Assembly: GCF_009935845.1 (NCBI RefSeq)
Contig: NZ_QWEK01000006.1
Span: 124,001 to 188,000 of the forward strand
Length of the DNA stretch: 64,000 bases
DNA from: Pseudoflavonifractor sp. 524-17
Lineage (GTDB): Bacteria; Bacillota; Clostridia; Oscillospirales; Oscillospiraceae
Reading direction: 5' to 3'
Under the pieces are notes generated by a model. It was not told the DNA's origin. It made no database searches and worked only from the letters and a program-made list of their open reading frames with translations. Made by a program: the position numbers and the translations under genes. Positions 1-64,000 of the stretch are shown here, one piece after another; within the stretch, counting starts at the first letter, position 1; the number at the start of each line of letters is the position of its first letter.

Positions 1-251
1 AGGGGCCAGAGGCGCCGCCGGAGCGGCCCCACAAGACTCTGGAGGCCGCCGGCGTGGCCTTTACCGACGACGAGCGGGATATTCTCCTGGTCCTGGGGGA
101 GCAGACCCTGCGGCCCGACGACCTGGTGGAGCGTACCGGGATCCCGGCCCGGCGGGTGCTGTCGGCGCTGACCATGCTCCAGGTTCAGGGCTTTGTGCGG
201 GAGAAGCCAGGCAGCGGCTTTGAGGCCGCCATTGTGATTACATTGGGCTGA
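1..251 (+). CDS. dprA: DprA, C-terminal winged-helix end (5' truncated by window edge)
   Basis: The reading frame is open from base 3 to the stop at 249-251. The last 65 residues (from AFTDDERDILLVLGEQ) form a small winged helix of the kind found at the C-terminus of DNA-processing protein A. DprA loads RecA onto incoming single-stranded DNA during transformation. The Rossmann-like core lies upstream of the window, so the identification rests on the winged-helix sequence and on the next genes being topA and trmFO, the order known in Bacillus. The intergenic gap to topA is short, suggesting co-transcription. Confidence 0.75.
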   Translation, partial: GPEAPPERPHKTLEAAGVAFTDDERDILLVLGEQTLRPDDLVERTGIPARRVLSALTMLQVQGFVREKPGSGFEAAIVITLG

Positions 252-300
252 CGGAACCTTGCCGGATTTCAGGGCGGCCCCAATCTTTGGAGGTAGTGCT

Positions 301-2580
301 GTGGCGAAAACCAATCTTGTTATTGTGGAGTCGCCTGCCAAGGCGAAGACCATTGGAAAATATCTGGGCCCCGGCTATCAGGTGAAGGCGTCCATGGGGC
401 ACGTCCGGGATCTGCCCAAGAGCAAGCTGGGTGTGGACGTGGCGCACGGCTTTACGTTGGACTATCAGCCCATCAAGGGAAAGGAAGAGGTCATCGACGA
501 CCTGCAAAAGGCGGCGAAGAAGAGCGGAAAGGTCTTCCTGGCCACCGACCCGGACCGGGAGGGGGAGGCTATCTCCTGGCATCTGAAAGAGCTGCTGGAG
601 ATCCCGGACGATAAGACCTACCGGGTGACGTTTAATGAGATTACCAAAAAGGTGGTCAACGACGCCATTGCCGCCCCCCGGGCCATAGACAAAAATCTGG
701 TGAACGCCCAGCAGGCCCGCCGGGTGCTGGACCGCATCGTGGGCTATCAGATCTCCCCGCTGCTGTGGAAGAAGATCCGCCGGGGGCTGAGCGCCGGGCG
801 GGTGCAGTCGGTGGCCACCCGCCTGGTGGCGGAGCGGGAGGCGGAGATTAAGGCCTTCACCCCCCAGGAATACTGGTCCATCCAGGTGGATTTAGCCCGG
901 ATTGCCCCCAACATGGGCCGTTTCCAGGCGGCGTTTTACGGCCGGGAGAAGAAGCTGGAGCTCCACAGCGAGGAAGAGGTGGACCAGGTGCTCTCCGCGG
1001 TCCAGGCCGCGCCCTTTGCAGTGGCGGGGGTGAAGCGGCAGGACAAGCAGCGCAACCCCGCGCCCCCCTTTACCACATCGACGCTCCAGCAGGAGGCCAG
1101 CCGCAAGCTGAACATGACCCCGCGGCGCACGATGTCCATCGCCCAACAGCTCTATGAGGGGGTGGACGTCGAGGGAGAGGGTACCATCGGCCTTATCACC
1201 TATATGCGTACCGACTCTCTGCGTCTGTCCGACGAGGCCACGGCGGCGGCCCGGCAGTTTATCCAGAGCCGGTACGGCCAGAGCTACTACCCCGGCAAGC
1301 CCCGGATATACAAGACCAAGTCCGGCGCCCAGGACGCCCATGAGGCCATCCGTCCCTCCGACGTGAACCTGACCCCGGAGCAGCTGAAAAAGGATCTGAC
1401 CAGCGAGCAGTTCCGGCTGTACAAGCTGATTTGGAGCCGGTTTTTGGCCTGCCAGATGGCCAGCGCGGTATATGACAGCGTGAGCATTGATGTGGAGAGC
1501 GCCGGATACCACTTCCGGGCCAACCACTCGGCGCTGAAGTTCGCCGGTTATACCGCTGTCTACGTGGAGGGCAAGGACGAGGAGGATGAGGAGGTAAAGC
1601 AGTCCCCTCTGCCGGATCTGAAGGAGGGGGAGGCGGTACGGCTGGAGAGCAGCCGTAAGGATCAGCACTTCACCCAGCCTCCCGCCCGTTATTCCGAGGC
1701 CACCCTTATTAAGGCCCTGGAAGAGAAGGGGATTGGCCGGCCCTCTACCTACGCCCCTACCATTTCCACCATTCTGGATCGGGAATATGTGGTCAAGGAG
1801 GGAAAGAACCTGCGCACCACCCCTCTGGGGGAGGTGGTCAATAACCTGATGAAGGACAAATTTCCCGACATTGTGGATACCGCTTTCACCGCCCGAATGG
1901 AGGAGCGCCTGGACGAGGTGGAGGAGGGCAAGGAGAACTGGACGGACATTTTGGCCCACTTCTACGGCGGCTTTGAGAAGGAGCTCCAGGGCGCGGAGCA
2001 GGACTTGGAGCGCATTAAAGTCCCCGACGAGGTTTCCGACGTGATCTGCCCTCTGTGCGGGCGCAATCTGGTGTTCAAATCGGGCCGGTTCGGTCGTTTC
2101 CTGGCCTGTCCCGGCTGGCCGGACTGCCCCCACACCCAGCCCATCGTCATCGAAATGCCGGGAAAGTGCCCCCAGTGCGGGGGAAGGATTTTGAAAAAGA
2201 CCTCCAAGCGGGGATACGCCTACTACGGCTGCGAAAACAACAGCAATAAAGACGAGAGCAAGAAATGCGGCTTTATGACCTGGGACGTACCGGTGAAGGA
2301 GACCTGCCCGGAGTGCGGGCAGACGCTGTTTAAAAAGTCGGGCCGGGGGTTTAAAAAGCCCTTCTGCGTCAACCCGGCGTGCGCCAATTTCCTGCCGGAG
2401 GACCAGCGGGGCTATAAAAAGAAGACGGCGGAGAACGCCAACCCGGAGGAGGGCGTGCCCCCCGCTCAGGAAAAGCCGGCGGCCAAGAAGACCGCCGCGA
2501 AGAAACCAGCGGCCAAAAAAACCACCACCAAAAAAGCCGCTCCCAAAAAGAAATCCGCCGGTGAGAAGACGGAACCGTAA
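301..2580 (+). CDS. topA: DNA topoisomerase I (type IA)
   Basis: This 759-residue protein relaxes negatively supercoiled DNA by a single-strand cut and passage. The Toprim domain is at the N-terminus (IVESPAKAKTI, then DPDREGEAIS). The catalytic tyrosine is residue 301, in GLITYMRTDS. Three C-terminal zinc ribbons follow, with CPLCG, CPQCG and CPECG knuckles. The protein ends in a Lys/Ala-rich tail of about 40 residues that resembles histone H1 and probably binds DNA non-specifically. The GTG at 301 was chosen because GGAGG lies 6 nt upstream and the family begins with this VIVESPAKAKTI region. A start at 259 in the same frame lacks such a site. Confidence 0.97.
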   Translation: MAKTNLVIVESPAKAKTIGKYLGPGYQVKASMGHVRDLPKSKLGVDVAHGFTLDYQPIKGKEEVIDDLQKAAKKSGKVFLATDPDREGEAISWHLKELLEIPDDKTYRVTFNEITKKVVNDAIAAPRAIDKNLVNAQQARRVLDRIVGYQISPLLWKKIRRGLSAGRVQSVATRLVAEREAEIKAFTPQEYWSIQVDLARIAPNMGRFQAAFYGREKKLELHSEEEVDQVLSAVQAAPFAVAGVKRQDKQRNPAPPFTTSTLQQEASRKLNMTPRRTMSIAQQLYEGVDVEGEGTIGLITYMRTDSLRLSDEATAAARQFIQSRYGQSYYPGKPRIYKTKSGAQDAHEAIRPSDVNLTPEQLKKDLTSEQFRLYKLIWSRFLACQMASAVYDSVSIDVESAGYHFRANHSALKFAGYTAVYVEGKDEEDEEVKQSPLPDLKEGEAVRLESSRKDQHFTQPPARYSEATLIKALEEKGIGRPSTYAPTISTILDREYVVKEGKNLRTTPLGEVVNNLMKDKFPDIVDTAFTARMEERLDEVEEGKENWTDILAHFYGGFEKELQGAEQDLERIKVPDEVSDVICPLCGRNLVFKSGRFGRFLACPGWPDCPHTQPIVIEMPGKCPQCGGRILKKTSKRGYAYYGCENNSNKDESKKCGFMTWDVPVKETCPECGQTLFKKSGRGFKKPFCVNPACANFLPEDQRGYKKKTAENANPEEGVPPAQEKPAAKKTAAKKPAAKKTTTKKAAPKKKSAGEKTEP

Positions 2581-2583
2581 CGG

Positions 2584-2766
2584 CTACAGATTGGAGCGTG
2601 CCAGTCCCAGACGGAGCCCCCAGAGAAAGGAGACTTCGCACTGGCACAGTGGGTGTTGGTGTATGGGGAAGCTGTGCCGGCACTATAATATCTCCGCCAC
2701 CTGCTGGGGCTGACAGATGAGAAGCGGAAGCTGGCGGACGGGGCGGAACAGGCAGAAAAGAGGTAG
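2584..2766. pseudogene. Collapsed remnant of a small-protein/XRE regulator pair
   Basis: This gap between topA and trmFO is a deletion relic of the module that is intact at 4091-4675. On the minus strand, 2628-2584 encodes FLWGLRLGLARSNL and a stop, matching the end of the intact small protein (LVWGLRLGLSLPRL). Directly after it, on the plus strand, come KLCRHYNISA and then, after a frameshift, LLGLTDEKRKLADGAEQ and a stop at 2766. These match LLCRHYNVSADYLLGLTDDP of the intact regulator. The N-terminal halves of both genes and their shared promoter region are gone. Nothing here is likely to be expressed as a working protein. Confidence 0.75.
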
Positions 2767-2768
2767 AG

Positions 2769-4070
2769 ATGCAACCGGTTGTGATCATTGGCGCGGGCCT
2801 GGCGGGGTGCGAGGCGGCGTGGCAGCTGGCCCAGCGGGGGATCCCGGTGGATTTATGGGAGATGAAGCCCTCCAAAATGACCCCCGCCCATCATACCCAG
2901 TGGTATGGGGAGCTGGTGTGCTCCAACTCCCTGCGGTCGGACCAGCTGGAGAACGCGGTGGGCCTGCTGAAGGAGGAGCTGCGGCGGATGGGGTCTCTCA
3001 TCCTCCAGTGCGCGGACGGACACCGGGTGGAGGCTGGCGGCGCACTGGCGGTGGACCGGCATGCCTTCGCCCAGGCGGTCACCGCCCAGATCAAAGGCCA
3101 CCCTCTCATCACGGTGACAGAGAAGGAGGCGGAGGGCCTGCCTGAGACAGGGGAGGTAATCGTGGCCTCCGGCCCGCTGACCTCCCCGGCCCTCAGCGGG
3201 GAGATTGCCAAGCTGTTCCCCAACAGCCGGTCCCTGAACTTTTACGACGCGGCGGCCCCTTTAGTCACGTTTGAGAGCGTGGACATGGAATCGGCCTGGT
3301 TTGCCTCCCGGTACGACAAGGGCACTCCGGACTATATCAACTGCCCCCTGAGCGAAGAGGAGTACGACGCCTTCTGGACCCAGCTGTGCGGGGCGGAGGA
3401 AGCGGAGGTCCACGGTTTTGAGGACAAGCAGGTCTTTGAGGGTTGTATGCCAGTGGAGGTGATGGCCCGGCGTGGGCGGCAGACCCTGTGCTTTGGGCCG
3501 CTGAAGCCAAAGGGCCTCCGGGATCCGAAGACGGGAAAAGAGCCCTTCGCCGTGATCCAGCTGCGCCGGGACAACGCCGAGGGCTCCATCTATAATCTGG
3601 TAGGCTTCCAGACCCACCTGAAATGGCCGGAGCAGAAGCGGGTGTTCTCCATGATCCCCGCCCTGAAAAACGCCCAATTTGTCCGCTACGGCGTCATGCA
3701 CCGCAATACCTATCTGGACTCCCCCCGGCTGCTGGACCGGTACTACCGGGTGAAGGGGGAGGAGCGAATCTGCTTTGCCGGGCAGATCACCGGGGTGGAG
3801 GGCTATGTAGAGTCCGCCGCCTCCGGCTTCCTGTGCGCCGTGGAGCTGGCCCGCCGCCTCCAGGGCAGGCCGCCGGTGGATTTCCCCCAGGAGACCGCCG
3901 TGGGCGCCCTGGCCCTATATGTGAGCAATGAGACGGTGACGGACTTCCAGCCCATGAACGTCAATTTTGGCATCATCCCGCCCCTAGGGTACCGGGTCAA
4001 GGGCAAACGGAACAAAAACGCCGAATTGTCCAAACGGGCCCTGGACATTGTGGCTGGTTTGGATTTATAA
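2769..4070 (+). CDS. trmFO: Folate-dependent tRNA (uracil-5-)-methyltransferase TrmFO
   Basis: This 433-residue flavoprotein makes 5-methyluridine at position 54 of tRNA, with methylenetetrahydrofolate as carbon donor and FAD/NADH as reductant. The N-terminal FAD-binding glycine motif is VVIIGAGLAGCEAA (residues 4-17). The conserved TrmFO stretches YGELVCSNSLRSD and GQITGVEGYVESAASG are both present. The length is typical for the family. AGAGGT precedes the ATG. The gene follows topA as in Bacillus, after the 180-bp regulator relic. Confidence 0.96.
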   Translation: MQPVVIIGAGLAGCEAAWQLAQRGIPVDLWEMKPSKMTPAHHTQWYGELVCSNSLRSDQLENAVGLLKEELRRMGSLILQCADGHRVEAGGALAVDRHAFAQAVTAQIKGHPLITVTEKEAEGLPETGEVIVASGPLTSPALSGEIAKLFPNSRSLNFYDAAAPLVTFESVDMESAWFASRYDKGTPDYINCPLSEEEYDAFWTQLCGAEEAEVHGFEDKQVFEGCMPVEVMARRGRQTLCFGPLKPKGLRDPKTGKEPFAVIQLRRDNAEGSIYNLVGFQTHLKWPEQKRVFSMIPALKNAQFVRYGVMHRNTYLDSPRLLDRYYRVKGEERICFAGQITGVEGYVESAASGFLCAVELARRLQGRPPVDFPQETAVGALALYVSNETVTDFQPMNVNFGIIPPLGYRVKGKRNKNAELSKRALDIVAGLDL

Positions 4071-4090
4071 TAAAAGTTATACCATTCCGT

Positions 4091-4336
4091 CTATAGACGG
4101 GGAAGGGAGAGTCCCAGGCGAAGCCCCCAGACAAGGGCGGCCTGGACCAGCAGCTGGGTGTACTCTTCCACGCTGTCGGACAGCTTATTGCGGTCTTCCT
4201 GCCCCATGGCGGCCTCAACGGCGTTGAGATTGAGCGCCAAAACCCGGCAGTACGCCTGATAGTGCGGGGACGCGTCCAGCTCCGGCTGATACAGGCGCTC
4301 CGCAAGGCGGAACAGTTCATCGGCGAGGTATTCCAT
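4091..4336 (-). CDS. Small acidic helical protein of unknown function
   Basis: This 81-residue protein begins MEYLADELFRLAERLYQPELD and ends VWGLRLGLSLPRL. It is predicted to be helical, without membrane segments or catalytic motifs. The ATG at 4336 is preferred because GGTGAT lies 6 nt upstream. An in-frame ATG at 4357 has no ribosome site. The size and the F/W-x-LRLG ending recall the small DUF6809-type proteins of Clostridia, but that link is only an impression. It is divergent from the XRE regulator at 4412, and a collapsed copy of the same pair lies at 2584-2766, so the two genes probably travel and act together. Confidence 0.65.
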   Translation of the reverse strand: MEYLADELFRLAERLYQPELDASPHYQAYCRVLALNLNAVEAAMGQEDRNKLSDSVEEYTQLLVQAALVWGLRLGLSLPRL

Positions 4337-4378
4337 AAGATCACCCACTAAAAGCATGAGAATTGTTTTCGTCAGTTT

Positions 4379-4393
4379 ACACCCTTTTAGTGT
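4379..4393. promoter_or_regulatory. Possible regulator operator (ACAC-N7-GTGT)
   Basis: A short inverted repeat, ACAC and GTGT separated by 7 nt, sits in the 75-bp divergent gap between the small minus-strand protein and the XRE gene. Its position would suit autoregulation by the XRE protein. The arms are only 4 bp, so it could be chance. Confidence 0.3.
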
Positions 4394-4411
4394 GTTTGTC
4401 GAGGGGGATAT

Positions 4412-4675
4412 ATGACCTACTCAAGCAAATTATTTGGTGCAAGGCTGAGAGAGCAGCGGAAAAAGGCCAAGGAAACTCAAAAGAAATTGGCGGATTTTCT
4501 GTCGGTCAAACCCAATCAGATATGCGAGATGGAAAACGGCAGGAAGGGATCTACGTTTGAGCGGCTTTTCCTGCTGTGCAGACACTACAACGTCTCCGCA
4601 GACTATCTGCTGGGGCTGACGGACGATCCGCGGCCCCGGGCGGAGGCGGAGGGGGAAGAGAGAGGGGTTCTATGA
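4412..4675 (+). CDS. XRE/Cro-type helix-turn-helix regulator
   Basis: This 87-residue DNA-binding protein has a single helix-turn-helix domain (FGARLREQRKKAKETQKKLADFL, then QICEMENGRKGSTFERLFLLC) followed by the HYNVSADYLLGLTD element common to small XRE repressors of Clostridia. GAGGGGG lies 4 nt before the ATG. Its stop overlaps the plsX start as ATGA (4672-4675), so regulator and plsX are translationally coupled. This suggests it may control the plsX transcript or its own divergent neighbour. The target is unknown. Confidence 0.85.
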   Translation: MTYSSKLFGARLREQRKKAKETQKKLADFLSVKPNQICEMENGRKGSTFERLFLLCRHYNVSADYLLGLTDDPRPRAEAEGEERGVL

Positions 4676-5709
4676 AGATTATCGTAGACGCCATGGGCGG
4701 CGACAACGCGCCGGCCTCCAATGTGCGGGGGGCGCTGGCGGCGGTCAAGGAGCTGGGGGTGGAGGTCATCCTGGTGGGCCGGGGGGCGGACATTCTGGGC
4801 GTTCTGGAGGAAGATGGCATGAAGGCCCCCCCCCAGGGGGTGGAGATTGTCCACGCCTCAGAGGTGGTGGAGATCTGCGACAACCCGGCCACAGCCTTTC
4901 GGGAGAAGAAGGATTCCTCTCTCACCGTGGGGCTGACGTTGCTCAAGGAGGGCCGTGGGGACGCCTTTGTCTCCGCCGGGAGCACCGGCGCCCTGCTGGC
5001 GGCGGCCACGCTGGTGGTCAAGCGGATCAAGGGCATCCGCCGGGCGGCCATGGCGCCGGTGGTGCCTACGGCAAACGGGGGCGCGGTGCTGATCGACTGC
5101 GGCGCCACCGCCGAGTGTACCCCGGAGTACTTGTTGCAGTTTGCCTTTATGGGGGCCTACTACGCCGGGCACGTCCTGGGCCGGCCGGAGCCCCGGGTGG
5201 GCCTGCTGAACATCGGGGCGGAGCCCTCCAAGGGCACGGAGCTCCAGCAGAAGACCTATCAGCTGCTGAAGGAGGCCGGGGAACAGGGACGCATCCACTT
5301 CATCGGCAATGTGGAGGGAAAAGAGGCGGTGTACGGCGCGGCGGATGTGATTGTGGCTGACGGGTACTCCGGGAATATTTTCCTGAAAACCATGGAGGGC
5401 ACCGGGGGCTTTCTGGCCAAGCAGCTCAAGGAGATGTTCAAAAAGAACGCCCTGACTCAGCTGGCGGCGGTGATGGTCTCCGGGGGCATCAAGTCCTTCA
5501 AAAAGCTGCTGGACGCCGGAGAGGTGGGGGGCACCGCCTTTATCGGCATCTCTAAGCCGGTGATCAAGGCCCACGGATCCTCTGACGCCTACGCCATTAA
5601 AAACGCGGTCCGCCAGGCCGCCCGCTTCGCCACCTCCGGCATAATTGAGGACATTACAGAAAATGTCGCCTATATGCGCCTGCCGGCGGGGGAGAAAAAA
5701 GAGGGGTAA
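4672..5709 (+). CDS. plsX: Phosphate acyltransferase PlsX
   Basis: This 345-residue protein converts acyl-ACP to acyl-phosphate, the acyl donor for the first step of phosphatidic acid synthesis at the membrane. The N-terminus IIVDAMGGDNAP is the PlsX signature, and SAGSTGALLAAA and DGYSGNIFLKTMEG are conserved further on. The ATG at 4672 gives the standard N-terminus and overlaps the stop of the XRE gene by 4 nt. acpP follows after 147 bp with its own promoter. No fapR gene is present at this locus. Confidence 0.96.
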   Translation: MKIIVDAMGGDNAPASNVRGALAAVKELGVEVILVGRGADILGVLEEDGMKAPPQGVEIVHASEVVEICDNPATAFREKKDSSLTVGLTLLKEGRGDAFVSAGSTGALLAAATLVVKRIKGIRRAAMAPVVPTANGGAVLIDCGATAECTPEYLLQFAFMGAYYAGHVLGRPEPRVGLLNIGAEPSKGTELQQKTYQLLKEAGEQGRIHFIGNVEGKEAVYGAADVIVADGYSGNIFLKTMEGTGGFLAKQLKEMFKKNALTQLAAVMVSGGIKSFKKLLDAGEVGGTAFIGISKPVIKAHGSSDAYAIKNAVRQAARFATSGIIEDITENVAYMRLPAGEKKEG

Positions 5710-5763
5710 AAAAGGTACTTTTACAAAATTTACGTTCAGAGCGGAAAAGTTTCAAAATCCCTA

Positions 5764-5792
5764 TTGACATAGGACCCTATCTTGCCTATTAT
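5764..5792 (+). promoter_or_regulatory. acpP promoter with a palindrome in the spacer
   Basis: TTGACA (5764-5769) and TATTAT (5787-5792) are separated by 17 bp, a near-consensus sigma-A promoter. The inverted repeat ATAGG-AC-CCTAT (5769-5780) lies between the two hexamers, where a bound repressor would block polymerase. It could be the operator of a lipid-synthesis regulator. No regulator can be assigned from the sequence. Confidence 0.8.
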
Positions 5793-5856
5793 TTTTAATG
5801 CAATTCATCGTTAACATCGTCCTAAGCCGAGACGATACGATAAGGAGTAGATGGGA

Positions 5857-6087
5857 ATGATTTTTGAAAAGATTGCGGCGCTCCTGGCGGAGCAGCTGGG
5901 CGTAGAGGCGGACAGCATTACCATGGACACCTCGTTTGAGGAATTGGGCGCTGACTCTGTCGATGTGGTGGATCTGACCATGGCGGTGGAAGAGACCTTC
6001 CATCTGGAGGACCTGGCGGATGAGAACCTGTCTGGCATAACGACGGTAGGCGACTTTGTCCGCTTCTTGCAGAGCAAGCTGGACTAG
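5857..6087 (+). CDS. acpP: Acyl carrier protein
   Basis: This 76-residue acidic protein carries growing acyl chains on 4'-phosphopantetheine. The attachment serine is residue 34, in GADSVDVVDL; the usual DSL is DSV here. The ATG at 5857 is preferred because AAGGAG (5842-5847) is 9 nt upstream, while it is only 3 nt from the in-frame ATG at 5851. The neighbours plsX and rnc match the usual Firmicutes order. A hairpin follows the stop. Confidence 0.95.
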   Translation: MIFEKIAALLAEQLGVEADSITMDTSFEELGADSVDVVDLTMAVEETFHLEDLADENLSGITTVGDFVRFLQSKLD

Positions 6088-6100
6088 GCGGCAGCCACGT

Positions 6101-6129
6101 GGGAAGCCCCGCTCTTTGCGGGGCTTCCC
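6101..6129 (+). terminator. Hairpin after acpP
   Basis: A perfect 12-bp stem (6101-6112 with 6118-6129) encloses the loop TCTTT. Only a weak T stretch follows, so it may be a leaky terminator or a stabilising 3' end that separates acpP from rnc. Confidence 0.65.
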
Positions 6130-6176
6130 CTTTGATCTGAGATCTGATTTCGGTGGGAGAATAAGGAGGGGGCTGT

Positions 6177-6866
6177 ATGACACGGCTGGAGGAGACGCTG
6201 GGCTATACCTTTACCAATCAGTCCTTGCTGGAAAAGGCGCTGACTCACAGCTCCTATGCCAACGAGAACCGGGGGCAGGGGATTGAGAGCAATGAGCGGC
6301 TGGAATTTCTGGGGGATTCGGTTCTGGGTATGGTGACCGCCGATTTTCTCTACCGCACCCATCCCAAAATGCCGGAGGGAGAGCTGACCCGGATGCGGGC
6401 CACCCTGGTGTGTGAGGAGAGCCTGGTGGAAGTGGCGAAGGCATGGAGTCTGGGGGAATACCTGAAATTGGGAAAGGGCGAATACGCCGCAGGGGGCAGC
6501 AAACGGCCCTCCATCCAGGCGGACGCGGTGGAGGCGGTGCTGGCGGCGGTGTATCTGGACGGTGGAATTGGATCCGCCCGCCGCATTATCCAGACCTATA
6601 TCCTGGACCAGGAGGCTGAGCGGGGCCGGAGCCGGGACTATAAAACCACCCTTCAGGAGTTGGTGCAGCGGAAAAGCGGTCAGGTGCTGAGCTACCGCCT
6701 GACCGGATCCAGCGGCCCGGACCACGCCAAGATCTTTATGGTAGAGGTGTCCCTGAACGGCAAGACTATTGGTCAGGGAGCGGGCCACAGTAAAAAAGAG
6801 GCGGAGCAGAATGCCGCCAAGGCCGCGATTGCAGCGGTGGGCGAGCTGGAAGAGGCCCGGGAGTAA
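6177..6866 (+). CDS. rnc: Ribonuclease III
   Basis: This 229-residue enzyme cleaves double-stranded RNA, for example in rRNA precursor processing. The signature NERLEFLGDSVLG is at residues 39-51 and supplies the metal-binding acidic residues. A double-stranded RNA-binding domain occupies roughly residues 155-225 (DYKTTLQELVQRK, then GQGAGHSKKEAEQNAAKAAI). AAGGAGG precedes the ATG. Instead of the common smc-ftsY continuation, the next genes are a recombinase and the division cluster. Confidence 0.97.
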   Translation: MTRLEETLGYTFTNQSLLEKALTHSSYANENRGQGIESNERLEFLGDSVLGMVTADFLYRTHPKMPEGELTRMRATLVCEESLVEVAKAWSLGEYLKLGKGEYAAGGSKRPSIQADAVEAVLAAVYLDGGIGSARRIIQTYILDQEAERGRSRDYKTTLQELVQRKSGQVLSYRLTGSSGPDHAKIFMVEVSLNGKTIGQGAGHSKKEAEQNAAKAAIAAVGELEEARE

Positions 6867-6935
6867 CCGAAAAGGAATCGCCATTTACGAGCGTTATCCC
6901 CCCAGTTATGAATACAAGTGCTAGAAAAGAAAAGG

Positions 6936-6965
6936 AGCAGTGTGAACCGGCTGGTTCATGCTGCT
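6936..6965 (+). terminator. Probable rnc terminator hairpin
   Basis: AGCAG-TG-TGAACC pairs with GGTTCA-TG-CTGCT around a GGCT loop, and TTCTT follows. It sits 70 bp past the rnc stop. Just upstream (6906-6920) is a solitary TTATGAATACA motif resembling the ends of the short repeat family described elsewhere. Confidence 0.5.
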
Positions 6966-7134
6966 TTCTTGCTGTTAAGAGCCGGAGCGTCTTTCCTTTT
7001 TAAAGCGGGCAAAGGCGGTCAGCTATGTGATTGGCTGTATTCTGCCTGTGCGGTCCGCCGCTTTTTTGTCCGGCCAGCAATTATCCCCCTGCTGTATGCA
7101 TATGCTGTACCATCTCAAATCAGGGGGTGTTTCA

Positions 7135-7320
7135 TTGAAAACCCAGGAATCCGTATTGATACGCTACGATTCCAAAGGAGAAAGCGCCGCACAGATCATT
7201 CTGCGCTCATTCGACATTTTTCTTGAAAAAGAGCTCAAGAATATGGAGAAATACCGATTACCTATGATTACAAATTGTATAATAGATACCATGAATGGCG
7301 GCTTGTCTCAGGAGGCGTGA
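7135..7320 (+). CDS. Small protein paired with a serine recombinase
   Basis: This 61-residue ORF begins LKTQESVLIRYDSKGESAAQIILRSFDIFLEKEL. The TTG at 7135 is supported by AGGGGG 8 nt upstream. An ATG at 7096 in the same frame has no ribosome site. It ends 1 nt before the recombinase ATG, so the two are probably co-translated. The function is unknown. A recombination-directionality or control protein is possible from its position only. The last 15 residues look less protein-like, so a decayed 3' end is possible. Confidence 0.5.
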   Translation: MKTQESVLIRYDSKGESAAQIILRSFDIFLEKELKNMEKYRLPMITNCIIDTMNGGLSQEA

Positions 7321-7321
7321 C

Positions 7322-8899
7322 ATGTATTTGGAGATAAGCAGCCCCATGGATTACCATGCGGCACTATACATCCGACTATCAAAAGAGGATGAGAGGGAAG
7401 GCCCCTCCGAGAGCGTTAATAACCAGCGGTCCCTGCTTAACGGCTTTGTCCAGCAGCACCATCTCAGCGTCCATGATACTTATATTGATGACGGCTGGAG
7501 CGGAACGAACTTCGACCGCCCGAATTTTCAGCGCATGCTCGCCGACATTGAGGCCGGCAAGGTCAACATGGTCATCACAAAAGACCTGAGCCGCCTGGGC
7601 CGCGACTACATCCTCACCGGCCACTATATGGAGCGGTACTTCCCGGAACACCGGGTCCGCTACATCTCCCTGCTGGACGGCATCGACACCGGGGTGGACT
7701 CCACCGCCAATGACATTACGCCCTTCCGGGCAATTATGAATGACATGTACGCCAAGGACATCTCCAAAAAAATCTCCAGCGTCAAACACGACAAGCAGCG
7801 CAAGGGCCTGTTTATCGGCGGCAAACCGGTCTACGGCTACAAGATGCACCCCGCAGAGAAGAACAGAATTGTGATTGACGAGGACGCGGCCCCTACGGTG
7901 CGAAGAATTTTCGCAATGGCACTGGAGGGCATGAGCTGCCGTCAGATTGCTGTGCAGCTTAACGCGGAAGGCGTACCCACTCCCGCCGCCTATGCTGGAC
8001 TGCCGGTGGCCAGACCCGGCCCCTACACCGGCCTTTGGAGCGGCGAGCGTATCTCTGATATGCTGCAAAATGAGACGTATACCGGCAGCATGGTTCAGGG
8101 CCGCACTCGGAAGATTAGCTACAAGTCCAAGAAGTGTATCAAGCAGGACCGGCGGGACTGGGTGGTAGTAGAGGGCACTCACGAGCCGTTGATTGACCGG
8201 GAGACCTTCGATAGAGTGGGGGTGTTGGTCAGCAGCCGCAGGCACACCCGCAGCCGGACCTATGACTTCCTGCTCAAAGGGTTCATTTTCTGCCACGAGT
8301 GCGGCTATCCGCTGGCGGTGCTTAACCGGAAAAATGCGGCCGGGGAGGACCAGCTGTATTTCGTCTGCCGGACCTACCAGCGGTTTACGAAGGCGGGTGC
8401 CTGTACCAGTCACACCATCAAAGAGGAGACAGTCACCCGGGCGGTGGTGGAAAAGGTGCGGGAGATCTGTGGGGGCTGTCTGCAAGCGGACCGGCTTTTG
8501 CCTCAGGCGAGCAGGGCAGTGGCCAAAGCCATTGCCGGGGCGGACAGCGAAAAAGAGCTCAACGCCCTCAAGGGCAAGATTGACAGCCTGACCGCTCACT
8601 TGGACAGGATGTACATGGATAAGCTCGGCGGTATCCTGGACGAGGCCGATTTCCAGCGCATCTACAGCAAGGTCAAGTCCGACCGTGCCGCTCTGGAACA
8701 GCGTCTCAGCCAGCTGGACCGCCCAGACGGCTCCCCGGCGGAGCAGGCCGGTCTGGCAAAAAAGCTGACGGAGCGGTTCCTGGAAACCGCCTGTGCCAAC
8801 CGGGCGCTGTTGGTCAGCCTCATCGAGCGGGTAGAGCTGACCGCGGACAAACTGATTATTGTCAAGTTTCGCTTCCGGCAGCTGGAAGCGGATTTTTAG
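7322..8899 (+). CDS. Large serine recombinase (first copy)
   Basis: This 525-residue site-specific recombinase has an N-terminal resolvase domain. Its catalytic serine is Ser20 in YIRLSKEDE, with DDGWSGTNFDRPNFQRML and TKDLSRLGRDYI following. A recombinase domain (YGYKMHPAEKNRIVIDE onward), a zinc ribbon (CHECGYPL, then FVCRTYQRF) and a C-terminal coiled coil complete it. The ATG at 7322 has AGGAGG 6 nt upstream. It stands between rnc and mraZ with no cargo and no interrupted gene, so it is probably a stranded remnant of a larger element. It is clearly related to the recombinase at 30532. Confidence 0.93.
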   Translation: MYLEISSPMDYHAALYIRLSKEDEREGPSESVNNQRSLLNGFVQQHHLSVHDTYIDDGWSGTNFDRPNFQRMLADIEAGKVNMVITKDLSRLGRDYILTGHYMERYFPEHRVRYISLLDGIDTGVDSTANDITPFRAIMNDMYAKDISKKISSVKHDKQRKGLFIGGKPVYGYKMHPAEKNRIVIDEDAAPTVRRIFAMALEGMSCRQIAVQLNAEGVPTPAAYAGLPVARPGPYTGLWSGERISDMLQNETYTGSMVQGRTRKISYKSKKCIKQDRRDWVVVEGTHEPLIDRETFDRVGVLVSSRRHTRSRTYDFLLKGFIFCHECGYPLAVLNRKNAAGEDQLYFVCRTYQRFTKAGACTSHTIKEETVTRAVVEKVREICGGCLQADRLLPQASRAVAKAIAGADSEKELNALKGKIDSLTAHLDRMYMDKLGGILDEADFQRIYSKVKSDRAALEQRLSQLDRPDGSPAEQAGLAKKLTERFLETACANRALLVSLIERVELTADKLIIVKFRFRQLEADF

Positions 8900-9055
8900 G
8901 GGCAGCCGCTTACAATATCAGGGGCGCTATGTATCCCGCATAGAGAAAAAAGCGCTGAAGAAGCTGGAGCTGGCAATGGGCCAGCGGGTATAGCAATTTG
9001 TGGGCGGGGGCTTGAAATAAGACGCTGTGTTCCATGGCTGTGAACACCGTGTCTA

Positions 9056-9218
9056 AGAAGCTGTACCAATAGGCGAAGTGCGTGTATGGGCAAGAAAATT
9101 TTTTGGCTGGCAAGGAAGAAACGCGCAGGAATCCTGGCGGATTTCAAGCGTTTTTGATGCAGTCCAGCCGGAACATGTTCTGTCCAGACGCGTGTTGCCG
9201 CCTATTGGTACAGCTTCT
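9056..9218. repeat. Short inverted-repeat element (MITE-like)
   Basis: The 163-bp element is bounded by perfect 20-bp inverted repeats: AGAAGCTGTACCAATAGGCG at 9056-9075 and its exact complement at 9199-9218. Read on the minus strand, the interior (ACTGCATCAAAAACGCTTG, then ATTCCTGCGCGTTT, then CCAGCCAAAAAATT) matches the interior of the repeats at 58195 and 60676. It encodes nothing. The size, ends and recurrence fit a non-autonomous transposable repeat. Confidence 0.85.
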
Positions 9219-9385
9219 AAGCCTCCGTCCGCAGCTTTACCGCTCAAAAGTTCGCTTCTCCGGTTTCCAGATGGAGAAAAGGCAGCGCCCTTCCTTTGAG
9301 TAGAACATACGTTTCTATTTTGAGAAAGTAGGGTGATTTCGACAAAAGCAGAGGATTTCCTCTGGAAAAGTGAACAAAAAAACTG

Positions 9386-9414
9386 TTGCAATTTTGTTAG
9401 AAAACGGATATACT
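9386..9414 (+). promoter_or_regulatory. Promoter of the division/cell-wall cluster
   Basis: TTGCAA (9386-9391) and TATACT (9409-9414) are separated by 17 bp. The promoter lies just upstream of the MraZ repeats and is the only strong promoter seen before the mraZ-ftsZ series. Confidence 0.8.
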
Positions 9415-9424
9415 AAAACCGTAG

Positions 9425-9459
9425 TGGAGCAAAATGGAGCAAAGTAGAGCGAAGTGGAG
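9425..9459 (+). promoter_or_regulatory. MraZ operator: four TGGAG-type repeats at 10-bp spacing
   Basis: TGGAG occurs at 9425, 9435 and 9455, and TAGAG at 9445, exactly 10 bp apart, so all face the same side of the helix. MraZ is known to bind short TGG-rich direct repeats with this period upstream of its own gene. Lying between the promoter and the mraZ start, they imply autorepression of the cluster. Confidence 0.85.
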
Positions 9460-9473
9460 GGAGCGGACAGCAA

Positions 9474-9911
9474 ATGACCGGCACCTATGAGCATACCATT
9501 GATGCCAAGGGCCGGATGTTTCTGCCCTCCAAACTTCGGGAAGAGCTTGGCCAGGTGTTCCATGTGGCTGTAGGGGCCAACCGGGACAGCGCCGGGGTAT
9601 GCAGGTATCTGGTCATGTATCCCCAGGCCGCCTGGGAGAAGCTGCAGGCCCGCGTGGCGGAGCTGCCCAGCAGCCAGGCGGCGGCTATGGACGTGATCTT
9701 CGGCAACGCCGCCCGGTGCGAGCCGGACAGCCAGTACCGCATTATGCTCCCCCAGGACCTGCGGGACTACGCGGGCCTGACAAAAGATGTGGTCGTGGTG
9801 GGAAACAACGACAAGGCCAAGATCTGGGACGCCCAGACCTGGAATGAGAAAAAGAAGCGGGAGCTTACCCCGGAGCAGGTGGCGGACACCATGCTGCTGC
9901 TGGGGCTGTAG
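9474..9911 (+). CDS. mraZ: Transcriptional regulator MraZ
   Basis: This 145-residue protein has two SpoVT/AbrB-like swapped-hairpin halves: TGTYEHTIDAKGRMFLPSKLRE near the N-terminus, and DSQYRIMLPQDLRDYAGL in the second half. It forms rings that bind DNA repeats and controls the division cluster. Four such repeats lie directly upstream. It is the first gene of the cluster, as usual. GGAGGG precedes the ATG at a rather long spacing of 12 nt. Confidence 0.96.
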   Translation: MTGTYEHTIDAKGRMFLPSKLREELGQVFHVAVGANRDSAGVCRYLVMYPQAAWEKLQARVAELPSSQAAAMDVIFGNAARCEPDSQYRIMLPQDLRDYAGLTKDVVVVGNNDKAKIWDAQTWNEKKKRELTPEQVADTMLLLGL

Positions 9912-9944
9912 CCTGTTTTTCGTATCGTGAGAGGAGCGGCCGAA

Positions 9945-10880
9945 ATGGCGGACTTTACCCACTGTCCCGTGCTGCTGGAGGAGTGTATCCAAGCACTGAA
10001 TATCCGAGCGGAGGGCATCTATCTGGACGGGACGCTGGGCCGGGCCGGCCACTCACGGGAGATTGCCTCCCGGCTGACCACCGGGCGGCTTGTCTGTGTG
10101 GATCGGGACGAGGCCGCTTTGGCGGCCGCGGAGGAGCGCCTGGCCCCCTGGCAGGACCGGGTGACGCTGGTCCACAGCAATTTTTGCGAGCTGGAGACAA
10201 TTTTGCGTGAGCTGGACCTGCCGGCAGTGGACGGAATGCTCTTTGACCTGGGGGTATCCTCCCCCCAGCTGGACGACCCGTCCCGAGGCTTCTCCTATCT
10301 GGCGGACGCCCCGCTGGATATGCGAATGGACCGTGGAGACGCCCTCACCGCCCGCACAGTAGTCAATGAGTGGCCGCAGGAGGAGCTGCGGCGGATTTTC
10401 TCTCTGTATGGGGAGGAGCGGTACGCCGGTCTCATCGCTGCGGCTATTGCGCGCCGCCGGGCGGACAAGCCGGTGGAGACCACCCTGGAGCTGGCAGAGC
10501 TGATCCGCTCCGCCATGCCGGCCAAGGCGCGAAAAGAAAAGCAGCACCCCGCCAAGCGATGCTTTCAGGCCATCCGTATCGCGGTAAACGACGAGCTGTC
10601 CGCTGTGGATAAGATGATCCATGGGGCGGTCCCGCGCCTGCGTCCTGGCGGGCGGCTGGCAGTGATCTCCTTTCACTCTCTGGAGGATCGCATCGTGAAA
10701 AACGGAATGGCGGAATTTTCCAGGGGCTGTACCTGTCCGCCGGATTTTCCGGTGTGCGTCTGCGGCAAAAAGCCAAAGCTGCGTCTGGTCAGCCGAAAGC
10801 CCATTATGGCCTGCGGAGAAGAGCTGGCGCATAATCCCCGGGCCCGGAGCGCGAAGCTTCGGGTGGCGGAAAAGCTGTAA
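9945..10880 (+). CDS. rsmH: 16S rRNA (cytosine-1402 N4)-methyltransferase RsmH
   Basis: This 311-residue SAM-dependent enzyme methylates C1402 in the ribosomal P site. Conserved blocks are HCPVLLEECIQAL, YLDGTLGRAGHS (SAM binding), FDLGVSSPQLDDPSRGFSY and AVISFHSLEDRIVK. The ATG at 9945 is chosen because GAGGAG is 8 nt upstream. A GTG at 9927 in the same frame would add six residues without a ribosome site. It follows mraZ by 33 bp. Confidence 0.96.
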   Translation: MADFTHCPVLLEECIQALNIRAEGIYLDGTLGRAGHSREIASRLTTGRLVCVDRDEAALAAAEERLAPWQDRVTLVHSNFCELETILRELDLPAVDGMLFDLGVSSPQLDDPSRGFSYLADAPLDMRMDRGDALTARTVVNEWPQEELRRIFSLYGEERYAGLIAAAIARRRADKPVETTLELAELIRSAMPAKARKEKQHPAKRCFQAIRIAVNDELSAVDKMIHGAVPRLRPGGRLAVISFHSLEDRIVKNGMAEFSRGCTCPPDFPVCVCGKKPKLRLVSRKPIMACGEELAHNPRARSAKLRVAEKL

Positions 10881-10958
10881 TCCCGGCAGGAAACGCCGTA
10901 ATACGGCCTGTCTCTAACGGAACAGCGTCCCTCTACACAAGAGAAGGAGTTGGTTTCC

Positions 10959-11519
10959 ATGGCATCTTCGACCATGGCAAAGCAGAGAACAAAATATGCC
11001 TACCGCCGGGTGCCGGGAAATGCGTCTTACGACGGCTCCGCCGCCCGCCAGCTGGAGCGGGAAGAGGGCCTGACTGGCCGGCCGCTGGTACGGCCACGGG
11101 AAAAGGCGCTCTCCCGGCCCAGAATCAGGGTACGGGAGGCGGGAAAGGTTTCCGTCTTTGCCATTGTAGGCTTTGCGGCGGTGGCGGTGTGTGCCATGCT
11201 GCTGCTGCTGGGCTATGTCCAGCTGGCCCAGCTCTCCAACGATGTGGTAAGCCTGCAAAGTGAGGTCAATACCCTCCGGGGAGAGGAGGCCAAGCTGCGG
11301 GTGCAGTATGAGCTGGCCTATGACCTGAGCAGTATTGAGCAGGCTATGACTTCCAGCGGGACGATGATCCACCCCCGGGACAGCCAGATCTGCTATGTGG
11401 ACCTGTCTGAGCCGGACGGTGTGGAGCTGCTGAATGAGACCAGGCCGGTCAAGGGCGTGGAGGGAATTTTGGACAGCCTGCGGTCTATCGGAGGGCAGGT
11501 CGTGGAATATTTCCGCTGA
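10959..11519 (+). CDS. ftsL: FtsL/DivIC-like septum protein
   Basis: This 186-residue protein has a basic cytoplasmic region of about 65 residues, one membrane helix (VSVFAIVGFAAVAVCAMLLLLGY) and then a coiled coil (LSNDVVSLQSEVNTLRGEEAKLR), the layout of FtsL and DivIC, which form the septal FtsQLB complex. The sequence is poorly conserved, so the assignment rests on topology and on the place between rsmH and the PBP gene. AAGGAG lies 9 nt before the ATG at 10959. Confidence 0.8.
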   Translation: MASSTMAKQRTKYAYRRVPGNASYDGSAARQLEREEGLTGRPLVRPREKALSRPRIRVREAGKVSVFAIVGFAAVAVCAMLLLLGYVQLAQLSNDVVSLQSEVNTLRGEEAKLRVQYELAYDLSSIEQAMTSSGTMIHPRDSQICYVDLSEPDGVELLNETRPVKGVEGILDSLRSIGGQVVEYFR

Positions 11520-11633
11520 TCCGTCCATATAGTCTGGATGGATAGTCCGCCGGGGCGCTCCCCCCGCCGGACCAGACAAGGGACCCCCCAAAAAAGAGAA
11601 CATGAATGGGCTGCCGGCTGGCAGACTTCAGAA

Positions 11634-11670
11634 GAGGGCGTAAGAAAAATGAGATTTTTCTTACGCCCTC
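11634..11670 (+). terminator. Perfect 16-bp hairpin before the PBP gene
   Basis: Bases 11634-11649 pair perfectly with 11655-11670 around a 5-nt loop. The stem base is GC-rich and its loop-proximal part is A/T. A second imperfect GC hairpin lies at about 11547-11574. No T run follows, so this may be an attenuator, processing site or mRNA stabiliser between ftsL and the PBP rather than a full terminator. Confidence 0.6.
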
Positions 11671-11694
11671 CTACAGTATGGCAAGGAGAACGGT

Positions 11695-14094
11695 ATGAAA
11701 AATGACAAAAGGAGACAAAAGCCGGACCGCAAGGCAAACCGGACCATTTTGATGCGGACTTTGTTTTTGATGGCAGTATGCGGCGTGGCGGCTTTTATCC
11801 CCTTGTTTGCCAGGCTGTATGACCTTCAGATTCTCCAGCACGATGACCTCCAGGCCCGGGCCCTGAGCCAGCAGACCTATGACCAGCCAGTAACGGCCAA
11901 CCGGGGCTATATCTACGACAACGAGGGGGAGCCCCTGGCCATGAGCGCCGAGGCATACTATATTCAGCTCTCCCCCCGGCAGATCAAGGAGTGCCAGGAG
12001 GCGTATCAGAAAAAGGTGGAGGACGCTGTCAAGTCCGGGGACGAGAGCAAAAAGCCGGCCTACCCGGAGCCCACGGACCAGTCCATCGCGGAGCACTTGG
12101 CGGAGATCCTGGACCTGGACCCGGAGGCGATTTTGAAGCGGCTGTCCAAGACCAACAGCATGTATGAGGTCATCAAGACCCAGGTAGAGGAGGAAGAGGC
12201 CGACCAGGTGCGCACCTATATCTCCCAGAACGGCCTGACCAGTGGGATCTACATCATGCCCAGCACCAAGCGGTATTACCCGTACGCCAGCCTGGCGGCC
12301 CAGGTGATCGGCTGGGTGAACTACAGCGAAAACCACGGCGCCTACGGCGTGGAGGCCATCTACGACGACGAGCTGGGGGGCAAAGTGGGCCGGGTGGTCA
12401 CAGCCCGGGACGGCCGGGGCAACCAGATGCTCTACCGGTATGAGGATTATGTGGACGGGGTGGACGGCAACAATCTCCACCTTACCATCAACGCCACCAT
12501 CCAGCACTACTGCGAGCGGATTCTGGAGGAGGGGGTGGAGAAGTACGAGGTCCAGGACGGCGGCTTTGTCATCGCCATGGAGCCCAAGACCGGGGCCATA
12601 CTGGCCTGGGCCAACTCGCCCACCTACGACCTGAATAAACCGCGGACCATCATCGACAGCGGCCTGAACCAGCGGCTGGAAGAGATTATGAACGATCCCG
12701 CTCTGACGGAGCAGGAGAAGAGCGACGCCAGCGTGGCCCTGCTCATGGAGCAGTGGATGAACAAGGCAATTACCAGCACCTATGAGCCGGGGTCCACCTT
12801 TAAATCTGTGGTGCTGGCCGCCGCCTTGGAAGAGGGCGTGGTCAACGAGAACACCACCTTCACTTGCGGCGGGTCGGTGATGGTTAAGGGGTACGATGAA
12901 CCCATCAAGTGCTCCAACCGGTCCGGCCACGGCACCCAGACTTTGGCCCAGGCGGTGGCCAACTCCTGCAACCCGGCCTTTATTGACATTGGCCAGCGGC
13001 TGGGGGCGGAGAAATTCTACGACTATCTGGAGGCATTCGGCTTCACCGAGCGCACCGGCATTGACATGCAGGGGGAACCCAGGCCCAGCGATATTCTTTT
13101 GTGGCCCCGGGACCGGTTTACCAACGTAGACCTGGCGGTGGCCTCCTTTGGACAGCGCTTCCAGGTGACGCCCATCCAGATGCTCACCGCCGCCGCCGCG
13201 GTGATCAACGGCGGCTATCTGATGAAGCCCTACGTGGTGGAAAACATCACCGACAGCAGCGGGACCATCCTCCAGCATACAGAGCCCACCGTGGTGCGGC
13301 AGGTTATCAGCGAGGAGACCAGCCAACGCTGCCGGGCCATTCTGGAGGGCGTGGTCAAGCCGCCGGGCACCGGCAAGCAGGCTTATCAGGCGGGCTACCG
13401 CATCGGCGGAAAGACCGGCTCCTCCCAGACCATCAAGGGCAAGGACCACACCATTGTATCCTTCCTGGGCTTCGCCCCGGCGGATGACCCTCAGATTGTG
13501 GTGCTGCTGGCCTATGACAGCCCTAAGCCCACCGAGCCTGGAGGGAACCTCACCTCCGGACAGTGGTATATCAGCGGCGGCAGTATGGCGGCCCCCCAGG
13601 CCGGCAAGCTGCTGGCGGATATTTTGGATTATATGGGGGTGGCCAAACAGTATACGGAGGAAGAGAAGGCTACGATGGACCTGCCGGTACCCAATGTGCT
13701 GGGCTTGAGCCTGGCCGACGCCACCGCCAGCCTGAAAGAGGCAGGACTGGATGTGCGCACGGTGGGCGACGGCGAGGTGGTCACCGGCCAAATTCCCGGC
13801 CAGGGTATGGCCATCCCTGGGGGAAGCAAGGTAATCGTCTACCTGGGGGAGGAGAAGCCCACGGATAAAGTTGTGGTACCAGATGTGGTAAGCACAGGCA
13901 TGAACCGGACCCAGGCCCAGGAGGCCATGGCCAACGCGGGCCTGTACCTGAAGGTGTCTGGCCTGGCCACCGGGGACGACGTAAAGGCGGAGAGCCAGAC
14001 CATTACCGCCGGCACCGAGGTGGAGCGGGGCACTGTAGTGGAGGTCCACTTTATCGAGAGCACCGCCACCGGCGGTGCCGAAACCGGCCTGTAG
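11695..14094 (+). CDS. PASTA-containing class B penicillin-binding protein (SpoVD/FtsI type)
   Basis: This 799-residue transpeptidase cross-links peptidoglycan at the septum or, if SpoVD, in the spore cortex. One N-terminal membrane helix (TLFLMAVCGVAAFIPLF) is followed by the dimerisation domain and a transpeptidase domain with the active serine 367 in GSTFKS, the motif SNSC-like ANSCNP, and KTGSS. Two PASTA domains (VPNVLGLSLADATASL and VPDVVSTGMNRTQAQEAM) close the protein. Length and PASTA domains favour SpoVD or a PBP2 relative, and it may serve both vegetative and sporulation division. Confidence 0.93.
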   Translation: MKNDKRRQKPDRKANRTILMRTLFLMAVCGVAAFIPLFARLYDLQILQHDDLQARALSQQTYDQPVTANRGYIYDNEGEPLAMSAEAYYIQLSPRQIKECQEAYQKKVEDAVKSGDESKKPAYPEPTDQSIAEHLAEILDLDPEAILKRLSKTNSMYEVIKTQVEEEEADQVRTYISQNGLTSGIYIMPSTKRYYPYASLAAQVIGWVNYSENHGAYGVEAIYDDELGGKVGRVVTARDGRGNQMLYRYEDYVDGVDGNNLHLTINATIQHYCERILEEGVEKYEVQDGGFVIAMEPKTGAILAWANSPTYDLNKPRTIIDSGLNQRLEEIMNDPALTEQEKSDASVALLMEQWMNKAITSTYEPGSTFKSVVLAAALEEGVVNENTTFTCGGSVMVKGYDEPIKCSNRSGHGTQTLAQAVANSCNPAFIDIGQRLGAEKFYDYLEAFGFTERTGIDMQGEPRPSDILLWPRDRFTNVDLAVASFGQRFQVTPIQMLTAAAAVINGGYLMKPYVVENITDSSGTILQHTEPTVVRQVISEETSQRCRAILEGVVKPPGTGKQAYQAGYRIGGKTGSSQTIKGKDHTIVSFLGFAPADDPQIVVLLAYDSPKPTEPGGNLTSGQWYISGGSMAAPQAGKLLADILDYMGVAKQYTEEEKATMDLPVPNVLGLSLADATASLKEAGLDVRTVGDGEVVTGQIPGQGMAIPGGSKVIVYLGEEKPTDKVVVPDVVSTGMNRTQAQEAMANAGLYLKVSGLATGDDVKAESQTITAGTEVERGTVVEVHFIESTATGGAETGL

Positions 14095-14124
14095 CATTTG
14101 CACAAAACCCAAAGGGGTGAGAGT

Positions 14125-15600
14125 ATGAAGTTACGCCAGCTTTTGGCAGGCATCGCCCCTTTGTGGGCGGGGCCTGAGCTTGAAATGGAAATTTCAGGAA
14201 TATCCTACGACACCAGAACGCTTCGGCCAGGAGAGATCTTTGTGGCGCTGACCGGCTATAAGACCGACGGACACCGTTTTCTCCATGAGGCGGTGGCCCG
14301 GGGGGCGGCGCTGGTTGTGTGTGAACACCCGCCGGACGAGGCCGGCCCCTGGCTTGCGGTGCCGGATAGCCGGGCGGCTCTGGCGGTGCTGTCGGCGAAC
14401 TGGTTTGGCCGGCCGGCGGAGATGCTCACTGTCATCGGCGTCACAGGGACAAACGGAAAGACGACCTCCACTTACCTGATAAAAGAGATGCTGGAGCAGA
14501 CGCTGCATACAAAGGTGGGACTTATCGGGACCAATCAGAACCTGATCGGCAGGGAGATCCGGCCGGCCCACCGGACCACGCCGGAGAGCTGGGAGGTACA
14601 AAAGCTGCTCCGGGAGATGGCGGACGGGGGCTGCACCCACGTGGTGATGGAGGTCTCCTCCCATGCCCTGGTCCTCCACCGGGTGGATGAGATCCCCTTC
14701 GCGGCGGGGCTATTTACCAATTTAACCCAGGATCATCTGGATTTTCATGGCACCATGGAGCGTTACCGCCAAGCCAAGGGACGGCTTTTTGAACAGTGCC
14801 AGCGGGCGGTGCTCAACCTGGACGATGAGGCAGGGCGATATTATGCTCAAACGGTCCCCTGTCCGGCGGTGACCTATTCAGAGAATAAGGACACCGCGGA
14901 CTTAACAGCCAAAAATATTCGCCTGTTTCCCGAAAAAGTGGTGTTTGAGGCGGTGGCGAGGGGGACAATCAGCCGGGTGGAGCTGCCTATTCCCGGGGGC
15001 TTTACCATCTACAACGCGCTGGGCGCCCTGGCCTGCGGTATGAGCCTGGGTCTGTCTCTGGCGGAAATCGCCGCCGCCCTGAAGGGTGTCAAGGGTGTCA
15101 AGGGCCGCATTGAGGTGGTGCCGGTGCCGGCGGAGTTTACCGTAATCATCGACTATGCCCACACCCCGGACGCGCTGGAGAATATTCTGACCACAGTGCG
15201 GGATGTGACGGCAGGACAGGTGATCTGCCTGTTCGGCTGCGGCGGGGACCGGGACCGGTCCAAGCGTCCGGTGATGGGTTCCATTGCAGCCGCCTTGTCC
15301 GATGTAGCGGTAGTTACCTCCGACAACCCCCGAACAGAGGAGCCGGGAGAGATCATCCGGGACATTCTGGCCGGCATGAAAGAGGGCGGCGCCCAACCGC
15401 GGGTGGAGCCAGACCGGCGGAAGGCTATCCGGCTGGCCCTCTCCCTGGCCCGGCCGGGCGATACGGTGGTATTGGCGGGAAAAGGGCATGAGACCTATCA
15501 GGAGATCAACGGGGTCCAGTACCATCTGGACGAGCGGGAAGAGGTGGCGTCCTGCTTTGCCGTCGGAAGTGGGACGGGAAAAAAAGCGGCATCCCAGTAG
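14125..15600 (+). CDS. murE: UDP-MurNAc-tripeptide synthetase MurE (meso-Dap type)
   Basis: This 491-residue ligase adds the third amino acid to UDP-MurNAc-L-Ala-D-Glu. The ATP loop is GVTGTNGKTT. The DNPR motif at residues 400-403 is the established marker for meso-diaminopimelate rather than lysine, so the wall is probably meso-Dap type. The ATG at 14125 follows AGGGGTGA. An upstream in-frame TTG at 14098 lacks a site. mraY comes next, with no murF between them. Confidence 0.96.
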   Translation: MKLRQLLAGIAPLWAGPELEMEISGISYDTRTLRPGEIFVALTGYKTDGHRFLHEAVARGAALVVCEHPPDEAGPWLAVPDSRAALAVLSANWFGRPAEMLTVIGVTGTNGKTTSTYLIKEMLEQTLHTKVGLIGTNQNLIGREIRPAHRTTPESWEVQKLLREMADGGCTHVVMEVSSHALVLHRVDEIPFAAGLFTNLTQDHLDFHGTMERYRQAKGRLFEQCQRAVLNLDDEAGRYYAQTVPCPAVTYSENKDTADLTAKNIRLFPEKVVFEAVARGTISRVELPIPGGFTIYNALGALACGMSLGLSLAEIAAALKGVKGVKGRIEVVPVPAEFTVIIDYAHTPDALENILTTVRDVTAGQVICLFGCGGDRDRSKRPVMGSIAAALSDVAVVTSDNPRTEEPGEIIRDILAGMKEGGAQPRVEPDRRKAIRLALSLARPGDTVVLAGKGHETYQEINGVQYHLDEREEVASCFAVGSGTGKKAASQ

Positions 15601-15677
15601 AAATATCCCTGCGTGTATGATAAAATACATCTTTGTGACTTCAGCTGGCGGAACAAAGAGGTACGGAGGTTCAAAAG

Positions 15678-16664
15678 ATGAGGATTGTTTTAAGCGTGTT
15701 ATTGGCGTTTGTGGTGTCTGCGGCAGCGGGAAAGGTGCTGATTCCTGTCCTGCGGGCGCTGAAGGCGGGACAGTCGATTAAGGAGATCGGCCCTACCTGG
15801 CACCAATCCAAGCAGGGTACCCCCACTATGGGGGGGCTGATGTTCATTCTGGCCATTGGGGTGGTGCTGGCCGCCATCGGGTGGACGGATATGGCGGCGG
15901 GAAACTGGGGGGGGCTGTTCACTGTTCTGTTTGCCCTGGTGTTCGGCGTCATCGGCTTTCTGGACGACTATATGAAGGTAAAGAAAAAGGAGAACACCGG
16001 CCTGACTGCGGGACCTAAATTTCTGCTCCAGCTGGCGGCGGCTATTGTGTTTACCATTCTGCTGCGCAATGAGGGGTATCTTACGCCCCACTTGTATATC
16101 CCCTTTCTCAACGTGACCTTTGAGCTGCCCTGGGTGGTGTACATGATTTTTGCCTCCTTTGTCATGGTTGGCACAGTGAATGCCGTCAATATCACCGACG
16201 GAATCGACGGCCTGTCTGGGAGCGTCACCATTCCAGTGGCCCTCTTCTTCGCGGTGGTGGCCTTCCTGTGGGGCCGGCAGGAGATCGGCATTGTGGCCGG
16301 GGGCCTGGCGGGGGGCCTGGCGGGCTATCTGATCTATAACTTCTATCCCGCCAAGGTTTTTATGGGAGATACCGGATCCCTCTTCATGGGCGGGGCGGTG
16401 TGCGGTCTGGCCTTTGCCCTGGATATCCCCCTGGTACTGGTGCTGGTGGGAGTGATCTACATCGCGGAAACCCTGTCGGATATTATTCAGGTGACCTATT
16501 TCAAGGCCACCCATGGCAAGCGCATCTTCCGCATGGCGCCCCTCCACCACCACTTTGAGATGGGGGGCTGGAGCGAGGTCAAGCTGGTAGCGGTGTTTAC
16601 CAGTGTGACGGTGATCGGCTGTCTGCTGGCGTTTTTGGGCGTGATGGACCGCTATCCCATGTGA
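15678..16664 (+). CDS. mraY: Phospho-MurNAc-pentapeptide transferase MraY
   Basis: This 328-residue integral membrane enzyme makes lipid I from UDP-MurNAc-pentapeptide and undecaprenyl phosphate. About ten membrane segments are visible. FLDDYMKVKKKEN and NAVNITDGIDGLSG carry the catalytic aspartates, and APLHHHFEMGGWSE is the family histidine motif. GGAGG lies upstream of the ATG. Confidence 0.97.
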   Translation: MRIVLSVLLAFVVSAAAGKVLIPVLRALKAGQSIKEIGPTWHQSKQGTPTMGGLMFILAIGVVLAAIGWTDMAAGNWGGLFTVLFALVFGVIGFLDDYMKVKKKENTGLTAGPKFLLQLAAAIVFTILLRNEGYLTPHLYIPFLNVTFELPWVVYMIFASFVMVGTVNAVNITDGIDGLSGSVTIPVALFFAVVAFLWGRQEIGIVAGGLAGGLAGYLIYNFYPAKVFMGDTGSLFMGGAVCGLAFALDIPLVLVLVGVIYIAETLSDIIQVTYFKATHGKRIFRMAPLHHHFEMGGWSEVKLVAVFTSVTVIGCLLAFLGVMDRYPM

Positions 16665-16704
16665 CGGGCGGCGGTCTGGGCGCGGAGAATAAGGAGGCGA
16701 CGTC

Positions 16705-17910
16705 TTGGCGCAAAAACTCAAACGGGACCTGACGGTACAGGAGCAGCTGGCCCGGGGGCCGCTGGATATGCCCTTTCTGATGCTGGTGACGCTGCTGACC
16801 ATCATCGGGGTCATCATGGTCTTTTCCGCCTCCTATCCCGTGGCCCTGACGGAGGATAAAAATCCCACGTTCTATTTTATCCGCCAGCTGTTTTTCGGCG
16901 GGGCGGGCCTGGTTTTCATGTGGGTTATCTCCAAGATCAACTACCAGCGCTTCCGTTGGATGTCTATGGGGGTACTGGCGGTATCCATTGTGCTGCTGGT
17001 ACTGGTACTCATCCCCGGCATCGGTGTGGAGGTCAAGAAAGCCCGGCGATGGATCCGGGCCATTGGCCCGCTGCCCCAGTTCCAGCCCTCGGAGGTAGCC
17101 AAGGTGGGGGTAATTATGTACTTCGCCTCCCGGCTGTCCAAGCGGAATACGGAGACGCCCCGGACCATCAGCCCCCGGTCCTATCTCAGCGGACCTTACA
17201 ATTACTTACAGCGTATTGGCTTTCTCGAGCTCATCCCCTACGGTGCGATTTTGGGCGTCATCGTACTGCTGATGATGAAGGAACCCCATATGTCCGGCAC
17301 CATTCTGATTCTGCTGGGGGGTGCGGCGGTGCTCTTCGCCGCTGGGATTAAGCTCTACTGGTTCGCCGCCGGCGGCGCGCTGATGGGCGCTTTGCTGCTG
17401 CTGATGATGAGCGGCTATCAGTCCACCCGGGTGCAGGTGTGGCGGGATCCCTGGGCCTACTACAAGACCGGCGAGGGCTTTCAGATTGTCCAGTCCCTCT
17501 ACGCCATCGGTTCCGGCGGACTGCTGGGGGTGGGCCTGGGCAAGAGCCGGCAGAAATTTTCCTTCCTGCCGGAGCCGGAAAACGACTTTATCTTCCCCAT
17601 TGTCTGCGAGGAGCTGGGCCTGGTGGGGGCGGGGATCATTCTCTTCCTCTTCGCCCTGCTGATCATCCGGGGGTTCTGGATTGCCATTCACGCCCGGGAC
17701 CGGTTCGGCGCCCTGCTGGTGGTGGGCATCATCACTTTGCTGGCGGGCCAGGTGTTTCTGAACATCGCCGTAGTGACCAACCTGATTCCCACCACCGGTA
17801 TCTCTCTGCCCTTCTTCAGTTATGGGGGCACCGCTTTGATGATTCAGCTGGCCGAGATGGGAATGGTATTGAGCGTCTCCCGGCAGATACCGGCGGCCAA
17901 GCAGGGGTAG
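16705..17910 (+). CDS. ftsW: FtsW/SpoVE-type lipid II polymerase
   Basis: This 401-residue polytopic SEDS protein polymerises lipid II together with a class B PBP. Conserved segments include GSGGLLGVGLGKSRQKFSFLPEPENDFIFPIVCEELGL and NLIPTTGISLPFFSYGGTALM. The TTG at 16705 is accepted because AAGGAGG lies 7 nt upstream and no better start exists. murD, often found before ftsW, is absent. SpoVE is an equally possible name, as the SpoVD-like PBP is in the same cluster. Confidence 0.92.
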   Translation: MAQKLKRDLTVQEQLARGPLDMPFLMLVTLLTIIGVIMVFSASYPVALTEDKNPTFYFIRQLFFGGAGLVFMWVISKINYQRFRWMSMGVLAVSIVLLVLVLIPGIGVEVKKARRWIRAIGPLPQFQPSEVAKVGVIMYFASRLSKRNTETPRTISPRSYLSGPYNYLQRIGFLELIPYGAILGVIVLLMMKEPHMSGTILILLGGAAVLFAAGIKLYWFAAGGALMGALLLLMMSGYQSTRVQVWRDPWAYYKTGEGFQIVQSLYAIGSGGLLGVGLGKSRQKFSFLPEPENDFIFPIVCEELGLVGAGIILFLFALLIIRGFWIAIHARDRFGALLVVGIITLLAGQVFLNIAVVTNLIPTTGISLPFFSYGGTALMIQLAEMGMVLSVSRQIPAAKQG

Positions 17911-17980
17911 CGGCTGAGAGAAAAATAAGAAGCTGTGTCCGTTGGTAAAGGATATGGCTTCCAAGAGGATGTGGTAAAAG

Positions 17981-19105
17981 ATGAATGTACTGTTTGCCTG
18001 CGGGGGCACGGCGGGACACATTAATCCCGCGGTGGCCCTGGCCCGGATGTTCCAGCTGCGGGATCCGGACTGTAGAGTGCTCTTCGTGGGGGCGGACGGG
18101 GGCATGGAGACCCGCTTGGTGCCCAAGGAGGGCTATGAGATCCGCACGGTGACCATCACCAATTTCCGCCGCTCCATGACGCCGGCGGCCATCGGCCACA
18201 ACATGAAGACGGTGTTCAACATGGGCCGGTCCAAGAAGCAGGCCAACCGGATTTTAAAGGAATTTCAGCCCGACTTAGTGGTGGGAACAGGGGGATATGC
18301 CTCCTATCCCATTGTCAGCGCGGCGGCGGCCAAGGGGATTCCCACGGCGGTCCACGAGTCCAACGCGGTGCCAGGGCTGACCACCAAGGCCCTGTCCAAG
18401 GTAGTGGACCGGGTGATGGTGGGCTTTGAGGAGAGCCGGGCGCACTACGAGACGCCGGAAAAGGTGGTGGTCACCGGCACGCCGGTGCGGGGAGATTTCT
18501 TTCAGTACACCCGCCGGGAGGCCCGGGAGAAACTGGGCATTGACGACAGCCGGCCGGTGGTAGTGTCAGTGTGGGGCAGCCTGGGCGCGGCGGTAATGAA
18601 CAAGCAGACTGCGGACTTTATCGCCCTGGAGTGCAAGGCGGGGGAACCCTTCCACCATATTCACAGTGCCGGACGGGATTATCAAAGAATCCGCGCCGCT
18701 CTGGAGGAACGGGGAATAGATCTGGAAAAACACCCGTCTATCGACGTGCGGGAGTACATTTACGATATGCCGGTGGTGATGGCGGCGGCGGATTTGGTGC
18801 TGTGCCGGGCGGGGGCGTCCACGATCGCGGAGCTCACCGCCATCGCCAAGCCGGCGGTACTGGTGCCCTCCCCCAATGTGGCGGCGGATCACCAGACCAA
18901 AAACGCCCGGGTCATCGCCGAGGCCGGGGGGGCGGTGCTGCTGCCGGAGAAGGAGTCCTCCGGCCAGCGGCTGTATGAGATTGCCTCCGACCTGCTGGCA
19001 CACAAGGAGAAGCGGGATGCCATGGGAACAGCCCTGCGGCACATGGCCGTGTCTGACGCAGGAGAGCAGATCTACCGTACTTTGCTGGCGCTGACAAAGA
19101 AATAG
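17981..19105 (+). CDS. murG: UDP-GlcNAc:lipid I GlcNAc transferase MurG
   Basis: This 374-residue GT-B glycosyltransferase converts lipid I to lipid II on the inner membrane face. The N-terminal GGTAGHINPAVALA and the C-terminal donor-site region LVLCRAGASTIAELTAIAKPAVLVPSP are diagnostic. The ribosome site (AAGAGGA) is weak and distant. Just upstream (17926-17966) is a 41-bp imperfect inverted repeat with AAGAAGCTGT at its end, possibly a decayed copy of the short repeat family. Confidence 0.96.
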   Translation: MNVLFACGGTAGHINPAVALARMFQLRDPDCRVLFVGADGGMETRLVPKEGYEIRTVTITNFRRSMTPAAIGHNMKTVFNMGRSKKQANRILKEFQPDLVVGTGGYASYPIVSAAAAKGIPTAVHESNAVPGLTTKALSKVVDRVMVGFEESRAHYETPEKVVVTGTPVRGDFFQYTRREAREKLGIDDSRPVVVSVWGSLGAAVMNKQTADFIALECKAGEPFHHIHSAGRDYQRIRAALEERGIDLEKHPSIDVREYIYDMPVVMAAADLVLCRAGASTIAELTAIAKPAVLVPSPNVAADHQTKNARVIAEAGGAVLLPEKESSGQRLYEIASDLLAHKEKRDAMGTALRHMAVSDAGEQIYRTLLALTKK

Positions 19106-19179
19106 GGGCGCTCACCCATTTTTTCTCTCCGCATAGGATAGTTTGAGTAAAATCAAACCGACTTTGCGGAGGATGAAGT

Positions 19180-20442
19180 ATGAAGTCTGCTATACTGATC
19201 AAGGGGGGGCGCCCGCTGGCGGGGACGGTAAAAGTCCACGGGGCGAAGAACAGCGCACTGCCCATTTTGGCGGCGGCCCTGCTGGCCCCGGGAAAGAGCG
19301 TAATCCGCAACTGTCCGCCGCTGTCCGATGTGAACGCCTCTCTGGATATTCTGCGTCATTTGGGCTGTACTGTGGAGCAGGACGGAGACGTAATTGCCGT
19401 GGATGCCTCGACCCTGTCCCGCTGGGACATTCCCGACGGCCTGATGCGGGAGATGCGCTCCTCCGTCATCTTTCTGGGGGCGGTTCTGGGCCGGACGGGG
19501 CAGGCGGAGCTGTCCTTTCCCGGCGGGTGCGAGCTGGGCCCCCGGCCCATTGACCTGCACCTGGCGGCCATCCGTGCCCTGGGAGGCGTGGTGCGGGAGG
19601 ATGGGGGCCGGCTGCGGTGTGCCGGCGGTCTGACCGGCCGGGAAATTATCTTCACCCGGCCCAGCGTAGGCGCTACGGAGAACGCCATGTTGGCCGCGGT
19701 GGCGGCCAGCGGTACGACCATTTTGTGCAATGCCGCCCGGGAGCCGGAGATCGTGGATCTCCAGAACTTTCTGCGCACATTAGGGGCCAGCGTCCGGGGG
19801 GCGGGGACCTCCATGGTGGTGATCGAGGGGGGAAAGCCCCTCCACGGCGGGGAATACACCGTCATGGGAGACCGCATCGTAGCCGCCACCTATCTGGCGG
19901 CGGCGGCCGCCGCCGGGGGAGAGATCGCCGTCTCCGGGGTGACGCCCGGCCATCTGGCCACGGTGTGCGCCGTGCTCGCCGAGGCGGGATGTGTCCTGCG
20001 CCAGGAGGGGGACGTGATCCACCTGGCCAGCCAAGGGCCGCTGGGTGGGGCAAAGCCAGTTCATACCGCGCCCTATCCCGGCTTTCCCACCGACGCGCAG
20101 CCCCCGCTCATGGCCGCGCTGGCCCGGGGGACAGGAATCACCCTCTTTGTGGAGCATATCTTTGACAGCCGCTACCGGCACGTGGATGAGCTGTCCCGCA
20201 TGGGGGCGGACATCCGGGTGGAGAGCCGGGTGGCGGTGGTGTGCGGCGTGCCCAGGCTCCACGGGGCGGCGGTGGAGGCCGCCGACCTGCGGGGCGGCGC
20301 GGCCCTGGTGGTGGCCGCCCTTGCCGCGGAGGGGGAGAGCCGGATTACCGGCCTGAAGCACCTGGACCGGGGCTACTGGAATCTGGAGGAGAGCCTGCGG
20401 GGGCTGGGGGCGGAGGTGGTCCGCCGCCGGCTGGACAGTTAA
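19180..20442 (+). CDS. murA: UDP-GlcNAc 1-carboxyvinyltransferase MurA
   Basis: This 420-residue enzyme performs the first committed step of peptidoglycan synthesis and is the fosfomycin target. Lys23-Asn24 are in GAKNSALP. The catalytic cysteine is residue 117, in PGGCELGPRP, so the enzyme should be fosfomycin-sensitive at the active site. GGAGG precedes the ATG. Its place between murG and divIB is known in Clostridia. Confidence 0.96.
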   Translation: MKSAILIKGGRPLAGTVKVHGAKNSALPILAAALLAPGKSVIRNCPPLSDVNASLDILRHLGCTVEQDGDVIAVDASTLSRWDIPDGLMREMRSSVIFLGAVLGRTGQAELSFPGGCELGPRPIDLHLAAIRALGGVVREDGGRLRCAGGLTGREIIFTRPSVGATENAMLAAVAASGTTILCNAAREPEIVDLQNFLRTLGASVRGAGTSMVVIEGGKPLHGGEYTVMGDRIVAATYLAAAAAAGGEIAVSGVTPGHLATVCAVLAEAGCVLRQEGDVIHLASQGPLGGAKPVHTAPYPGFPTDAQPPLMAALARGTGITLFVEHIFDSRYRHVDELSRMGADIRVESRVAVVCGVPRLHGAAVEAADLRGGAALVVAALAAEGESRITGLKHLDRGYWNLEESLRGLGAEVVRRRLDS

Positions 20443-20526
20443 GAAAATTCTTAGAATTAATTTATGGTTTACCGGCAAAGATTCTGGTATCCTGCTGATT
20501 GAGATACATACGGAGGCGAAGAGCAG

Positions 20527-21408
20527 ATGGCGGCGAGAAAGAGACGGCGACGGCGGCGCAACAGGGGGCGCTTTGGCGTACTCTATAAGCTGCTGTCCAC
20601 GCTGCTCATTCTTGCCGCCATTGTGACCGGGTGCATTGTATTCTTCCGGGTGGATGAGATCATCGTGGAGGGGGAGAGCCGCTATACCGCGGCGGAGATC
20701 ATCGGCTGTCTGGGGGTGGAGCGGGGAGAAAACCTGTTCCAGCTGGACAAATTCAGTATGGCCCGCCAAGTGCGCACCCAGCTGCCCTATATCGACGAGA
20801 TCAGCATCAGCCGCAAACTGCCGGATACTTTGGTGGTGCGGGTGAAGGAGAGCACCGCCATCGCTGTCTTTGAGCACGGCGGATCCTGGTGGCTGCTGGA
20901 CGCCCGGGGCAAGATCCTGGAGCGGGGGGATTCCCTCCTGATCCAGGACCGGCCGGTGCTGCTGGGCATCAACGCCTTGGCCCCCGCGGTGGGCAGTCCT
21001 CTGGCGGTGGAGGAGAGCCAGCAGCAGAAGCTGGCCTGCCTCACCAGTCTGCTGGGGGCGCTGTATGACCGGGGAGTGAGCTGGCGGGTGAGCGAGTTTA
21101 TCGACGTGAGCGAGAGCCGGGTCCGGTTTGGCTACAACGGTACGCTGACGGTGGAGATGCCCCTGTACAGCGACTTTTCCAGCCAGGCCTGGCGGCTGAA
21201 GCGGGCCATGGAGGAGCTGGAGGCCAAAAACGGGAGTATAAGCGGCACCCTGCGCCTGCCGGCGGAGGGAAACCAGGCGTGGCTGCTTACCGAGCGGTGG
21301 ATGCCCGGCAGCGACCTGCCGGAGGCGCCCGGCCAAGACCAGCCGGAGCCAACGACCCAGCCGGATCCCGCCGGCGCGTCCCAGACGGAGCCGCCGGCCG
21401 GGGAATAG
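20527..21408 (+). CDS. ftsQ: FtsQ/DivIB-type division protein
   Basis: This 293-residue protein has a very basic N-terminus (ARKRRRRRRNRGR), one membrane helix (LLSTLLILAAIVTGCIVFF) and then a POTRA domain (RVDEIIVEGESRYTAAEIIGCLGVERGENLF, then VRTQLPYIDEISISRKLPDTLVVRVKES). This is the FtsQ/DivIB layout that binds FtsL/DivIC outside the membrane. The Pro/Glu/Thr-rich tail is probably disordered. GGAGG is upstream of the ATG. Confidence 0.88.
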   Translation: MAARKRRRRRRNRGRFGVLYKLLSTLLILAAIVTGCIVFFRVDEIIVEGESRYTAAEIIGCLGVERGENLFQLDKFSMARQVRTQLPYIDEISISRKLPDTLVVRVKESTAIAVFEHGGSWWLLDARGKILERGDSLLIQDRPVLLGINALAPAVGSPLAVEESQQQKLACLTSLLGALYDRGVSWRVSEFIDVSESRVRFGYNGTLTVEMPLYSDFSSQAWRLKRAMEELEAKNGSISGTLRLPAEGNQAWLLTERWMPGSDLPEAPGQDQPEPTTQPDPAGASQTEPPAGE

Positions 21409-21477
21409 GCAGAGGAATTTCTGCGAAATGTTCTTTTTGGCCCCGTTCTCTTTGGGAAAGGGGCAGGGAGGAAGTAC

Positions 21478-22233
21478 ATGGCACAACTGAAACGGAAACG
21501 GGGCGAGCTGGCGGTGGTATTTTCCTTTGGCCTGCTGGGTTTTCTGCTGGCGCTCCAGCTGAAGAGTGTGAAGCTGAACACAGCGGTGGAGACCACCGGC
21601 GCCGCCCGTCTGGAGACCCTGCAGGAGTTGTACAACAACATGGCGGCGGAGCGGGACGAGCTGAAGCTCCGCCTGGACGAGGCCCAGGGCGAGCTGGAGG
21701 AGTACCGGTCCGCCGCAGCCTCCGGACAGGGGAGCGAGGCGCTGAAGACGGAAGTGGACCGTCTTTCTGTCATCGCGGGACTCACCGATGTGGAGGGTCC
21801 CGGGGTTATGGTGGTGCTCAACGACTCCAAGGCGGAAAATACCACCGGGGACGAGATGGACTACCTCATCCACGACAGCGACCTGCTCACAGTCATCAAT
21901 GAGCTGCGGGCCGCTGGGGCCCAGGCCATCTCCTTCAACGGGGAGCGGATTCTGGCCACCAGCGAGGTGCGCTGTGCCGGTCCGGTGGTCATGGTCAACG
22001 GCAAGCGGTTCGCCGCCCCCTTTGTTATCTACGCCATCGGTGACCCCACCACGCTGTACAACGCCCTGACGATGCGAAACGGCGTGGTAGACGTGTTAGG
22101 GCAGTGGAAAATTCAGGTGAATGTGACCATGAGTGACTGTCTCCTGATTGAGAAGTACACCGGAATCATTCAGACCGGCCACCTCCGCCCCGCCGCAGCG
22201 GTGGGGGAGGAGGAGAGGGGGGGCGAGGGATAG
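21478..22233 (+). CDS. DUF881 family protein
   Basis: This 251-residue protein has an N-terminal membrane helix (LAVVFSFGLLGFLLALQL), a coiled coil of about 70 residues and a C-terminal DUF881 domain (GPGVMVVLNDSKAE, then DLLTVINELRAAGAQAISFNGERI, then ATSEVRCAGPVVMVNG). DUF881 proteins sit in division clusters of Firmicutes and Actinobacteria; their biochemical role is not established. It overlaps the sbp start by one base. Confidence 0.9.
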   Translation: MAQLKRKRGELAVVFSFGLLGFLLALQLKSVKLNTAVETTGAARLETLQELYNNMAAERDELKLRLDEAQGELEEYRSAAASGQGSEALKTEVDRLSVIAGLTDVEGPGVMVVLNDSKAENTTGDEMDYLIHDSDLLTVINELRAAGAQAISFNGERILATSEVRCAGPVVMVNGKRFAAPFVIYAIGDPTTLYNALTMRNGVVDVLGQWKIQVNVTMSDCLLIEKYTGIIQTGHLRPAAAVGEEERGGEG

Positions 22234-22586
22234 TGCTCTATCTGGAGTTTGTGGGACTGGCCATCGGGCTGCTGGCAGGCTGGCTGTTCCCCTGGACCAT
22301 CCCGCCCCAGTGGTCCCTCTATGTGGCCGCAGGGCTGCTGGGAGCGCTGGATTCCGGCTTGGGCGGGTGCAATGCCCGGCTGAAAGGCCAGTTTAAACTG
22401 AGCATTTTTCTCTCGGGCGCCGTGGGAAACACGTTGATTGCCGTATTTTTGACCTGGCTGGGGGAAAAAATTGGAATCCCGCTGTATTTGGCGGCGGTAG
22501 TGGTCTTCGGCACCCGAATGTTCCAAAACTTCGCAGAAATCCGAAGGGAGCTATTGACTAACCGGCAGAAAAGCAATAAAATATAA
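22233..22586 (+). CDS. sbp: Small basic protein (DUF1290, Sbp)
   Basis: This 117-residue protein has three predicted membrane helices (FVGLAIGLLAGWLF, LYVAAGLLGALDSGLGG, IFLSGAVGNTLIAVFLTWLG). The block GLLGALDSGLGGCNARLKGQF is characteristic of the Sbp family found upstream of ftsZ. The GTG start at 22233 overlaps the preceding TAG. Its role is unknown, presumably at the septal membrane. Confidence 0.88.
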   Translation: MLYLEFVGLAIGLLAGWLFPWTIPPQWSLYVAAGLLGALDSGLGGCNARLKGQFKLSIFLSGAVGNTLIAVFLTWLGEKIGIPLYLAAVVVFGTRMFQNFAEIRRELLTNRQKSNKI

Positions 22587-22634
22587 AGAGGTATATTTTG
22601 TGTGACCTGGGTCTTGTTTAAAAATTGCCGGTAC

Positions 22635-22659
22635 GCTCCCCAAAGAGCGGGGCTTTTTT
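22635..22659 (+). terminator. Weak intrinsic terminator before ftsZ
   Basis: GCTCC pairs with GGGGC, with one G-U pair, around a 9-nt loop and is followed by six T. It would end or reduce transcription from the long cluster, leaving ftsZ to its own promoter, which I could not identify clearly. Confidence 0.45.
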
Positions 22660-22788
22660 CACCTCTCTCCATTGAGACAAGGCCTGACCCGCGCCGCTTC
22701 CGGCGAACGAAACACCGGGCCGCGCGGGCCGCTTGAACAGAAGCGCTAGAGAGATAGATGTTGAATTGTTTACATAGGAGGAGCAGTT

Positions 22789-23967
22789 ATGGCGATTGGA
22801 CTGGATACCGGGCCTGACAACGTGGTTACCATAAAGGTGATCGGTGTGGGCGGCGGCGGAAATAACGTGGTCAACCGTATGATCGAGTCGGGAATGAGCG
22901 GTGTGGACTTTATTGCCGCCAACACAGACAAGCCATTTCTGGATGCGTCTCGGGCGACGTATAAGGTCCAGTTGGGCGAGAAGCTTACCGGCGGCCGGGG
23001 CGCGGGCGCTGACCCGGAGAAGGGGCGCAAGGCGGCGGAGGAGAGCCGGGCGCAGATTGCAAAAACTCTGGAAAATACCGACATGGTGTTTATTACCGCC
23101 GGAATGGGCGGGGGTACCGGCACCGGGGCGGCCCCAATTGTGGCGGATATCGCCAAGGAGATGGGGATCCTGACCGTGGGCGTGGTGACCAAGCCCTTTA
23201 ATTTCGAAGGACGCCGCCGGATGAACCAGGCGGAGAAGGGGATCGAGGATCTGCGGGACAAGGTGGACAGCCTTGTGGTAATCCCCAACGAGCGGCTGAA
23301 GTATGTCAGTGACCAGAAGATCACCCTGTACAACGCGTTTGAGATTGCCGACGATGTGCTGCACCAGGCGGTGCAGTCCATCTCCGACCTGATTAAGAAG
23401 ACCGGCCTAATCAACCTGGACTTCGCCGACGTGTCCGCGGTGATGAAGGACGCAGGTATGGCCCACATGGGCGTGGGCCGGGCCGCCGGTAAAAACAAGG
23501 CGGAGGAGGCGGCCCGCCTGGCCATCTCCAGCCCCCTGCTGGAGACCTCCATTGACGGCGCCAAGGGCGTGCTGATCAACTTCACCGGCTGTATGGACAT
23601 GAGCCTGGACGAGGTGGACGCCGCCGCCGGCCTGGTGCGGGAGGCGGTCCACCCCGACGCAAACATCATTTTCGGCACCAGCTTTGACGAGAGTATGGAG
23701 GATGAGATCCGCATTACGGTGATCGCCACCGGATTTGAGGAGGAGTATGCCGGGGCGCTGTCCAGCAAGCCCTTCTCCGCCCCTGCGGAGCGCAAGCCGG
23801 AGCCCGCGCCGGTCACCCCCATTACTCCCATTACGGAGAGCGGCGGCTTTGGCAGCACTGCCGTACCGCCTGCCCCCGCTCCCACCCCTGCCTTCGGCGG
23901 TGAGAGCACCGGCATGACCGACGACGGCTGGGACGACATCTTCAAGATCTTCAATCAGAAGCACTGA
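22789..23967 (+). CDS. ftsZ: Cell division GTPase FtsZ
   Basis: This 392-residue tubulin homologue forms the Z ring. Visible motifs are [14 protein letters not shown] (nucleotide binding), the tubulin signature [12 protein letters not shown] and the T7 loop region [12 protein letters not shown] Pro-rich linker follows residue 320 and the C-terminal peptide is [15 protein letters not shown], shorter than the usual ZipA/FtsA-binding tail but acidic-hydrophobic. AGGAGG precedes the ATG. Confidence 0.98.
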
Positions 23968-23975
23968 GAGAAAAA

Positions 23976-24012
23976 CCGTGCCGCAGAGCCCTGCTCTGCG
24001 GCACGGTTTTTT
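23976..24012. terminator. ftsZ terminator
   Basis: A perfect 14-bp stem (23976-23989 with 23993-24006) with a 3-nt loop is preceded by AAAAA and followed by TTTTTT. It can therefore act in both directions, for ftsZ and, less directly, for the convergent MATE gene. Confidence 0.93.
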
Positions 24013-24064
24013 CCGAGTGTCAAAAAACGCAAAAATTGAAGGCTTCGGAGGGAAGGATAGTGTG

Positions 24065-24090
24065 AAAGGGAACCGTCAGGGTTCCCTTTT
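24065..24090. repeat. Hairpin in the ftsZ-MATE gap
   Basis: AAAGGGAACC pairs with GGTTCCCTTT around a 5-nt loop, with T on one side and A on the other, so it is terminator-like in both directions. It is one of four consecutive hairpins in this gap. Confidence 0.6.
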
Positions 24091-24104
24091 GCGTCCAAGC
24101 AAAC

Positions 24105-24138
24105 CAGTTTTCAGAACTTTTCGAAGTTCTGAAAACTG
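24105..24138. repeat. 15-bp perfect hairpin with TTCG loop
   Basis: CAGTTTTCAGAACTT (24105-24119) pairs perfectly with 24124-24138 around TTCG, one of the most stable tetraloops in RNA. The A/T-rich, perfectly paired stem suggests a repeat or a structured RNA end rather than a random palindrome. Confidence 0.6.
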
Positions 24139-24142
24139 CGCT

Positions 24143-24174
24143 CAGCCTGGCGAAAATACTTTTTCGGCAGGCTG
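24143..24174. repeat. 32-nt palindromic repeat, copy 1
   Basis: CAGCCTGGCGAAAATA and its imperfect complement ending GGCAGGCTG form a hairpin. A near-identical 32-nt unit occurs at 62673-62704, 38 kb away. Short palindromes repeated between genes are of the REP class. Confidence 0.7.
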
Positions 24175-24204
24175 AAAAAACGCAAAATTCGCCCCGCTGC
24201 GTGG

Positions 24205-25578
24205 TCAGGCGGCGTCCTCCTCCGGCATGGGTCGGATGACCCGGACATAAATGGAGCGCAGGAAGACGGCGCACAGGAGAGTAGCCACACACTCGGCGAT
24301 GGGGAAAGCCCACCAGATGAGCTCCAGCCGGCCAGTGAGGGAGAGGAAAAACGCCGTGGGGAGGAGAACCAGCAGCTGACGGATCATGGAGATGCCCATG
24401 CTGAGGAAGCCATGGCCCAAAGACTGCATGGTAGAGGTGACAATGATATTAAAGCCTACAAAGAGGAAGGCAAAGCTGATGGACTTCAGGGCAGGGATAC
24501 CAATGGCCAGCATATTTTCCGATGCCTTGAACAGCAGCAGAATCTGGGAGCTGAAAAACTGGATGAGGAGGAAGCCGGCCAGCATAATGGCACTGGCAAA
24601 GAGAATGCCCAGGCGGATGGTGTCGGTCATGCGCTTTTTCTTCTTCGCGCCGTAGTTATAGGCGATAATGGGGACTAACCCGTTATTCAGACCGAAGACC
24701 GGCATAAAGACAAAGCTCTGGAATTTGAAGTAGATGCCCAGCACTGCGTTGGCCGTGGAGGTGAAGGCCCCCAGAATCTGGTTGAGAGCGAAGGTCATGG
24801 CCGAGCCGATGGAGTTCATTACAATAGAGGGCAGGCCCACGCTGTAGATACGGGAGATGATGTACCAGTTAGGCCGGAAGCCCCGGAACTGGAGCTGGAT
24901 GTCGCTGTTATACCGCCAGTTGAACAGGCCGGCCAGGGCGGCGGCGGCAAACTGTCCGATGACCGTGGCTACAGCGGCGCCGTCAATACCCATAGCTGGG
25001 AAGGGCCCCCAGCCGAAGATGAGAATGGGGTCCAGGATAAGATTGGTGATGGCCCCCAGACTCTGGGTGATCATAGTATAGAAGGTGCGGCCGGTGGACT
25101 GGAGCAGCCGCTCCAACATAATCTCCAAAAAGAGGCCGGCGCAGAAGAGAGAGCAGATGCGCAGATAAGAGGCGCCATAGCCGATAATGGCCTCACTGGT
25201 GGTCTGGAGGCGGAAAAACAGCTCAGAGAAGAGGCCTCCCAGCAGCATGAAGAGGAGCAGGCTGACCACAGTGAGAAAGAGGCCGTTGGTGGCGGCAGCG
25301 TTGGCCTGGGCAGTGTTTTTTTCCCCCAGGCTACGGGAGAGCAGGGCGTTGACGCCTACGCTGGTGCCCACCGCGATGGCGATAAGCAGGTTTTGGAAGG
25401 GAAAGGCCAGCGAGACGGCGGTAAGGGCGTCCTCGCTGATCCAAGAGACGAAGATGCTGTCCACCACATTGTACAGGGCCTGGATCAGCATGGAGAGCAT
25501 CATGGGCAAAGACATGGTAAGGATCAGCCTCCCCACCGGCATGACGCCCATTCTGTTTTCAGGGACACGCTCTGACAT
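24205..25578 (-). CDS. MATE family efflux transporter
   Basis: This 457-residue protein has twelve predicted membrane helices in two similar halves, typical of cation-coupled multidrug exporters of the MATE group (MPVGRLILTMSLPMMLSMLIQALYNVVDSIFVSWI at the start of half one). AGGAGG lies 8 nt before the ATG at 25578. It runs convergently toward ftsZ. The substrate cannot be read from sequence. Confidence 0.93.
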   Translation of the reverse strand: MSERVPENRMGVMPVGRLILTMSLPMMLSMLIQALYNVVDSIFVSWISEDALTAVSLAFPFQNLLIAIAVGTSVGVNALLSRSLGEKNTAQANAAATNGLFLTVVSLLLFMLLGGLFSELFFRLQTTSEAIIGYGASYLRICSLFCAGLFLEIMLERLLQSTGRTFYTMITQSLGAITNLILDPILIFGWGPFPAMGIDGAAVATVIGQFAAAALAGLFNWRYNSDIQLQFRGFRPNWYIISRIYSVGLPSIVMNSIGSAMTFALNQILGAFTSTANAVLGIYFKFQSFVFMPVFGLNNGLVPIIAYNYGAKKKKRMTDTIRLGILFASAIMLAGFLLIQFFSSQILLLFKASENMLAIGIPALKSISFAFLFVGFNIIVTSTMQSLGHGFLSMGISMIRQLLVLLPTAFFLSLTGRLELIWWAFPIAECVATLLCAVFLRSIYVRVIRPMPEEDAA

Positions 25579-25602
25579 TTGAATAACCTCCTGAAAAGTG
25601 GA

Positions 25603-25624
25603 GCCGCAGCACCCCGGCTGCGGC
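25603..25624 (-). promoter_or_regulatory. Leader hairpin of the MATE gene
   Basis: GCCGCAGC pairs with GCTGCGGC between the MATE promoter and its ribosome site. It could modulate expression or be a read-through barrier. There is no T run in the sense of the MATE mRNA. Confidence 0.4.
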
Positions 25625-25655
25625 AGTTTTGTATTTCCTTCGATTCAGCAGGTCT

Positions 25656-25685
25656 ATTATACTGTAGAGTTGGCGGAAAGGTCAA
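25656..25685 (-). promoter_or_regulatory. Promoter of the MATE gene
   Basis: On the minus strand TTGACC (25685-25680) and a perfect TATAAT (25661-25656) are 18 bp apart. Confidence 0.75.
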
Positions 25686-25782
25686 TTACCTGGAGACAAG
25701 TTTGTGAAAAGGTGATGAATGTAGGACAAAAGAAGGACTCACTGTGAGGGAAGGAATTAAAAATTGAACAAAAAAGAGCCAG

Positions 25783-26445
25783 TTACTCCGGCCAGGGCGG
25801 CCGTGCCGCCAAGGAAAAACCAGTTTGGGCGGCGTCTTGGGAGAGGACGACGCCTCCCAGACTGCGGGAGCAGTGGACTGCTGTGACAACGCCGTCCCCG
25901 TCCTGCCCCAGAGCCAGCCCCACATGGGAGAGATCGGGAAAAAAGACCAGATCTCCAGGCTGAAGCTCCTCCCACGAAATGGGGGTGCAGGCGGCATACT
26001 GGTTCCGCGCGCCGTCCCCCACGAGGCTGGCCCCGGCGGGGCCGCCCAGGGCATTGACTGCCAGCCAGGTGATGAAGCCGGAGCAGTCCAGGCCGAAGGG
26101 CATCCGGCGTCCGGTGTCGTCGGAGCCAAGGGCGGTAACGGTCTGGTATTGGCCCCACCGAAGATCCCAGCCTAGGGCGGTGGACTTGCCACCCCAGAAA
26201 TAGCCCACCTGCCCCACCAGACGGCAGGCGTTTTCGCAGGCCGCCTGCCGCGCTGGGGAGAGCCCCTGGGGGAGGGCGTCCACCAGAGCGGCGGCTTGGG
26301 GGGAGAAGGTGGGGAGCGGCCGCTCCGGCGTGCCAGGGTGGGGCCGGGCCAAAAGGAGAGGGCACAGCAAAAGCACAAGGACCCAAAAGAGCATCACCGG
26401 GGTCAGTGCGCTGGCTGCCCTGTGGGAAGCGTATTTCCGATTCAT
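25783..26445 (-). CDS. Secreted NlpC/P60 cell-wall hydrolase
   Basis: This 220-residue protein starts with a basic segment and a hydrophobic signal or anchor (ALTPVMLFWVLVLLLCPLLLA). Its C-terminal half is an NlpC/P60 cysteine peptidase domain: catalytic Cys in FGLDCSGFITWL, His in PDLSHVGLALG, and GDLVFFPD between them. Such enzymes cut stem-peptide bonds in peptidoglycan. The ATG at 26445 is chosen because GGGAGG precedes it by 9 nt. The longer frame to 26595 would bury the signal peptide. Confidence 0.88.
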   Translation of the reverse strand: MNRKYASHRAASALTPVMLFWVLVLLLCPLLLARPHPGTPERPLPTFSPQAAALVDALPQGLSPARQAACENACRLVGQVGYFWGGKSTALGWDLRWGQYQTVTALGSDDTGRRMPFGLDCSGFITWLAVNALGGPAGASLVGDGARNQYAACTPISWEELQPGDLVFFPDLSHVGLALGQDGDGVVTAVHCSRSLGGVVLSQDAAQTGFSLAARPPWPE

Positions 26446-26601
26446 GGGACAAGACCTCCCTGAGAGATGGTCACCGACCGGCGGCTCCGGCAATAAAATG
26501 AGATTGTGGAGGGTGGAATTCCGCCCGCCGCAGACTTCAAAAGAGCAGAAGAAACTTTTTTGAAGCGCTTTGACTATCACTATGTCTGGAGGCACTGAGA
26601 T

Positions 26602-26874
26602 ATGAGTGAACGAAATTTAGATAAACTGCGCCTGGGGGAGTCTGCCCGGGTGGCGGAGGTGACGGCTGACCCGGCCATGCGCCGCCGCCTGCTGGATCTG
26701 GGGCTGGTGCCTGGCACCTGGGTGACCTGCGTGTCAAAGAGTCCGGCGGGGGACCCCACCGCCTACCGGATCCGGGGGGCGGTCATCGCCCTGCGGGGGG
26801 TGGACGCCGCAGAAGTAAGGCTCTGGGACAGGGAGGGCCGCCCTGCGCCGCTGTGCCGGACGGCACTGGCCTGA
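26602..26874 (+). CDS. feoA: Ferrous iron transport protein FeoA
   Basis: This 90-residue SH3-like protein (LRLGESARVAEVTADPAMRRRLLDLGLVPG, with the family block RRLLDLGLVPGT) assists FeoB. It begins after GGAGG and ends 2 nt before feoB. It is divergent from the NlpC/P60 gene. Upstream, CTTCAAAAG (26535) and CTTTTTTGAAG (26555) form an imperfect inverted repeat, but I see no clear Fur or DtxR box. Confidence 0.92.
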   Translation: MSERNLDKLRLGESARVAEVTADPAMRRRLLDLGLVPGTWVTCVSKSPAGDPTAYRIRGAVIALRGVDAAEVRLWDREGRPAPLCRTALA

Positions 26875-26876
26875 AA

Positions 26877-28223
26877 ATGGGACTGACAAAGACGGCCACC
26901 GGTCTGGGCGCGGCGGGCCGGGAGGGGACCATTTGGCGAGAGAATCCAGAGGACCGGGTGATCGCCCTGGCGGGAAATCCTAACGTAGGGAAATCCACCC
27001 TGTTTAACTGCCTGACCAAGCTGCATCAGCACACAGGCAACTGGCCAGGGAAAACGGTGGCCACCGCCCAGGGACGCTGCGAACATAATGGAACAGGCTA
27101 TGTGCTGGTGGATCTGCCAGGTACCTACTCTTTGATGGCCCACTCGGCGGAGGAAGAGGTGGCCCGGGATTTTCTGTGCTTCGGCGGCGCTGATGCCGCT
27201 GTGGTGGTGTGCGACGCCACCTGTCTGGAACGCAACCTGAATTTGGTGCTCCAGACCATAGAGATTCAGCCCCGCACGGTGGTGTGCGTGAATCTGCTGG
27301 ACGAGGCGGCGCGGAAGGGAATTGAGATTGATTTGGAGGGGCTCTCCCAGCGGCTGGGCGTCCCGGTAGTGGGAACCTCCGCCGGCCGGGGGGAGGGAAT
27401 ACAGGCGCTGATGGACGCGGTAGAAGGGGTGCTCTCCCGTCCGCCCCAGACCAAGCCGCCCCGCTATCTCCCGCCCATGGAGCGGGCGCTGGAGCCGCTG
27501 ACTGTGCTGGTTACGGGGCGGAGCGGCCCGCTTCCGCCCCGGTGGGCGGCGCTGCGGCTGCTGGAGGGAGAGGCGCGGACATTAAACTGGCTGGCCGGGG
27601 CGCTGGGGGAGGATCTGCGGGGGGATCCCCAGATTGCCGCCTGTCTGGAAGCGGCCCGGGGGGAGCTGGAGGGCGCCGGCCTGGACGCCGCCCTTCTAGG
27701 GGAGCGGCTTGTATCCTGCCTGGTTTGGACGGCGGAGGATCTGGCCCACAGAGCGGTGCGCCGGGATGAGGCCAAGGCAGACCGGTGGGACCGGCGGCTG
27801 GACCGGCTGTTTACCAGCCGCTTGACGGGGATTCCGGTAATGCTGCTGCTGCTGGCGGGGGTATTTTGGCTGACCATCACTGGGGCCAACTATCCCTCTC
27901 AGCTGCTGGCGGACGGTCTGTTCCAGGTCCAGGACTGGCTGACAGCGCTGTTTCAGCGGCTGAACGCACCGGACTGGCTCCACGGAGCACTGGTGCTGGG
28001 GATGTACCGCACCCTGGCCTGGGTGGTGAGCGTCATGCTGCCTCCCATGGCCATTTTCTTCCCCCTCTTTACCCTGTTGGAGGACTTTGGCTATCTGCCC
28101 CGGGTGGCGTTCGTGCTGGACCACGCCTTTCAAAAGGCCAGAGCCTGCGGCAAACAGGCCTTGACCATGTGGCTGGGGGAAAAACCGTATGCCGGTTGCC
28201 TTTTGTCCGCAGGGCGGGTATAA
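26877..28223 (+). CDS. feoB: FeoB N-terminal part, gene interrupted by a mobile element
   Basis: The ORF encodes the G domain of the ferrous iron permease (GNPNVGKST at residues 33-41, DLPGTYS from 80) plus the first membrane segments up to RVAFVLDHAFQKARACGKQALTM. After Met431, at bases 28167-28169, the sequence leaves FeoB and adds 17 unrelated residues (WLGEKPYAGCLLSAGRV) before a stop. The rest of FeoB resumes in frame at 32160. The truncated product lacks most of the permease and cannot be expected to transport iron. The ATG at 26877 follows the feoA stop by 2 nt. Confidence 0.93.
   Translation: MGLTKTATGLGAAGREGTIWRENPEDRVIALAGNPNVGKSTLFNCLTKLHQHTGNWPGKTVATAQGRCEHNGTGYVLVDLPGTYSLMAHSAEEEVARDFLCFGGADAAVVVCDATCLERNLNLVLQTIEIQPRTVVCVNLLDEAARKGIEIDLEGLSQRLGVPVVGTSAGRGEGIQALMDAVEGVLSRPPQTKPPRYLPPMERALEPLTVLVTGRSGPLPPRWAALRLLEGEARTLNWLAGALGEDLRGDPQIAACLEAARGELEGAGLDAALLGERLVSCLVWTAEDLAHRAVRRDEAKADRWDRRLDRLFTSRLTGIPVMLLLLAGVFWLTITGANYPSQLLADGLFQVQDWLTALFQRLNAPDWLHGALVLGMYRTLAWVVSVMLPPMAIFFPLFTLLEDFGYLPRVAFVLDHAFQKARACGKQALTMWLGEKPYAGCLLSAGRV
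28165..28171. repeat. Left attachment core (attL) of the feoB element
   Basis: CCATGTG lies where FeoB homology ends. FeoB-derived sequence lies to the left (CAGGCCTTGA), and the element half-site GCTGGGG lies to the right. Confidence 0.85.
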
Positions 28224-28224
28224 T
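28196..28224 (+). promoter_or_regulatory. Promoter of the Cys-rich protein gene
   Basis: TTGCCT (28196-28201) and a perfect TATAAT (28219-28224) are 17 bp apart, 25 bp inside the element. In the integrated state it points away from feoB-N into the cargo gene. Confidence 0.8.
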
Positions 28225-28263
28225 CAGACTGCTTCACAATAAGAGAAGACAGGAGGAGAGAAC

Positions 28264-28572
28264 GTGGAAGATGTGACCAAGGCCCGCTGGTGGGACAAGC
28301 ACTACGCCTTTTTCTGCAACCAGGCCTGTGAGTACTTCCCCTGCCATGAGACTGAGACTCCGGAGACCTTTAACTGCCTGTTCTGCTACTGTCCTCTTTA
28401 CCCCCTGGGGGCGGACTGCGGGGGCGCGTGTACCTTCTCCGGCAGCGGCGTAAAGGATTGCAGCAAGTGTACCTTTCCCCACAAAAAGGAGAACTACGGC
28501 GCGATTATCGCCCAGTTTCCCCGGATCGCGGCGCTGTACCAAGGAAAGCACAAAGAGGGCGGCGGAACATGA
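28264..28572 (+). CDS. Cysteine-rich small-domain protein
   Basis: This 102-residue protein contains 13 cysteines, with FCNQACEYFPCHE, NCLFCYCPLYPLGADCGG and CSKCTFPH. This is the pattern of the Cys-rich small domain (PF04071 type), thought to bind metal and sometimes found with cobamide genes. The GTG start at 28264 has AGGAGG 7 nt upstream. It lies inside the feoB element behind its own promoter and ends at a strong terminator. Its role is unknown. A metal-related function beside an interrupted iron transporter is tempting but unproven. Confidence 0.75.
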   Translation: MEDVTKARWWDKHYAFFCNQACEYFPCHETETPETFNCLFCYCPLYPLGADCGGACTFSGSGVKDCSKCTFPHKKENYGAIIAQFPRIAALYQGKHKEGGGT

Positions 28573-28615
28573 AAACCGGCCTTTGTCCCTACAAGGGTGA
28601 CAAAGGCCGGTTTTT
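28572..28615 (+). terminator. Strong terminator after the Cys-rich gene
   Basis: A 16-bp perfect stem (28572-28587 with 28599-28614) ends in TTTTT. Just beyond it, TTATGAATACAGCTTCTTAG (28661-28680) is a solitary end of the short repeat family. It overlaps the gdhA stop codon. Confidence 0.92.
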
Positions 28616-28675
28616 ATAATATGGAAGAAAAGCGCGGGAGAAAAAGGGGGGGACGGCGCTTATGAATACAGCTTC

Positions 28676-30394
<1,719 letters not shown>

Positions 30395-30535
30395 GTGGAA
30401 TTTAGACAGGAAAATAGAGGAAATCAGGATCTGTATTTGGTGAAAACGGAAGGGGCAGGGGAGCGGAGCAAAGAGGAGGTGCTGAGCGGGCTGCTTTGGA
30501 GCGGTGTACAGGAAGAATGGGGGGAGGAGGTGTGA
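30395..30535 (+). CDS. Small ORF coupled to the recombinase
   Basis: This 46-residue acidic ORF begins VEFRQENRGNQDLYLVKTEG. AGGAGG lies 7 nt before its GTG at 30395. Its TGA overlaps the recombinase GTG as GTGA (30532-30535), so the two are translationally coupled. The first recombinase also has a small ORF directly upstream, though no clear similarity links the two small proteins. A role as directionality factor is possible from position alone. Confidence 0.5.
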   Translation: MEFRQENRGNQDLYLVKTEGAGERSKEEVLSGLLWSGVQEEWGEEV

Positions 30536-32130
30536 GGGCCGGGGCCTGCCGGGCGGGGCTTTATCTGCGCCTTTCCAAAGACGACGAGGGGAACGGTGAG
30601 AGCGTCAGCATCACCAACCAGCGGATCCTGCTGACTGAGTATGTGCAGAAGCAGGGCTGGGAGATTGTGGACAGCTATATTGACGACGGCTGGAGCGGAA
30701 CCAGCTTCGAACGCCCGGCCTTCCAGCGGATGCTGGCGGACATTGAGCGGGGGCGCCTGGACGTGGTGCTGACGAAAGATCTCTCCCGGCTGGGCCGGGA
30801 CTACATTCAGACCGGGCAGTATACCGAGGTCTATTTTCCCTCCAAGCGGGTGCGGTACATCGCTGTCAACGACGGGTTTGACACCGCCCGGCCTGACACG
30901 GACATGGCCCCCTTCCGCCATGTGGTCAACGAGATGTACGCCCGGGACACCAGCCGGAAGATCCGCAGCTCTCTGGCGGGAAAGATGCGGCAGGGGAGCT
31001 ACATTGGCAGCTTCGCCCCCTACGGCTATCAAAAGGATCCGGAGAACAAAAACCGCCTGGTCCCGGATGAAGCGGCGGCGGCGGTGGTAAGGGAAATTTT
31101 TAACCGGGCGGCGGGGGGCGAGAGACCAGGTGAGATTGCCGCGGCGCTGACCGGGCGGGGGGTTGCGCCGCCTCTGCTGTACCGCTGTATCTGCCATCCG
31201 GAGCTGGACGCCGCCCGGCTGGGGGCCCGGCGGGACTGGGCGGCGGCTACCGTGTCAAAGATCTTGAAAAACAGAGTCTATCTGGGCCATACCCTCCAGG
31301 GAAAGACGGAAAAGGTGTCCTTCAAATCTAAACTTACGGTATATCGCCCCCCGGAGGAGTGGGTGGTGGTGGAGCACACCCATGAGCCCCTGGTGAGCGA
31401 GGAGGGTTTTCGTCTGGTCCAGTTCCGCCGGCGGAGGACCGGGGCAGGGGCCTTTTCCAACCTGTTTTCTGGAATCGCCCGGTGCGCCCGGTGCGGGAGC
31501 GCCATGTCAGCCGTGGGGAGCCGGAAAAAGGATGCGCCGGTGAGCCTGGCCTGCGGAGCCTACAAGCTCCGCGGAAAAGAGGCGTGCTCCAACCATTTTA
31601 TTGCCTACAACGTGCTCTATGAGATTGTGCTGGAGGTGGTGCGGGAGCAGCTTGCTCTTACGCCGGGGGAACGGGAGGAGCTGTACCGGCTGGTATGGGA
31701 AAAAGCTGTTCAGACACCGGAGCGGGGAAGGGGAAAGCGGGAGGCCCTGGAGCGGGAAGCGGCGGGGCTGGAGCGTATGGTAGAGCAGCTCTATGAGGAC
31801 CGACTCAGCGGGCGGCTGTCCCAAGGGAGCTTTTACCTGTTGTTGGAGAAATATGAAGGGCGGCGGGAGAAACTTCGGGCCGCCCTGGCCGGCGCGGAGC
31901 CGTGGGAGGCTCGGCGGCAGGATGGGCTGAGGGGCGCCCTGTCCCGGCGGCTGGAGGAGTGGAGCCATCTGTCCCGTTTGGACAGCAAGGTATTATTTGC
32001 CCTGATTGACCATATCGAGGTGGGGCAGGGGCGGTATGAGAAGGGGGAGCAGGGCCGGAGAAAGCGCCAGGAGGTAAAAATTGTCTTCCGCTTTGACACA
32101 AAGGAGGAGACCAGGACGGTTTTTCTGTGA
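30532..32130 (+). CDS. Large serine recombinase of the feoB element
   Basis: This 532-residue recombinase is presumably responsible for integration and excision at feoB. Ser15 in YLRLSKDDE is the nucleophile. DDGWSGTSFERPAFQRML, TKDLSRLGRDYIQTGQY and FAPYGYQKDPENKNRLVPDE match the first copy closely. The zinc ribbon (CARCGSAMS, then ACGAYKLRGKEACSNH) and a coiled coil (residues of about 400-460) follow. The GTG at 30532 overlaps the small ORF stop. In-frame starts further upstream lack ribosome sites. The gene ends 28 bp before the right attachment core. Confidence 0.94.
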   Translation: MRAGACRAGLYLRLSKDDEGNGESVSITNQRILLTEYVQKQGWEIVDSYIDDGWSGTSFERPAFQRMLADIERGRLDVVLTKDLSRLGRDYIQTGQYTEVYFPSKRVRYIAVNDGFDTARPDTDMAPFRHVVNEMYARDTSRKIRSSLAGKMRQGSYIGSFAPYGYQKDPENKNRLVPDEAAAAVVREIFNRAAGGERPGEIAAALTGRGVAPPLLYRCICHPELDAARLGARRDWAAATVSKILKNRVYLGHTLQGKTEKVSFKSKLTVYRPPEEWVVVEHTHEPLVSEEGFRLVQFRRRRTGAGAFSNLFSGIARCARCGSAMSAVGSRKKDAPVSLACGAYKLRGKEACSNHFIAYNVLYEIVLEVVREQLALTPGEREELYRLVWEKAVQTPERGRGKREALEREAAGLERMVEQLYEDRLSGRLSQGSFYLLLEKYEGRREKLRAALAGAEPWEARRQDGLRGALSRRLEEWSHLSRLDSKVLFALIDHIEVGQGRYEKGEQGRRKRQEVKIVFRFDTKEETRTVFL

Positions 32131-32154
32131 AGCGGCATACCCCCCAAACCCCAG

Positions 32155-32161
32155 CCATGTG
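32155..32161. repeat. Right attachment core (attR) of the feoB element
   Basis: CCATGTG, preceded by the element half-site CCCCAG and followed by the resumed FeoB reading frame (CATGGGCTTTGG). Confidence 0.85.
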
Positions 32162-33008
32162 CATGGGCTTTGGATGCAACGCAGCTGGGGTGGTGGGATG
32201 CCGGATCATCGATTCCCCCCGGGAGCGGCTGATCGCCATTCTGACCAACAATTTTGTCCCGTGCAACGGACGCTTTCCCACGCTGATTGCCATTATCACC
32301 ATGTTCTTTGTGGGCACGGAGGGGGGACTGCGGGGGACGGTGCTGCCAGCCTTGATTCTTACTGGCGTGATCTTGATGGGGGTGTTCCTCACCTTCTGGA
32401 TGTCCCGCCTGCTGTCTGCCACGGTGCTGAAGGGGGTACCCTCCTCCTTTACCCTGGAGATGCCCCCTTACCGCAGGCCCCGGGTGGGGCAGGTGATCGT
32501 CCGCTCGGTGCTGGACCGTACCCTGTTTGTCCTGGGCCGGGCGGCGGCGGTGGCGGCGCCGGCGGGTCTGGTGATCTGGCTGTGCGCGAATGTGACCGTG
32601 GCGGGGGCCAGCGTACTGAGCTGGTGTACCCGGTTTCTGGATCCCTTTGCCGGCCTGCTGGGGCTGGACGGCGTGATTCTGATGGCCTTTCTCCTGGGTT
32701 TTCCCGCTAACGAGATCGTGCTGCCCATTATTTTGATGGCCTATCTGTCCGGCGGGAGCCTGATGGAGACGGGAGATCTGCCGGCCCTGCGGGCGCTGCT
32801 GGTGAACAACGGGTGGACCTGGCTGACGGCAGTGTGTACCATGCTGTTTTCCTGCATTCACTGGCCCTGCTCCACCACCTGCATGACCATATGGAAGGAG
32901 AGCGGGGGGTGGAAATGGACCATTGCGGCCGCAGTGCTGCCAACTGCGGTGGGAATGGCGGTGTGCTTTGTGGTGGCCTCCGCCGCCCGCCTGCTGGGCT
33001 TGGTGTGA
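32157..33008 (+). pseudogene. feoB: FeoB C-terminal part (disconnected 3' portion)
   Basis: From Met at 32157 the frame reads MCMGFGCNAAGVVGCRIIDSPRERLIA, the central FeoB permease block, and continues through several membrane helices to a normal end at 33008. It contains no nonsense mutation, so the coding sequence has stayed intact since the insertion. No ribosome site precedes it, and it is probably not translated while the element is in place. Excision would restore a 713-residue protein with the part at 26877. Confidence 0.92.
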
Positions 33009-33016
33009 AAAGAGGT

Positions 33017-33045
33017 TTTACTTGCTGGCCCGCCTGTGGTACAAT
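33017..33045 (+). promoter_or_regulatory. Possible promoter of the pyruvyltransferase/FrhB gene
   Basis: TTTACT (33017-33022) and TACAAT (33040-33045) are 17 bp apart, 215 bp upstream of the next gene, leaving a long leader. Confidence 0.5.
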
Positions 33046-33259
33046 CAGGATATCGCGAGTATCAGAACAGCAGAGAGCCCAGGCGGGCTGAAATGTGTTT
33101 TCCCCCGGCATACGCGCCGCCGGGGAAGGCGGATTGAACTTTGTTCGCGCCTGGGGGCGCGGACGCCGTGAGGCATTTTTGACAGGCAGAGCCGGATGCC
33201 GCCTTCGGTGGCATCCGGCCCGCTGGCTGACCATATAACACAGGAGAAGAGGGCTTTCC
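33046..33259 (+). ncRNA. Structured leader, type unknown
   Basis: The 215-nt leader can form several GC-rich hairpins: CCCCGGC with GCCGGGG around 33105-33127, GCGCC with GGCGC around 33147-33160, and a 13-bp stem at 33191-33219 with a short TTC loop. No T run follows the last stem and I could not match it to a known riboswitch. It may be only a GC-rich spacer. Confidence 0.3.
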
Positions 33260-35584
33260 ATGAAGAAAACCGGTCTGATTACCTTTCACTTTGCCCACCA
33301 CTATGGGGCGCAGCTCCAGGCATACGCCACCATGCGGGCCATTCAGGACCTAGGAGCCTCCTGCGAGATCATTGACTTCCGCCTGCCCCACACCACCCGC
33401 ACCAACGAGCTGTTTAAAAAGTCCGGCTCGGCGCGGGGGCTGGCGGCGGATGCCCACACGGCCCTTCACTACCGGGCGTTCAAGACCCGGTATAACCGGT
33501 TCAGCGCCTTTGTGGCGGAGGAAATGACCCTGAGCCCCCAGCGATACACCTCTTTTGAGGCGCTGAAGGAGGCGCCGCCGGACTACGACGTCTATGTGGC
33601 GGGGAGCGACCAGATCTGGAATCCCTTTATCTACGCCGACCGGCAGTTTGAGCCCGCCTTTCTGCTGGACTTTGTCAAAGAGGGCCGGAAGATCGCCTAT
33701 GCCCCCAGTCTGGGCACGCCGGAGCTGCCGCCCCCCTATGACGCTCAGCTCAGGGAGTACCTTGCCTCATTTGACGCACTCTCCGTCCGGGAAAAACGGG
33801 GACAGGCCCTTATCGCCCAGGCGGCGGGGCGGGAGGCCAAGGTGGTGCTGGACCCCACGCTGCTGCTCACCGGCCGGCAGTGGGGGGAGCTGGCGGCAGA
33901 CCCCGGCCGGAGGGAGCCCTATCTTCTGTGCTACTTTGTCTCGGAGCCGGGGGAGATGGCGTCCTACGCCCTGGCCCTGTCGGAGCGCACCGGGTGGCCC
34001 ATTGTCCAGCTTGCCGGGGCCCGGCGGAAGATTCCCGGGGCGAAGGCCCCGATCTTTGACGCAGGGCCCAAGGAGTTTTTGGGGCTTTTTCAGCACGCCG
34101 CCGCGGTGTGTACCAACTCTTTCCACGGTGCGGTCTTCTCCCTCCAGTTCCAGCGGCCTTTTTTTACCTCCATGTCGCCCAAGGAGCGCCTGACTCCCAC
34201 GAGTTCCCGGATCTATAACCTGCTGTTCCGGCTGGGTGCGGCGGACCGGATTGTGGGCCGGCCCGAGACGGCGGAGCTGGAGGCGCCCATGGACTATCAG
34301 GCCATTGAGGCGCGGCTGGTGGAGGCCAGAGCGGATTCTTTGGCCTATCTGAAGGCGGCGATTGAGGGGGAGCCCCTCCCTGCTGCCCCGGCGCAGACGG
34401 CGGAGGAGACGCCCAAGGGGCCGAAGCTGTGTGGCGCGGCGGACTGCACCGGCTGCACCGCCTGCGCGTCGGTGTGTCCTGTGGGGGCGATTACCATGGC
34501 CCCTGACCACGAGGGCTTCCTGCGGCCGGTGGTGTCGGAGCAGTGTATTTTGTGCCGCAGGTGCGAGGGGGTGTGTCCCGGGCTGCGCCCCAATGGGGAG
34601 CCCCTGGCGCCGGCGCCGGTGCTGGGCGTGAAAAACCGGGACAGAGGCGTGCTGGGGCAGAGCACCTCCGGCGGGGCCTTCTCTCTGCTGGCAGAGTATG
34701 TGATCGCCCAGGGCGGGGTAGTCTTCGGCGCCGCCTTTGACGAGACCATGACCGTCCGCCACCGGCGGGCGGAGACAGCAGAGGGTCTGGCCCCCCTGCG
34801 CCAGACCAAATATGTGCAAAGCGACCTCTCCGGCGTCTTCCGCCAGGTGAAGGCCGCCCTGGCAGAGGAACGGCAGGCACTCTTCACCGGCACCCCCTGT
34901 CAGGTGGAGGGCCTGAGCCGCTTCCTGGGCGGGGAGGCGGTGGGGCTGATCACCTGCGACCTGGTGTGCCACGGGGTGCCCTCACCGGCGGTGCTGGCGG
35001 CGTGGCGGGCCCGTCGGGAGGGGGAGGCAGGCAGCGCCACCGCGTCGCTGCTCTTCCGGGACAAGCGGGTGGAGTGGCGCAGGGCCCACCTGACCCAGAC
35101 CTTCCAAAACGGCGTCACCCAGACCGCGCCCCTGATGGAGACCACCTTTGGACGGGGCTTTGGCAGCGGACTGTTTCTGCGGCCCTGCTGCTACCAGTGC
35201 CCCTGCGCCGGGAAGCGGAAATACGCCGACTTCACCCTGGGGGATTTCTGGGGCTTTCCGGAGAAGGAGATGCCTGGCGGGGTAAAGGACGGCGTGTCCA
35301 TGGTGCTGCTGAACACACCGCGGGCCAGGGCGCTGTGGCCGCTTGCGGCCGGCGGGGCCCAGTGGATGGAGCGCAGCTGGGGCGAGGCGACGGCGGGGAA
35401 TCCCCGGCTGCTGCTCCCCACGGGGCGCAACGCCAGGCGGGATGCCTTCTTCGCCGCCTTGCGCACCTGGCCCTTTGAAAAGGTGGAGGCGGAGTTTATG
35501 GGAATCCCCCGCCTGCCCTACCGGGTGGCGGCGAAGGTGCTGACCCCCAAAATGAAGGGGGCGATTCGGAAACTCCTGCGGTGA
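33260..35584 (+). CDS. Polysaccharide pyruvyltransferase fused to FrhB-like iron-sulfur protein
   Basis: This is a 774-residue two-part protein. Residues 1-370 form a polysaccharide pyruvyltransferase domain (KTGLITFHFAHHYGAQLQAYA, VAGSDQIWNPF, TNSFHGAVFSLQFQRPF). Residues from about 385 hold two 4Fe-4S clusters (CTGCTACASVCPVG starting at Cys396, then CILCRRCEGVCPG). The rest is a coenzyme-F420 hydrogenase/dehydrogenase beta-type domain (STSGGAFSLLAEYV, FTGTPCQVEGLSRFL, CDLVCHGVPSPAVL). The two halves are often neighbours in surface-glycan loci; here they are one chain. The exact substrate is unknown. tagO and wecB types lie 3-5 kb downstream. Confidence 0.88.
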   Translation: MKKTGLITFHFAHHYGAQLQAYATMRAIQDLGASCEIIDFRLPHTTRTNELFKKSGSARGLAADAHTALHYRAFKTRYNRFSAFVAEEMTLSPQRYTSFEALKEAPPDYDVYVAGSDQIWNPFIYADRQFEPAFLLDFVKEGRKIAYAPSLGTPELPPPYDAQLREYLASFDALSVREKRGQALIAQAAGREAKVVLDPTLLLTGRQWGELAADPGRREPYLLCYFVSEPGEMASYALALSERTGWPIVQLAGARRKIPGAKAPIFDAGPKEFLGLFQHAAAVCTNSFHGAVFSLQFQRPFFTSMSPKERLTPTSSRIYNLLFRLGAADRIVGRPETAELEAPMDYQAIEARLVEARADSLAYLKAAIEGEPLPAAPAQTAEETPKGPKLCGAADCTGCTACASVCPVGAITMAPDHEGFLRPVVSEQCILCRRCEGVCPGLRPNGEPLAPAPVLGVKNRDRGVLGQSTSGGAFSLLAEYVIAQGGVVFGAAFDETMTVRHRRAETAEGLAPLRQTKYVQSDLSGVFRQVKAALAEERQALFTGTPCQVEGLSRFLGGEAVGLITCDLVCHGVPSPAVLAAWRARREGEAGSATASLLFRDKRVEWRRAHLTQTFQNGVTQTAPLMETTFGRGFGSGLFLRPCCYQCPCAGKRKYADFTLGDFWGFPEKEMPGGVKDGVSMVLLNTPRARALWPLAAGGAQWMERSWGEATAGNPRLLLPTGRNARRDAFFAALRTWPFEKVEAEFMGIPRLPYRVAAKVLTPKMKGAIRKLLR

Positions 35585-35695
35585 CAGAAGAAAGATTTAC
35601 AAATTGTTCTGGATTTTTCCGTCTGTCCCTGTTAGGATAGGGTATACTTTAAGCTGGAATGACACCGCCGGAGTGGGAGAGAGCTCCGGCCTTAC

Positions 35696-35807
35696 TTAGA
35701 ACCTGTATTCATAACCGTTGGACACTGTCTGGCCGGGACTTTTGCCTTGCGGGACAGCAAAATCCCACGACAATCCAGCGCCCCCGGTTGTGAATATAGG
35801 TTCTTAG
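35696..35807. repeat. 112-bp inverted-repeat element
   Basis: The left end TTAGAACCTGTATTCATAAC (from 35696) matches the complement of the right end (to 35807) with 19 of 22 bases. The middle (CTTTTGCCTTG, then GACAGCAAAATCCC) resembles the core of the repeats at 58195 and 60676. It lies 34 bp upstream of the pseudo-rhomboid start and could carry in regulatory signals. Confidence 0.75.
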
Positions 35808-35841
35808 AGAAAAGACCATCTTGAGATTTGGGGGTAATCAC

Positions 35842-36696
35842 TTGCGTTCGATTGAAACTTGGCTGGATCGATTCTGCTATAAGCACCCGAGGCTGGGCAT
35901 TCCGAATCTGATGACCATTGTGGTGGCAGGAAACGTGCTGGTCTATCTGCTGGATCAGTTCAGCAACGGGGTGTCCCTGTCCCTGCTGCTGGCCTTTATT
36001 CCGGGCCAGATTCTGCGGGGGGAGCTGTGGCGGCTGGTGACCTTCGCCTTTGTTCCCGCCAGCGGCGGGGTGTTCCTGCTGCTGGAGCTGTATTTCTACT
36101 GGTTCATCGGCACGGCGCTGGAGCGGGAGTGGGGGAGTACCAAGTTCACCGTCTTTTACGCCGCCGGTATGCTTTTGAACATTGTGGTGGGTCTGGCGCT
36201 CCACTTCCTGGGGGGCGGGGGCATCATGTCCATGCAGTACGTCAACCTGTCCCTGTTCTTTGCTTTCGCCACCCTGTACCCCGACTTGCAGGTGCTCTTG
36301 TTCTTTATCATCCCCATCAAGGTGAAGTGGCTGGCGTGGATTGACGCGGCCATCTTCGCCTGGAGCGTGCTGAGCAGTCTCATGGCGCTGAATATGGCGG
36401 GGGCGCTGCTGCCGGTGGTGGCGATTCTGAACTATTTCCTCTTCTTCTGGTCGGACATCACCGCCCGGGTGCGGCAGGGCCGCAGCCAGGTGAAGCACCA
36501 GCACTCCCGGCAGACGGTCAACTTCCGCCGGGCCACCCGGGAGGCCCAGCAGAAAAAGGGCTATATCCACAAGTGCGCCGTGTGCGGCAAGACGGACACA
36601 GACTACCCAGATATGGAGTTCCGCTACTGTTCCAAGTGCAACGGCTACTACTGCTACTGCAAGGAGCATATCAATGACCATGTCCACATCCAGTAA
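35842..36696 (+). CDS. Rhomboid-like membrane protein with C-terminal zinc ribbon
   Basis: This 284-residue protein has about six membrane helices between residues 20 and 210, then a basic stretch and a Cys-rich end (CAVCGKTDTDYPDMEFRYCSKCNGYYCYCKEH). The core WRLVTFAFVPAS, ELYFYWFIGTALEREWG and YVNLSLFFAFATLYP follow the rhomboid fold, but the GxSG catalytic serine motif is not present where expected, so it is probably an inactive rhomboid. The TTG at 35842 is chosen for GGGGGT 6 nt upstream. It overlaps the next gene by 23 nt. Confidence 0.8.
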   Translation: MRSIETWLDRFCYKHPRLGIPNLMTIVVAGNVLVYLLDQFSNGVSLSLLLAFIPGQILRGELWRLVTFAFVPASGGVFLLLELYFYWFIGTALEREWGSTKFTVFYAAGMLLNIVVGLALHFLGGGGIMSMQYVNLSLFFAFATLYPDLQVLLFFIIPIKVKWLAWIDAAIFAWSVLSSLMALNMAGALLPVVAILNYFLFFWSDITARVRQGRSQVKHQHSRQTVNFRRATREAQQKKGYIHKCAVCGKTDTDYPDMEFRYCSKCNGYYCYCKEHINDHVHIQ

Positions 36697-37255
36697 TGCG
36701 CCGGAGCGGCTGGAGACGGCGGATCTGGTGCTGATCCGGTCCAGGCCGGAGCTGGCCCGGCGGCTGTGCGATTATCATATCCGCAACCAGGACTTTCTGT
36801 CCCAGTACGCGCCGGGCCGTCCGCCGGAGTTTTACACGCCGGAATTCCAGCGGAATCTGCTGGAGCGGGAAGAAGAGGAGTACCGCCAGGACATGAGCTG
36901 CCGGTATTACATCGCCCCCAAGGAGGCGCCGGAGACGCTGATCGGCCTTGCGGCAGTCAACCAGATCATACGGGGCGGGTTTCAGTCTGCCTTTGTGGGG
37001 TACAACCTGGACCGGGAATTTCTCCGGCGGGGCTATATGACCCAGGCCCTCACGGCGCTGGTGGAGACGGCTTTCGGCCCCCTGTGGCTCCACCGGCTGG
37101 AGGCCAACATCATGCCCCGCAACACCGCCTCCCTGCGCACAGCGGCCAGGTGCGGCTTTGTGCCGGAAGGGATTTCACCCAAGTACATGCAGATTAACGG
37201 CGTGTGGGAGGATCACATCCATATGGTCCGCCGGAATACCGCCTTGGAAGACTGA
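36674..37255 (+). CDS. GNAT family N-acetyltransferase (RimJ/RimL-like)
   Basis: This 193-residue protein has the acetyl-CoA fold of the GNAT family: LIGLAAVNQIIRG (beta strand 4), YNLDREFLRRGYMTQALTALV (CoA loop, R-x-x-G-type), HRLEANIMPRNTASLRTAARCGFVPEG (C-terminal motif typical of RimJ/RimL). AAGGAG lies 7 nt before the ATG, inside the end of the rhomboid-like gene, so translation is coupled. The substrate is unknown; a ribosomal-protein N-terminus is only the family precedent. Confidence 0.88.
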   Translation: MTMSTSSNAPERLETADLVLIRSRPELARRLCDYHIRNQDFLSQYAPGRPPEFYTPEFQRNLLEREEEEYRQDMSCRYYIAPKEAPETLIGLAAVNQIIRGGFQSAFVGYNLDREFLRRGYMTQALTALVETAFGPLWLHRLEANIMPRNTASLRTAARCGFVPEGISPKYMQINGVWEDHIHMVRRNTALED

Positions 37256-37308
37256 GAAGCGGTACCAACCGCCGCAAAGATTTGTGTTGAGGCATTGGTA
37301 CGGCTTCT
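37255..37308. repeat. 54-bp inverted-repeat remnant
   Basis: AGAAGCGGTACCAA (37255-37268) and TTGGTACGGCTTCT (37295-37308) are inverted copies with one mismatch. They match the ends of the element at 9056-9218 (AGAAGCTGTACCAA), so this looks like an internal-deletion derivative of the same family. Its right end carries GAATACAG, also seen in other copies. Confidence 0.65.
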
Positions 37309-37311
37309 GAA

Positions 37312-37367
37312 TACAGACAAGGGAGGGCGCACACCAGGAATCCCGGTGTGCGCCCTCCTTGTCTGTA
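37312..37367. terminator. Long hairpin after the acetyltransferase gene
   Basis: Bases 37312-37335 pair with 37345-37367, about 23 bp with one bulged G, around AGGAATCCC. There is no T run. It probably insulates the acetyltransferase transcript from trpS and can act on both strands. Confidence 0.65.
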
Positions 37368-37432
37368 AGCGCCTGCGCAGAAATGCACACACAAATTTTA
37401 AGGGCGGGGCGCGATTTTATGAACGGCCCGCA

Positions 37433-37461
37433 TTGTAAAGTGCGGGGGTCTATGGTATACT
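37433..37461 (+). promoter_or_regulatory. trpS promoter
   Basis: TTGTAA (37433-37438) and TATACT (37456-37461) are 17 bp apart. The leader to the trpS ATG is only about 36 nt, too short for a T-box, so trpS is not T-box regulated here. Confidence 0.8.
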
Positions 37462-37503
37462 ATCTCAGCATGGGAAATTGTACACAATTGAGGTGCTTTG
37501 AGA

Positions 37504-38505
37504 ATGGAACAGGAAAAGAAAGTCATGCTCTCCGGCATTCAGCCCAGCGGGGGACTGCATTTGGGCAACTATCTGGGGGCCATCCGGAACTGGTCCGCCC
37601 GGGCGGAGGCATTTGACTGTTACTACTTTATGGCGGATATGCACACCATCACTGTGCGGCAGAATCCGGCGGACCTGCGCCGCAATACCCTGGAGCAGCT
37701 GGCTCAGTACATCGCCTGCGGCCTGGATCCGGAAAAAAATACCCTTTTTATCCAGTCCCACGTGCCGGAGCAGGCGTGTCTGGGCTGGGTGCTCAACTGC
37801 TACACCATGTTCGGCGAGCTGTCCCGGATGACCCAGTTCAAGGACAAGTCGGCCAAGAACGCGGAGAACATCAACGGCGGCCTGTTTACCTACCCCGCCC
37901 TGATGGCCGCAGACATTCTGGCCTATCAGCCGGACTATGTGCCGGTGGGGGAGGACCAGAAGCAGCATGTGGAACTCACCCGCAACGTGGCCCAGCGGTT
38001 CAACAATCTGTACGGTGAGACCTTTAAAATCCCTGAACCATACATTCCCAAGACCGGGGCCCGGGTGATGGGCCTGTCCGCGCCGGAGAACAAGATGAGC
38101 AAGTCCGCGCCGGAGGGCTGCGTCTTTCTGCTGGAGAAGCCGGAGGACATCATGCGCAAGTTCAAGCGGGCGGTGACCGACTGCGATACACAGCGCTGCG
38201 TCCGCTACGACCCGGCCAATAAGCCGGGGGTGTCCAACCTGATGAGCATCTATGCCGCCGTTACCGGCAAAGATTACGAGGCCATTGAGCGGGAGTTTGA
38301 CGGCAAGGGCTACGGCGTGTTCAAGCCCGCCGTGGGCGAGGCGGTGGTGGACCTCCTCCGGCCCATCCGGGAGGAAGCGCAGCGCCTGCTGGCGGACAAG
38401 GCCTATTTGGAGGCGGTCTACCGCGCCGGCGGGGAGAAGGCCAGCCGCACCGCCTGGAAAACCCTGCGGAAAGTCTATAAAAAAGTGGGCTTTGTGGCCC
38501 GCTGA
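37504..38505 (+). CDS. trpS: Tryptophan-tRNA ligase
   Basis: This 333-residue class I synthetase charges tRNA-Trp. The HIGH-type motif is PSGGLHLGNYLG near the N-terminus and the KMSKS motif is NKMSKSAPEG. GAGGTG lies 8 nt before the ATG at 37504. The TTG at 37498 is less likely. The length is normal. It is followed 31 bp later by a lipid-linked glycan gene. Confidence 0.97.
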   Translation: MEQEKKVMLSGIQPSGGLHLGNYLGAIRNWSARAEAFDCYYFMADMHTITVRQNPADLRRNTLEQLAQYIACGLDPEKNTLFIQSHVPEQACLGWVLNCYTMFGELSRMTQFKDKSAKNAENINGGLFTYPALMAADILAYQPDYVPVGEDQKQHVELTRNVAQRFNNLYGETFKIPEPYIPKTGARVMGLSAPENKMSKSAPEGCVFLLEKPEDIMRKFKRAVTDCDTQRCVRYDPANKPGVSNLMSIYAAVTGKDYEAIEREFDGKGYGVFKPAVGEAVVDLLRPIREEAQRLLADKAYLEAVYRAGGEKASRTAWKTLRKVYKKVGFVAR

Positions 38506-38536
38506 GGCTGCGAAGACAGAAGCGAGGAGCCTTTCA

Positions 38537-39694
38537 ATGCCTACAACTATGTCGATAGAGACCATCGGCCTGACGGCCGGCGCCCTGGCCACCGCATTTC
38601 TGGTGGCCCTGATTTCCACGCCGATTGTAAAAACGCTGGCCCAGAAGTGGGGCGCGGTGGACGTGCCCAAGGACGCTCGGAGAATGCACAACCACCCCAT
38701 TCCGCGTATGGGGGGGCTGGCCATTTTTCTGGGCTTCCTGCTCAGCGTGATTCTGTTTCTGCCCTTCCTGCCCAACGGGATCAGCCGTCAGGTGCAGGGG
38801 ATGCTGCTGGGGGCGGTTGTGATTGTGGTGCTGGGCATTCTGGACGATATTTTCGCCCTGCCGGCCCTGCCCAAGCTGCTGGTGCAGATTGTGGCCGCCG
38901 GTCTGGCCGCCTATACGGGAAATGTGATCAAGGTGCTGTCCAACCCCAATATTTTTTCCAGCGATCCCTACTGGGAGCTGGGGTGGCTGTCCATCCCCGC
39001 CACAATGCTGTGGATTGTGGCCATCACCAACGCGGTGAATTTGATTGACGGGCTGGACGGCCTGGCCTGCGGTGTGTCCACCATCAGCTCTATGACCATG
39101 CTGGTCATCGCCCTTGTGGTGGCCGAGCCAAATGTGGCAGTGCTCATGGCCTGCCTGGCGGGGGCGTGCATCGGCTTTTTGCCCTATAACCTGAACCCGG
39201 CCAAGATCTTTATGGGGGACACCGGGTCTACCTTTTTGGGGTACATTCTGGGTGTGGTGTCCATCCAGGGCCTGTTCAAATATTCAGCTATCATCTCCTT
39301 TGTGGTGCCCTTCCTCATGCTGGGGCTGCCCATCTTCGACACCTGCTTCGCCTTTATCCGCCGGATCGCCCACGGACAGAGCCCTATGCACGCCGACCGG
39401 AGCCATGTCCACCATCGGCTCATTGATATGGGCCTGAGCCAGAAGCAGGCGGTGGCGGTGCTCTATGTGATTTCCGCCATTCTGGGCCTGTGCGCCGTGG
39501 TGCTCACTACTATCGGCGAGCTGAAAGCCATGCTGCTGCTCTTTGCCCTGTGCGTGACCGGCGGGGTATCCGCCCGGCTGTTCCTCCCTGGAGGGGAGCG
39601 GCGGGATCGAGAGGACCATCCCCAGGCTCAAAACCAAAATCCGGCTGGGGAGGAGCAGAATTCAGACAGACAGGAGAAGGAGGAACAGCTGTGA
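38537..39694 (+). CDS. tagO: Undecaprenyl-phosphate GlcNAc-1-phosphate transferase (TagO/WecA type)
   Basis: This 385-residue polytopic enzyme loads a sugar-1-phosphate on undecaprenyl phosphate, the first step of teichoic acid or other secondary wall polymers. It has the MraY/WecA motifs GAVDVPKDARRMHNHPIPRMGG, GILDDIFALPALPK, NLIDGLDGLACG and HADRSHVHHRLID. GAGGAG lies 7 nt before the ATG at 38537. The tail after residue 350 is hydrophilic and low-complexity. It overlaps wecB by 4 nt. Confidence 0.9.
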   Translation: MPTTMSIETIGLTAGALATAFLVALISTPIVKTLAQKWGAVDVPKDARRMHNHPIPRMGGLAIFLGFLLSVILFLPFLPNGISRQVQGMLLGAVVIVVLGILDDIFALPALPKLLVQIVAAGLAAYTGNVIKVLSNPNIFSSDPYWELGWLSIPATMLWIVAITNAVNLIDGLDGLACGVSTISSMTMLVIALVVAEPNVAVLMACLAGACIGFLPYNLNPAKIFMGDTGSTFLGYILGVVSIQGLFKYSAIISFVVPFLMLGLPIFDTCFAFIRRIAHGQSPMHADRSHVHHRLIDMGLSQKQAVAVLYVISAILGLCAVVLTTIGELKAMLLLFALCVTGGVSARLFLPGGERRDREDHPQAQNQNPAGEEQNSDRQEKEEQL

Positions 39695-40845
39695 GCGTCC
39701 GTGTGATGACCCTATTCGGCACCCGGCCGGAGGCGGTGAAGATGGCCCCGCTGGTAAAAGAGCTTCAAAGCCGCCCGGCGCTGGAGGCCATCTGCTGCGT
39801 CACCGCCCAGCACCGGCAGATGCTGGACGCGGTACTGAACATCTTCCAAATCAAGCCGGATTTTGACCTGGATATTATGGAGCCCCGGCAGACGCTGTCC
39901 TCCATCACGACCAAATGCCTGCTGGGTATGGAGCGGGTCTTTGAGGAGACCAAGCCCGACCTGGTGCTGGTCCACGGAGACACTTCTACCACCTTCGCCG
40001 GGGCGCTGGCGGCTTTTTACCACCAGATTAAGGTGGGCCATGTGGAGGCGGGACTGCGTACCTGGGACAAGTACTCCCCCTGGCCGGAGGAGATGAACCG
40101 GCGCATGGTGGGGGATATCGCCGATCTGCATTTTGCCCCCACCGTCTCCAACTGGGCCAACCTGGCCCGAGAGGACATCCGCCAGGGGGTCTTCGTCACC
40201 GGCAACACGGTGATCGACGCCCTGAAGACCACGGTGCGGCCGGACTTCCGCTTTGCCACCGGCCTGCTCAACGAGCTGGACTACCAGAAGAAAAAGGTGA
40301 TTCTGGTCACCTGCCACCGGCGGGAGAACTACGGAGCGCCCATGGCCCAGATTATGACCGCCCTGCGCCGCCTGACAGAGGACTTTGCCGACACGGAGCT
40401 GGTCTACCCGGTCCACCTCTCCCCCGTGGTGCGGGAGGCGGCGGAGCGGTATCTGTCCGGCCACCCCCGCATCCACCTGATCGGCCCGCTGGATGTGGAG
40501 GAGATGCACAACCTGATGGCCCGAGCTTATCTTATTATGACGGACTCGGGGGGCATTCAGGAGGAGGCCCCCGCCCTGGGCCGGCCGGTGCTTGTCCTGC
40601 GCAGAGAGACTGAGCGGCCCGAGGCTGTGGAGGCCGGCACCGTCAAGCTGGCCGGCGTGGAGGAGGGGGAGATCTACCGCCTGGGAGCCCAGCTGCTGGA
40701 AGACCCGGCGGCCTATGCGGCCATGGCCCATGCGGCCAACCCCTACGGGGACGGACAGGCGTGCCGCCGCATTGCCGACGCCATTGAGTGGCATTTCGGC
40801 CTGCGGGCGGCTCCGCCAAAGCCCTTTGGTCCGCCGGAGGAGTAA
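39691..40845 (+). CDS. wecB: UDP-GlcNAc 2-epimerase (non-hydrolysing)
   Basis: This 384-residue enzyme makes UDP-ManNAc from UDP-GlcNAc. MTLFGTRPEAVKMAPLVKEL, HGDTSTTFAGALAAFY, HVEAGLRT and TDSGGIQEEAPALGRPVLVLR are all diagnostic. The GTG at 39691 overlaps the tagO stop (GTGA) and has AGGAGG upstream. Together the two genes suggest a ManNAc-containing linkage unit for a wall polymer. Confidence 0.95.
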   Translation: MSVRVMTLFGTRPEAVKMAPLVKELQSRPALEAICCVTAQHRQMLDAVLNIFQIKPDFDLDIMEPRQTLSSITTKCLLGMERVFEETKPDLVLVHGDTSTTFAGALAAFYHQIKVGHVEAGLRTWDKYSPWPEEMNRRMVGDIADLHFAPTVSNWANLAREDIRQGVFVTGNTVIDALKTTVRPDFRFATGLLNELDYQKKKVILVTCHRRENYGAPMAQIMTALRRLTEDFADTELVYPVHLSPVVREAAERYLSGHPRIHLIGPLDVEEMHNLMARAYLIMTDSGGIQEEAPALGRPVLVLRRETERPEAVEAGTVKLAGVEEGEIYRLGAQLLEDPAAYAAMAHAANPYGDGQACRRIADAIEWHFGLRAAPPKPFGPPEE

Positions 40846-40846
40846 T

Positions 40847-40883
40847 ACAGGCGGGACGCCCTCAGCCCTGGCGCCTGTTTTTA
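40847..40883 (+). terminator. Terminator after wecB
   Basis: ACAGGCG (40847-40853) pairs with CGCCTGT (40872-40878), followed by TTTTT. An 18-nt loop could hold further pairs. Confidence 0.7.
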
Positions 40884-40931
40884 AACGGACGCTGGCGGGA
40901 TCCCCGCCCTTTTCCTGGAAGGAGCGGGCAT

Positions 40932-41699
40932 ATGGAACGAAGAAACCGAAATATTCTGGTGCTTCTCATCGCGCTGGTTATTGTGGCAGCGGCCTTTTCC
41001 AGCTTTGGTATGGAGTATTTCGCGGGAAATACGCCGGAAATCACCCTGCCGGAGATAACCCGCCCGGCGGGCCCGGAGGGCGAGGAACCGGGTCGGACAG
41101 ACGGCGTCATCCGGGTAGAGGTAACGCCGGACACCGTGCAGGGGGTTGTTGAGACACTGGAGCGCCCAGCCAGCTACTATCAGGAGATCACCGTCACCTA
41201 CGGGGCGGCGGGGGGAAGCCTTACCGCCAAACAGTGGGTGGACGGCGGGTGGAGCAGGACGGAGGCCGCTCTCCCCGGCGGAATGATCCGCCACACCATC
41301 GTGGGAGAGGGGATGGTCCACTACTGGTACGGGAACAGCCGTACCTGGGCCAGCGCCCCGGGGGACCAGCGCTCCCACGATCTGGAGGGGCCCCATATCC
41401 CCACCTATGAGGACATTTTGGACGTGGAAAAGGATCATATCACCAGGGCAGGCTATGAGGAGAAGGACGACATGGCCTGCGTATTCGCGGAGATCATCGA
41501 CTCTGAGCTGGGCAGCGTGTCCCGGTATTGGGTCAGCGTGGATAACGGCCTTCTGGTGGCGGCGGAGCGGGCCCGGGGGGAGGAGCTGCTGCTCACCATG
41601 AGCGCCGCCGGGATCGAGCGGCCGGTGGCCGCGGGAACGGTCTTCGCCCTGCCGGACGGGACCCAGCTCCACGCGGTGTCAGTCCAGCCCCAGCAGTAG
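40932..41699 (+). CDS. Membrane-anchored extracytoplasmic protein, unknown
   Basis: This 255-residue protein has a basic start, one hydrophobic helix (ILVLLIALVIVAAAFSSFGMEYF), a Pro/Glu-rich linker and then a globular domain of about 180 residues (VVETLERPASYYQEITVTY, YWYGNSRTW, YWVSVDNGLLVAAER). The fold resembles outer-surface lipoprotein-like domains that measure mean substrate binding, but no family was recognised. AAGGAG lies 7 nt before the ATG at 40932. Its 3' end overlaps the convergent gene below by 21 bp. Confidence 0.75.
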   Translation: MERRNRNILVLLIALVIVAAAFSSFGMEYFAGNTPEITLPEITRPAGPEGEEPGRTDGVIRVEVTPDTVQGVVETLERPASYYQEITVTYGAAGGSLTAKQWVDGGWSRTEAALPGGMIRHTIVGEGMVHYWYGNSRTWASAPGDQRSHDLEGPHIPTYEDILDVEKDHITRAGYEEKDDMACVFAEIIDSELGSVSRYWVSVDNGLLVAAERARGEELLLTMSAAGIERPVAAGTVFALPDGTQLHAVSVQPQQ

Positions 41700-41984
41700 C
41701 AGCAGCCCCAACGTGATGACCAGCTCCATATCGTCCCCCTCAAGGAAGAGAAAGAGAAGGATGAGCAGCAGGAGAATATCCCCCCGGTCCAGCTTGAGCC
41801 GGCGGAGCAGGCCGGACAGCCCCTTTTCAAGGGCAGATACATCCGCCGGCGGGGGAGAGGGCGCTGGGCCTGGCGGCGGAGCCGGGCGGAAGCGGGGGCC
41901 TGGGTCCGGAGGCCGGAATGGGGGAGCGTCCTCCTCCAGGACGCGGGTACGGGCCCCCGCGTCGGTGATGTAGCGGTTATACAT
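41679..41984 (-). CDS. Small protein with hydrophobic C-terminus
   Basis: This 101-residue protein starts MYNRYITDAGARTRVLEED, has a Pro-rich middle and ends in two hydrophobic stretches (GDILLLLILLFLFLEG and ELVITLGLLLLLGLD). Its ATG at 41984 overlaps the end of the preceding gene by 8 nt. The function is unknown. The pattern recurs, in my recollection, in Oscillospiraceae beside small helical proteins like its neighbour. Confidence 0.65.
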   Translation of the reverse strand: MYNRYITDAGARTRVLEEDAPPFRPPDPGPRFRPAPPPGPAPSPPPADVSALEKGLSGLLRRLKLDRGDILLLLILLFLFLEGDDMELVITLGLLLLLGLD

Positions 41985-42453
41985 GGCCGTCGCCGCCCTC
42001 CTTTTTGAAAAGCGCAAAGGCCACCCGAATAACCCGGGAGAGCTTTGCAATTTTCACCGCTTTGTCCACATTGGCGTACCGCTCTTCCTTGACAAAGGGT
42101 TTTAGCGCGTTGAGCAGGGCGGTCTTCTGGCTGTCGGCGGCGTTGTACTCTGACAAGAGCCGCAGGGCCTTCTGCACCAGGGCCGGGTCCAGCTCTCCCA
42201 GCACGGACAAAGGATTATCTCCGCCGCCGGAGAGGGTGCCCAGCAGGCCCAGCAGGCTGTTCCAGTCGGTGCCGCCGGGGCTGGAGGGCGCCTCCTCCGG
42301 GGGCTGCACAGGCTCGTAGCCGCCGTCCGCCGGAGGCGGGGCCTGTTGTGGGACGGGCGCCTCTCCGGTGAGGGCCTGGGCGATGGAGACAATCTGCCCC
42401 ATGGCCTCCGGGTCACTGAAAATCGCGTTGAGTTTTTCTTCTAATTCAGCCAT
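41977..42453 (-). CDS. Helical protein of unknown function
   Basis: This 158-residue protein has a short N-terminal helix (MAELEEKLNAIFSDPEAMGQI), a Pro/Gly-rich linker of about 45 residues and a helical C-terminus (QKALRLLSEYNAADSQKTALLNALKPFV, then AVKIAKLSRVIRVAFALFKKEGG). GGAGGG precedes the ATG. It forms a tight pair with the hydrophobic small protein, suggesting a membrane-associated complex. No catalytic motif is seen. Confidence 0.7.
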   Translation of the reverse strand: MAELEEKLNAIFSDPEAMGQIVSIAQALTGEAPVPQQAPPPADGGYEPVQPPEEAPSSPGGTDWNSLLGLLGTLSGGGDNPLSVLGELDPALVQKALRLLSEYNAADSQKTALLNALKPFVKEERYANVDKAVKIAKLSRVIRVAFALFKKEGGDGHV

Positions 42454-42540
42454 GCCGCCCTCCTTTCCGGTGGATATCCGGTGCGTGAATTTAGCGTTTG
42501 GGACCTGTGGACAGGGTTTTGCGGCTGTGAATACAGGTGT

Positions 42541-42822
42541 TTACTTAGGAGCCTGCTTCTGGAGGCGGTTTACTACCGCGGCCCCCTCCTCGCTGCGCAT
42601 GACCTGGTCCATCATGCCCTTGAGGGCGGAGGGGTCTCCGTTGGCGGCGGAGGCGGCGGCTTTTTGCAGGCCGTCCCCGCCGGCCTGTTCCAGCATGGAC
42701 ATCAGCTTCTGGGTGTCCGGAGAGCGGAGCAGGGCTTCCAGAGCGGCCCGGTTTTTCAGCAGGCCGGCGGCCTTGGGATCGTTCATCAGCTGATCCAGAT
42801 TGTTGGGCGGAAGTTTCGGCAT
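42541..42822 (-). CDS. Small helical protein, unknown
   Basis: This 93-residue protein begins MPKLPPNNLDQLMNDPKAAGLLKNRAAL and is mostly amphipathic helix with repeated L-L patterns (ALEALLRSPDTQKLMSMLEQAGG). GGAGGG lies 7 nt before the ATG at 42822. An 87-bp gap to the next minus-strand gene holds a solitary repeat end (GTGAATACAGG near 42527). The first helix with its DP turn resembles that of the 158-residue neighbour (FSDPEAMGQI against MNDPKAAGLL), so the two may be distantly related. Confidence 0.65.
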   Translation of the reverse strand: MPKLPPNNLDQLMNDPKAAGLLKNRAALEALLRSPDTQKLMSMLEQAGGDGLQKAAASAANGDPSALKGMMDQVMRSEEGAAVVNRLQKQAPK

Positions 42823-42969
42823 GGCAATTCCCTCCATAAAAGCAGGATATGAGACAAGATCCTGGAATATACGGCCTGTAGGCCGCTTCATTTTCAGTAT
42901 ATGCAGGAATGCGGAGAAGGTGCCCCGGCGGCGGGATTATACTGCCCGGGGCAGAGAGGGTGGAGAGAT

Positions 42970-43443
42970 ATGAAGCTATTGGTCTTTTCCGACTCCCATG
43001 GGGACGTGCGCCATATGGCACGGGCGGTGGAGCAGAACCGGCCGGACATGGTGCTCCATCTGGGGGATATAAACGGGGATTTGCAGGCGCTGCGCCGGAA
43101 GTTCCCCGAGCTGCCCATGGAGTGGGTATATGGCAACTGCGACGGTCGGCGCACTGATCTGCCGGAGGAGCGGGTACTGGAGGTGGCGGGGCAGAAAATT
43201 CTGATGATGCACGGCCACTCCCGCCGGGTGAAGATGGGGATTGGAGCGGCAGTGTGGGCCGCCAGAGAGGCTGGGGCGGACATCCTCCTCTTTGGCCATA
43301 CCCATGAGCCTGTGTGCGAGTACGAGGCGGGTCTTTGGATTCTGAATCCGGGCACCATCCGGGGTGGCTGGAGCGGGGCTACCTACGGCGTACTCTCCTT
43401 GGAGGGGGAGGAGATCGGGTGCTGTCTGATGAAGGAGGAGTAA
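42970..43443 (+). CDS. YfcE/MJ0936-type metallophosphodiesterase
   Basis: This 157-residue enzyme has the calcineurin-like metal motifs: FSDSHGD (residues 6-12), HLGDINGD, GNCD, MMHGHS and GHTHEP. The family hydrolyses phosphodiesters, but the natural substrate is unknown. GGAGAG lies just before the ATG at 42970. It ends 3 nt before coaX and is probably co-transcribed with it. Confidence 0.92.
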   Translation: MKLLVFSDSHGDVRHMARAVEQNRPDMVLHLGDINGDLQALRRKFPELPMEWVYGNCDGRRTDLPEERVLEVAGQKILMMHGHSRRVKMGIGAAVWAAREAGADILLFGHTHEPVCEYEAGLWILNPGTIRGGWSGATYGVLSLEGEEIGCCLMKEE

Positions 43444-43446
43444 ATT

Positions 43447-44214
43447 ATGCTGCTGACGGTTGATATAGGAAATACAAACATGGTATTCGGCATCTTTGAA
43501 GGGGAGAGATTGGCAGGCAGCTTCCGGCTGCGGACAGAGGCCAATCAGACCTCGGATGAGATCGGCCTGTTGGTGTGGGGGTATTTTGAGCGCTTCGGCC
43601 TGGATGCTAGCGCGGTGGAGAACGTGGTTATCGCCTCAGTAGTGCCGCAGGTAATGTACTCGGTGAACAGCGCCATGGTGAAATACCTAGGCCGCCGGCC
43701 CCTGGTAGTGGACGACACGCTGGATCCCGGCCTGCCCTATGGGGTGGAGAGCGACGAGCGCCTGGGTCCGGACCGTGCCGTGGCCTGTGTGGGGGCGCTG
43801 GCCCGGTTTAGGGCGCCTCTCATTGTGCTGGACTTCGGCACCGCCACCACCCTGGATGCGGTGGATCGGCAGGGGCGGTATATCGGCGGGTGCATCACCG
43901 CCGGGGTGCGCGTTTCCATTGACGCCCTCTTCCAGCGGACCGCCATGCTGCCCCATGTGGAGCTGGCCAAGCCGGAAAAGGTGCTGGGCACCACCGCGGT
44001 AGGCCAGATCCAGGCCGGCGCGGTTATCGGCTATATGGGGGCCATGGAGCACCTCATCCGCCAGGCAAAAGAGGAGATGGGGGAGCCGGACGCCAAGGTG
44101 GTGGCTACCGGCGGTCTGGCCCGGATGGTGGCCGAGAGCAGTACCCTCATCGACGTGGTGGACAGCCACTTGGTTCTGGATGGCCTGCGTATTGTCTACA
44201 ACCGCCAGAGATAA
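43447..44214 (+). CDS. coaX: Type III pantothenate kinase
   Basis: This 255-residue ASKHA-fold kinase phosphorylates pantothenate, the first step of coenzyme A synthesis. LTVDIGNTNMVFGIF is the phosphate loop, GPDRAVACVGAL and VLDFGTATTLDAVD are conserved, and the C-terminal VVATGGLARMVA is typical. AGGAGG precedes the ATG. A strong terminator follows. Confidence 0.96.
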   Translation: MLLTVDIGNTNMVFGIFEGERLAGSFRLRTEANQTSDEIGLLVWGYFERFGLDASAVENVVIASVVPQVMYSVNSAMVKYLGRRPLVVDDTLDPGLPYGVESDERLGPDRAVACVGALARFRAPLIVLDFGTATTLDAVDRQGRYIGGCITAGVRVSIDALFQRTAMLPHVELAKPEKVLGTTAVGQIQAGAVIGYMGAMEHLIRQAKEEMGEPDAKVVATGGLARMVAESSTLIDVVDSHLVLDGLRIVYNRQR

Positions 44215-44221
44215 AAAATCC

Positions 44222-44262
44222 CGGCCGGGAGACGGAAACTGCCGTCTCCCGGCCGATTTTTC
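44222..44262. terminator. coaX terminator
   Basis: A perfect 14-bp GC stem (44222-44235 with 44242-44255) is flanked by AAAAAA upstream and TTTTT downstream. It serves coaX and probably the convergent permease gene as well. Confidence 0.93.
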
Positions 44263-44280
44263 TAACCAGACCGGCGGAAT

Positions 44281-45381
44281 CTATACCAATTTATAGTCGC
44301 CCGGCGCAATCCATCCCCGTCTGCGCATGAACTCAGAGGTCAGGAAGGAGATGACGGCGGGGAGCACCAGACAGATGAGGATAAGGCCCAGCCACTCCAC
44401 AGCGCCGGGCGTAACGGCGGACATCCCCTGGGCCAGGGCGGCCTCCCCGGGGGTGAGCCAGCCGGTGACCACGCCGATGGGGCCCACCAGACCGCAGGTA
44501 CCCATGCCGGCGGAGATAGGGGCGCTGTTCATGGTCATGCGGAAGACGCAGGTGGCAAGGGGGCCGGTGACTGCGGAGGCGAGAACAGGGGGGAGCCACA
44601 AAATGGGCTTTTTCAGCAGGTTGGGCACCAGCAGCATGGAGGTGCCCAAGCCGATGGAAGCCAGGCCGCCGGTCTTATTCTCCCGGTAAGAGCACACGGC
44701 GAAGCCCACCATATGGGCACAGCAGCCGGCTACCGCCGCGCCGCCGGCCAGCCCCACCAGGCCGAGAGCGGCGCAGATGGCAGCGGAGCTGATGGGCAGG
44801 GTGAGGATAATCCCCATAATAACGGATACCAAAACGCCCATGAGGAAGGGCTGCTGGTTGGTGGCCCACATAATAACGGTACCCAGAAGGGAGGCCAGCC
44901 GGCCGATAGAGGGGGCCAGGAAAGTGGCCAGCAGGACGCCGGTGAGGATGGTCACTGTGGGGGTAACCAACAGGTCCACCGGAGTGCGCTTGGAGACCAG
45001 CTTGCCGCAGAAGATAGCCGGCAGGCAGATGATGTAGACCGCCAGGGGTCCGCCGCCGCCCCCCAGGGCAGCGGCGGCATAACCTACTGTGGCCAGGGAG
45101 TAGAGGACATAGGGGGGGCACCCCATAGAAAAGCCGATGGCCATGGCCATCGCTGTGCCCTGTACTGCGGCGGTGTATGTGGCTGTCTCCAGCAGAAAGG
45201 CGCCTGCAGGGCCGGGGAGAAAGGTGCCCAGGGTTTTGATGATAGTGCCGATGAGCAGAGAGGCGAACAGGCCATGGGCCATACCGCCCAATCCCTGAAT
45301 GACGATGCGGTGAAACGAGAACTCAATGTTCTGCTGCTGGAAATAAGAGTTGCCGCCTGTAGAGGCTGTTTGCTTTTCCAT
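44281..45381 (-). CDS. PTS EIIC-like membrane permease (PF13303 type)
   Basis: This 366-residue protein has about nine membrane helices, with QGLGGMAHGLFASLLIGTIIKTLG near the start and GMGTCGLVGPIGV toward the end. This matches the stand-alone EIIC-like family (PTS_EIIC_2) that often lacks EIIA/EIIB partners; none is nearby. The substrate is unknown. The ATG at 45381 has AGGGGG 8 nt upstream. It is divergent from the TetR gene, which may control it. Confidence 0.85.
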   Translation of the reverse strand: MEKQTASTGGNSYFQQQNIEFSFHRIVIQGLGGMAHGLFASLLIGTIIKTLGTFLPGPAGAFLLETATYTAAVQGTAMAMAIGFSMGCPPYVLYSLATVGYAAAALGGGGGPLAVYIICLPAIFCGKLVSKRTPVDLLVTPTVTILTGVLLATFLAPSIGRLASLLGTVIMWATNQQPFLMGVLVSVIMGIILTLPISSAAICAALGLVGLAGGAAVAGCCAHMVGFAVCSYRENKTGGLASIGLGTSMLLVPNLLKKPILWLPPVLASAVTGPLATCVFRMTMNSAPISAGMGTCGLVGPIGVVTGWLTPGEAALAQGMSAVTPGAVEWLGLILICLVLPAVISFLTSEFMRRRGWIAPGDYKLV

Positions 45382-45440
45382 AGGACAATCCCCCTGATTG
45401 CGAGATGCGGTATTCCAAACTGCTCTCACGATTTTGAGTA

Positions 45441-45469
45441 ATCATAGCACACCAGGACCCGTTTGGAAA
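45441..45469 (-). promoter_or_regulatory. Possible promoter of the EIIC-like gene
   Basis: On the minus strand TTTCCA (45469-45464) and TATGAT (45446-45441) are 17 bp apart. The upstream hexamer is poor. Confidence 0.4.
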
Positions 45470-45595
45470 TGGTCAATATGCCCAAAGGATTTGCCCCCAA
45501 AGAGGGAGCGTCCGTGAGAAAATTCCAGGCTGCCGGACCGTCTGCCGGAGGGAATGGGAGAGCGGGAAAAATTGTGAAAAAATAAACCAAACTTC

Positions 45596-45624
45596 TTGTC
45601 AAGGAAAATGAAATGTAGTATTAT
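45596..45624 (+). promoter_or_regulatory. Promoter of the TetR gene
   Basis: TTGTCA (45596-45601) and TATTAT (45619-45624) are 17 bp apart, about 45 bp before the TetR start. Confidence 0.75.
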
Positions 45625-45668
45625 TAGTTGAACTGTATAGACAAAAAATAAAAAGCAGAGGTGTGATA

Positions 45669-46313
45669 ATGTTGAGTAAAAAACAGGCACTGACAGAATT
45701 TCACCGCGGGTCCATACTGGCGGCCGCTGAGCGGCTGTTTGCGGAGAAGGGGACGGAGAAGACGACCATGGACGATATCGCCCGGGAGTCGGAGTACAGC
45801 AAGGCCACACTGTATGTCTACTTTCAAAGCAAGGAGGAGATTGTCAACGCCATTTTGCTAAGCAGCATGGTACTGCTGCAAAAGAAGCTGGAGGAGGCTA
45901 TCCGCAGCAATCCCAATTGGTTTCAGGCATACAACGGCGTGTGTGAGGCCATTATCCACTTTTACGGAGAAAACCCCGCCGCCTATGACACGGTAGCCCG
46001 GCAGACCGTCATGGAGGCGGAAGGGGGACAGGCAGACCAGAGCCTGAAGGAGATCCGGCAGGTGGGAGAGGCCACCAACGATCTGCTGGCGGATTTCCTC
46101 AAGCGGGGCGCGGCTGAGGGAGCGGTGCGTATTGAGCTGCCTCCGAAGGAGACGGTGCTGCTCTTCTGGGCCGGTCTGTTCGGCATGGTAAAAATGGCGG
46201 AGGGCCGGGAGAAATATCTCCAGGACACCCTGAACATTGAGAGGGAGGAATTTCTGCGCCATGGTGTGCGGATGCTGCTGGACTCCATTACCAAAGGCCG
46301 TATCATAGAGTAA
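45669..46313 (+). CDS. TetR/AcrR family transcriptional regulator
   Basis: This 214-residue repressor has an N-terminal helix-turn-helix (ILAAAERLFAEKGTEKTTMDDIARESEYSKATLYVYFQSKEE) and an all-helical ligand domain. The ATG at 45669 has AGAGG 7 nt upstream; a GTG at 45663 is the alternative. It is divergent from the EIIC-like gene, the most likely target. The ligand is unknown. Confidence 0.92.
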   Translation: MLSKKQALTEFHRGSILAAAERLFAEKGTEKTTMDDIARESEYSKATLYVYFQSKEEIVNAILLSSMVLLQKKLEEAIRSNPNWFQAYNGVCEAIIHFYGENPAAYDTVARQTVMEAEGGQADQSLKEIRQVGEATNDLLADFLKRGAAEGAVRIELPPKETVLLFWAGLFGMVKMAEGREKYLQDTLNIEREEFLRHGVRMLLDSITKGRIIE

Positions 46314-46329
46314 AGATTGAGTGCAAAAA

Positions 46330-46370
46330 ACATCCCTCCTGTCCGCTGGCAGGGGGGATGTAAAATTTTT
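46330..46370. terminator. Terminator between TetR gene and helicase gene
   Basis: ACATCCCTCCTG pairs with CAGGGGGGATGT (one G-T pair) around an 8-nt loop, with six A upstream and a T-rich tail downstream. It serves both convergent transcripts: tetR and the four-gene minus-strand operon. Confidence 0.85.
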
Positions 46371-46390
46371 TAACGCAGTCAGAGGCGGTT

Positions 46391-49300
46391 CTAAGGCGCG
46401 GGGGGAACGTCCCGGCTGAGGCGGCGGAGGACGGCCTCAGTTGTGAGGGGGGCGCCCCTGCGCTGAGAGAGGGAGGAGGCCGCGCGCCGGGCGCAGTCCA
46501 GGGCGCAGCGCAGGGGCAGGCCGTGGACGGGGACAGAGATGCTCCCGCTCTGCTCGCTGACGGGAAAGAGGAGTTTTGCCTGGACGCCGCTGAAGGCGGC
46601 CGGCAGGGGGAGATGGCGGATTTCGCCGGCGGTCTCTTCCAGATGGCGGAGGGCGTCCGAAAAGCGGAGGACACCCCGCTCCCACTCCTGTTGGAGGAGA
46701 GAGCAGGCTATGGTGTGAAGGAGGCGGTCCTCCAGCCGGGCGTACACCAGATTTTCCCCCTCCGCCTGCTCCGCCAGACGGACGTGGCCGGCGTACGGGG
46801 CGGCGAGGACGGCCAGCTGTTCCTCCGCCGCCGCAGCCTCCTCGTCAGAAATCACGCCGCCCGTTTCCAAGCAGAGGCCGTCCAGCTGAGAGAGCGCGGT
46901 GATCAGCCGCGTACCGCCCCGGACGGAAACCAAATAGCCCACGGTTTCTACTCCGCCGCTGTGGATGCAGATCCGGCGGACCGGGCCGTTTGGGGGCAGT
47001 TTTTCCGCTATAAGCGCCAGGAGCCGGTCCACGCCAGGGTTACCCCAGGTCAAAAAGGAGACGCGCTCGGTGATGGCATCCCGCTGGATGGTGCCCTCCA
47101 GGGCGGGACATTCCGGCGTCTCCGGCAGCCGCCACACCGGACCAGAACAGAAAGCCCCCAGACTCTGGAGATAAGGGGACTGGGTGAGCGCCGCCCAGAG
47201 GTCCTCCAGACAGGCGCTGGGGCGGTCCTGCGCGGCTTGGACCCGGTCTGTCTGGTACAGATTGTACTGGCTCTCCGGAGAGAGCTCCATGGCAGCCGCA
47301 GCGTCCCGCTGGCGCTGGAGGCGCTGAAGGGAGCGCCGGGCCAGAGTCTCCTCGTCCAAGGTGCCGTTCTGGAGCGCGCGGAACTCCCCGGCCTCCACTG
47401 GCAGTATGGAGATCTGCTGCTGGCCTACCACCAGATTGGCGGACTGAAGCCGGGCGAAAAGACGGCCGTAGACCGCCTCCTCCACACTGCCCAGATAGCA
47501 CAGGTTGAGAACTTCGATACAGTCGTGCTTCTGCCCGATGCGGTCAATGCGGCCGATGCGCTGTTCCACCTTCACGGGATTCCAGCCCAGATCGAAGTTG
47601 ATGAGCAGATCGGCAGTCTGCAAATTGAGTCCCTCGGCGGCGGCGTCAGTACACAGGAGCAGATCCACCTCTCCCTGGAGAAACAGGCGCTTGAGGGCCA
47701 GGTGGGAGACGGGCTGGTCCTTTTTCAGGGCGGGATCGTACCACTGGGCCTGGCTGCCGGCGTAGATGCCCGCCCGGAGATTGGGATCCCGGAGGAGCAG
47801 GTGGCGGCGGATGGAGATTGCCGTGTCCAGAAACCGGGTAAAAAGCACCGTCTGGCGCAGACGTCCGCCAGACCGGCGGCGATCCAGCTCCTCCAGCAGG
47901 GTCTGAATTTTGGAGGGGGTCTCCTGCATGGCTTGCAGCTGGGTGAGCATTTGGGTAAGCCGGCGGCGCTCCCACTCCAGGCCGGGCCTGCTCCGGTCCC
48001 TGAGCAGCAGCTCTACCGTTTGGGCGTCCAGATCGCTCTCGGCATAGTCGTCCTCTCTCAACAGATGCAATAGGGTGTTTGGCGCCCAATCCTCCTCCTG
48101 CGGCCTGGCGGCGTGGAGGGCGGCGTCCACCCGGCGCAGCCGCCGGGCCAAGGTCATCTGGACGGCATACAGGCTGGAGGCGAAGCGCAGCTGGAGAAAA
48201 TTGAGGAGAAAGGCGATCCGCTGTCTGACCTGGGCGCCGTCCTGGGCGGCGCGGCGTTCCAACTGCTGGCAATAATCATTGAGCCGGGCGTAAAAACCGG
48301 CCTCCGCCGGGGTGAAGGAGACGGTGCGGAGGGGGCGCACACAGCGGCGGGCCAGCCTGCCCTTCAGCTCCCCCTTTTGACGGTAGAGCTCCAGAAGGGA
48401 GCGGGTGTGGCGCATCATCACCCGGGAGAGAGGGGAGGCGGCAAAAAGGGGCTGGGTCAGATAGGGGATGTCCCCCTGTTTGGGGGGCCGGTGGGGGAGC
48501 ATCTCCAGGGCGGCGCGGTTTTTCCCGGTGACAAAGGTCCGGTTGAGCTCCTCCCACAAAAAGGGATCCAGGGCCTCCAGCTGGTGAAAGCTTTTGCCCA
48601 GCAGGGCCCACTGGTCCGGGGTGAGCTTCTCCCGGCGGACCAGCCGGTCCATCAACGAGAAATAGGCCGCGGTCAGGGTGGGATCGGCCTGGTAGGGCCC
48701 AGTGCGCCGGGTGAGGCAGAGGAGATCATAGACCTCAATGGGGTCGATCTGCATAGGGGTGGCGGTGGCCAGCCACATACTTTTGGCCTTGGGCCGGAGT
48801 GCGTCCCGGAAAACGGTGTACAGCCGTCCGTAGTCTGGAGCGGCAGAGGCGCCGTCCTGGGGATTGTGCCGGCGGGCGTAGTGGGCCTCGTCTGCCAGAA
48901 CCACGTCGTAGTCTTCGGCGGCCTGGAGGGCCTGGATTCGTTCTTCCCGGCAGAGCAGAGCGGAGGAGACCAGATTCAGCGCCGGGCCCAGCAGGTTCTG
49001 ATCGGAGGTCTCCCGCGGCTGGGGAAGGAGAAACTGGTGCTGGATCGCCCCGCCGGATTTGGGGGTGCTTTTGGCAAAGGGGAGCATGGCCTTCTGGGCC
49101 AGCTCCCGGTGCCACTGGCCGGTGAGGCCGGCAGGGGCGGCGATGAGCACGCGTTTCACCCGGCCGGACAGAACCAGACAGCGCAGGGCCAGGGCTGCCT
49201 CTACAGTCTTGCCCAGCCCCACCTCGTCGCACAGCAGATAGGAGCAGGGCCAGCGCTCCACCAGGCGGCGGATGACCGCCTCCTGGTGGGGCCAGGGGGC

Positions 49301-50173
49301 GACGGGGGCGGAGTACATCCCCAGCAGCCCGCCGCCGGGGAGCTTGGGCGCGTCCTGGAGGAGGGCGAAAGCCAGCAGTTCCTTTACGGTGGGCCGGATT
49401 TCCCGGCGGAAGGAGGTGCCGTCCACCTCCACCGGGCGGCGGCGCAGGGTTTTCAGGCTGACCAGCCGGCTGCGCACGGCCTGGGGAAGGGGAAGGATCG
49501 CCATATGAGGGAGCTCGTTGTCCCACAGCCGGCAGAAGTGCCGGTGGGCCAGCTCCACCCGCTGCCAGTCCCGGCCTCCCTCCCAGTCCCAGTGGAGGTC
49601 GATGTTTTCCGCGTTCAGGGTCAGGGCGGTTCGGGACTCGTTGAGGGAGCCGCTGCCGTAGAGGCGGTTGCCTTGGGCGTCCCCCATGAGAAACCACTTC
49701 TCGTGGACATAGCCCCCCTCTGGGTCGTCCAGCGTGAGAGGGCGGCCGGTTGCGGCGCTGCGCCGGAAGGCCACCCGGATCTCCAGCCGGCCGGCAGCTA
49801 CCATCTGACACAGGAGGGAGACGCCGTTCTGTACGGCGTCCGGCCAGGCGTGGGGACGGTCCAGCGCCTCCATAAGCCGCTGGGCCAGGCGCTGACGGTC
49901 CCCGCGGAGCACGGCGGCCACGTCCCGGGGGTGGAGATCCGCGCCCACAATGAGGCGCATGGTCCCGCCGTGGCTGAAAAACGCGGTATACCCCTGGGAG
50001 GCGGCCGCCAGGGAAGAGGAGCGGAAGTAGCCCGCCACCCGGTCATAAGTAATTGCCCGGGACAGGGCGGGGAGATAAAAATCCCGAAGCACATCGGTGG
50101 GTTCCCCCTGAGCGTTGAGATCAGAGGAGCTGTAGCGCAGCTGCCAGGGGCAGCGGGTGAAGTCAGCCTCCAT
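46391..50173 (-). CDS. PLD-nuclease-like / SNF2 helicase, last gene of the DUF499 operon
   Basis: This 1260-residue protein starts with a phospholipase-D-like domain (HEKWFLMGD at about 154, then GSGSLNES), with one HxK motif and no second copy seen. A superfamily 2 helicase core follows: GLGKT near 318, LADEAHYARR near 425, WLATATPMQ, then the C-lobe with QRIGRIDRIGQKHD near 868. The last 300 residues are unique. This is the DrmD/SNF2 type of DNA translocase seen in defence islands. It overlaps the methylase gene by 11 nt. The helicase residues look intact, so it should be active. Confidence 0.88.
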   Translation of the reverse strand: MEADFTRCPWQLRYSSSDLNAQGEPTDVLRDFYLPALSRAITYDRVAGYFRSSSLAAASQGYTAFFSHGGTMRLIVGADLHPRDVAAVLRGDRQRLAQRLMEALDRPHAWPDAVQNGVSLLCQMVAAGRLEIRVAFRRSAATGRPLTLDDPEGGYVHEKWFLMGDAQGNRLYGSGSLNESRTALTLNAENIDLHWDWEGGRDWQRVELAHRHFCRLWDNELPHMAILPLPQAVRSRLVSLKTLRRRPVEVDGTSFRREIRPTVKELLAFALLQDAPKLPGGGLLGMYSAPVAPWPHQEAVIRRLVERWPCSYLLCDEVGLGKTVEAALALRCLVLSGRVKRVLIAAPAGLTGQWHRELAQKAMLPFAKSTPKSGGAIQHQFLLPQPRETSDQNLLGPALNLVSSALLCREERIQALQAAEDYDVVLADEAHYARRHNPQDGASAAPDYGRLYTVFRDALRPKAKSMWLATATPMQIDPIEVYDLLCLTRRTGPYQADPTLTAAYFSLMDRLVRREKLTPDQWALLGKSFHQLEALDPFLWEELNRTFVTGKNRAALEMLPHRPPKQGDIPYLTQPLFAASPLSRVMMRHTRSLLELYRQKGELKGRLARRCVRPLRTVSFTPAEAGFYARLNDYCQQLERRAAQDGAQVRQRIAFLLNFLQLRFASSLYAVQMTLARRLRRVDAALHAARPQEEDWAPNTLLHLLREDDYAESDLDAQTVELLLRDRSRPGLEWERRRLTQMLTQLQAMQETPSKIQTLLEELDRRRSGGRLRQTVLFTRFLDTAISIRRHLLLRDPNLRAGIYAGSQAQWYDPALKKDQPVSHLALKRLFLQGEVDLLLCTDAAAEGLNLQTADLLINFDLGWNPVKVEQRIGRIDRIGQKHDCIEVLNLCYLGSVEEAVYGRLFARLQSANLVVGQQQISILPVEAGEFRALQNGTLDEETLARRSLQRLQRQRDAAAAMELSPESQYNLYQTDRVQAAQDRPSACLEDLWAALTQSPYLQSLGAFCSGPVWRLPETPECPALEGTIQRDAITERVSFLTWGNPGVDRLLALIAEKLPPNGPVRRICIHSGGVETVGYLVSVRGGTRLITALSQLDGLCLETGGVISDEEAAAAEEQLAVLAAPYAGHVRLAEQAEGENLVYARLEDRLLHTIACSLLQQEWERGVLRFSDALRHLEETAGEIRHLPLPAAFSGVQAKLLFPVSEQSGSISVPVHGLPLRCALDCARRAASSLSQRRGAPLTTEAVLRRLSRDVPPAP

Positions 50174-53100
50174 CCTGTCCTCGCTTTCGCTCTCTCAGGC
50201 CAAAGCAGATCTGCTGGGCCTCGGCGGACAGCTCCTTGTTGCCGCAGCACTTTTCCCAGACGGTGAGCAGGTCGGACAGCGTTTCCTCCTGGCCTCCGGC
50301 GTGGCGCTGCAAATAGGCCCGCGCTACCGGCATGTCGCCGTCCCGGAACGCCATGATTACCCCCTGCATAATATCCCAACCGCTCTGTGGGTGCTCCAGA
50401 CGGCGGGGATTGCGCTCCTCCGGCAGGGCCAGACGCAGGCGGCTGCCCCGTTTAATCAGGGGCGCGTAATAGCCCTCGACATCGTCGTCCAGCCGGCGGC
50501 GGCCGGTGCGCTCGTCGTTGATGCCGATAATACGCCCCTCGTCCCGGTAGCCGCCGGGCTTGTGCTCCAGGCGGATATTGAGGGATTTGGACAGGCTCAG
50601 GGCGTCGTCATAAGGGAACCAGCGCGTGCCGTAGATGCCGAGCAGGGTGAGGGCGGCGCCGGCCTCGGGGGCCAGATCGTTGACAGTGAGCCGCCCCTGG
50701 GTGAGGCGGGTGATCTGGTGCTGATAGACCACAGTGCTGGCCTCCAGCATGGCCCGGGTGGGGGAGACGGGAGTATCCCCGTCCAGAACGGGCCAGTGCT
50801 CGGACAGGACCTTCAGGGCGCTGCCGTAGCTGGCCACCATCTCGTCCACAGGGTTGAGACGCAGGGGCTCGAAGTCGTGCAGGCTCCGGCGCACCGCCTG
50901 GCGCAGCTGGGGCAGTACGCCCGCGCCGCCGAAGCCGTTCCACAGGGCGGGGGCGCCGTCTCTTGGCTCCCGCTTGCGGCAGGCCAGGAAAATGGAGCTG
51001 GCGGCTGCCGCCATGTCCTTCTGGTGGAGGGATCCGCCGGACTCGGAGTCCACCGGGAAGGAGGAGGAAATTACCCAGCCGTTTTCTATCAGCGCCTGGG
51101 TGAGGGTCTCCCACGCGGCCTGGGTTTTGTGGGTGAACATGACGGTGAGAATGCCGTCGTCCCGCAACACCCGGCGGCACTCGGCAAAGATCTCGCTCAT
51201 GCGCTGCTCATAGGCCTGGCTGGCCTCCTGTGCGCCCCCATCCCGGGCGGGATTGGCCACGGCCTCGTCGGCTTTGTTGGTGAGCCGCCGGCCGAAGAGC
51301 TGGGGGTACAGGGCGCGGAAAGTGCGCTTTTGCCAAACGTAGAAGTAGTCAGACAGCTCCGCATACTGGACGTTATTGTAATAAGGGGGATCCATGCAGA
51401 TCACATCCACGCTTTGATCCGGCAGGCTCAGATTAGCGGCGGAGCCGTTGAGCACGGTGACGGCTTTGGACGCGTTGGGTCCCAGCAGGCGGCAGATGCC
51501 CTCATAGGCGTCCAGCACCTGATCCCGGCCCCAGGCCAGGGCGCTGTTGGGGCCGGTATAGATCAGCTCGCCAAAGGTCCACTTGAGAGAGAAGTCGTGC
51601 CGGCCAAAAGAGCCCACCATGGCGCCCCGGGAGTAGTGCCAGCGGGTCTGCCGGCTGTTGTAGTCGATGCACTTGTCAACCATGTACTGGAGGTAGGTGA
51701 GGATGGCGGCGCCCTTCTCTTGACCATGGGCCTCCAGAATGGCGGGGGTCATGCGGCGCAGGGTCTCCATGGCGGTGAGGTGGCCCAGAAGCTGCCGGGG
51801 GGTAAAGAAGTCATGCCAGCGGCGGGCGCCGGCGTGGAGGGGCTCCGCCGTCTTGTGTCCGGCGGGGATGGTCTCTGTGGGGATGAGGTCCATGTCCAGC
51901 CACCGGTCCCAGTTGGCGTCTAGAGCGGCCTGGGCCCGGTTTACCGCCTCGTAGTCGGCGGCGGTGGGGGCGCGGAAGAAGGTGACCTTCTCCGTGCGCA
52001 CCTCCCCCTTGCGGGGGCCGGAGGTATAGGTCATCACAGCGCCGTTTTTGTCCCGCTTGGGCTGCTCCCGCACGGCGGCGACGCAGTAGAGCAGATCGCT
52101 CCACGCGCCGTACTGGGACTGCCCGCAGGCCTGGCGCTTGATCTCATCGCCGGAGATGGCCTGCCCGCAGTGCAGGCAGGTGCCCACACCGCCCTTGACG
52201 GTGCCCCGTTCCGGGTCCTCCCCCTGGGGGCCTTTTCCGCCGCGCAGGCGGACGGGGACAAAGCGGACCTGCCTGCGGCCGGGGAGACCGGTAATCTCCG
52301 GCTGTACCATCCAGCCGTCCGCCCGCTTTTGCAGGGCGAAGGAGTTGAGCAGGGGGGCCCGCTCCCCGCAGCTGGGGCAGGTGACGGTGCGGCAGTAGAG
52401 CAGGCCCCGCTGGTCGTACTCCGGCCGGTCAAACTGGTCAAAAAGGGTCTGTGAGCCGCCGCACTGGACCAGCAGGCGGTCCCGATCCGGCCCGGAGGGG
52501 GGCTCGAAGTGGTAGTAGGGGGCCATAATCTCGGCTACAGCGTCCGCCAGAAGTGTCCCGTAGCGCTCCAGAAGGGGATAGAGGTCCCTGCCGTACCGAG
52601 CGGGGTACTGGATGGTGGCCATTTCAATGACGCTGGCCACCGGGTTGAGGTCGTTGGAGATGACCTTGCAGCCCAGGCGGGCGGCCTCAAAGGGGATGGA
52701 GCCTCCGCCGGCGGTGGGGTCCAGCACGGTGATGTGGGGGAAGGCGGCGGGGACGGGGCTCTCATAGGCGCGGCCGTAGGCGTAAAGATCCTCCGGGTCG
52801 ATCTGAATGGCCCGGCCCAGCAGCTGAGTGACCTTCCCGCTCTGGGCAAAGGCGATGCGCTCATTGATGTGGGCGGGGTCGGCGGCGACGGATACCACGG
52901 GGATAGGGGCCTGCGGCTCCAGCGCGGCGGCAGGGAGGGGAGAATTTTCCTCATACCACCGCCGGAGGACAGGATCCTGTTCCAGCTCCGGGTCCCCGTC
53001 GGCCAGGCGGCGGAGACAGACACGGACCTTCTCCCGCCGGGCGGCTTCGTTTTGCAGCGCCTTTTGCAGGGCGGGGGAGGGGGGAAGTGCTTCTGTGCCG

Positions 53101-53396
53101 CCCTCCCGCTGGATGAGGGCCAGATTTTTTCCGGTGAGGGTCCAGCGGACGCCGCCCAGGACGGCCTGCTTTTTCACCAGACCCAAATCCTGCAAAAAGA
53201 GCTCTGGGTCGGTGTCCCCGGGGAGAATGCTGCCCAGCACCGCCGCCCGGCTGGGAGTGAGAGGCCGGCGGGCCCACCAGACGTGGAGAAAATAGAGGGG
53301 CGGCAGGGCAGAACTGGCCCCCCGCTCCCGCTTGGTCTCCGCCCCCACCTGCTGGCAGGGGAAGGATCCCTCAATCAGTGTTGTCTTGTATCCCAT
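50163..53396 (-). CDS. DUF1156-type adenine-specific DNA methylase with zinc ribbon
   Basis: This 1077-residue protein has the DUF1156 opening (TLIEGSFPCQQVGAE, then LHVWWARRPLTPSRAA at about 37-52), SAM motif I DPTAGGGSIPFEAA near 225, zinc knuckles CPSCGERAP near 339 and CLHCGQ near 406, and catalytic DPPYYNNVQYAELSDYFYVW near 665. DPPY is typical of N6-adenine or N4-cytosine methyltransferases. The start at 53396 follows GAGGTG. An ATG at 53408 overlapping the previous stop (ATGA) is the alternative. In a defence role it would mark host DNA as self. Confidence 0.9.
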   Translation of the reverse strand: MGYKTTLIEGSFPCQQVGAETKRERGASSALPPLYFLHVWWARRPLTPSRAAVLGSILPGDTDPELFLQDLGLVKKQAVLGGVRWTLTGKNLALIQREGGTEALPPSPALQKALQNEAARREKVRVCLRRLADGDPELEQDPVLRRWYEENSPLPAAALEPQAPIPVVSVAADPAHINERIAFAQSGKVTQLLGRAIQIDPEDLYAYGRAYESPVPAAFPHITVLDPTAGGGSIPFEAARLGCKVISNDLNPVASVIEMATIQYPARYGRDLYPLLERYGTLLADAVAEIMAPYYHFEPPSGPDRDRLLVQCGGSQTLFDQFDRPEYDQRGLLYCRTVTCPSCGERAPLLNSFALQKRADGWMVQPEITGLPGRRQVRFVPVRLRGGKGPQGEDPERGTVKGGVGTCLHCGQAISGDEIKRQACGQSQYGAWSDLLYCVAAVREQPKRDKNGAVMTYTSGPRKGEVRTEKVTFFRAPTAADYEAVNRAQAALDANWDRWLDMDLIPTETIPAGHKTAEPLHAGARRWHDFFTPRQLLGHLTAMETLRRMTPAILEAHGQEKGAAILTYLQYMVDKCIDYNSRQTRWHYSRGAMVGSFGRHDFSLKWTFGELIYTGPNSALAWGRDQVLDAYEGICRLLGPNASKAVTVLNGSAANLSLPDQSVDVICMDPPYYNNVQYAELSDYFYVWQKRTFRALYPQLFGRRLTNKADEAVANPARDGGAQEASQAYEQRMSEIFAECRRVLRDDGILTVMFTHKTQAAWETLTQALIENGWVISSSFPVDSESGGSLHQKDMAAAASSIFLACRKREPRDGAPALWNGFGGAGVLPQLRQAVRRSLHDFEPLRLNPVDEMVASYGSALKVLSEHWPVLDGDTPVSPTRAMLEASTVVYQHQITRLTQGRLTVNDLAPEAGAALTLLGIYGTRWFPYDDALSLSKSLNIRLEHKPGGYRDEGRIIGINDERTGRRRLDDDVEGYYAPLIKRGSRLRLALPEERNPRRLEHPQSGWDIMQGVIMAFRDGDMPVARAYLQRHAGGQEETLSDLLTVWEKCCGNKELSAEAQQICFGLRERKRGQDGG

Positions 53397-53404
53397 GGCG
53401 CACC

Positions 53405-53983
53405 TCATTTCCTCAGCCGTTCCAGCAGCCGGCGCACTTCCGCTGCGTCCTTCTGCTGCCCGGCCAGCATCAGCCGCAGGCCGGATTTCGCCCACTCAAT
53501 GCCCCGCCGGCCGTATAGGCTTTCCATGCTGACCTTGCTGAGCCAGTACATGGTTTCCTCACGGCTGAAGCGCTCAATCCGCCAGGCCATAAGCTCAATG
53601 CGCTCCGCGCTGCGCACCTGGGGGTGGAGCTTGAAGAGCAGGGCCAGCTTCGCGCCGGTGATCTCGTCCAGTGGGATTTGCCCCCGGTAGACAATGCGGC
53701 CGTCCAGCAGCTCTTGGAGATTCAGGGGCCGTCCGGCGTCATCGGCGGCGTGGCTCATCATAAGGCAGATGGCCCGCCGGCAGGCGCGCAGGGCGCCGTT
53801 GTAGATCCGCCCGTATTCATACAGTTTTGTGGTGTTGCGGGGGGTGGGGCGGCGCTCGCAGATCTCCAGCACCGGCCCGGTAAATTCCTTCCGGTCGGAG
53901 ACACGCAGAATCCAGCTGGCCTTTTTCAGCATGGGGCCCATGGCCTCCACCACATAGCGCTGCCGGCTGTTCAGCTCGTCCAT
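53405..53983 (-). CDS. 192-residue operon protein, unknown (DUF3780-like by position)
   Basis: The protein is mainly helical and basic (RQRYVVEAMGPMLKKASWILRV, RIYNGALRACRRAICLMM, GRRGIEWAKSGLRLMLAGQQKDAAEVRRLLERLRK). No catalytic motif was recognised. AAGGAGG lies 7 nt before the ATG and 12 nt after the ATPase stop, and its own stop abuts the methylase start. Operons of this type often hold a small extra protein called DUF3780, but I cannot confirm similarity. It may be an adaptor between ATPase and methylase. Confidence 0.75.
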   Translation of the reverse strand: MDELNSRQRYVVEAMGPMLKKASWILRVSDRKEFTGPVLEICERRPTPRNTTKLYEYGRIYNGALRACRRAICLMMSHAADDAGRPLNLQELLDGRIVYRGQIPLDEITGAKLALLFKLHPQVRSAERIELMAWRIERFSREETMYWLSKVSMESLYGRRGIEWAKSGLRLMLAGQQKDAAEVRRLLERLRK

Positions 53984-53995
53984 TGGACAGCCTCC

Positions 53996-56900
53996 TTATC
54001 TGTTTAATTCTCTGATCAACCCGCAGCCGTCGTCCGGGTTGGTAATGATGAGGTCGGCGTCGGTATCCGGAGTGGCGGCGGCGGCATCGCTGACGGCCTG
54101 AAACAGGTCGTCAAGGAGCTTGATATCCCCGGGGGCGGCGTTGCTCAGGGCAATGCGCAGGGTTCCTCCGCCGGGAAGGCGGAGATCCGAGATATCCAGG
54201 CTGTCGATGGTGCTGGTGGCGCCGCCCCGGATATATAAACTGGCCAGCCGGCGCAGCAGGGGGACCAGCCTGCGGGCACCGTCGCCCCCGCTGAGCCGGA
54301 ACGTCCGGCTCTGGGGATCCAGCCAGCCCCGCTGGCTCTGCTCCGACAGGGTAATGAGCACATCGCCGGGCTGGGGATCGTAGGAGAAGGCGGCAAATCC
54401 GTTGAGGATAGCGTCAGGCCGCTCCGTCTGATCGGGGGTGCCCTGGTACAGGGCGTAGCCGGGGGTCTGGATGAGCTCCCGGATATTGTCCTTGATCTGC
54501 TGCTCCGGGACGCCAGCCAGCTGGAACTGGACGGTGTCAATCAGGCTGCCCACCGCGGCCGTGCCGGAGGTGTGCATGACATCGGATAGGACGGTTTTGA
54601 TCCGCTCATTTGGAATCTGTCCGCTCTCCCCCCACCCCCGCCGCCGGGCGCCGGCGGCGGTCATAAGGGAGTACCCGCCGGACAGGAGGCTGCTGCCGAG
54701 GGGAAGCGGGTTTTGCTGGCTGTAAAACACGCTGGGCAAGGTGTCGGCGGGGTCGCCGGACATCTGATAGGCCACCCAGACGCCGCTGTCCACCCCCTCC
54801 CGGAGGAGTGCTTCCAAAGTATCTTTGCCGGGGAGCATGGGCCAGCTGCGGTAGCAGAAGAAGGAGGACAGGAGCTGGGCGGCGGGGATCTTGTCACCGG
54901 CCTTAAAAAAGTAGTTGTCCCGCAGCTGGCCCAGCATCGCGGCGCCCAGCCGTCCGCCGGAGGGCACAAGGTCGCCGCTGTCTCCCATAATCTGCAATAC
55001 CTGATTGAACAGAGCCACATCGCCGTCGGCCACAGCCCGGAGCTCCTTGTGGCTCAGGCCCCCGGCGGCAGGGTAGTAGAGGTCGGTGTACAGCTCATAT
55101 ACGCTGGTGGTCAGGCCCATGTGCCGGTCCGCGTCCCGGCTGACAAAGTCGGGGTCGTTCAGCTTGGCGGGGGCAATCCCGTAGGCTTGGGGATTCTCTT
55201 TCAGGGTGTCAATGGCCAACACCTGGCGGGCGATGGTCTCAACCCGCTCCCGGATCTCCGTGGTGCGGGCGCTGTCCGCCCCCAATTCCAGCTGCTGGTT
55301 GGGGCGGGGATCCCTGACCTTGACTGTTTTGGGCGCCAGGAGAATGACCAGATTCTGGTGCTCCCGGGGGCGGCCGCCCCCCCGCTGGAGGATGAGTTCC
55401 ATGGGGTCGATCTCCTGGGCGTCGGGGGCGATGACGGCGAGGGTGGGCCGCTCCTGGTGGTCAGGGATGTCCTCGGGATAGCGCACGCCGGCCTCCACCC
55501 GGAAGGCGGAGACATTGCGCAGCAGCCCCTGGGCTACGGTACACAGCTTCTGCTTCACCCGGCGCTCGTCAATGGTCTGGCGGATCATGGCCAGGACGCT
55601 GTTGATGGTGGGATCCAGATGGGCGTAGTAGGTTCCGTCCTCATAGCGCAGGTAGAAAGCGCTCTCGGCGATCTCGTCCAGAGCGGTGCGCACCTGGGAG
55701 GGAGTGAGCGCGGGGGTGGCGGTCTGGAAGACGGCGTCCTGCTGAGAGACGCCGAATATCTTGGAGGAGCGCCCCTCCGCCCGGCCCACAAGACTGTTCA
55801 AAAAGACCACCTTCCAGGTCTTTTCGTACAGGGGCAGGCCGTCGGGATGGGGGTTGCGCTGGTCGGCGCGCTGGGCGTTGCTCAGGCCGCTGCGCAGGCT
55901 GTGGGAGTCGGCGCTGCCCACATCGGCGTTTAACACCTGGCGCAGGTCGGCGCTGGCGGTGCGGCCCAGCAGCTCGTTGACGATGGCGTTGTTGTGCAGA
56001 TCGATGTCGCTGACGTGGATGAGGGGGACAGGTACGCGCCGGTTCCAGATGCTGCGCACCGTCATGGCCAGCACCCGCAGCACCCCCCGGGTGCCCTGGA
56101 AATATTCCGCCTGGGCCAGCTTATTGTTGAGAAAGTCGATTAAAGTGGGGTGGAAGGGGTAATTGGCGGCCATACGGCTGTGGAAACGGGGGTTGGCGGC
56201 CTCCTCCGGCAGGGCGGCGGAGTTGCGCCGGTACAGGGCGGCGTATTCCTCCGCAGCGGACTGAGCCGCCTTGGGATCAACGGAGTCAAACAGGCGCTTG
56301 GCCAGTACGGAGGCGATCTCGCTGGCCTGGACGGGGGTGACGGCGGTGGCGTCGCGCATCACCACGCTGGTCACGCCCCGGACGGCCTGCTCCGCCAGGG
56401 CGGCGGCGTCGTCCTGGTGGATGTCCCCAGCGCCGATCTGGTTGAGCAGCTGGGTGAGATGCTCTGTATGGCGGGAGAAGGCGTCCGCCGCTCCGGCCAG
56501 AGTGACAATGAGAACGACACCGGTGTGCTGCTTGGCGTAGCCGTTGAGGGACATAAGAAAGGCGGCCAGCTGGTCCGCCCCCTGATCGGGGACGGCCACC
56601 TCCAGCCGGGCGGCGTATTGGGCCAGCTCGTCCAGCATGATAAGGACCTTTCTGCCCCCCAGAACGGTGTCCAAAAAGTGCTTTCCGGGGGCGGCAAAGG
56701 ACTCCGCCTGGGCCTTTACCTGGCGATAGAGGGCCTCTCCGCCGATCTGATAGGCCAGCTCTCCCCACAAGGTATAGGGGATCAGCCGGTCTCCCTGGGT
56801 GCGGCTGACGGGAATCTCATCCCCGGCGATGCCGGCTACAACGATACTTCCGGGGGCAGGCAGGTACTGTGCTGGAAGAATGTCCTGCGTCACGCCGGCC

Positions 56901-57232
56901 AGCTCCGTGCCCCGGCTGGCGATGTGGACGCAGGCGATGAGACAGTGGGTTTTGCCGCCGCCGAAGGCGGTCTCCAGACGGTAGATGGAGGGGGCGGCGG
57001 CGTCGCCGGCCAGCCGCCGGAACACGCTGGATACCGTCTGCTGCAGGCCCTGGGTAGGGTAGGTAGCGACGCGGAAGAATTCCTCCGCGTCGGTATAAAT
57101 AGAGTCAATATTGCCGGGGACGCCCCGATAATGCTGGATCACAGGGCCCAGGGCCGCAGTAAAGACCTCTGGGTTAAAGGTGCCTTGCAAAATACTTCCA
57201 CGAGGCGCACAGCTGTCCAAAACAGATTCCAT
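53996..57232 (-). CDS. DUF499-type P-loop ATPase (BrxC/PglY-like), first gene of the operon
   Basis: This 1078-residue protein has the Walker A variant TAFGGGKTH (88-96) and Walker B VLIMLDELAQYA (196-207), the pattern of the DUF499/COG1483 AAA+ ATPases to which, as I recall, BREX BrxC/PglY belongs. Further blocks are NYPFHPTLIDFLNNKLAQAEYFQGTRGVLRVLA and the C-terminal DSLDISDLRLPGGGTLRIALSNA. The ATG at 57232 is chosen for GAGGAG 8 nt upstream. A later frame start at 57295 has none. It is led by a strong promoter and heads the four-gene transcript. Confidence 0.9.
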   Translation of the reverse strand: MESVLDSCAPRGSILQGTFNPEVFTAALGPVIQHYRGVPGNIDSIYTDAEEFFRVATYPTQGLQQTVSSVFRRLAGDAAAPSIYRLETAFGGGKTHCLIACVHIASRGTELAGVTQDILPAQYLPAPGSIVVAGIAGDEIPVSRTQGDRLIPYTLWGELAYQIGGEALYRQVKAQAESFAAPGKHFLDTVLGGRKVLIMLDELAQYAARLEVAVPDQGADQLAAFLMSLNGYAKQHTGVVLIVTLAGAADAFSRHTEHLTQLLNQIGAGDIHQDDAAALAEQAVRGVTSVVMRDATAVTPVQASEIASVLAKRLFDSVDPKAAQSAAEEYAALYRRNSAALPEEAANPRFHSRMAANYPFHPTLIDFLNNKLAQAEYFQGTRGVLRVLAMTVRSIWNRRVPVPLIHVSDIDLHNNAIVNELLGRTASADLRQVLNADVGSADSHSLRSGLSNAQRADQRNPHPDGLPLYEKTWKVVFLNSLVGRAEGRSSKIFGVSQQDAVFQTATPALTPSQVRTALDEIAESAFYLRYEDGTYYAHLDPTINSVLAMIRQTIDERRVKQKLCTVAQGLLRNVSAFRVEAGVRYPEDIPDHQERPTLAVIAPDAQEIDPMELILQRGGGRPREHQNLVILLAPKTVKVRDPRPNQQLELGADSARTTEIRERVETIARQVLAIDTLKENPQAYGIAPAKLNDPDFVSRDADRHMGLTTSVYELYTDLYYPAAGGLSHKELRAVADGDVALFNQVLQIMGDSGDLVPSGGRLGAAMLGQLRDNYFFKAGDKIPAAQLLSSFFCYRSWPMLPGKDTLEALLREGVDSGVWVAYQMSGDPADTLPSVFYSQQNPLPLGSSLLSGGYSLMTAAGARRRGWGESGQIPNERIKTVLSDVMHTSGTAAVGSLIDTVQFQLAGVPEQQIKDNIRELIQTPGYALYQGTPDQTERPDAILNGFAAFSYDPQPGDVLITLSEQSQRGWLDPQSRTFRLSGGDGARRLVPLLRRLASLYIRGGATSTIDSLDISDLRLPGGGTLRIALSNAAPGDIKLLDDLFQAVSDAAAATPDTDADLIITNPDDGCGLIRELNR

Positions 57233-57346
57233 TTTCCGTTCTCCTCTCTGTCTCTGTATCACCCCGGCACAGCCCTGAAACCCACGCCTGCCCATGGGAC
57301 GGCCAACGTCTGATACACTGCTTCTAAAAAGGGCAGATCAAACTAT

Positions 57347-57375
57347 AGTATAACAAAAAGGCGGCGGCGGTTCAA
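57347..57375 (-). promoter_or_regulatory. Promoter of the DUF499 operon
   Basis: On the minus strand TTGAAC (57375-57370) and TATACT (57352-57347) are 17 bp apart, followed by about 115 nt of leader. It is the only strong promoter seen for the four genes. Confidence 0.8.
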
Positions 57376-57514
57376 CGATTTTCTGCCCTGGGGACACGTC
57401 CGTCTCATAAATCCCTGAATTTCTTATTGTTGGCGCCTCTTGATAGGACAAGGACAGAGCACACAGACGCCCTGGCTTTGAGAAGGACTGAAAAAACGTA
57501 TGTTCGACAAAGCG

Positions 57515-57543
57515 TTGACATCCGGTTTTGGATATACTACAAT
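57515..57543 (+). promoter_or_regulatory. Promoter of the SLOG gene
   Basis: A perfect TTGACA (57515-57520) and TACAAT (57538-57543) are separated by 17 bp. The ATG follows 42 nt later. Confidence 0.8.
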
Positions 57544-57584
57544 AAGAGCGTACAGAGAATTCGACGGAGAGGAGCGGGCCGCCT

Positions 57585-58124
57585 ATGGAGCCAACCAAGA
57601 CCTGCTGTTTTACCGGACACCGGCCGGAGAAGCTGCCCTGGCGGCGGGATGAGGAGGACCCCCGCTGCCTGTCCCTGAAGGCCCGGATCGTCCGCGCCCT
57701 GGAGGATGCCTATGAGGCGGGCTACCGGCATTTTGTCTGCGGCATGGCCCGGGGCGCGGACTTTTACTTCTGCGAGGCGGCGCTGGCGCTCCGCGCCCGG
57801 TTGGGCGGGGTCACGGTGGAGGCGGCTATCCCCTGTGAGGAGCAGGCCGCCCGCTGGCCGGAGGAGGACCGGGAGCGGTATTTCAAGCTGGTGGGCCAGT
57901 GCGACTTTGAGACCATGGTCCAGCGCAGCTATGACCGGGGCTGTATGCTCCGCCGCAACCGCTATATGGTGGACCGGTCCTCACGGCTCATCGCCGTGTA
58001 CGACGGGATGATGCTGGGGGGAACCATGTATACCCTGACCTATGCCATGAAGCAGCGGCTGGAGGTGGTGATTTTGGACCCCACAGAGGAGGGCAGGAGC
58101 AGAAAGCCCTTCTCCGCCGGCTAG
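57585..58124 (+). CDS. SLOG-domain protein (YpsA/DUF1273-like)
   Basis: This 179-residue Rossmann-like protein has CCFTGHRPEKLPW at the start and YRHFVCGMARGADFYFCEAALALR, which form the nucleotide-binding site of SLOG proteins. MMLGGTMYTLTYAMKQ closes the fold. Members bind nucleotides or NAD-like ligands and some serve in defence sensing, while YpsA affects cell division in Bacillus. It lies back-to-back with the DUF499 operon, which could be coincidence. GGAG lies about 10 nt before the ATG. Confidence 0.85.
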   Translation: MEPTKTCCFTGHRPEKLPWRRDEEDPRCLSLKARIVRALEDAYEAGYRHFVCGMARGADFYFCEAALALRARLGGVTVEAAIPCEEQAARWPEEDRERYFKLVGQCDFETMVQRSYDRGCMLRRNRYMVDRSSRLIAVYDGMMLGGTMYTLTYAMKQRLEVVILDPTEEGRSRKPFSAG

Positions 58125-58126
58125 CC

Positions 58127-58187
58127 GGGCCTTGTTTGAGAAATGGCACAATACCCGGCGGCGAGAGATTTTTTCGCCGGACAAAGT
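58127..58187. repeat. Partial inverted copy of the 165-bp repeat
   Basis: The sequence GGGCCTTGTTTGAGAAATGG and the following GGCGGCGAGAGATTTTTTCG are the complement of the right end of the repeat at 58195-59409. It lies head-to-head with that copy, 8 bp away, and starts just after the SLOG gene stop. Confidence 0.7.
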
Positions 58188-58306
58188 CTGGGGTTAGGCC
58201 TTGTTTGAAAAATGTCGAAACGCCCAAACGGCGGCTCTTTTTCCGCCATACTTTGCCGATTTTCCTTGAAATACATCCAGTATTCCTGCGTCAAATCGGC
58301 TTTGTC

Positions 58307-59347
58307 GTCCCTCTTACCTTTTGTGTTGCCGGCTCATAACTCCGGCAATTTTACGGATTGCCGATTGAAGTTCTAAATGAGCCATGATATAGTTTCATTA
58401 AGATTTTCAGCGGAGGGAGGTAGGAAAATGCTTGAAAAAACATATATAACACTATTAGGTACGATTCATTATTGGATTCATATGATTGATACTGATATTG
58501 CAACATTGGTGTTTTTGCCAGGGTTGACAGCAGACCATCGATTATTTGAAAAACAAATAGAATATTTCCAAGGTAAATACAACGTTTTTGTTTGGGACGC
58601 GCCTGCTCACGCAGCTTCGTGGCCATTTCAGTTTGACTTTGATCTTTTTGATAAGGTAAAGTGGTTAAATGGAATTTTTAAACAGGAAAACATAACAAGA
58701 CCTGTTATTGTAGGGCAATCCATGGGCGGTTATGTCGGGCAGACCTACGCCGAATTATATCCTGAGAATCTAAAAGGATTTGTTTCTATTGATTCGGCTC
58801 CATTGCAGAGAAAGTATGTAACCGGAATGGAACTTTGGTTATTAAAGCGAATGGAACCTGTTTACTTTTATTATCCCTGGAAATCCCTGTTAAAGTCTGG
58901 GACAAACGGAGTTGCGGTGTCAGAATACGGAAGAAAGCTAATGTATGAAATCATGATGGTATATGATGGAGACAAAAAGAGATATTCCCAGATAGCGGGT
59001 CATGGGTTCAAAATTCTTGCAAATGCCATGGAGGCGAATTTGCCGTATGAAATCAAATGTCCTGCATTGCTGATCTGTGGGGAACAGGATCACGCCGGTT
59101 CATGTATTCGGTATAATAAGGCATGGCACAAAAATACAGGTATTCCACTGGAATGGATTAAGGGCGCCGGACACAATTCAAACACCGATAAGCCGGAAAT
59201 CGTTAATCGGCTAATTGAAAGAGTAGTCAAGCAAATACAATAACAGACGGTCAAATTTATATCTGTTGTATAGAGAATCGTTTATTTTGGCACTTCGACG
59301 AAGGCTTTTGAAAATCAATCATTAGCAACACAAAAGGTAAAAGGGAT
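58307..59347. mobile_element. Transposase-less cassette carrying an alpha/beta hydrolase
   Basis: The 1,041-bp segment starts TCCCTCTTACCTTTTGTGTT (from 58308) and ends with the near-exact complement, AACACAAAAGGTAAAAGGGA (59327-59346): a terminal inverted repeat of over 20 bp. GCTTTGTC flanks it on both sides (58299-58306 and 59348-59355), an 8-bp target duplication. It is far more AT-rich than the window and holds one gene and no transposase. Such gene-carrying, transposase-free units are called mobile insertion cassettes and need a transposase from elsewhere. Confidence 0.85.
58428..59243 (+). CDS. Alpha/beta hydrolase
   Basis: This 271-residue protein has the alpha/beta hydrolase order: oxyanion region VFLPGLTADHRL, nucleophile elbow VGQSMGGYVGQTYAELYPE, acid residue ICGEQDHAGS and final histidine GAGHNSNTDKP. 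The substrate is unknown; esterase, lactonase or peptidase roles are open. The ATG at 58428 has GGAGGTAGG upstream. The strongly AT-biased codon use, unlike every neighbour, marks recent transfer. It is the only gene in its cassette. No strong promoter was recognised. Confidence 0.9.
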   Translation: MLEKTYITLLGTIHYWIHMIDTDIATLVFLPGLTADHRLFEKQIEYFQGKYNVFVWDAPAHAASWPFQFDFDLFDKVKWLNGIFKQENITRPVIVGQSMGGYVGQTYAELYPENLKGFVSIDSAPLQRKYVTGMELWLLKRMEPVYFYYPWKSLLKSGTNGVAVSEYGRKLMYEIMMVYDGDKKRYSQIAGHGFKILANAMEANLPYEIKCPALLICGEQDHAGSCIRYNKAWHKNTGIPLEWIKGAGHNSNTDKPEIVNRLIERVVKQIQ

Positions 59348-59415
59348 GCTTTGTCTGACGAAAAAATATCTCGCCGCTGAGCATATTGCCATTTTTCAAA
59401 CAAGGCCTAGATGAT

Positions 59416-59482
59416 AAGCGCCCCCGGGCGGGAGATGCGCGGCCGTTTTGCCGGCCTGCGCTCCGTCCGGGGGCGCTTTTTT
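59416..59482 (+). terminator. GC-rich terminator hairpin
   Basis: AAGCGCCCCCGG (59416-59427) pairs perfectly with CCGGGGGCGCTT (59467-59478), with inner GC pairing, and six T end it on the plus strand. On the minus strand it would form the 3' hairpin of the DUF4317 gene, without a T run. Confidence 0.8.
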
Positions 59483-59490
59483 GCAGGGAC

Positions 59491-60636
59491 TCAGGAATCG
59501 GAGCCGGGGGTGATGTGGATGTCCACGCCGTTGACCTGGACGGCCTCGTCAGCGCGGATAAGGATGTACTTGGCGCCGTCGATGATCCGGGTGGTTACCA
59601 GCTCCCCCCGCTCAGAGTTGACATGGATGACCACATCGGGGGTGCGCAGCTCCGTCTGCTTGGTGTCTACCAGATTTTTGGGGCTCAGGCTGGCGTCCTG
59701 GCCGAATTCCGCGTCGTACCGGGCCTCAAAGCCATCGGCGCGGTCGCCGGAGACGCCGCAGGCGTCCAGCACCTGCCGGACGGTGTCCTTGGAGATGACC
59801 AGGGGAGCCTCTTCCTTCAGCTCCTTGTGGACCTGAATCAGCCCGCACAGCTGATCCTGGACGGACTGGACCACCTGGAGGCTGCACTCCTCCCCCAGAC
59901 TGTCCGCCAGAATGGACTGAAAGGTCTCCTTCTGCTCCGCCGGAGGCATGGGGGCGGGAACATGAAAGACCGCGTCCACAAATTCCCGGTGGCTCTGGGC
60001 GGTGTCCCGGGAGTAGAAGAGGGCGCCGTAGAGATCGGCGGCGCGGCTGTTGAAAGCGGGGAAGAGGAAGCCCAGCTCCGGCGGGGAGACCATCCAATCC
60101 ACCTTCAGGTGGCCGAACTGGTTCTCGTGGGCCCGAAAGCTGAGGGCGGGCCGGGTCAGCTTCACAGGGCAGACGGAGCAGAGGAGATAGGTATAGACCT
60201 GATCCCCGGCGTCATCCCCGTCCAGGGCGCTGGCGGAGCGGCGGGGGACGTCGTAGACGTCCCGGACCAGGAGGATGAGGTAGTTCCCCTCCAGATCCAG
60301 GGTGCGGACGGCCGTCTGGAAAAAGGCCTGCACCGCTTCCTCGTCCTGAAGGGCGGAGTCGCGCAGGGCGGAGAGGAGCCGGTGCTCCGGGCTGTCCGCC
60401 ACCTGCTGGGTGGAGAATTCAATGTCGGTGAGGTTTTTCCCCAGCCCGCCGGACAGGGTCCGCCGCAGGGTGGCCAGGATCATCTCCCCCTCCTCCTGGC
60501 TCATCATGCCCAAGGACTGGTCAAACTGGGAGACAATCTCCTGCTTTTCGTTGACACAGCATCCCCGGATGTGGGTGATGCCGCTCTTGTCCGGCTTGAA
60601 GCGCCGGCGCAGTTCGGAAATTTCCTTTTCGTTCAT
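59491..60636 (-). CDS. DUF4317 family protein
   Basis: This 381-residue protein begins NEKEISELRRRFKPDKSGITHIRGCCVNEKQEIVSQFDQSLG, the typical opening of the DUF4317 family found almost only in Clostridia. Acidic, soluble and without membrane segments, it has no known activity. AGAGGA precedes the ATG at 60636 and the copy at 60676 of the short repeat lies 40 bp upstream, possibly affecting its promoter. Confidence 0.85.
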   Translation of the reverse strand: MNEKEISELRRRFKPDKSGITHIRGCCVNEKQEIVSQFDQSLGMMSQEEGEMILATLRRTLSGGLGKNLTDIEFSTQQVADSPEHRLLSALRDSALQDEEAVQAFFQTAVRTLDLEGNYLILLVRDVYDVPRRSASALDGDDAGDQVYTYLLCSVCPVKLTRPALSFRAHENQFGHLKVDWMVSPPELGFLFPAFNSRAADLYGALFYSRDTAQSHREFVDAVFHVPAPMPPAEQKETFQSILADSLGEECSLQVVQSVQDQLCGLIQVHKELKEEAPLVISKDTVRQVLDACGVSGDRADGFEARYDAEFGQDASLSPKNLVDTKQTELRTPDVVIHVNSERGELVTTRIIDGAKYILIRADEAVQVNGVDIHITPGSDS

Positions 60637-60675
60637 AGCGTCCTCTCTATTCTGCCGGTTTGAGGCGATAGATAT

Positions 60676-60840
60676 TAGGCCTTGTTTGAAAAATGTCAAA
60701 ACGCCCAAACAGCGGTTCTTTTTCCGCTGTACTGCGTTAAAAATGCTTGCAATACACAAAGTATTCCTGCGCATTTTTGCCTTGTTCAGCGAAAAAATTC
60801 CTCGCTGGTGGTGATTTCGCCATTTATCAAACAAGGCCTA
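60676..60840. repeat. 165-bp inverted-repeat element, intact copy
   Basis: It is bounded by TAGGCCTTGTTTGAAAAATG (60676-60695) and the complement of TAGGCCTTGTTTGATAAATG at the right end, 19 of 20 bases matching. Internal hairpins include AGCGG-TTCTTTTT-CCGCT. It is non-coding. Three other full or partial copies occur in the window. Confidence 0.85.
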
Positions 60841-60893
60841 GGTATGGTACCACTATACCACAGACCGGGGCGGAACGGAAGACGAAAGAAGGG

Positions 60894-62069
60894 TCAGGGG
60901 GTTTCATAAATGCCGTGGGGGGTATCCACATCGTTGATGCGCACGGCGGGGCGCAGCTGGGGCAGATATTCATCGGTGACAGCGGGGACATAGGCGATAT
61001 TCAGGCCCATAAAGGAAGAGGGATCCTCCGCGGTGTCCCAGAGGACAGCGCTCTGGTCCCAGTAGGTCTGGGTGTAGAAAATTTCATAATAGGGCTGGAT
61101 ATAGTCCGCCTCGGTGTCCTCGGTGGAGTAGTCCAGCTGGGTCCAGAGAATCACCGCCTGCTCCGGGCGCCGGGTGGGCACGCCGAAGTAGTTCCCGGCC
61201 CGGAAGAGCTCAACGGCCTCCTGCCGGGTGCGGATGGGGTAGCTTTCCTGGGAGGGCTCGCGGGGGAGGGGGAGGGAGAGAATGGCCTGGTCCTGGCTCA
61301 CGCGGATCCGGGAGAAGGAGAACCGGAGGAGGCGGTCGGAGAGGGAATCCCCCTCATAGGCGGGGAAATACCAGCTCGCGGTATGAGGCTCCCCGGCGAA
61401 GGTATAGTTTGTGGTGACAGAGGGCAGGAAGGCGGCATCAGGCATCAGGGCAGACAGGGGCGCCTGGGTGAAGGCGGGGTCGGAGCACTGGCTGTAGTCC
61501 AGAGAGATCCGACAGCGATCGGCGTGGACGGTCAGCCGGATGCCGTTGTCCAGCAGGTAGCCGGCAGTGGTGAGCAGGCCGGTGTCAATGGGGACGCGCT
61601 GGCGTACGGTGGTATGGAGCAGGTCAGCGTACTGCTGGGCGGCGGCGTCGCACTGGCCGAGGGAGAGGGGGAACTCCCGCCGGGGGAAGACCGGCAGCGT
61701 GTCAATCCCGTCTGTGGCGTCCCGGGTGGGGTTGTTGTCATAAAACTCCTCCGGATCCTTGACCGTAAGCCAGCCGTGGGAGTCGTCCCCCGGGGATACG
61801 GGGGCGGGCGTGGGACTGGGAGAGGCCGGAGGTGGGGCGGAGACCACCGGCGGACGGGCCACCCCGGCATCCAGTTGGAGCAGTCCCCACGCCCCGGCGC
61901 CAACAGCGGCAAGGCAGAGGACGGCCAGCACTAGCCGCAGGGTCAGGGGGGCGGGATGGGATCCGTCCAAGGCGGCGTCCACCCGGCGGCGGACCGCTTT
62001 AGGGCGGATCTGGGGCCATTCTTCCTCCAGGCCCAGTTCGTCCCAGAGACGGTGAGTGGGGTCACGCAT
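60894..62069 (-). CDS. Probable anti-sigma factor, membrane-anchored
   Basis: This 391-residue protein has a cytoplasmic N-terminus of about 45 residues (LWDELGLEEEWPQIRPKAVRRRVDAAL), one membrane helix (LRLVLAVLCLAAVGAGAWGLL), a Pro/Ser/Thr-rich linker and a 270-residue extracellular domain. It overlaps the ECF sigma gene by 8 nt, which strongly suggests a sigma/anti-sigma pair. The sensor domain was not recognised. It may sense envelope stress. Confidence 0.78.
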   Translation of the reverse strand: MRDPTHRLWDELGLEEEWPQIRPKAVRRRVDAALDGSHPAPLTLRLVLAVLCLAAVGAGAWGLLQLDAGVARPPVVSAPPPASPSPTPAPVSPGDDSHGWLTVKDPEEFYDNNPTRDATDGIDTLPVFPRREFPLSLGQCDAAAQQYADLLHTTVRQRVPIDTGLLTTAGYLLDNGIRLTVHADRCRISLDYSQCSDPAFTQAPLSALMPDAAFLPSVTTNYTFAGEPHTASWYFPAYEGDSLSDRLLRFSFSRIRVSQDQAILSLPLPREPSQESYPIRTRQEAVELFRAGNYFGVPTRRPEQAVILWTQLDYSTEDTEADYIQPYYEIFYTQTYWDQSAVLWDTAEDPSSFMGLNIAYVPAVTDEYLPQLRPAVRINDVDTPHGIYETP

Positions 62070-62610
62070 GGGAAAAGCCTCCTTTCTGAAGGGCCTTTTT
62101 CAGCCTGGCCCGGCCCCGGGCCAGCTTGGTTTTGGCGGTGGAGAGGTTGAGTCCCAGGCTCCGGGCGGCCTCATGAAGCGGTTGGCCCTCATAGTAGTAG
62201 CGCAGAAACAGGGATCGGTCTGGCTCCGGCAGGGCGTCTATGGCCTGGGCAAGGGCGGCGCTTCGCTCCCGGCGCTCCACAGCCTGCTGAGGAAGCACAT
62301 TCGGGTCGGCGGCGTCCTGGAGCAAGGGCAGAGCAGGGCCGGCGCGGCGGAGCTTGTCCACTGCCCTGTTCCGGGCAGCGGCGGCCAGCCAGGGCCGGAG
62401 AGAGCGATCCTCCTCCAGTGTGCCGGCGTGGGTCCAGAGGGAGAGGAAGACGTCGGCCACCACTTCCTCCAGATCCTCCCGGGGGAGGGTGGAGCCCATG
62501 ACCCGGCCGGCAACGGCGGCTACATAGCCGGTGTACTGCCGGATAGCGGCGTTGAGGGCGCTCCGCCGCCCAGCCTTGAGCTGGGAGATTAGTTTGGTGT
62601 CGTCAATCAC
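62062..62610 (-). CDS. ECF-type RNA polymerase sigma factor
   Basis: This 182-residue sigma-70 family protein has region 2 (QYTGYVAAVAGRVMGSTLPREDLEEVVADVFLSLW) and region 4 (LPEPDRSLFLRYYYEGQPLHEAARSLGLNLSTAKTKLARGRARLKK). The GTG at 62610 is chosen because AAGGAGG lies 8 nt upstream. A SigW-like promoter stands 26 bp upstream, so it probably drives its own operon. The last codons overlap the anti-sigma start. Confidence 0.93.
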   Translation of the reverse strand: MIDDTKLISQLKAGRRSALNAAIRQYTGYVAAVAGRVMGSTLPREDLEEVVADVFLSLWTHAGTLEEDRSLRPWLAAAARNRAVDKLRRAGPALPLLQDAADPNVLPQQAVERRERSAALAQAIDALPEPDRSLFLRYYYEGQPLHEAARSLGLNLSTAKTKLARGRARLKKALQKGGFSHA

Positions 62611-62635
62611 AGCAGCTACCTCCTTTCTGCCCCTA

Positions 62636-62664
62636 TATACGCAGAAAACAGGGGAAAGGTTTCA
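62636..62664 (-). promoter_or_regulatory. SigW-like promoter of the ECF operon
   Basis: On the minus strand TGAAAC (62664-62659) and CGTATA (62641-62636) are 17 bp apart, matching the known SigW-type consensus (TGAAAC, 16-17 bp, CGTA). Autoregulation of ECF factors is common. Confidence 0.75.
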
Positions 62665-62672
62665 AAAATATC

Positions 62673-62704
62673 CAGCCTGCCGAAAATAATATTTCGACAG
62701 GCTG
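62673..62704. repeat. 32-nt palindromic repeat, copy 2
   Basis: CAGCCTGCCGAAAATAATAT and the following bases to GACAGGCTG form the same hairpin as at 24143-24174, with a few base changes. It sits between the nth end and the ECF promoter and may act as a terminator for nth. Confidence 0.7.
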
Positions 62705-62721
62705 GAGGAGGGGTATCCGGT

Positions 62722-63360
62722 TCAACTTTTGTTATAAAAATCGCACCAGGGGCGCAGGGTGCAGGCGGCGCAGTCCGGCTTGCGGGCGGTACATACCGCC
62801 CGGCCGTGGAGCACCAGCCGGTGGCAGAAGTCGTTGGACTCCTCCGGGGGGAGGACGGCCCGGAGCTGCTGCTCCACCTTCGCCGGGTCCTTGGAGCCGT
62901 CGGTGAGCCCCAGCTTGCCGGAGATCCGGATGCAGTGGGTGTCCGCCACCACCACGCCGGGGGTATGGAAGATGTCCCCCAGCACCAGGTTGGCCGTCTT
63001 GCGGCCCACGCCGGGGAGTTTTAACAGCTCCTCCATCTTATCAGGCACCTTTCCGCCGTAGCGCTCCAGCATCATCTGGGAGGCGGCCACAATGTCCCGG
63101 GCCTTGGCCCGGAAAAAGCCGGTGGAGTGAATAATCTCCTCCACCTCGGATACGTCGGCGCCGGCGAGGGCCTCCAAAGTGGGAAAGCGGGAGAAGAGGG
63201 TGGGAGTCACCTGGTTCACCCGCTCGTCGGTACACTGGGCGGCCAGCCGGGTGGAGAACAGCAGCTCATAGTCCTTGCGGTAGTCCAAAGAGCAGATGGC
63301 GTCTGGATATAACTCCTTCAGCGCGGCCACAATGGCCAGAATACGGGCGTTTTCTTTCAT
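62722..63360 (-). CDS. nth: Endonuclease III
   Basis: This 212-residue base-excision repair enzyme removes oxidised pyrimidines. The helix-hairpin-helix LLKLPGVGRKTANLVLGDIF carries the catalytic lysine, VVADTHCIRIS the aspartate, and C-x6-C-x2-C-x5-C (CTARKPDCAACTLRPWC) binds a 4Fe-4S cluster. GAGGTG lies 7 nt before the ATG at 63360. A GGGGG/CCCCC hairpin (63383-63402) with a T run on the minus strand lies just upstream and may attenuate it. Confidence 0.96.
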   Translation of the reverse strand: MKENARILAIVAALKELYPDAICSLDYRKDYELLFSTRLAAQCTDERVNQVTPTLFSRFPTLEALAGADVSEVEEIIHSTGFFRAKARDIVAASQMMLERYGGKVPDKMEELLKLPGVGRKTANLVLGDIFHTPGVVVADTHCIRISGKLGLTDGSKDPAKVEQQLRAVLPPEESNDFCHRLVLHGRAVCTARKPDCAACTLRPWCDFYNKS

Positions 63361-63468
63361 CTAAATTCACCTCAAATAAAAAGGGGGAGAAAAAGAACCC
63401 CCTGAAACAAGCTATCTTATTGTACCATAGAAATTCAAAAAATCGATAGATATTTTTCCATGGTATGG

Positions 63469-63497
63469 TTGTAATTTCGGACAAACTCCGTTATAAT
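63469..63497 (+). promoter_or_regulatory. glyA promoter
   Basis: TTGTAA (63469-63474) and a perfect TATAAT (63492-63497) are 17 bp apart. The leader to the start codon is about 50 nt. Confidence 0.85.
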
Positions 63498-63555
63498 CAA
63501 GTCATCAGAACACCTGCTGTACCGGCGGGTTCTATTTTTGGGAGGAATGATGACC

Positions 63556-64000
63556 ATGGTCAAGGATATGTTGGATTTTATCATCGCCAGCGATCCCGAG
63601 GTGGGAGAAGCCATTAAAAACGAGTTCCAGCGCCAGCGCCGCAACATCGAGCTGATCGCTTCGGAGAACTTTGTCAGCGAGGCGGTTCTGGCCACCGCCG
63701 GCTCCGTACTGACCAATAAGTACGCCGAAGGCTACCCCAGCAAGCGCTACTACGGCGGCTGCCAGTGCGTGGACGTGGTGGAGAACATGGCCCGGGAGCG
63801 GGCGTGCAAGCTCTTTGGCGCGGAGCACGCCAACGTCCAGCCTCACAGCGGCGCCAATGCAAACTACGCGGTGTATCAGGCCCTGTGCAGTGTGGGCGAC
63901 ACCGTTCTGGGCATGGATTTGGCCAACGGCGGCCACCTGACCCACGGCAGCCCAGTGAATTTCTCCGGCAAGAATTACAAAATGGTGTCCTACGGCCTCA
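63556..64000 (+). CDS. glyA: Serine hydroxymethyltransferase, N-terminal part (runs off the window)
   Basis: The first 148 residues of this PLP enzyme, which makes glycine and methylenetetrahydrofolate from serine, are present. Signature blocks are [41 protein letters not shown] and [24 protein letters not shown] lies 9 nt before the ATG at 63556. An in-frame ATG at 63550 is too close to that site. The catalytic lysine lies beyond the window. The tetrahydrofolate product is also the carbon donor of TrmFO. Confidence 0.96.

Follow-up and report, generated by a model that had tools for sequence, protein, structure and literature searches.

Genes and features of the locus

The analysed window, a 64,000-nucleotide stretch of the Pseudoflavonifractor sp. 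524-17 genome, contains four consecutive open reading frames (ORFs) on the minus strand, all present and intact in the ORF listing. They are given below with the control elements at either end.

57347..57375, minus strand: sigma-70-like promoter TTGAAC-17-TATACT with TG extension (consensus match only, 9/12)
53996..57232, minus strand: DUF499 AAA+ ATPase (HmaC-like) with C-terminal DUF7744; 1078 aa from ATG; PF04465 E 3.2e-34, PF24897 E 6.8e-28, PADLOC HmaC 4.8e-68; Walker A GGGKT and Walker B
53405..53983, minus strand: DUF7680 small subunit, 192 aa; Pfam DUF7680 E 4.5e-21; in the slot of DUF3780 in Type-2 BR systems
50163..53408, minus strand: DUF1156 amino-methyltransferase (HmaB-like) with two CxxC pairs; 1081 aa; PF06634 E 2.4e-12, PADLOC HmaB 1.3e-63
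46391..50173, minus strand: HKD (PLD) nuclease domain fused to SNF2 helicase; 1260 aa; PADLOC PLD_Helicase 2.4e-57, PbeA 7.4e-55, HmaA 8e-45; NF042964 4.7e-94 (below the model's own cut-off)
46330..46361, strand not assigned: inverted-repeat terminator between the operon and a converging TetR gene; plus strand in the scan, six-T run

The ATPase frame can be extended upstream to 57295. A 12-nt gap, with an AGGAGG site ahead of the small gene, separates the ATPase and DUF7680 genes, the methylase start lies over the DUF7680 stop in an ATGA overlap (53408-53405), and the methylase and helicase genes overlap by 11 nt (50163-50173). These junctions are as described in the earlier note, which read the genes as one operon, and the terminator that it placed at the operon end is the inverted repeat, which is followed directly by six T on the minus strand too. 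The promoter, which had been called strong, is only moderate.

The characteristic motifs had been described as intact, and all were found: GGGKT and VLIMLDE in the ATPase, DPTAGGG and DPPY in the methylase, and HEKWFLMGD..GSGSLN, GLGKT, DEAH and QRIGRIDR in the helicase. Pfam recovered the three expected large families (DUF499 E 3e-34, DUF1156 2e-12, SNF2/Helicase_C), while the PLDc domain, also expected, was weak there (PLDc_2 E 0.18) and is backed by PADLOC PLD_Helicase and PbeA, by NF042964 and by the HKD motif. At E 0.001 Pfam identified no nuclease in this helicase. In the L036 helicase, PLDc_2 reached E 8.6e-6. The small protein, previously left nameless, belongs to the named Pfam family DUF7680, which marks a variant.

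Six scanned neighbouring genes encode a PTS permease, a TetR protein, a YpsA-like protein, a hydrolase, a DUF4317 protein and one protein without Pfam match, and no obvious defence island surrounds the operon among the scanned neighbours in the window. No Rfam family reached its gathering score in the window. A search of 25 genomes (including this one) for CoaX and DUF4317, whose genes flank the operon, defined no empty insertion site, because in relatives the matches are widely spaced or on separate contigs.

The operon belongs to the DUF499-centred BR/Hma class

Published systems are described here from the available parts of the cited papers. The joint presence of a DUF499 ATPase, a DUF1156 methylase and an SNF2 helicase in one operon is the hallmark of the broad DUF499-centred BR/Hma class. 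This combination is not undescribed: it corresponds to the Hma class of PADLOC (PMC8565338) and to a DUF499-centred BREX-related class (PMC12839542), noted earlier in PMC7641849. The inclusion of BrxC among DUF499 ATPases also had to be revised: in the 2026 survey (PMC12839542), BrxC is DUF6079, and DUF499 is a separate relative. Thus, the broad class of ATPase, DNA methylase and helicase-nuclease is already known, and what is new, judged by sequence, is the variant marked by DUF7680 as a fourth component.

Hma or Type-1 BR systems (PMC8565338, PMC12839542) contain a homologous ATPase, methylase and SNF2 helicase, and the GGGKT form of Walker A is common to both. Their order, however, is helicase, methylase, ATPase, without a small gene, whereas the operon described here has four genes. 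The same order was found in the small-gene-less loci that hold all three genes. In addition, the Type-1 BR nuclease is of the PD-(D/E)XK type (PMC12839542), in contrast to the HKD nuclease here. An intact Hma copy is present elsewhere in the same genome (L035) and reaches 1083-1663 bits with the PADLOC Hma models, versus 151-228 bits for the window operon.

Membership in Pbe (PbeABCD, archaea; PMC6459918, PMC10853773) was considered for the strong PbeA matches of the HKD-SNF2 helicase. The Pbe ATPase, however, is of the ABC/CxC type, unlike the DUF499 ATPase here, its partner is DndE-like, and the archaeal case tested is linked to phosphorothioation; no PbeB, PbeC or PbeD match is listed for the operon proteins, and Pbe membership is rejected. 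Type-3 BREX (PMC12839542) resembles the operon in that the BR ATPase, methylase and helicase are distant counterparts of BrxC, BrxXI and BrxHII, but the operon has no PglZ, BrxA or BrxF. The earlier note had seen no PglZ, BrxL or Lon, which is borne out by four genes of other families, and BREX membership is ruled out by the lack of PglZ, BrxA/B/L and Lon in the operon. The Type-3 BR markers PglZ and iSTAND were found neither in the operon nor among the six scanned neighbours (five of other Pfam families, the sixth of none). DISARM was likewise rejected: the resemblance is limited to the helicase, which is similar to DrmD.

DUF7680 systems are conserved in composition and patchy in distribution

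For a count of conserved neighbourhoods, 70 genome contigs were found via DUF7680, and partner genes were located with home-made profiles. At least one partner gene was present in 69 contigs and all three in 48, so that the conserved neighbourhood proposed earlier as a check is confirmed. One of the 69 (L098) has partners only as decayed pieces of about 26 bits, and many contigs without the full set are truncated, either at the contig end or at the limit of the stretch examined. All partners found keep to one arrangement, ATPase, DUF7680, methylase, helicase: DUF499 lies upstream of DUF7680 on the same strand in all 66 loci holding it, the methylase lies downstream in 64/64, and the helicase follows the methylase in 49/49.

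DUF499 proteins are common, with a match in 67 of 398 genomes sampled from the phylum. DUF7680 itself occurs in one of ten genomes of the genus and in two of 391 from the class (both counts include the own genome), and also on plasmids typed as mobilizable. Relatives of the operon are present in Moorella thermoacetica (L049) and Laceyella sediminis (L056), and a DUF7680-like gene lies on pAQ6 of Picosynechococcus PCC 7002 (L036). This patchy spread, together with the mobilizable plasmids, is the pattern expected of a defence module. Toxin-antitoxin-like genes stand among the operon genes in Picosynechococcus plasmids, as they might if the methylase served gene regulation, or if the operon were a selfish post-segregational element, with defence secondary. 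We regard this as very improbable, given that helicase and ATPase are so often kept with the methylase (the 48 contigs above, many of the others being cut), that antiphage activity is cited for the helicase-nuclease of the class (PMC12839542), and that phages carry lone subunits.

DUF7680 as a probable counterpart of DUF3780

Type-2 BR systems (PMC12839542) are close in architecture. They share with the operon the gene order, the DUF499 ATPase, the DUF1156 methylase and the HKD-SNF2 helicase, and their second gene likewise encodes a small alpha+beta protein. In those systems, a stand-alone DUF3780 gene is reported in 98% of taxa (PMC12839542). Here, by contrast, its slot is taken by DUF7680, and none of the three large proteins groups within the DUF3780 clade. 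Another defining feature of Type-2 BR, an N-terminal HKD nuclease on the SNF2 helicase, is seen in the PADLOC, NCBIfam and motif matches.

The name DUF7680 does not appear in the main texts of the literature searched, and the window copy has no match in the PADLOC 2023 library. AlphaFold2 models of DUF7680 and DUF3780 each have a four-stranded sheet and five helices in the same order, as judged from the succession of elements. In a comparison of deep profiles the weak similarity scored 28.1, whereas none of 200 column shuffles exceeded 21.3, and hhalign gave a probability of 21-27% with these profiles; with shallow profiles the match was insignificant (probability <1%, E ~0.1), significance appearing only with the deeper ones. 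The two families are probably distant homologues, with DUF7680 the counterpart of the Type-2 subunit. Foldseek matched DUF7680 to no known fold at E <0.001 in PDB or BFVD, and sequence searches for solved relatives of the small subunits gave matches at E 0.06-1 only; for the ATPase, no solved relative was found by sequence at E up to 1. The best structural lead for the predicted DUF7680 model is RecO (Z 4.0, 7.8 A rmsd, 125 residues), which is again the weak match of the DUF3780 model (Z 2.5); it is a lead only, being below the level that the tool calls meaningful.

The operon could also be an ordinary divergent Type-2 BR member, in which DUF7680 is simply DUF3780 beyond the reach of Pfam and nothing is new. 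Besides the shared order of predicted secondary structure, this reading draws on the DUF3780 loci, in which ATPase, small gene and methylase follow each other in 11/11 cases with the helicase fourth in 10/11, and on the HKD/PLD domain ahead of SNF2 in both groups (PLDc_2 at E 2e-12 and 1e-13 in the two scanned helicases of the DUF3780 type; an HKD pattern in 34/42 helicases of the DUF7680 type, the other eight not fitting it). We nevertheless consider it unlikely. No DUF3780 match was found in 76 loci (L033 and L036-L110) or in the own genome. The GGGKT form is present in 43/46 DUF7680-type and 12/12 small-gene-less ATPases but in 0/23 of the DUF3780 type, and the HKD pattern, which was tuned to the window, matches only 5/23 DUF3780-type helicases.

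The phylogenies point in the same direction. Trees were built from methylase ORFs of 750 aa or longer and from helicase and ATPase ORFs of 800 aa or longer, with cyanobacterial and other rows removed by hand for thinning (83, 62 and 65 rows left); they are unrooted, without Type-3 and without a BREX outgroup, and drew warnings of odd composition in all three and of long branches in the 62- and 65-row trees. In each, a branch with SH-aLRT 100 separates off the DUF3780 systems, and the ATPase, methylase and helicase of the DUF7680 systems lie outside that clade. The DUF7680 systems, in two parts, stand between the DUF3780 and the Hma/Type-1-like systems. None of the loci was recognised as Type-3, and this placement is relative to those two groups.

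Taken together, we consider it likely that the operon encodes an anti-phage system that resembles restriction-modification and belongs to the DUF499-centred BR/Hma class, in a DUF7680 variant whose fourth part is probably a distant counterpart of DUF3780.

Proposed mode of action

The defence function of this operon, put forward as probable in the earlier note, is supported by analogy with published relatives of the class, for which an RM-like reading is proposed and antiphage activity of the helicase-nuclease component is cited (PMC12839542). The main texts of the literature searched contain no phage test of a DUF7680 system. The part identities, gene order, conservation and place in the trees are shown by sequence, whereas the following scheme is inferred. 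The methylase would mark the DNA of the host, with its insert selecting the sites, and the ORC/Cdc6-like ATPase would form a DNA-scanning platform together with DUF7680. The latter, encoded between ATPase and methylase, may link both as a self/non-self gate. An encounter with unmarked DNA would load the SNF2 motor, and the HKD nuclease would then cut or block the invader. The HKD domain need not cut, because PbeA has the same HKD-SNF2 build and Pbe is reported to stop virus without cleavage of viral DNA (PMC6459918), although cleavage has been argued for Pbe (PMC10853773).

Lone small subunits in phages

DUF7680 or DUF3780 without partners was found in phage contigs at 9/28 well-flanked viral loci, and lone DUF499 at 0/19 (p 0.007). 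Lone methylases occur at 3/28, over which the small-subunit excess is not significant (p 0.10). Loci with less than 2 kb on a side were left out (2/6 DUF7680, 4/28 DUF3780, 14/33 DUF499, 9/37 methylase), the comparison was made after the pattern had been seen, and the four locus sets share records. Partners were sought with home-made profiles, the helicase only in the stretches examined rather than in whole viral records. A weak helicase match, probably to an unrelated protein, kept one locus (L172) out of the lone count. Lone copies include those of L109, L110 and L051, the operon matching the last being that of L056. No viral contig carried a DUF7680 of the cyanobacterial type, and two query sequences had no phage relatives in INPHARED.

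The recurrence of lone copies in phages suggests that the small subunit is a point where phages can jam the system, and we propose from sequence that these copies may be counter-defence mimics. More specifically, phages and other mobile elements may repeatedly capture DUF7680 or DUF3780 alone as an inhibitor that sits on the host ATPase or methylase surface and locks the complex in an inactive state of self-recognition. On this view the whole class would use the small subunit as its self/non-self gate, and both DUF7680 and DUF3780 would go back to a single ancestral subunit, lost in Type-1/Hma. We advance this full version tentatively. A group between the two main subtypes, with phages carrying its small subunit alone, singles out a protein of ~190 residues as the part of first interest. 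Such a group would also add a candidate class of phage counter-defence genes, along with a family that the PADLOC 2023 library does not match (window copy).

The chances are even that the lone copies have no counter-defence role and are remnants of captured operons, or serve the phage otherwise, such as in reading modified bases. One record (L157) holds DUF7680 with a 78-residue methylase stub, as in a decaying capture, and the viral records, which carry no completeness estimate, may be fragments; the lone methylases and the post hoc, overlapping comparison weigh on the same side. Mimicry, in turn, is favoured by the absence of lone DUF499 and by the several separate origins of the lone copies, some of them next to operon copies of likely hosts. 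It is also favoured by the genes of phage families that adjoin most lone copies and by a low pN/pS between these copies (0.26-0.44), although two of the four pairs are close to saturation at synonymous sites.

The operon and its class

46391–57232, minus strand: operon of a DUF499 ATPase, a small DUF7680 protein (192 aa), a DUF1156 methylase and an HKD(PLD)-SNF2 helicase, in this order
57585–58121, opposite strand, adjoining the operon: YpsA-family SLOG-domain protein (PF06908)
58168–58305 and 60667–60834: dispersed repeat of ~100–170 bp

The window operon is a real, intact defence-type system, which belongs to a published class and constitutes an undescribed variant of it. Its four open reading frames, with the coordinates and junctions proposed in the earlier note, were confirmed on the sequence, and motif patterns in the window's own proteins bear out the motifs described there as intact. 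The common promoter is present, but its consensus match is only moderate and does not justify calling it strong. As proposed, the operon has a terminator-like end, an inverted repeat followed by T-runs, located between it and a converging TetR gene. SLOG proteins are found in other conflict systems. The dispersed repeat involves the N-terminal extension of the DUF4317 ORF, for which 11 further matches lie in the genome, 8 of them interrupted by stops.

Pfam assigns DUF499 and a C-terminal DUF7744 domain to the ATPase, DUF7680 to the small protein, DUF1156 and N6_N4_Mtase to the methylase, and SNF2-related and Helicase_C domains to the helicase. In PADLOC, the ATPase matches HmaC and the methylase HmaB, while the helicase matches PLD_Helicase, PbeA, BrxH, DrmD and then HmaA; the profile search gave no match for the small protein. 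The three NCBIfam "anti-phage" equivalogs NF042962–NF042964 were matched, all far under their own cut-offs, which marks the operon proteins as relatives rather than close members.

The Hma system is named in PMC8565338, and PMC7641849 describes a COG1743-DUF499-SNF2 nuclease operon. According to PMC12839542, DUF499-centred "BREX-related" (BR) systems are split into Type-1, with a PD-(D/E)XK fusion and often HEPN, Type-2, with an HKD-SNF2 helicase and DUF3780, and Type-3, with PglZ and iSTAND; the same source gives BrxC as DUF6079, not DUF499, and cites an experimental study (PMC11232893) for helicase-nuclease antiphage activity. Within the openly licensed PubMed Central main texts searched, DUF3780 is mentioned in PMC12839542 only, and DUF7680, PF24728, DUF7744 and PF24897 in none. 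The same genome contains a second, canonical Hma operon on another contig (C72; L035:352–10433), whose proteins align over almost the full length of the HmaA, HmaB and HmaC profiles (1083–1663 bits). This Type-1 BR-like copy is a three-protein system, unlike the four-gene operon of the window.

Conserved neighbourhood of DUF7680

An alignment of five DUF7680 proteins, searched against genome contigs, identified 70 loci in Bacillota, Pseudomonadota, Thermodesulfobacteriota, Myxococcota, Verrucomicrobiota, a Coriobacteriaceae MAG, Cyanobacteriota and others. The genes that the earlier note regarded as one unit do co-occur: all three partners accompany DUF7680 in 48 of the 70 loci and at least one in 69, although these loci were chosen via DUF7680 and do not give the share of DUF499 systems that have it. 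One of the 69 (L098) counts solely through decayed partner pieces (~26 bits). The single locus without any partner (L051, a Thermoactinomyces daqus H-18 contig) encodes a protein 76% identical to the same strain's operon copy, L077. DUF499 lies upstream on the same strand in 66/66 loci (median gap 17 nt, with start codons assigned automatically), the methylase downstream in 64/64, and the helicase behind the methylase in 49/49.

Among 20 regions from the phylum's best DUF499 matches, a set chosen by score, seven contain a DUF7680 match, four of them divergent (50–55 bits); in the window's genus, it occurs in one of ten genomes, the window's own. A 142-aa form is encoded on plasmids of cyanobacteria, among them pAQ6 of Picosynechococcus PCC 7002, where additional genes are interspersed with the partners; in Picosynechococcus several of these additional genes are toxin–antitoxin-like. 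Here, PIN, HigB-like, VapC and XisH/XisI genes lie amid the operon genes (L036:10477–25308 and L037:10538–24426).

Relationship to DUF3780 systems

Trees of the methylase (83 rows), helicase (62) and ATPase (65) were obtained by quick tree searches; they are unrooted, have long branches and contain no row identified as a Type-3 system. In all three, DUF3780 systems form one side of a branch with SH-aLRT 100, and systems lacking a small gene (Hma/Type-1-like) one side of another, also with SH-aLRT 100. DUF7680 systems are placed between them and fall into two groups, the first containing the window, Bacillota and Proteobacteria, the second cyanobacteria and divergent members; they thus do not constitute a single clade in the unrooted topologies. 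Closest to the window are L039 and, for the helicase, also L040, which come from MAGs labelled Enterocloster and Ruminococcaceae. The motif patterns are partly consistent with the trees. GGGKT is present in 43/46 DUF7680-type, 12/12 small-gene-less and 0/23 DUF3780-type ATPases, and the HKD pattern in 34/42, 0/11 and 5/23 of the respective helicases; the low last figure is at least partly due to the tuning of the pattern to the window, given that both DUF3780-type helicases scanned contain Pfam PLDc_2.

DUF3780 loci share the gene order of DUF7680 systems (DUF499, DUF3780, methylase in the 11 loci, with the helicase fourth in 10), whereas in small-gene-less loci with a full set of three genes the helicase comes first, followed by the methylase and DUF499. 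The two small subunits are probably homologous. The AlphaFold2 model of DUF7680 (phage copy L109; pLDDT 91, pTM 0.89) has two N-terminal helices followed by E E E H (h) E H H H H H, and that of DUF3780 (L169; pLDDT 86, pTM 0.79) has E E E H E H H H H H. Profile alignment brings the fourth strand and subsequent helices into register, scoring 28.1 versus a maximum of 21.3 in 200 column shuffles and 13.3 for the reversed profile. Shallow profiles of the two families did not reach significance and the hhalign probability was 21–27%, so that we grade homology as probable rather than shown. If the families are homologous, the simplest reading is that the small subunit was lost in Type-1.

Lone small subunits in viral contigs

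The strongest lead is the occurrence of the small subunit alone in phages. Viral contigs yielded six distinct DUF7680 records, of which L155 has the full operon, L109, L110, L158 and L159 have DUF7680 alone, and L157 has it with a methylase stub. DUF3780 was found in 28 viral records and lacks partners in L163, L172, L173, L181, L182, L183, L185 and L186; a weak helicase match in L172 is probably unrelated. Whole-record searches of 14 records (13 lone copies and the fragment L187) detected DUF499 in none, with positive controls at 3/3, and the methylase solely as the L157 stub; the helicase was searched in the stretches around the loci rather than in whole records. The stub (L157:10554–10919), directly after DUF7680, is an N-terminal piece 82% identical to the window's methylase over 78 residues, and the DUF7680 next to it shares 54% identity with that of the window.

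Lone copies lie beside terminase and portal (L163), tape measure (L185), Bet or Erf recombinase (L183, L109) and endolysin-domain genes (L157, L110), as well as further phage families. The neighbours of L159 belong to families of unknown function only, and the one neighbouring protein tested for each of L172 and L182 gave no match. The N-termini of L158 and L159 are shorter.

Among loci flanked by 2 kb or more on each side, small subunits are alone in 9/28 viral loci (DUF7680 3/4, DUF3780 6/24), compared with 0/19 for DUF499 (Fisher p 0.0067) and 3/28 for the methylase (p 0.10), in a test devised after the pattern was seen and on sets that share records. In genome contigs, DUF7680 is alone in 1/59. 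Starred branches require at least four state changes for lone DUF7680 and at least three for lone DUF3780. Between lone copies, pN/pS is 0.26–0.44 (four pairs, two near synonymous saturation).

Proposed mechanism

The established steps of the mechanism are the composition, gene order and intact motifs of the operon. Building on these, the methylase would mark host DNA, the ATPase would scan, DUF7680 may serve as a gate between the two, and the HKD-SNF2 protein would execute. Lone phage small subunits fit a decoy or lock; phages reportedly disable BREX via its ATPase (OrbA and BrxC; PMC11580459) and carry antitoxin mimics (PMC11481870). The lone copies may also be remnants or have another phage function.

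A DNA methylase gene (L110:2228–3283; PHROG match) lies just upstream of the lone DUF7680 of L110, and a second ORF of this record (8519–9478) appears amino-methylase-like, judged by its SPPYYG motif alone. Three further viral loci (L244, L245 and L246) encode a remote DUF499-like ATPase (33–43 bits), a DUF1156-like methylase (261–268 bits) and a helicase (408–414 bits), and possibly represent another branch of the class.
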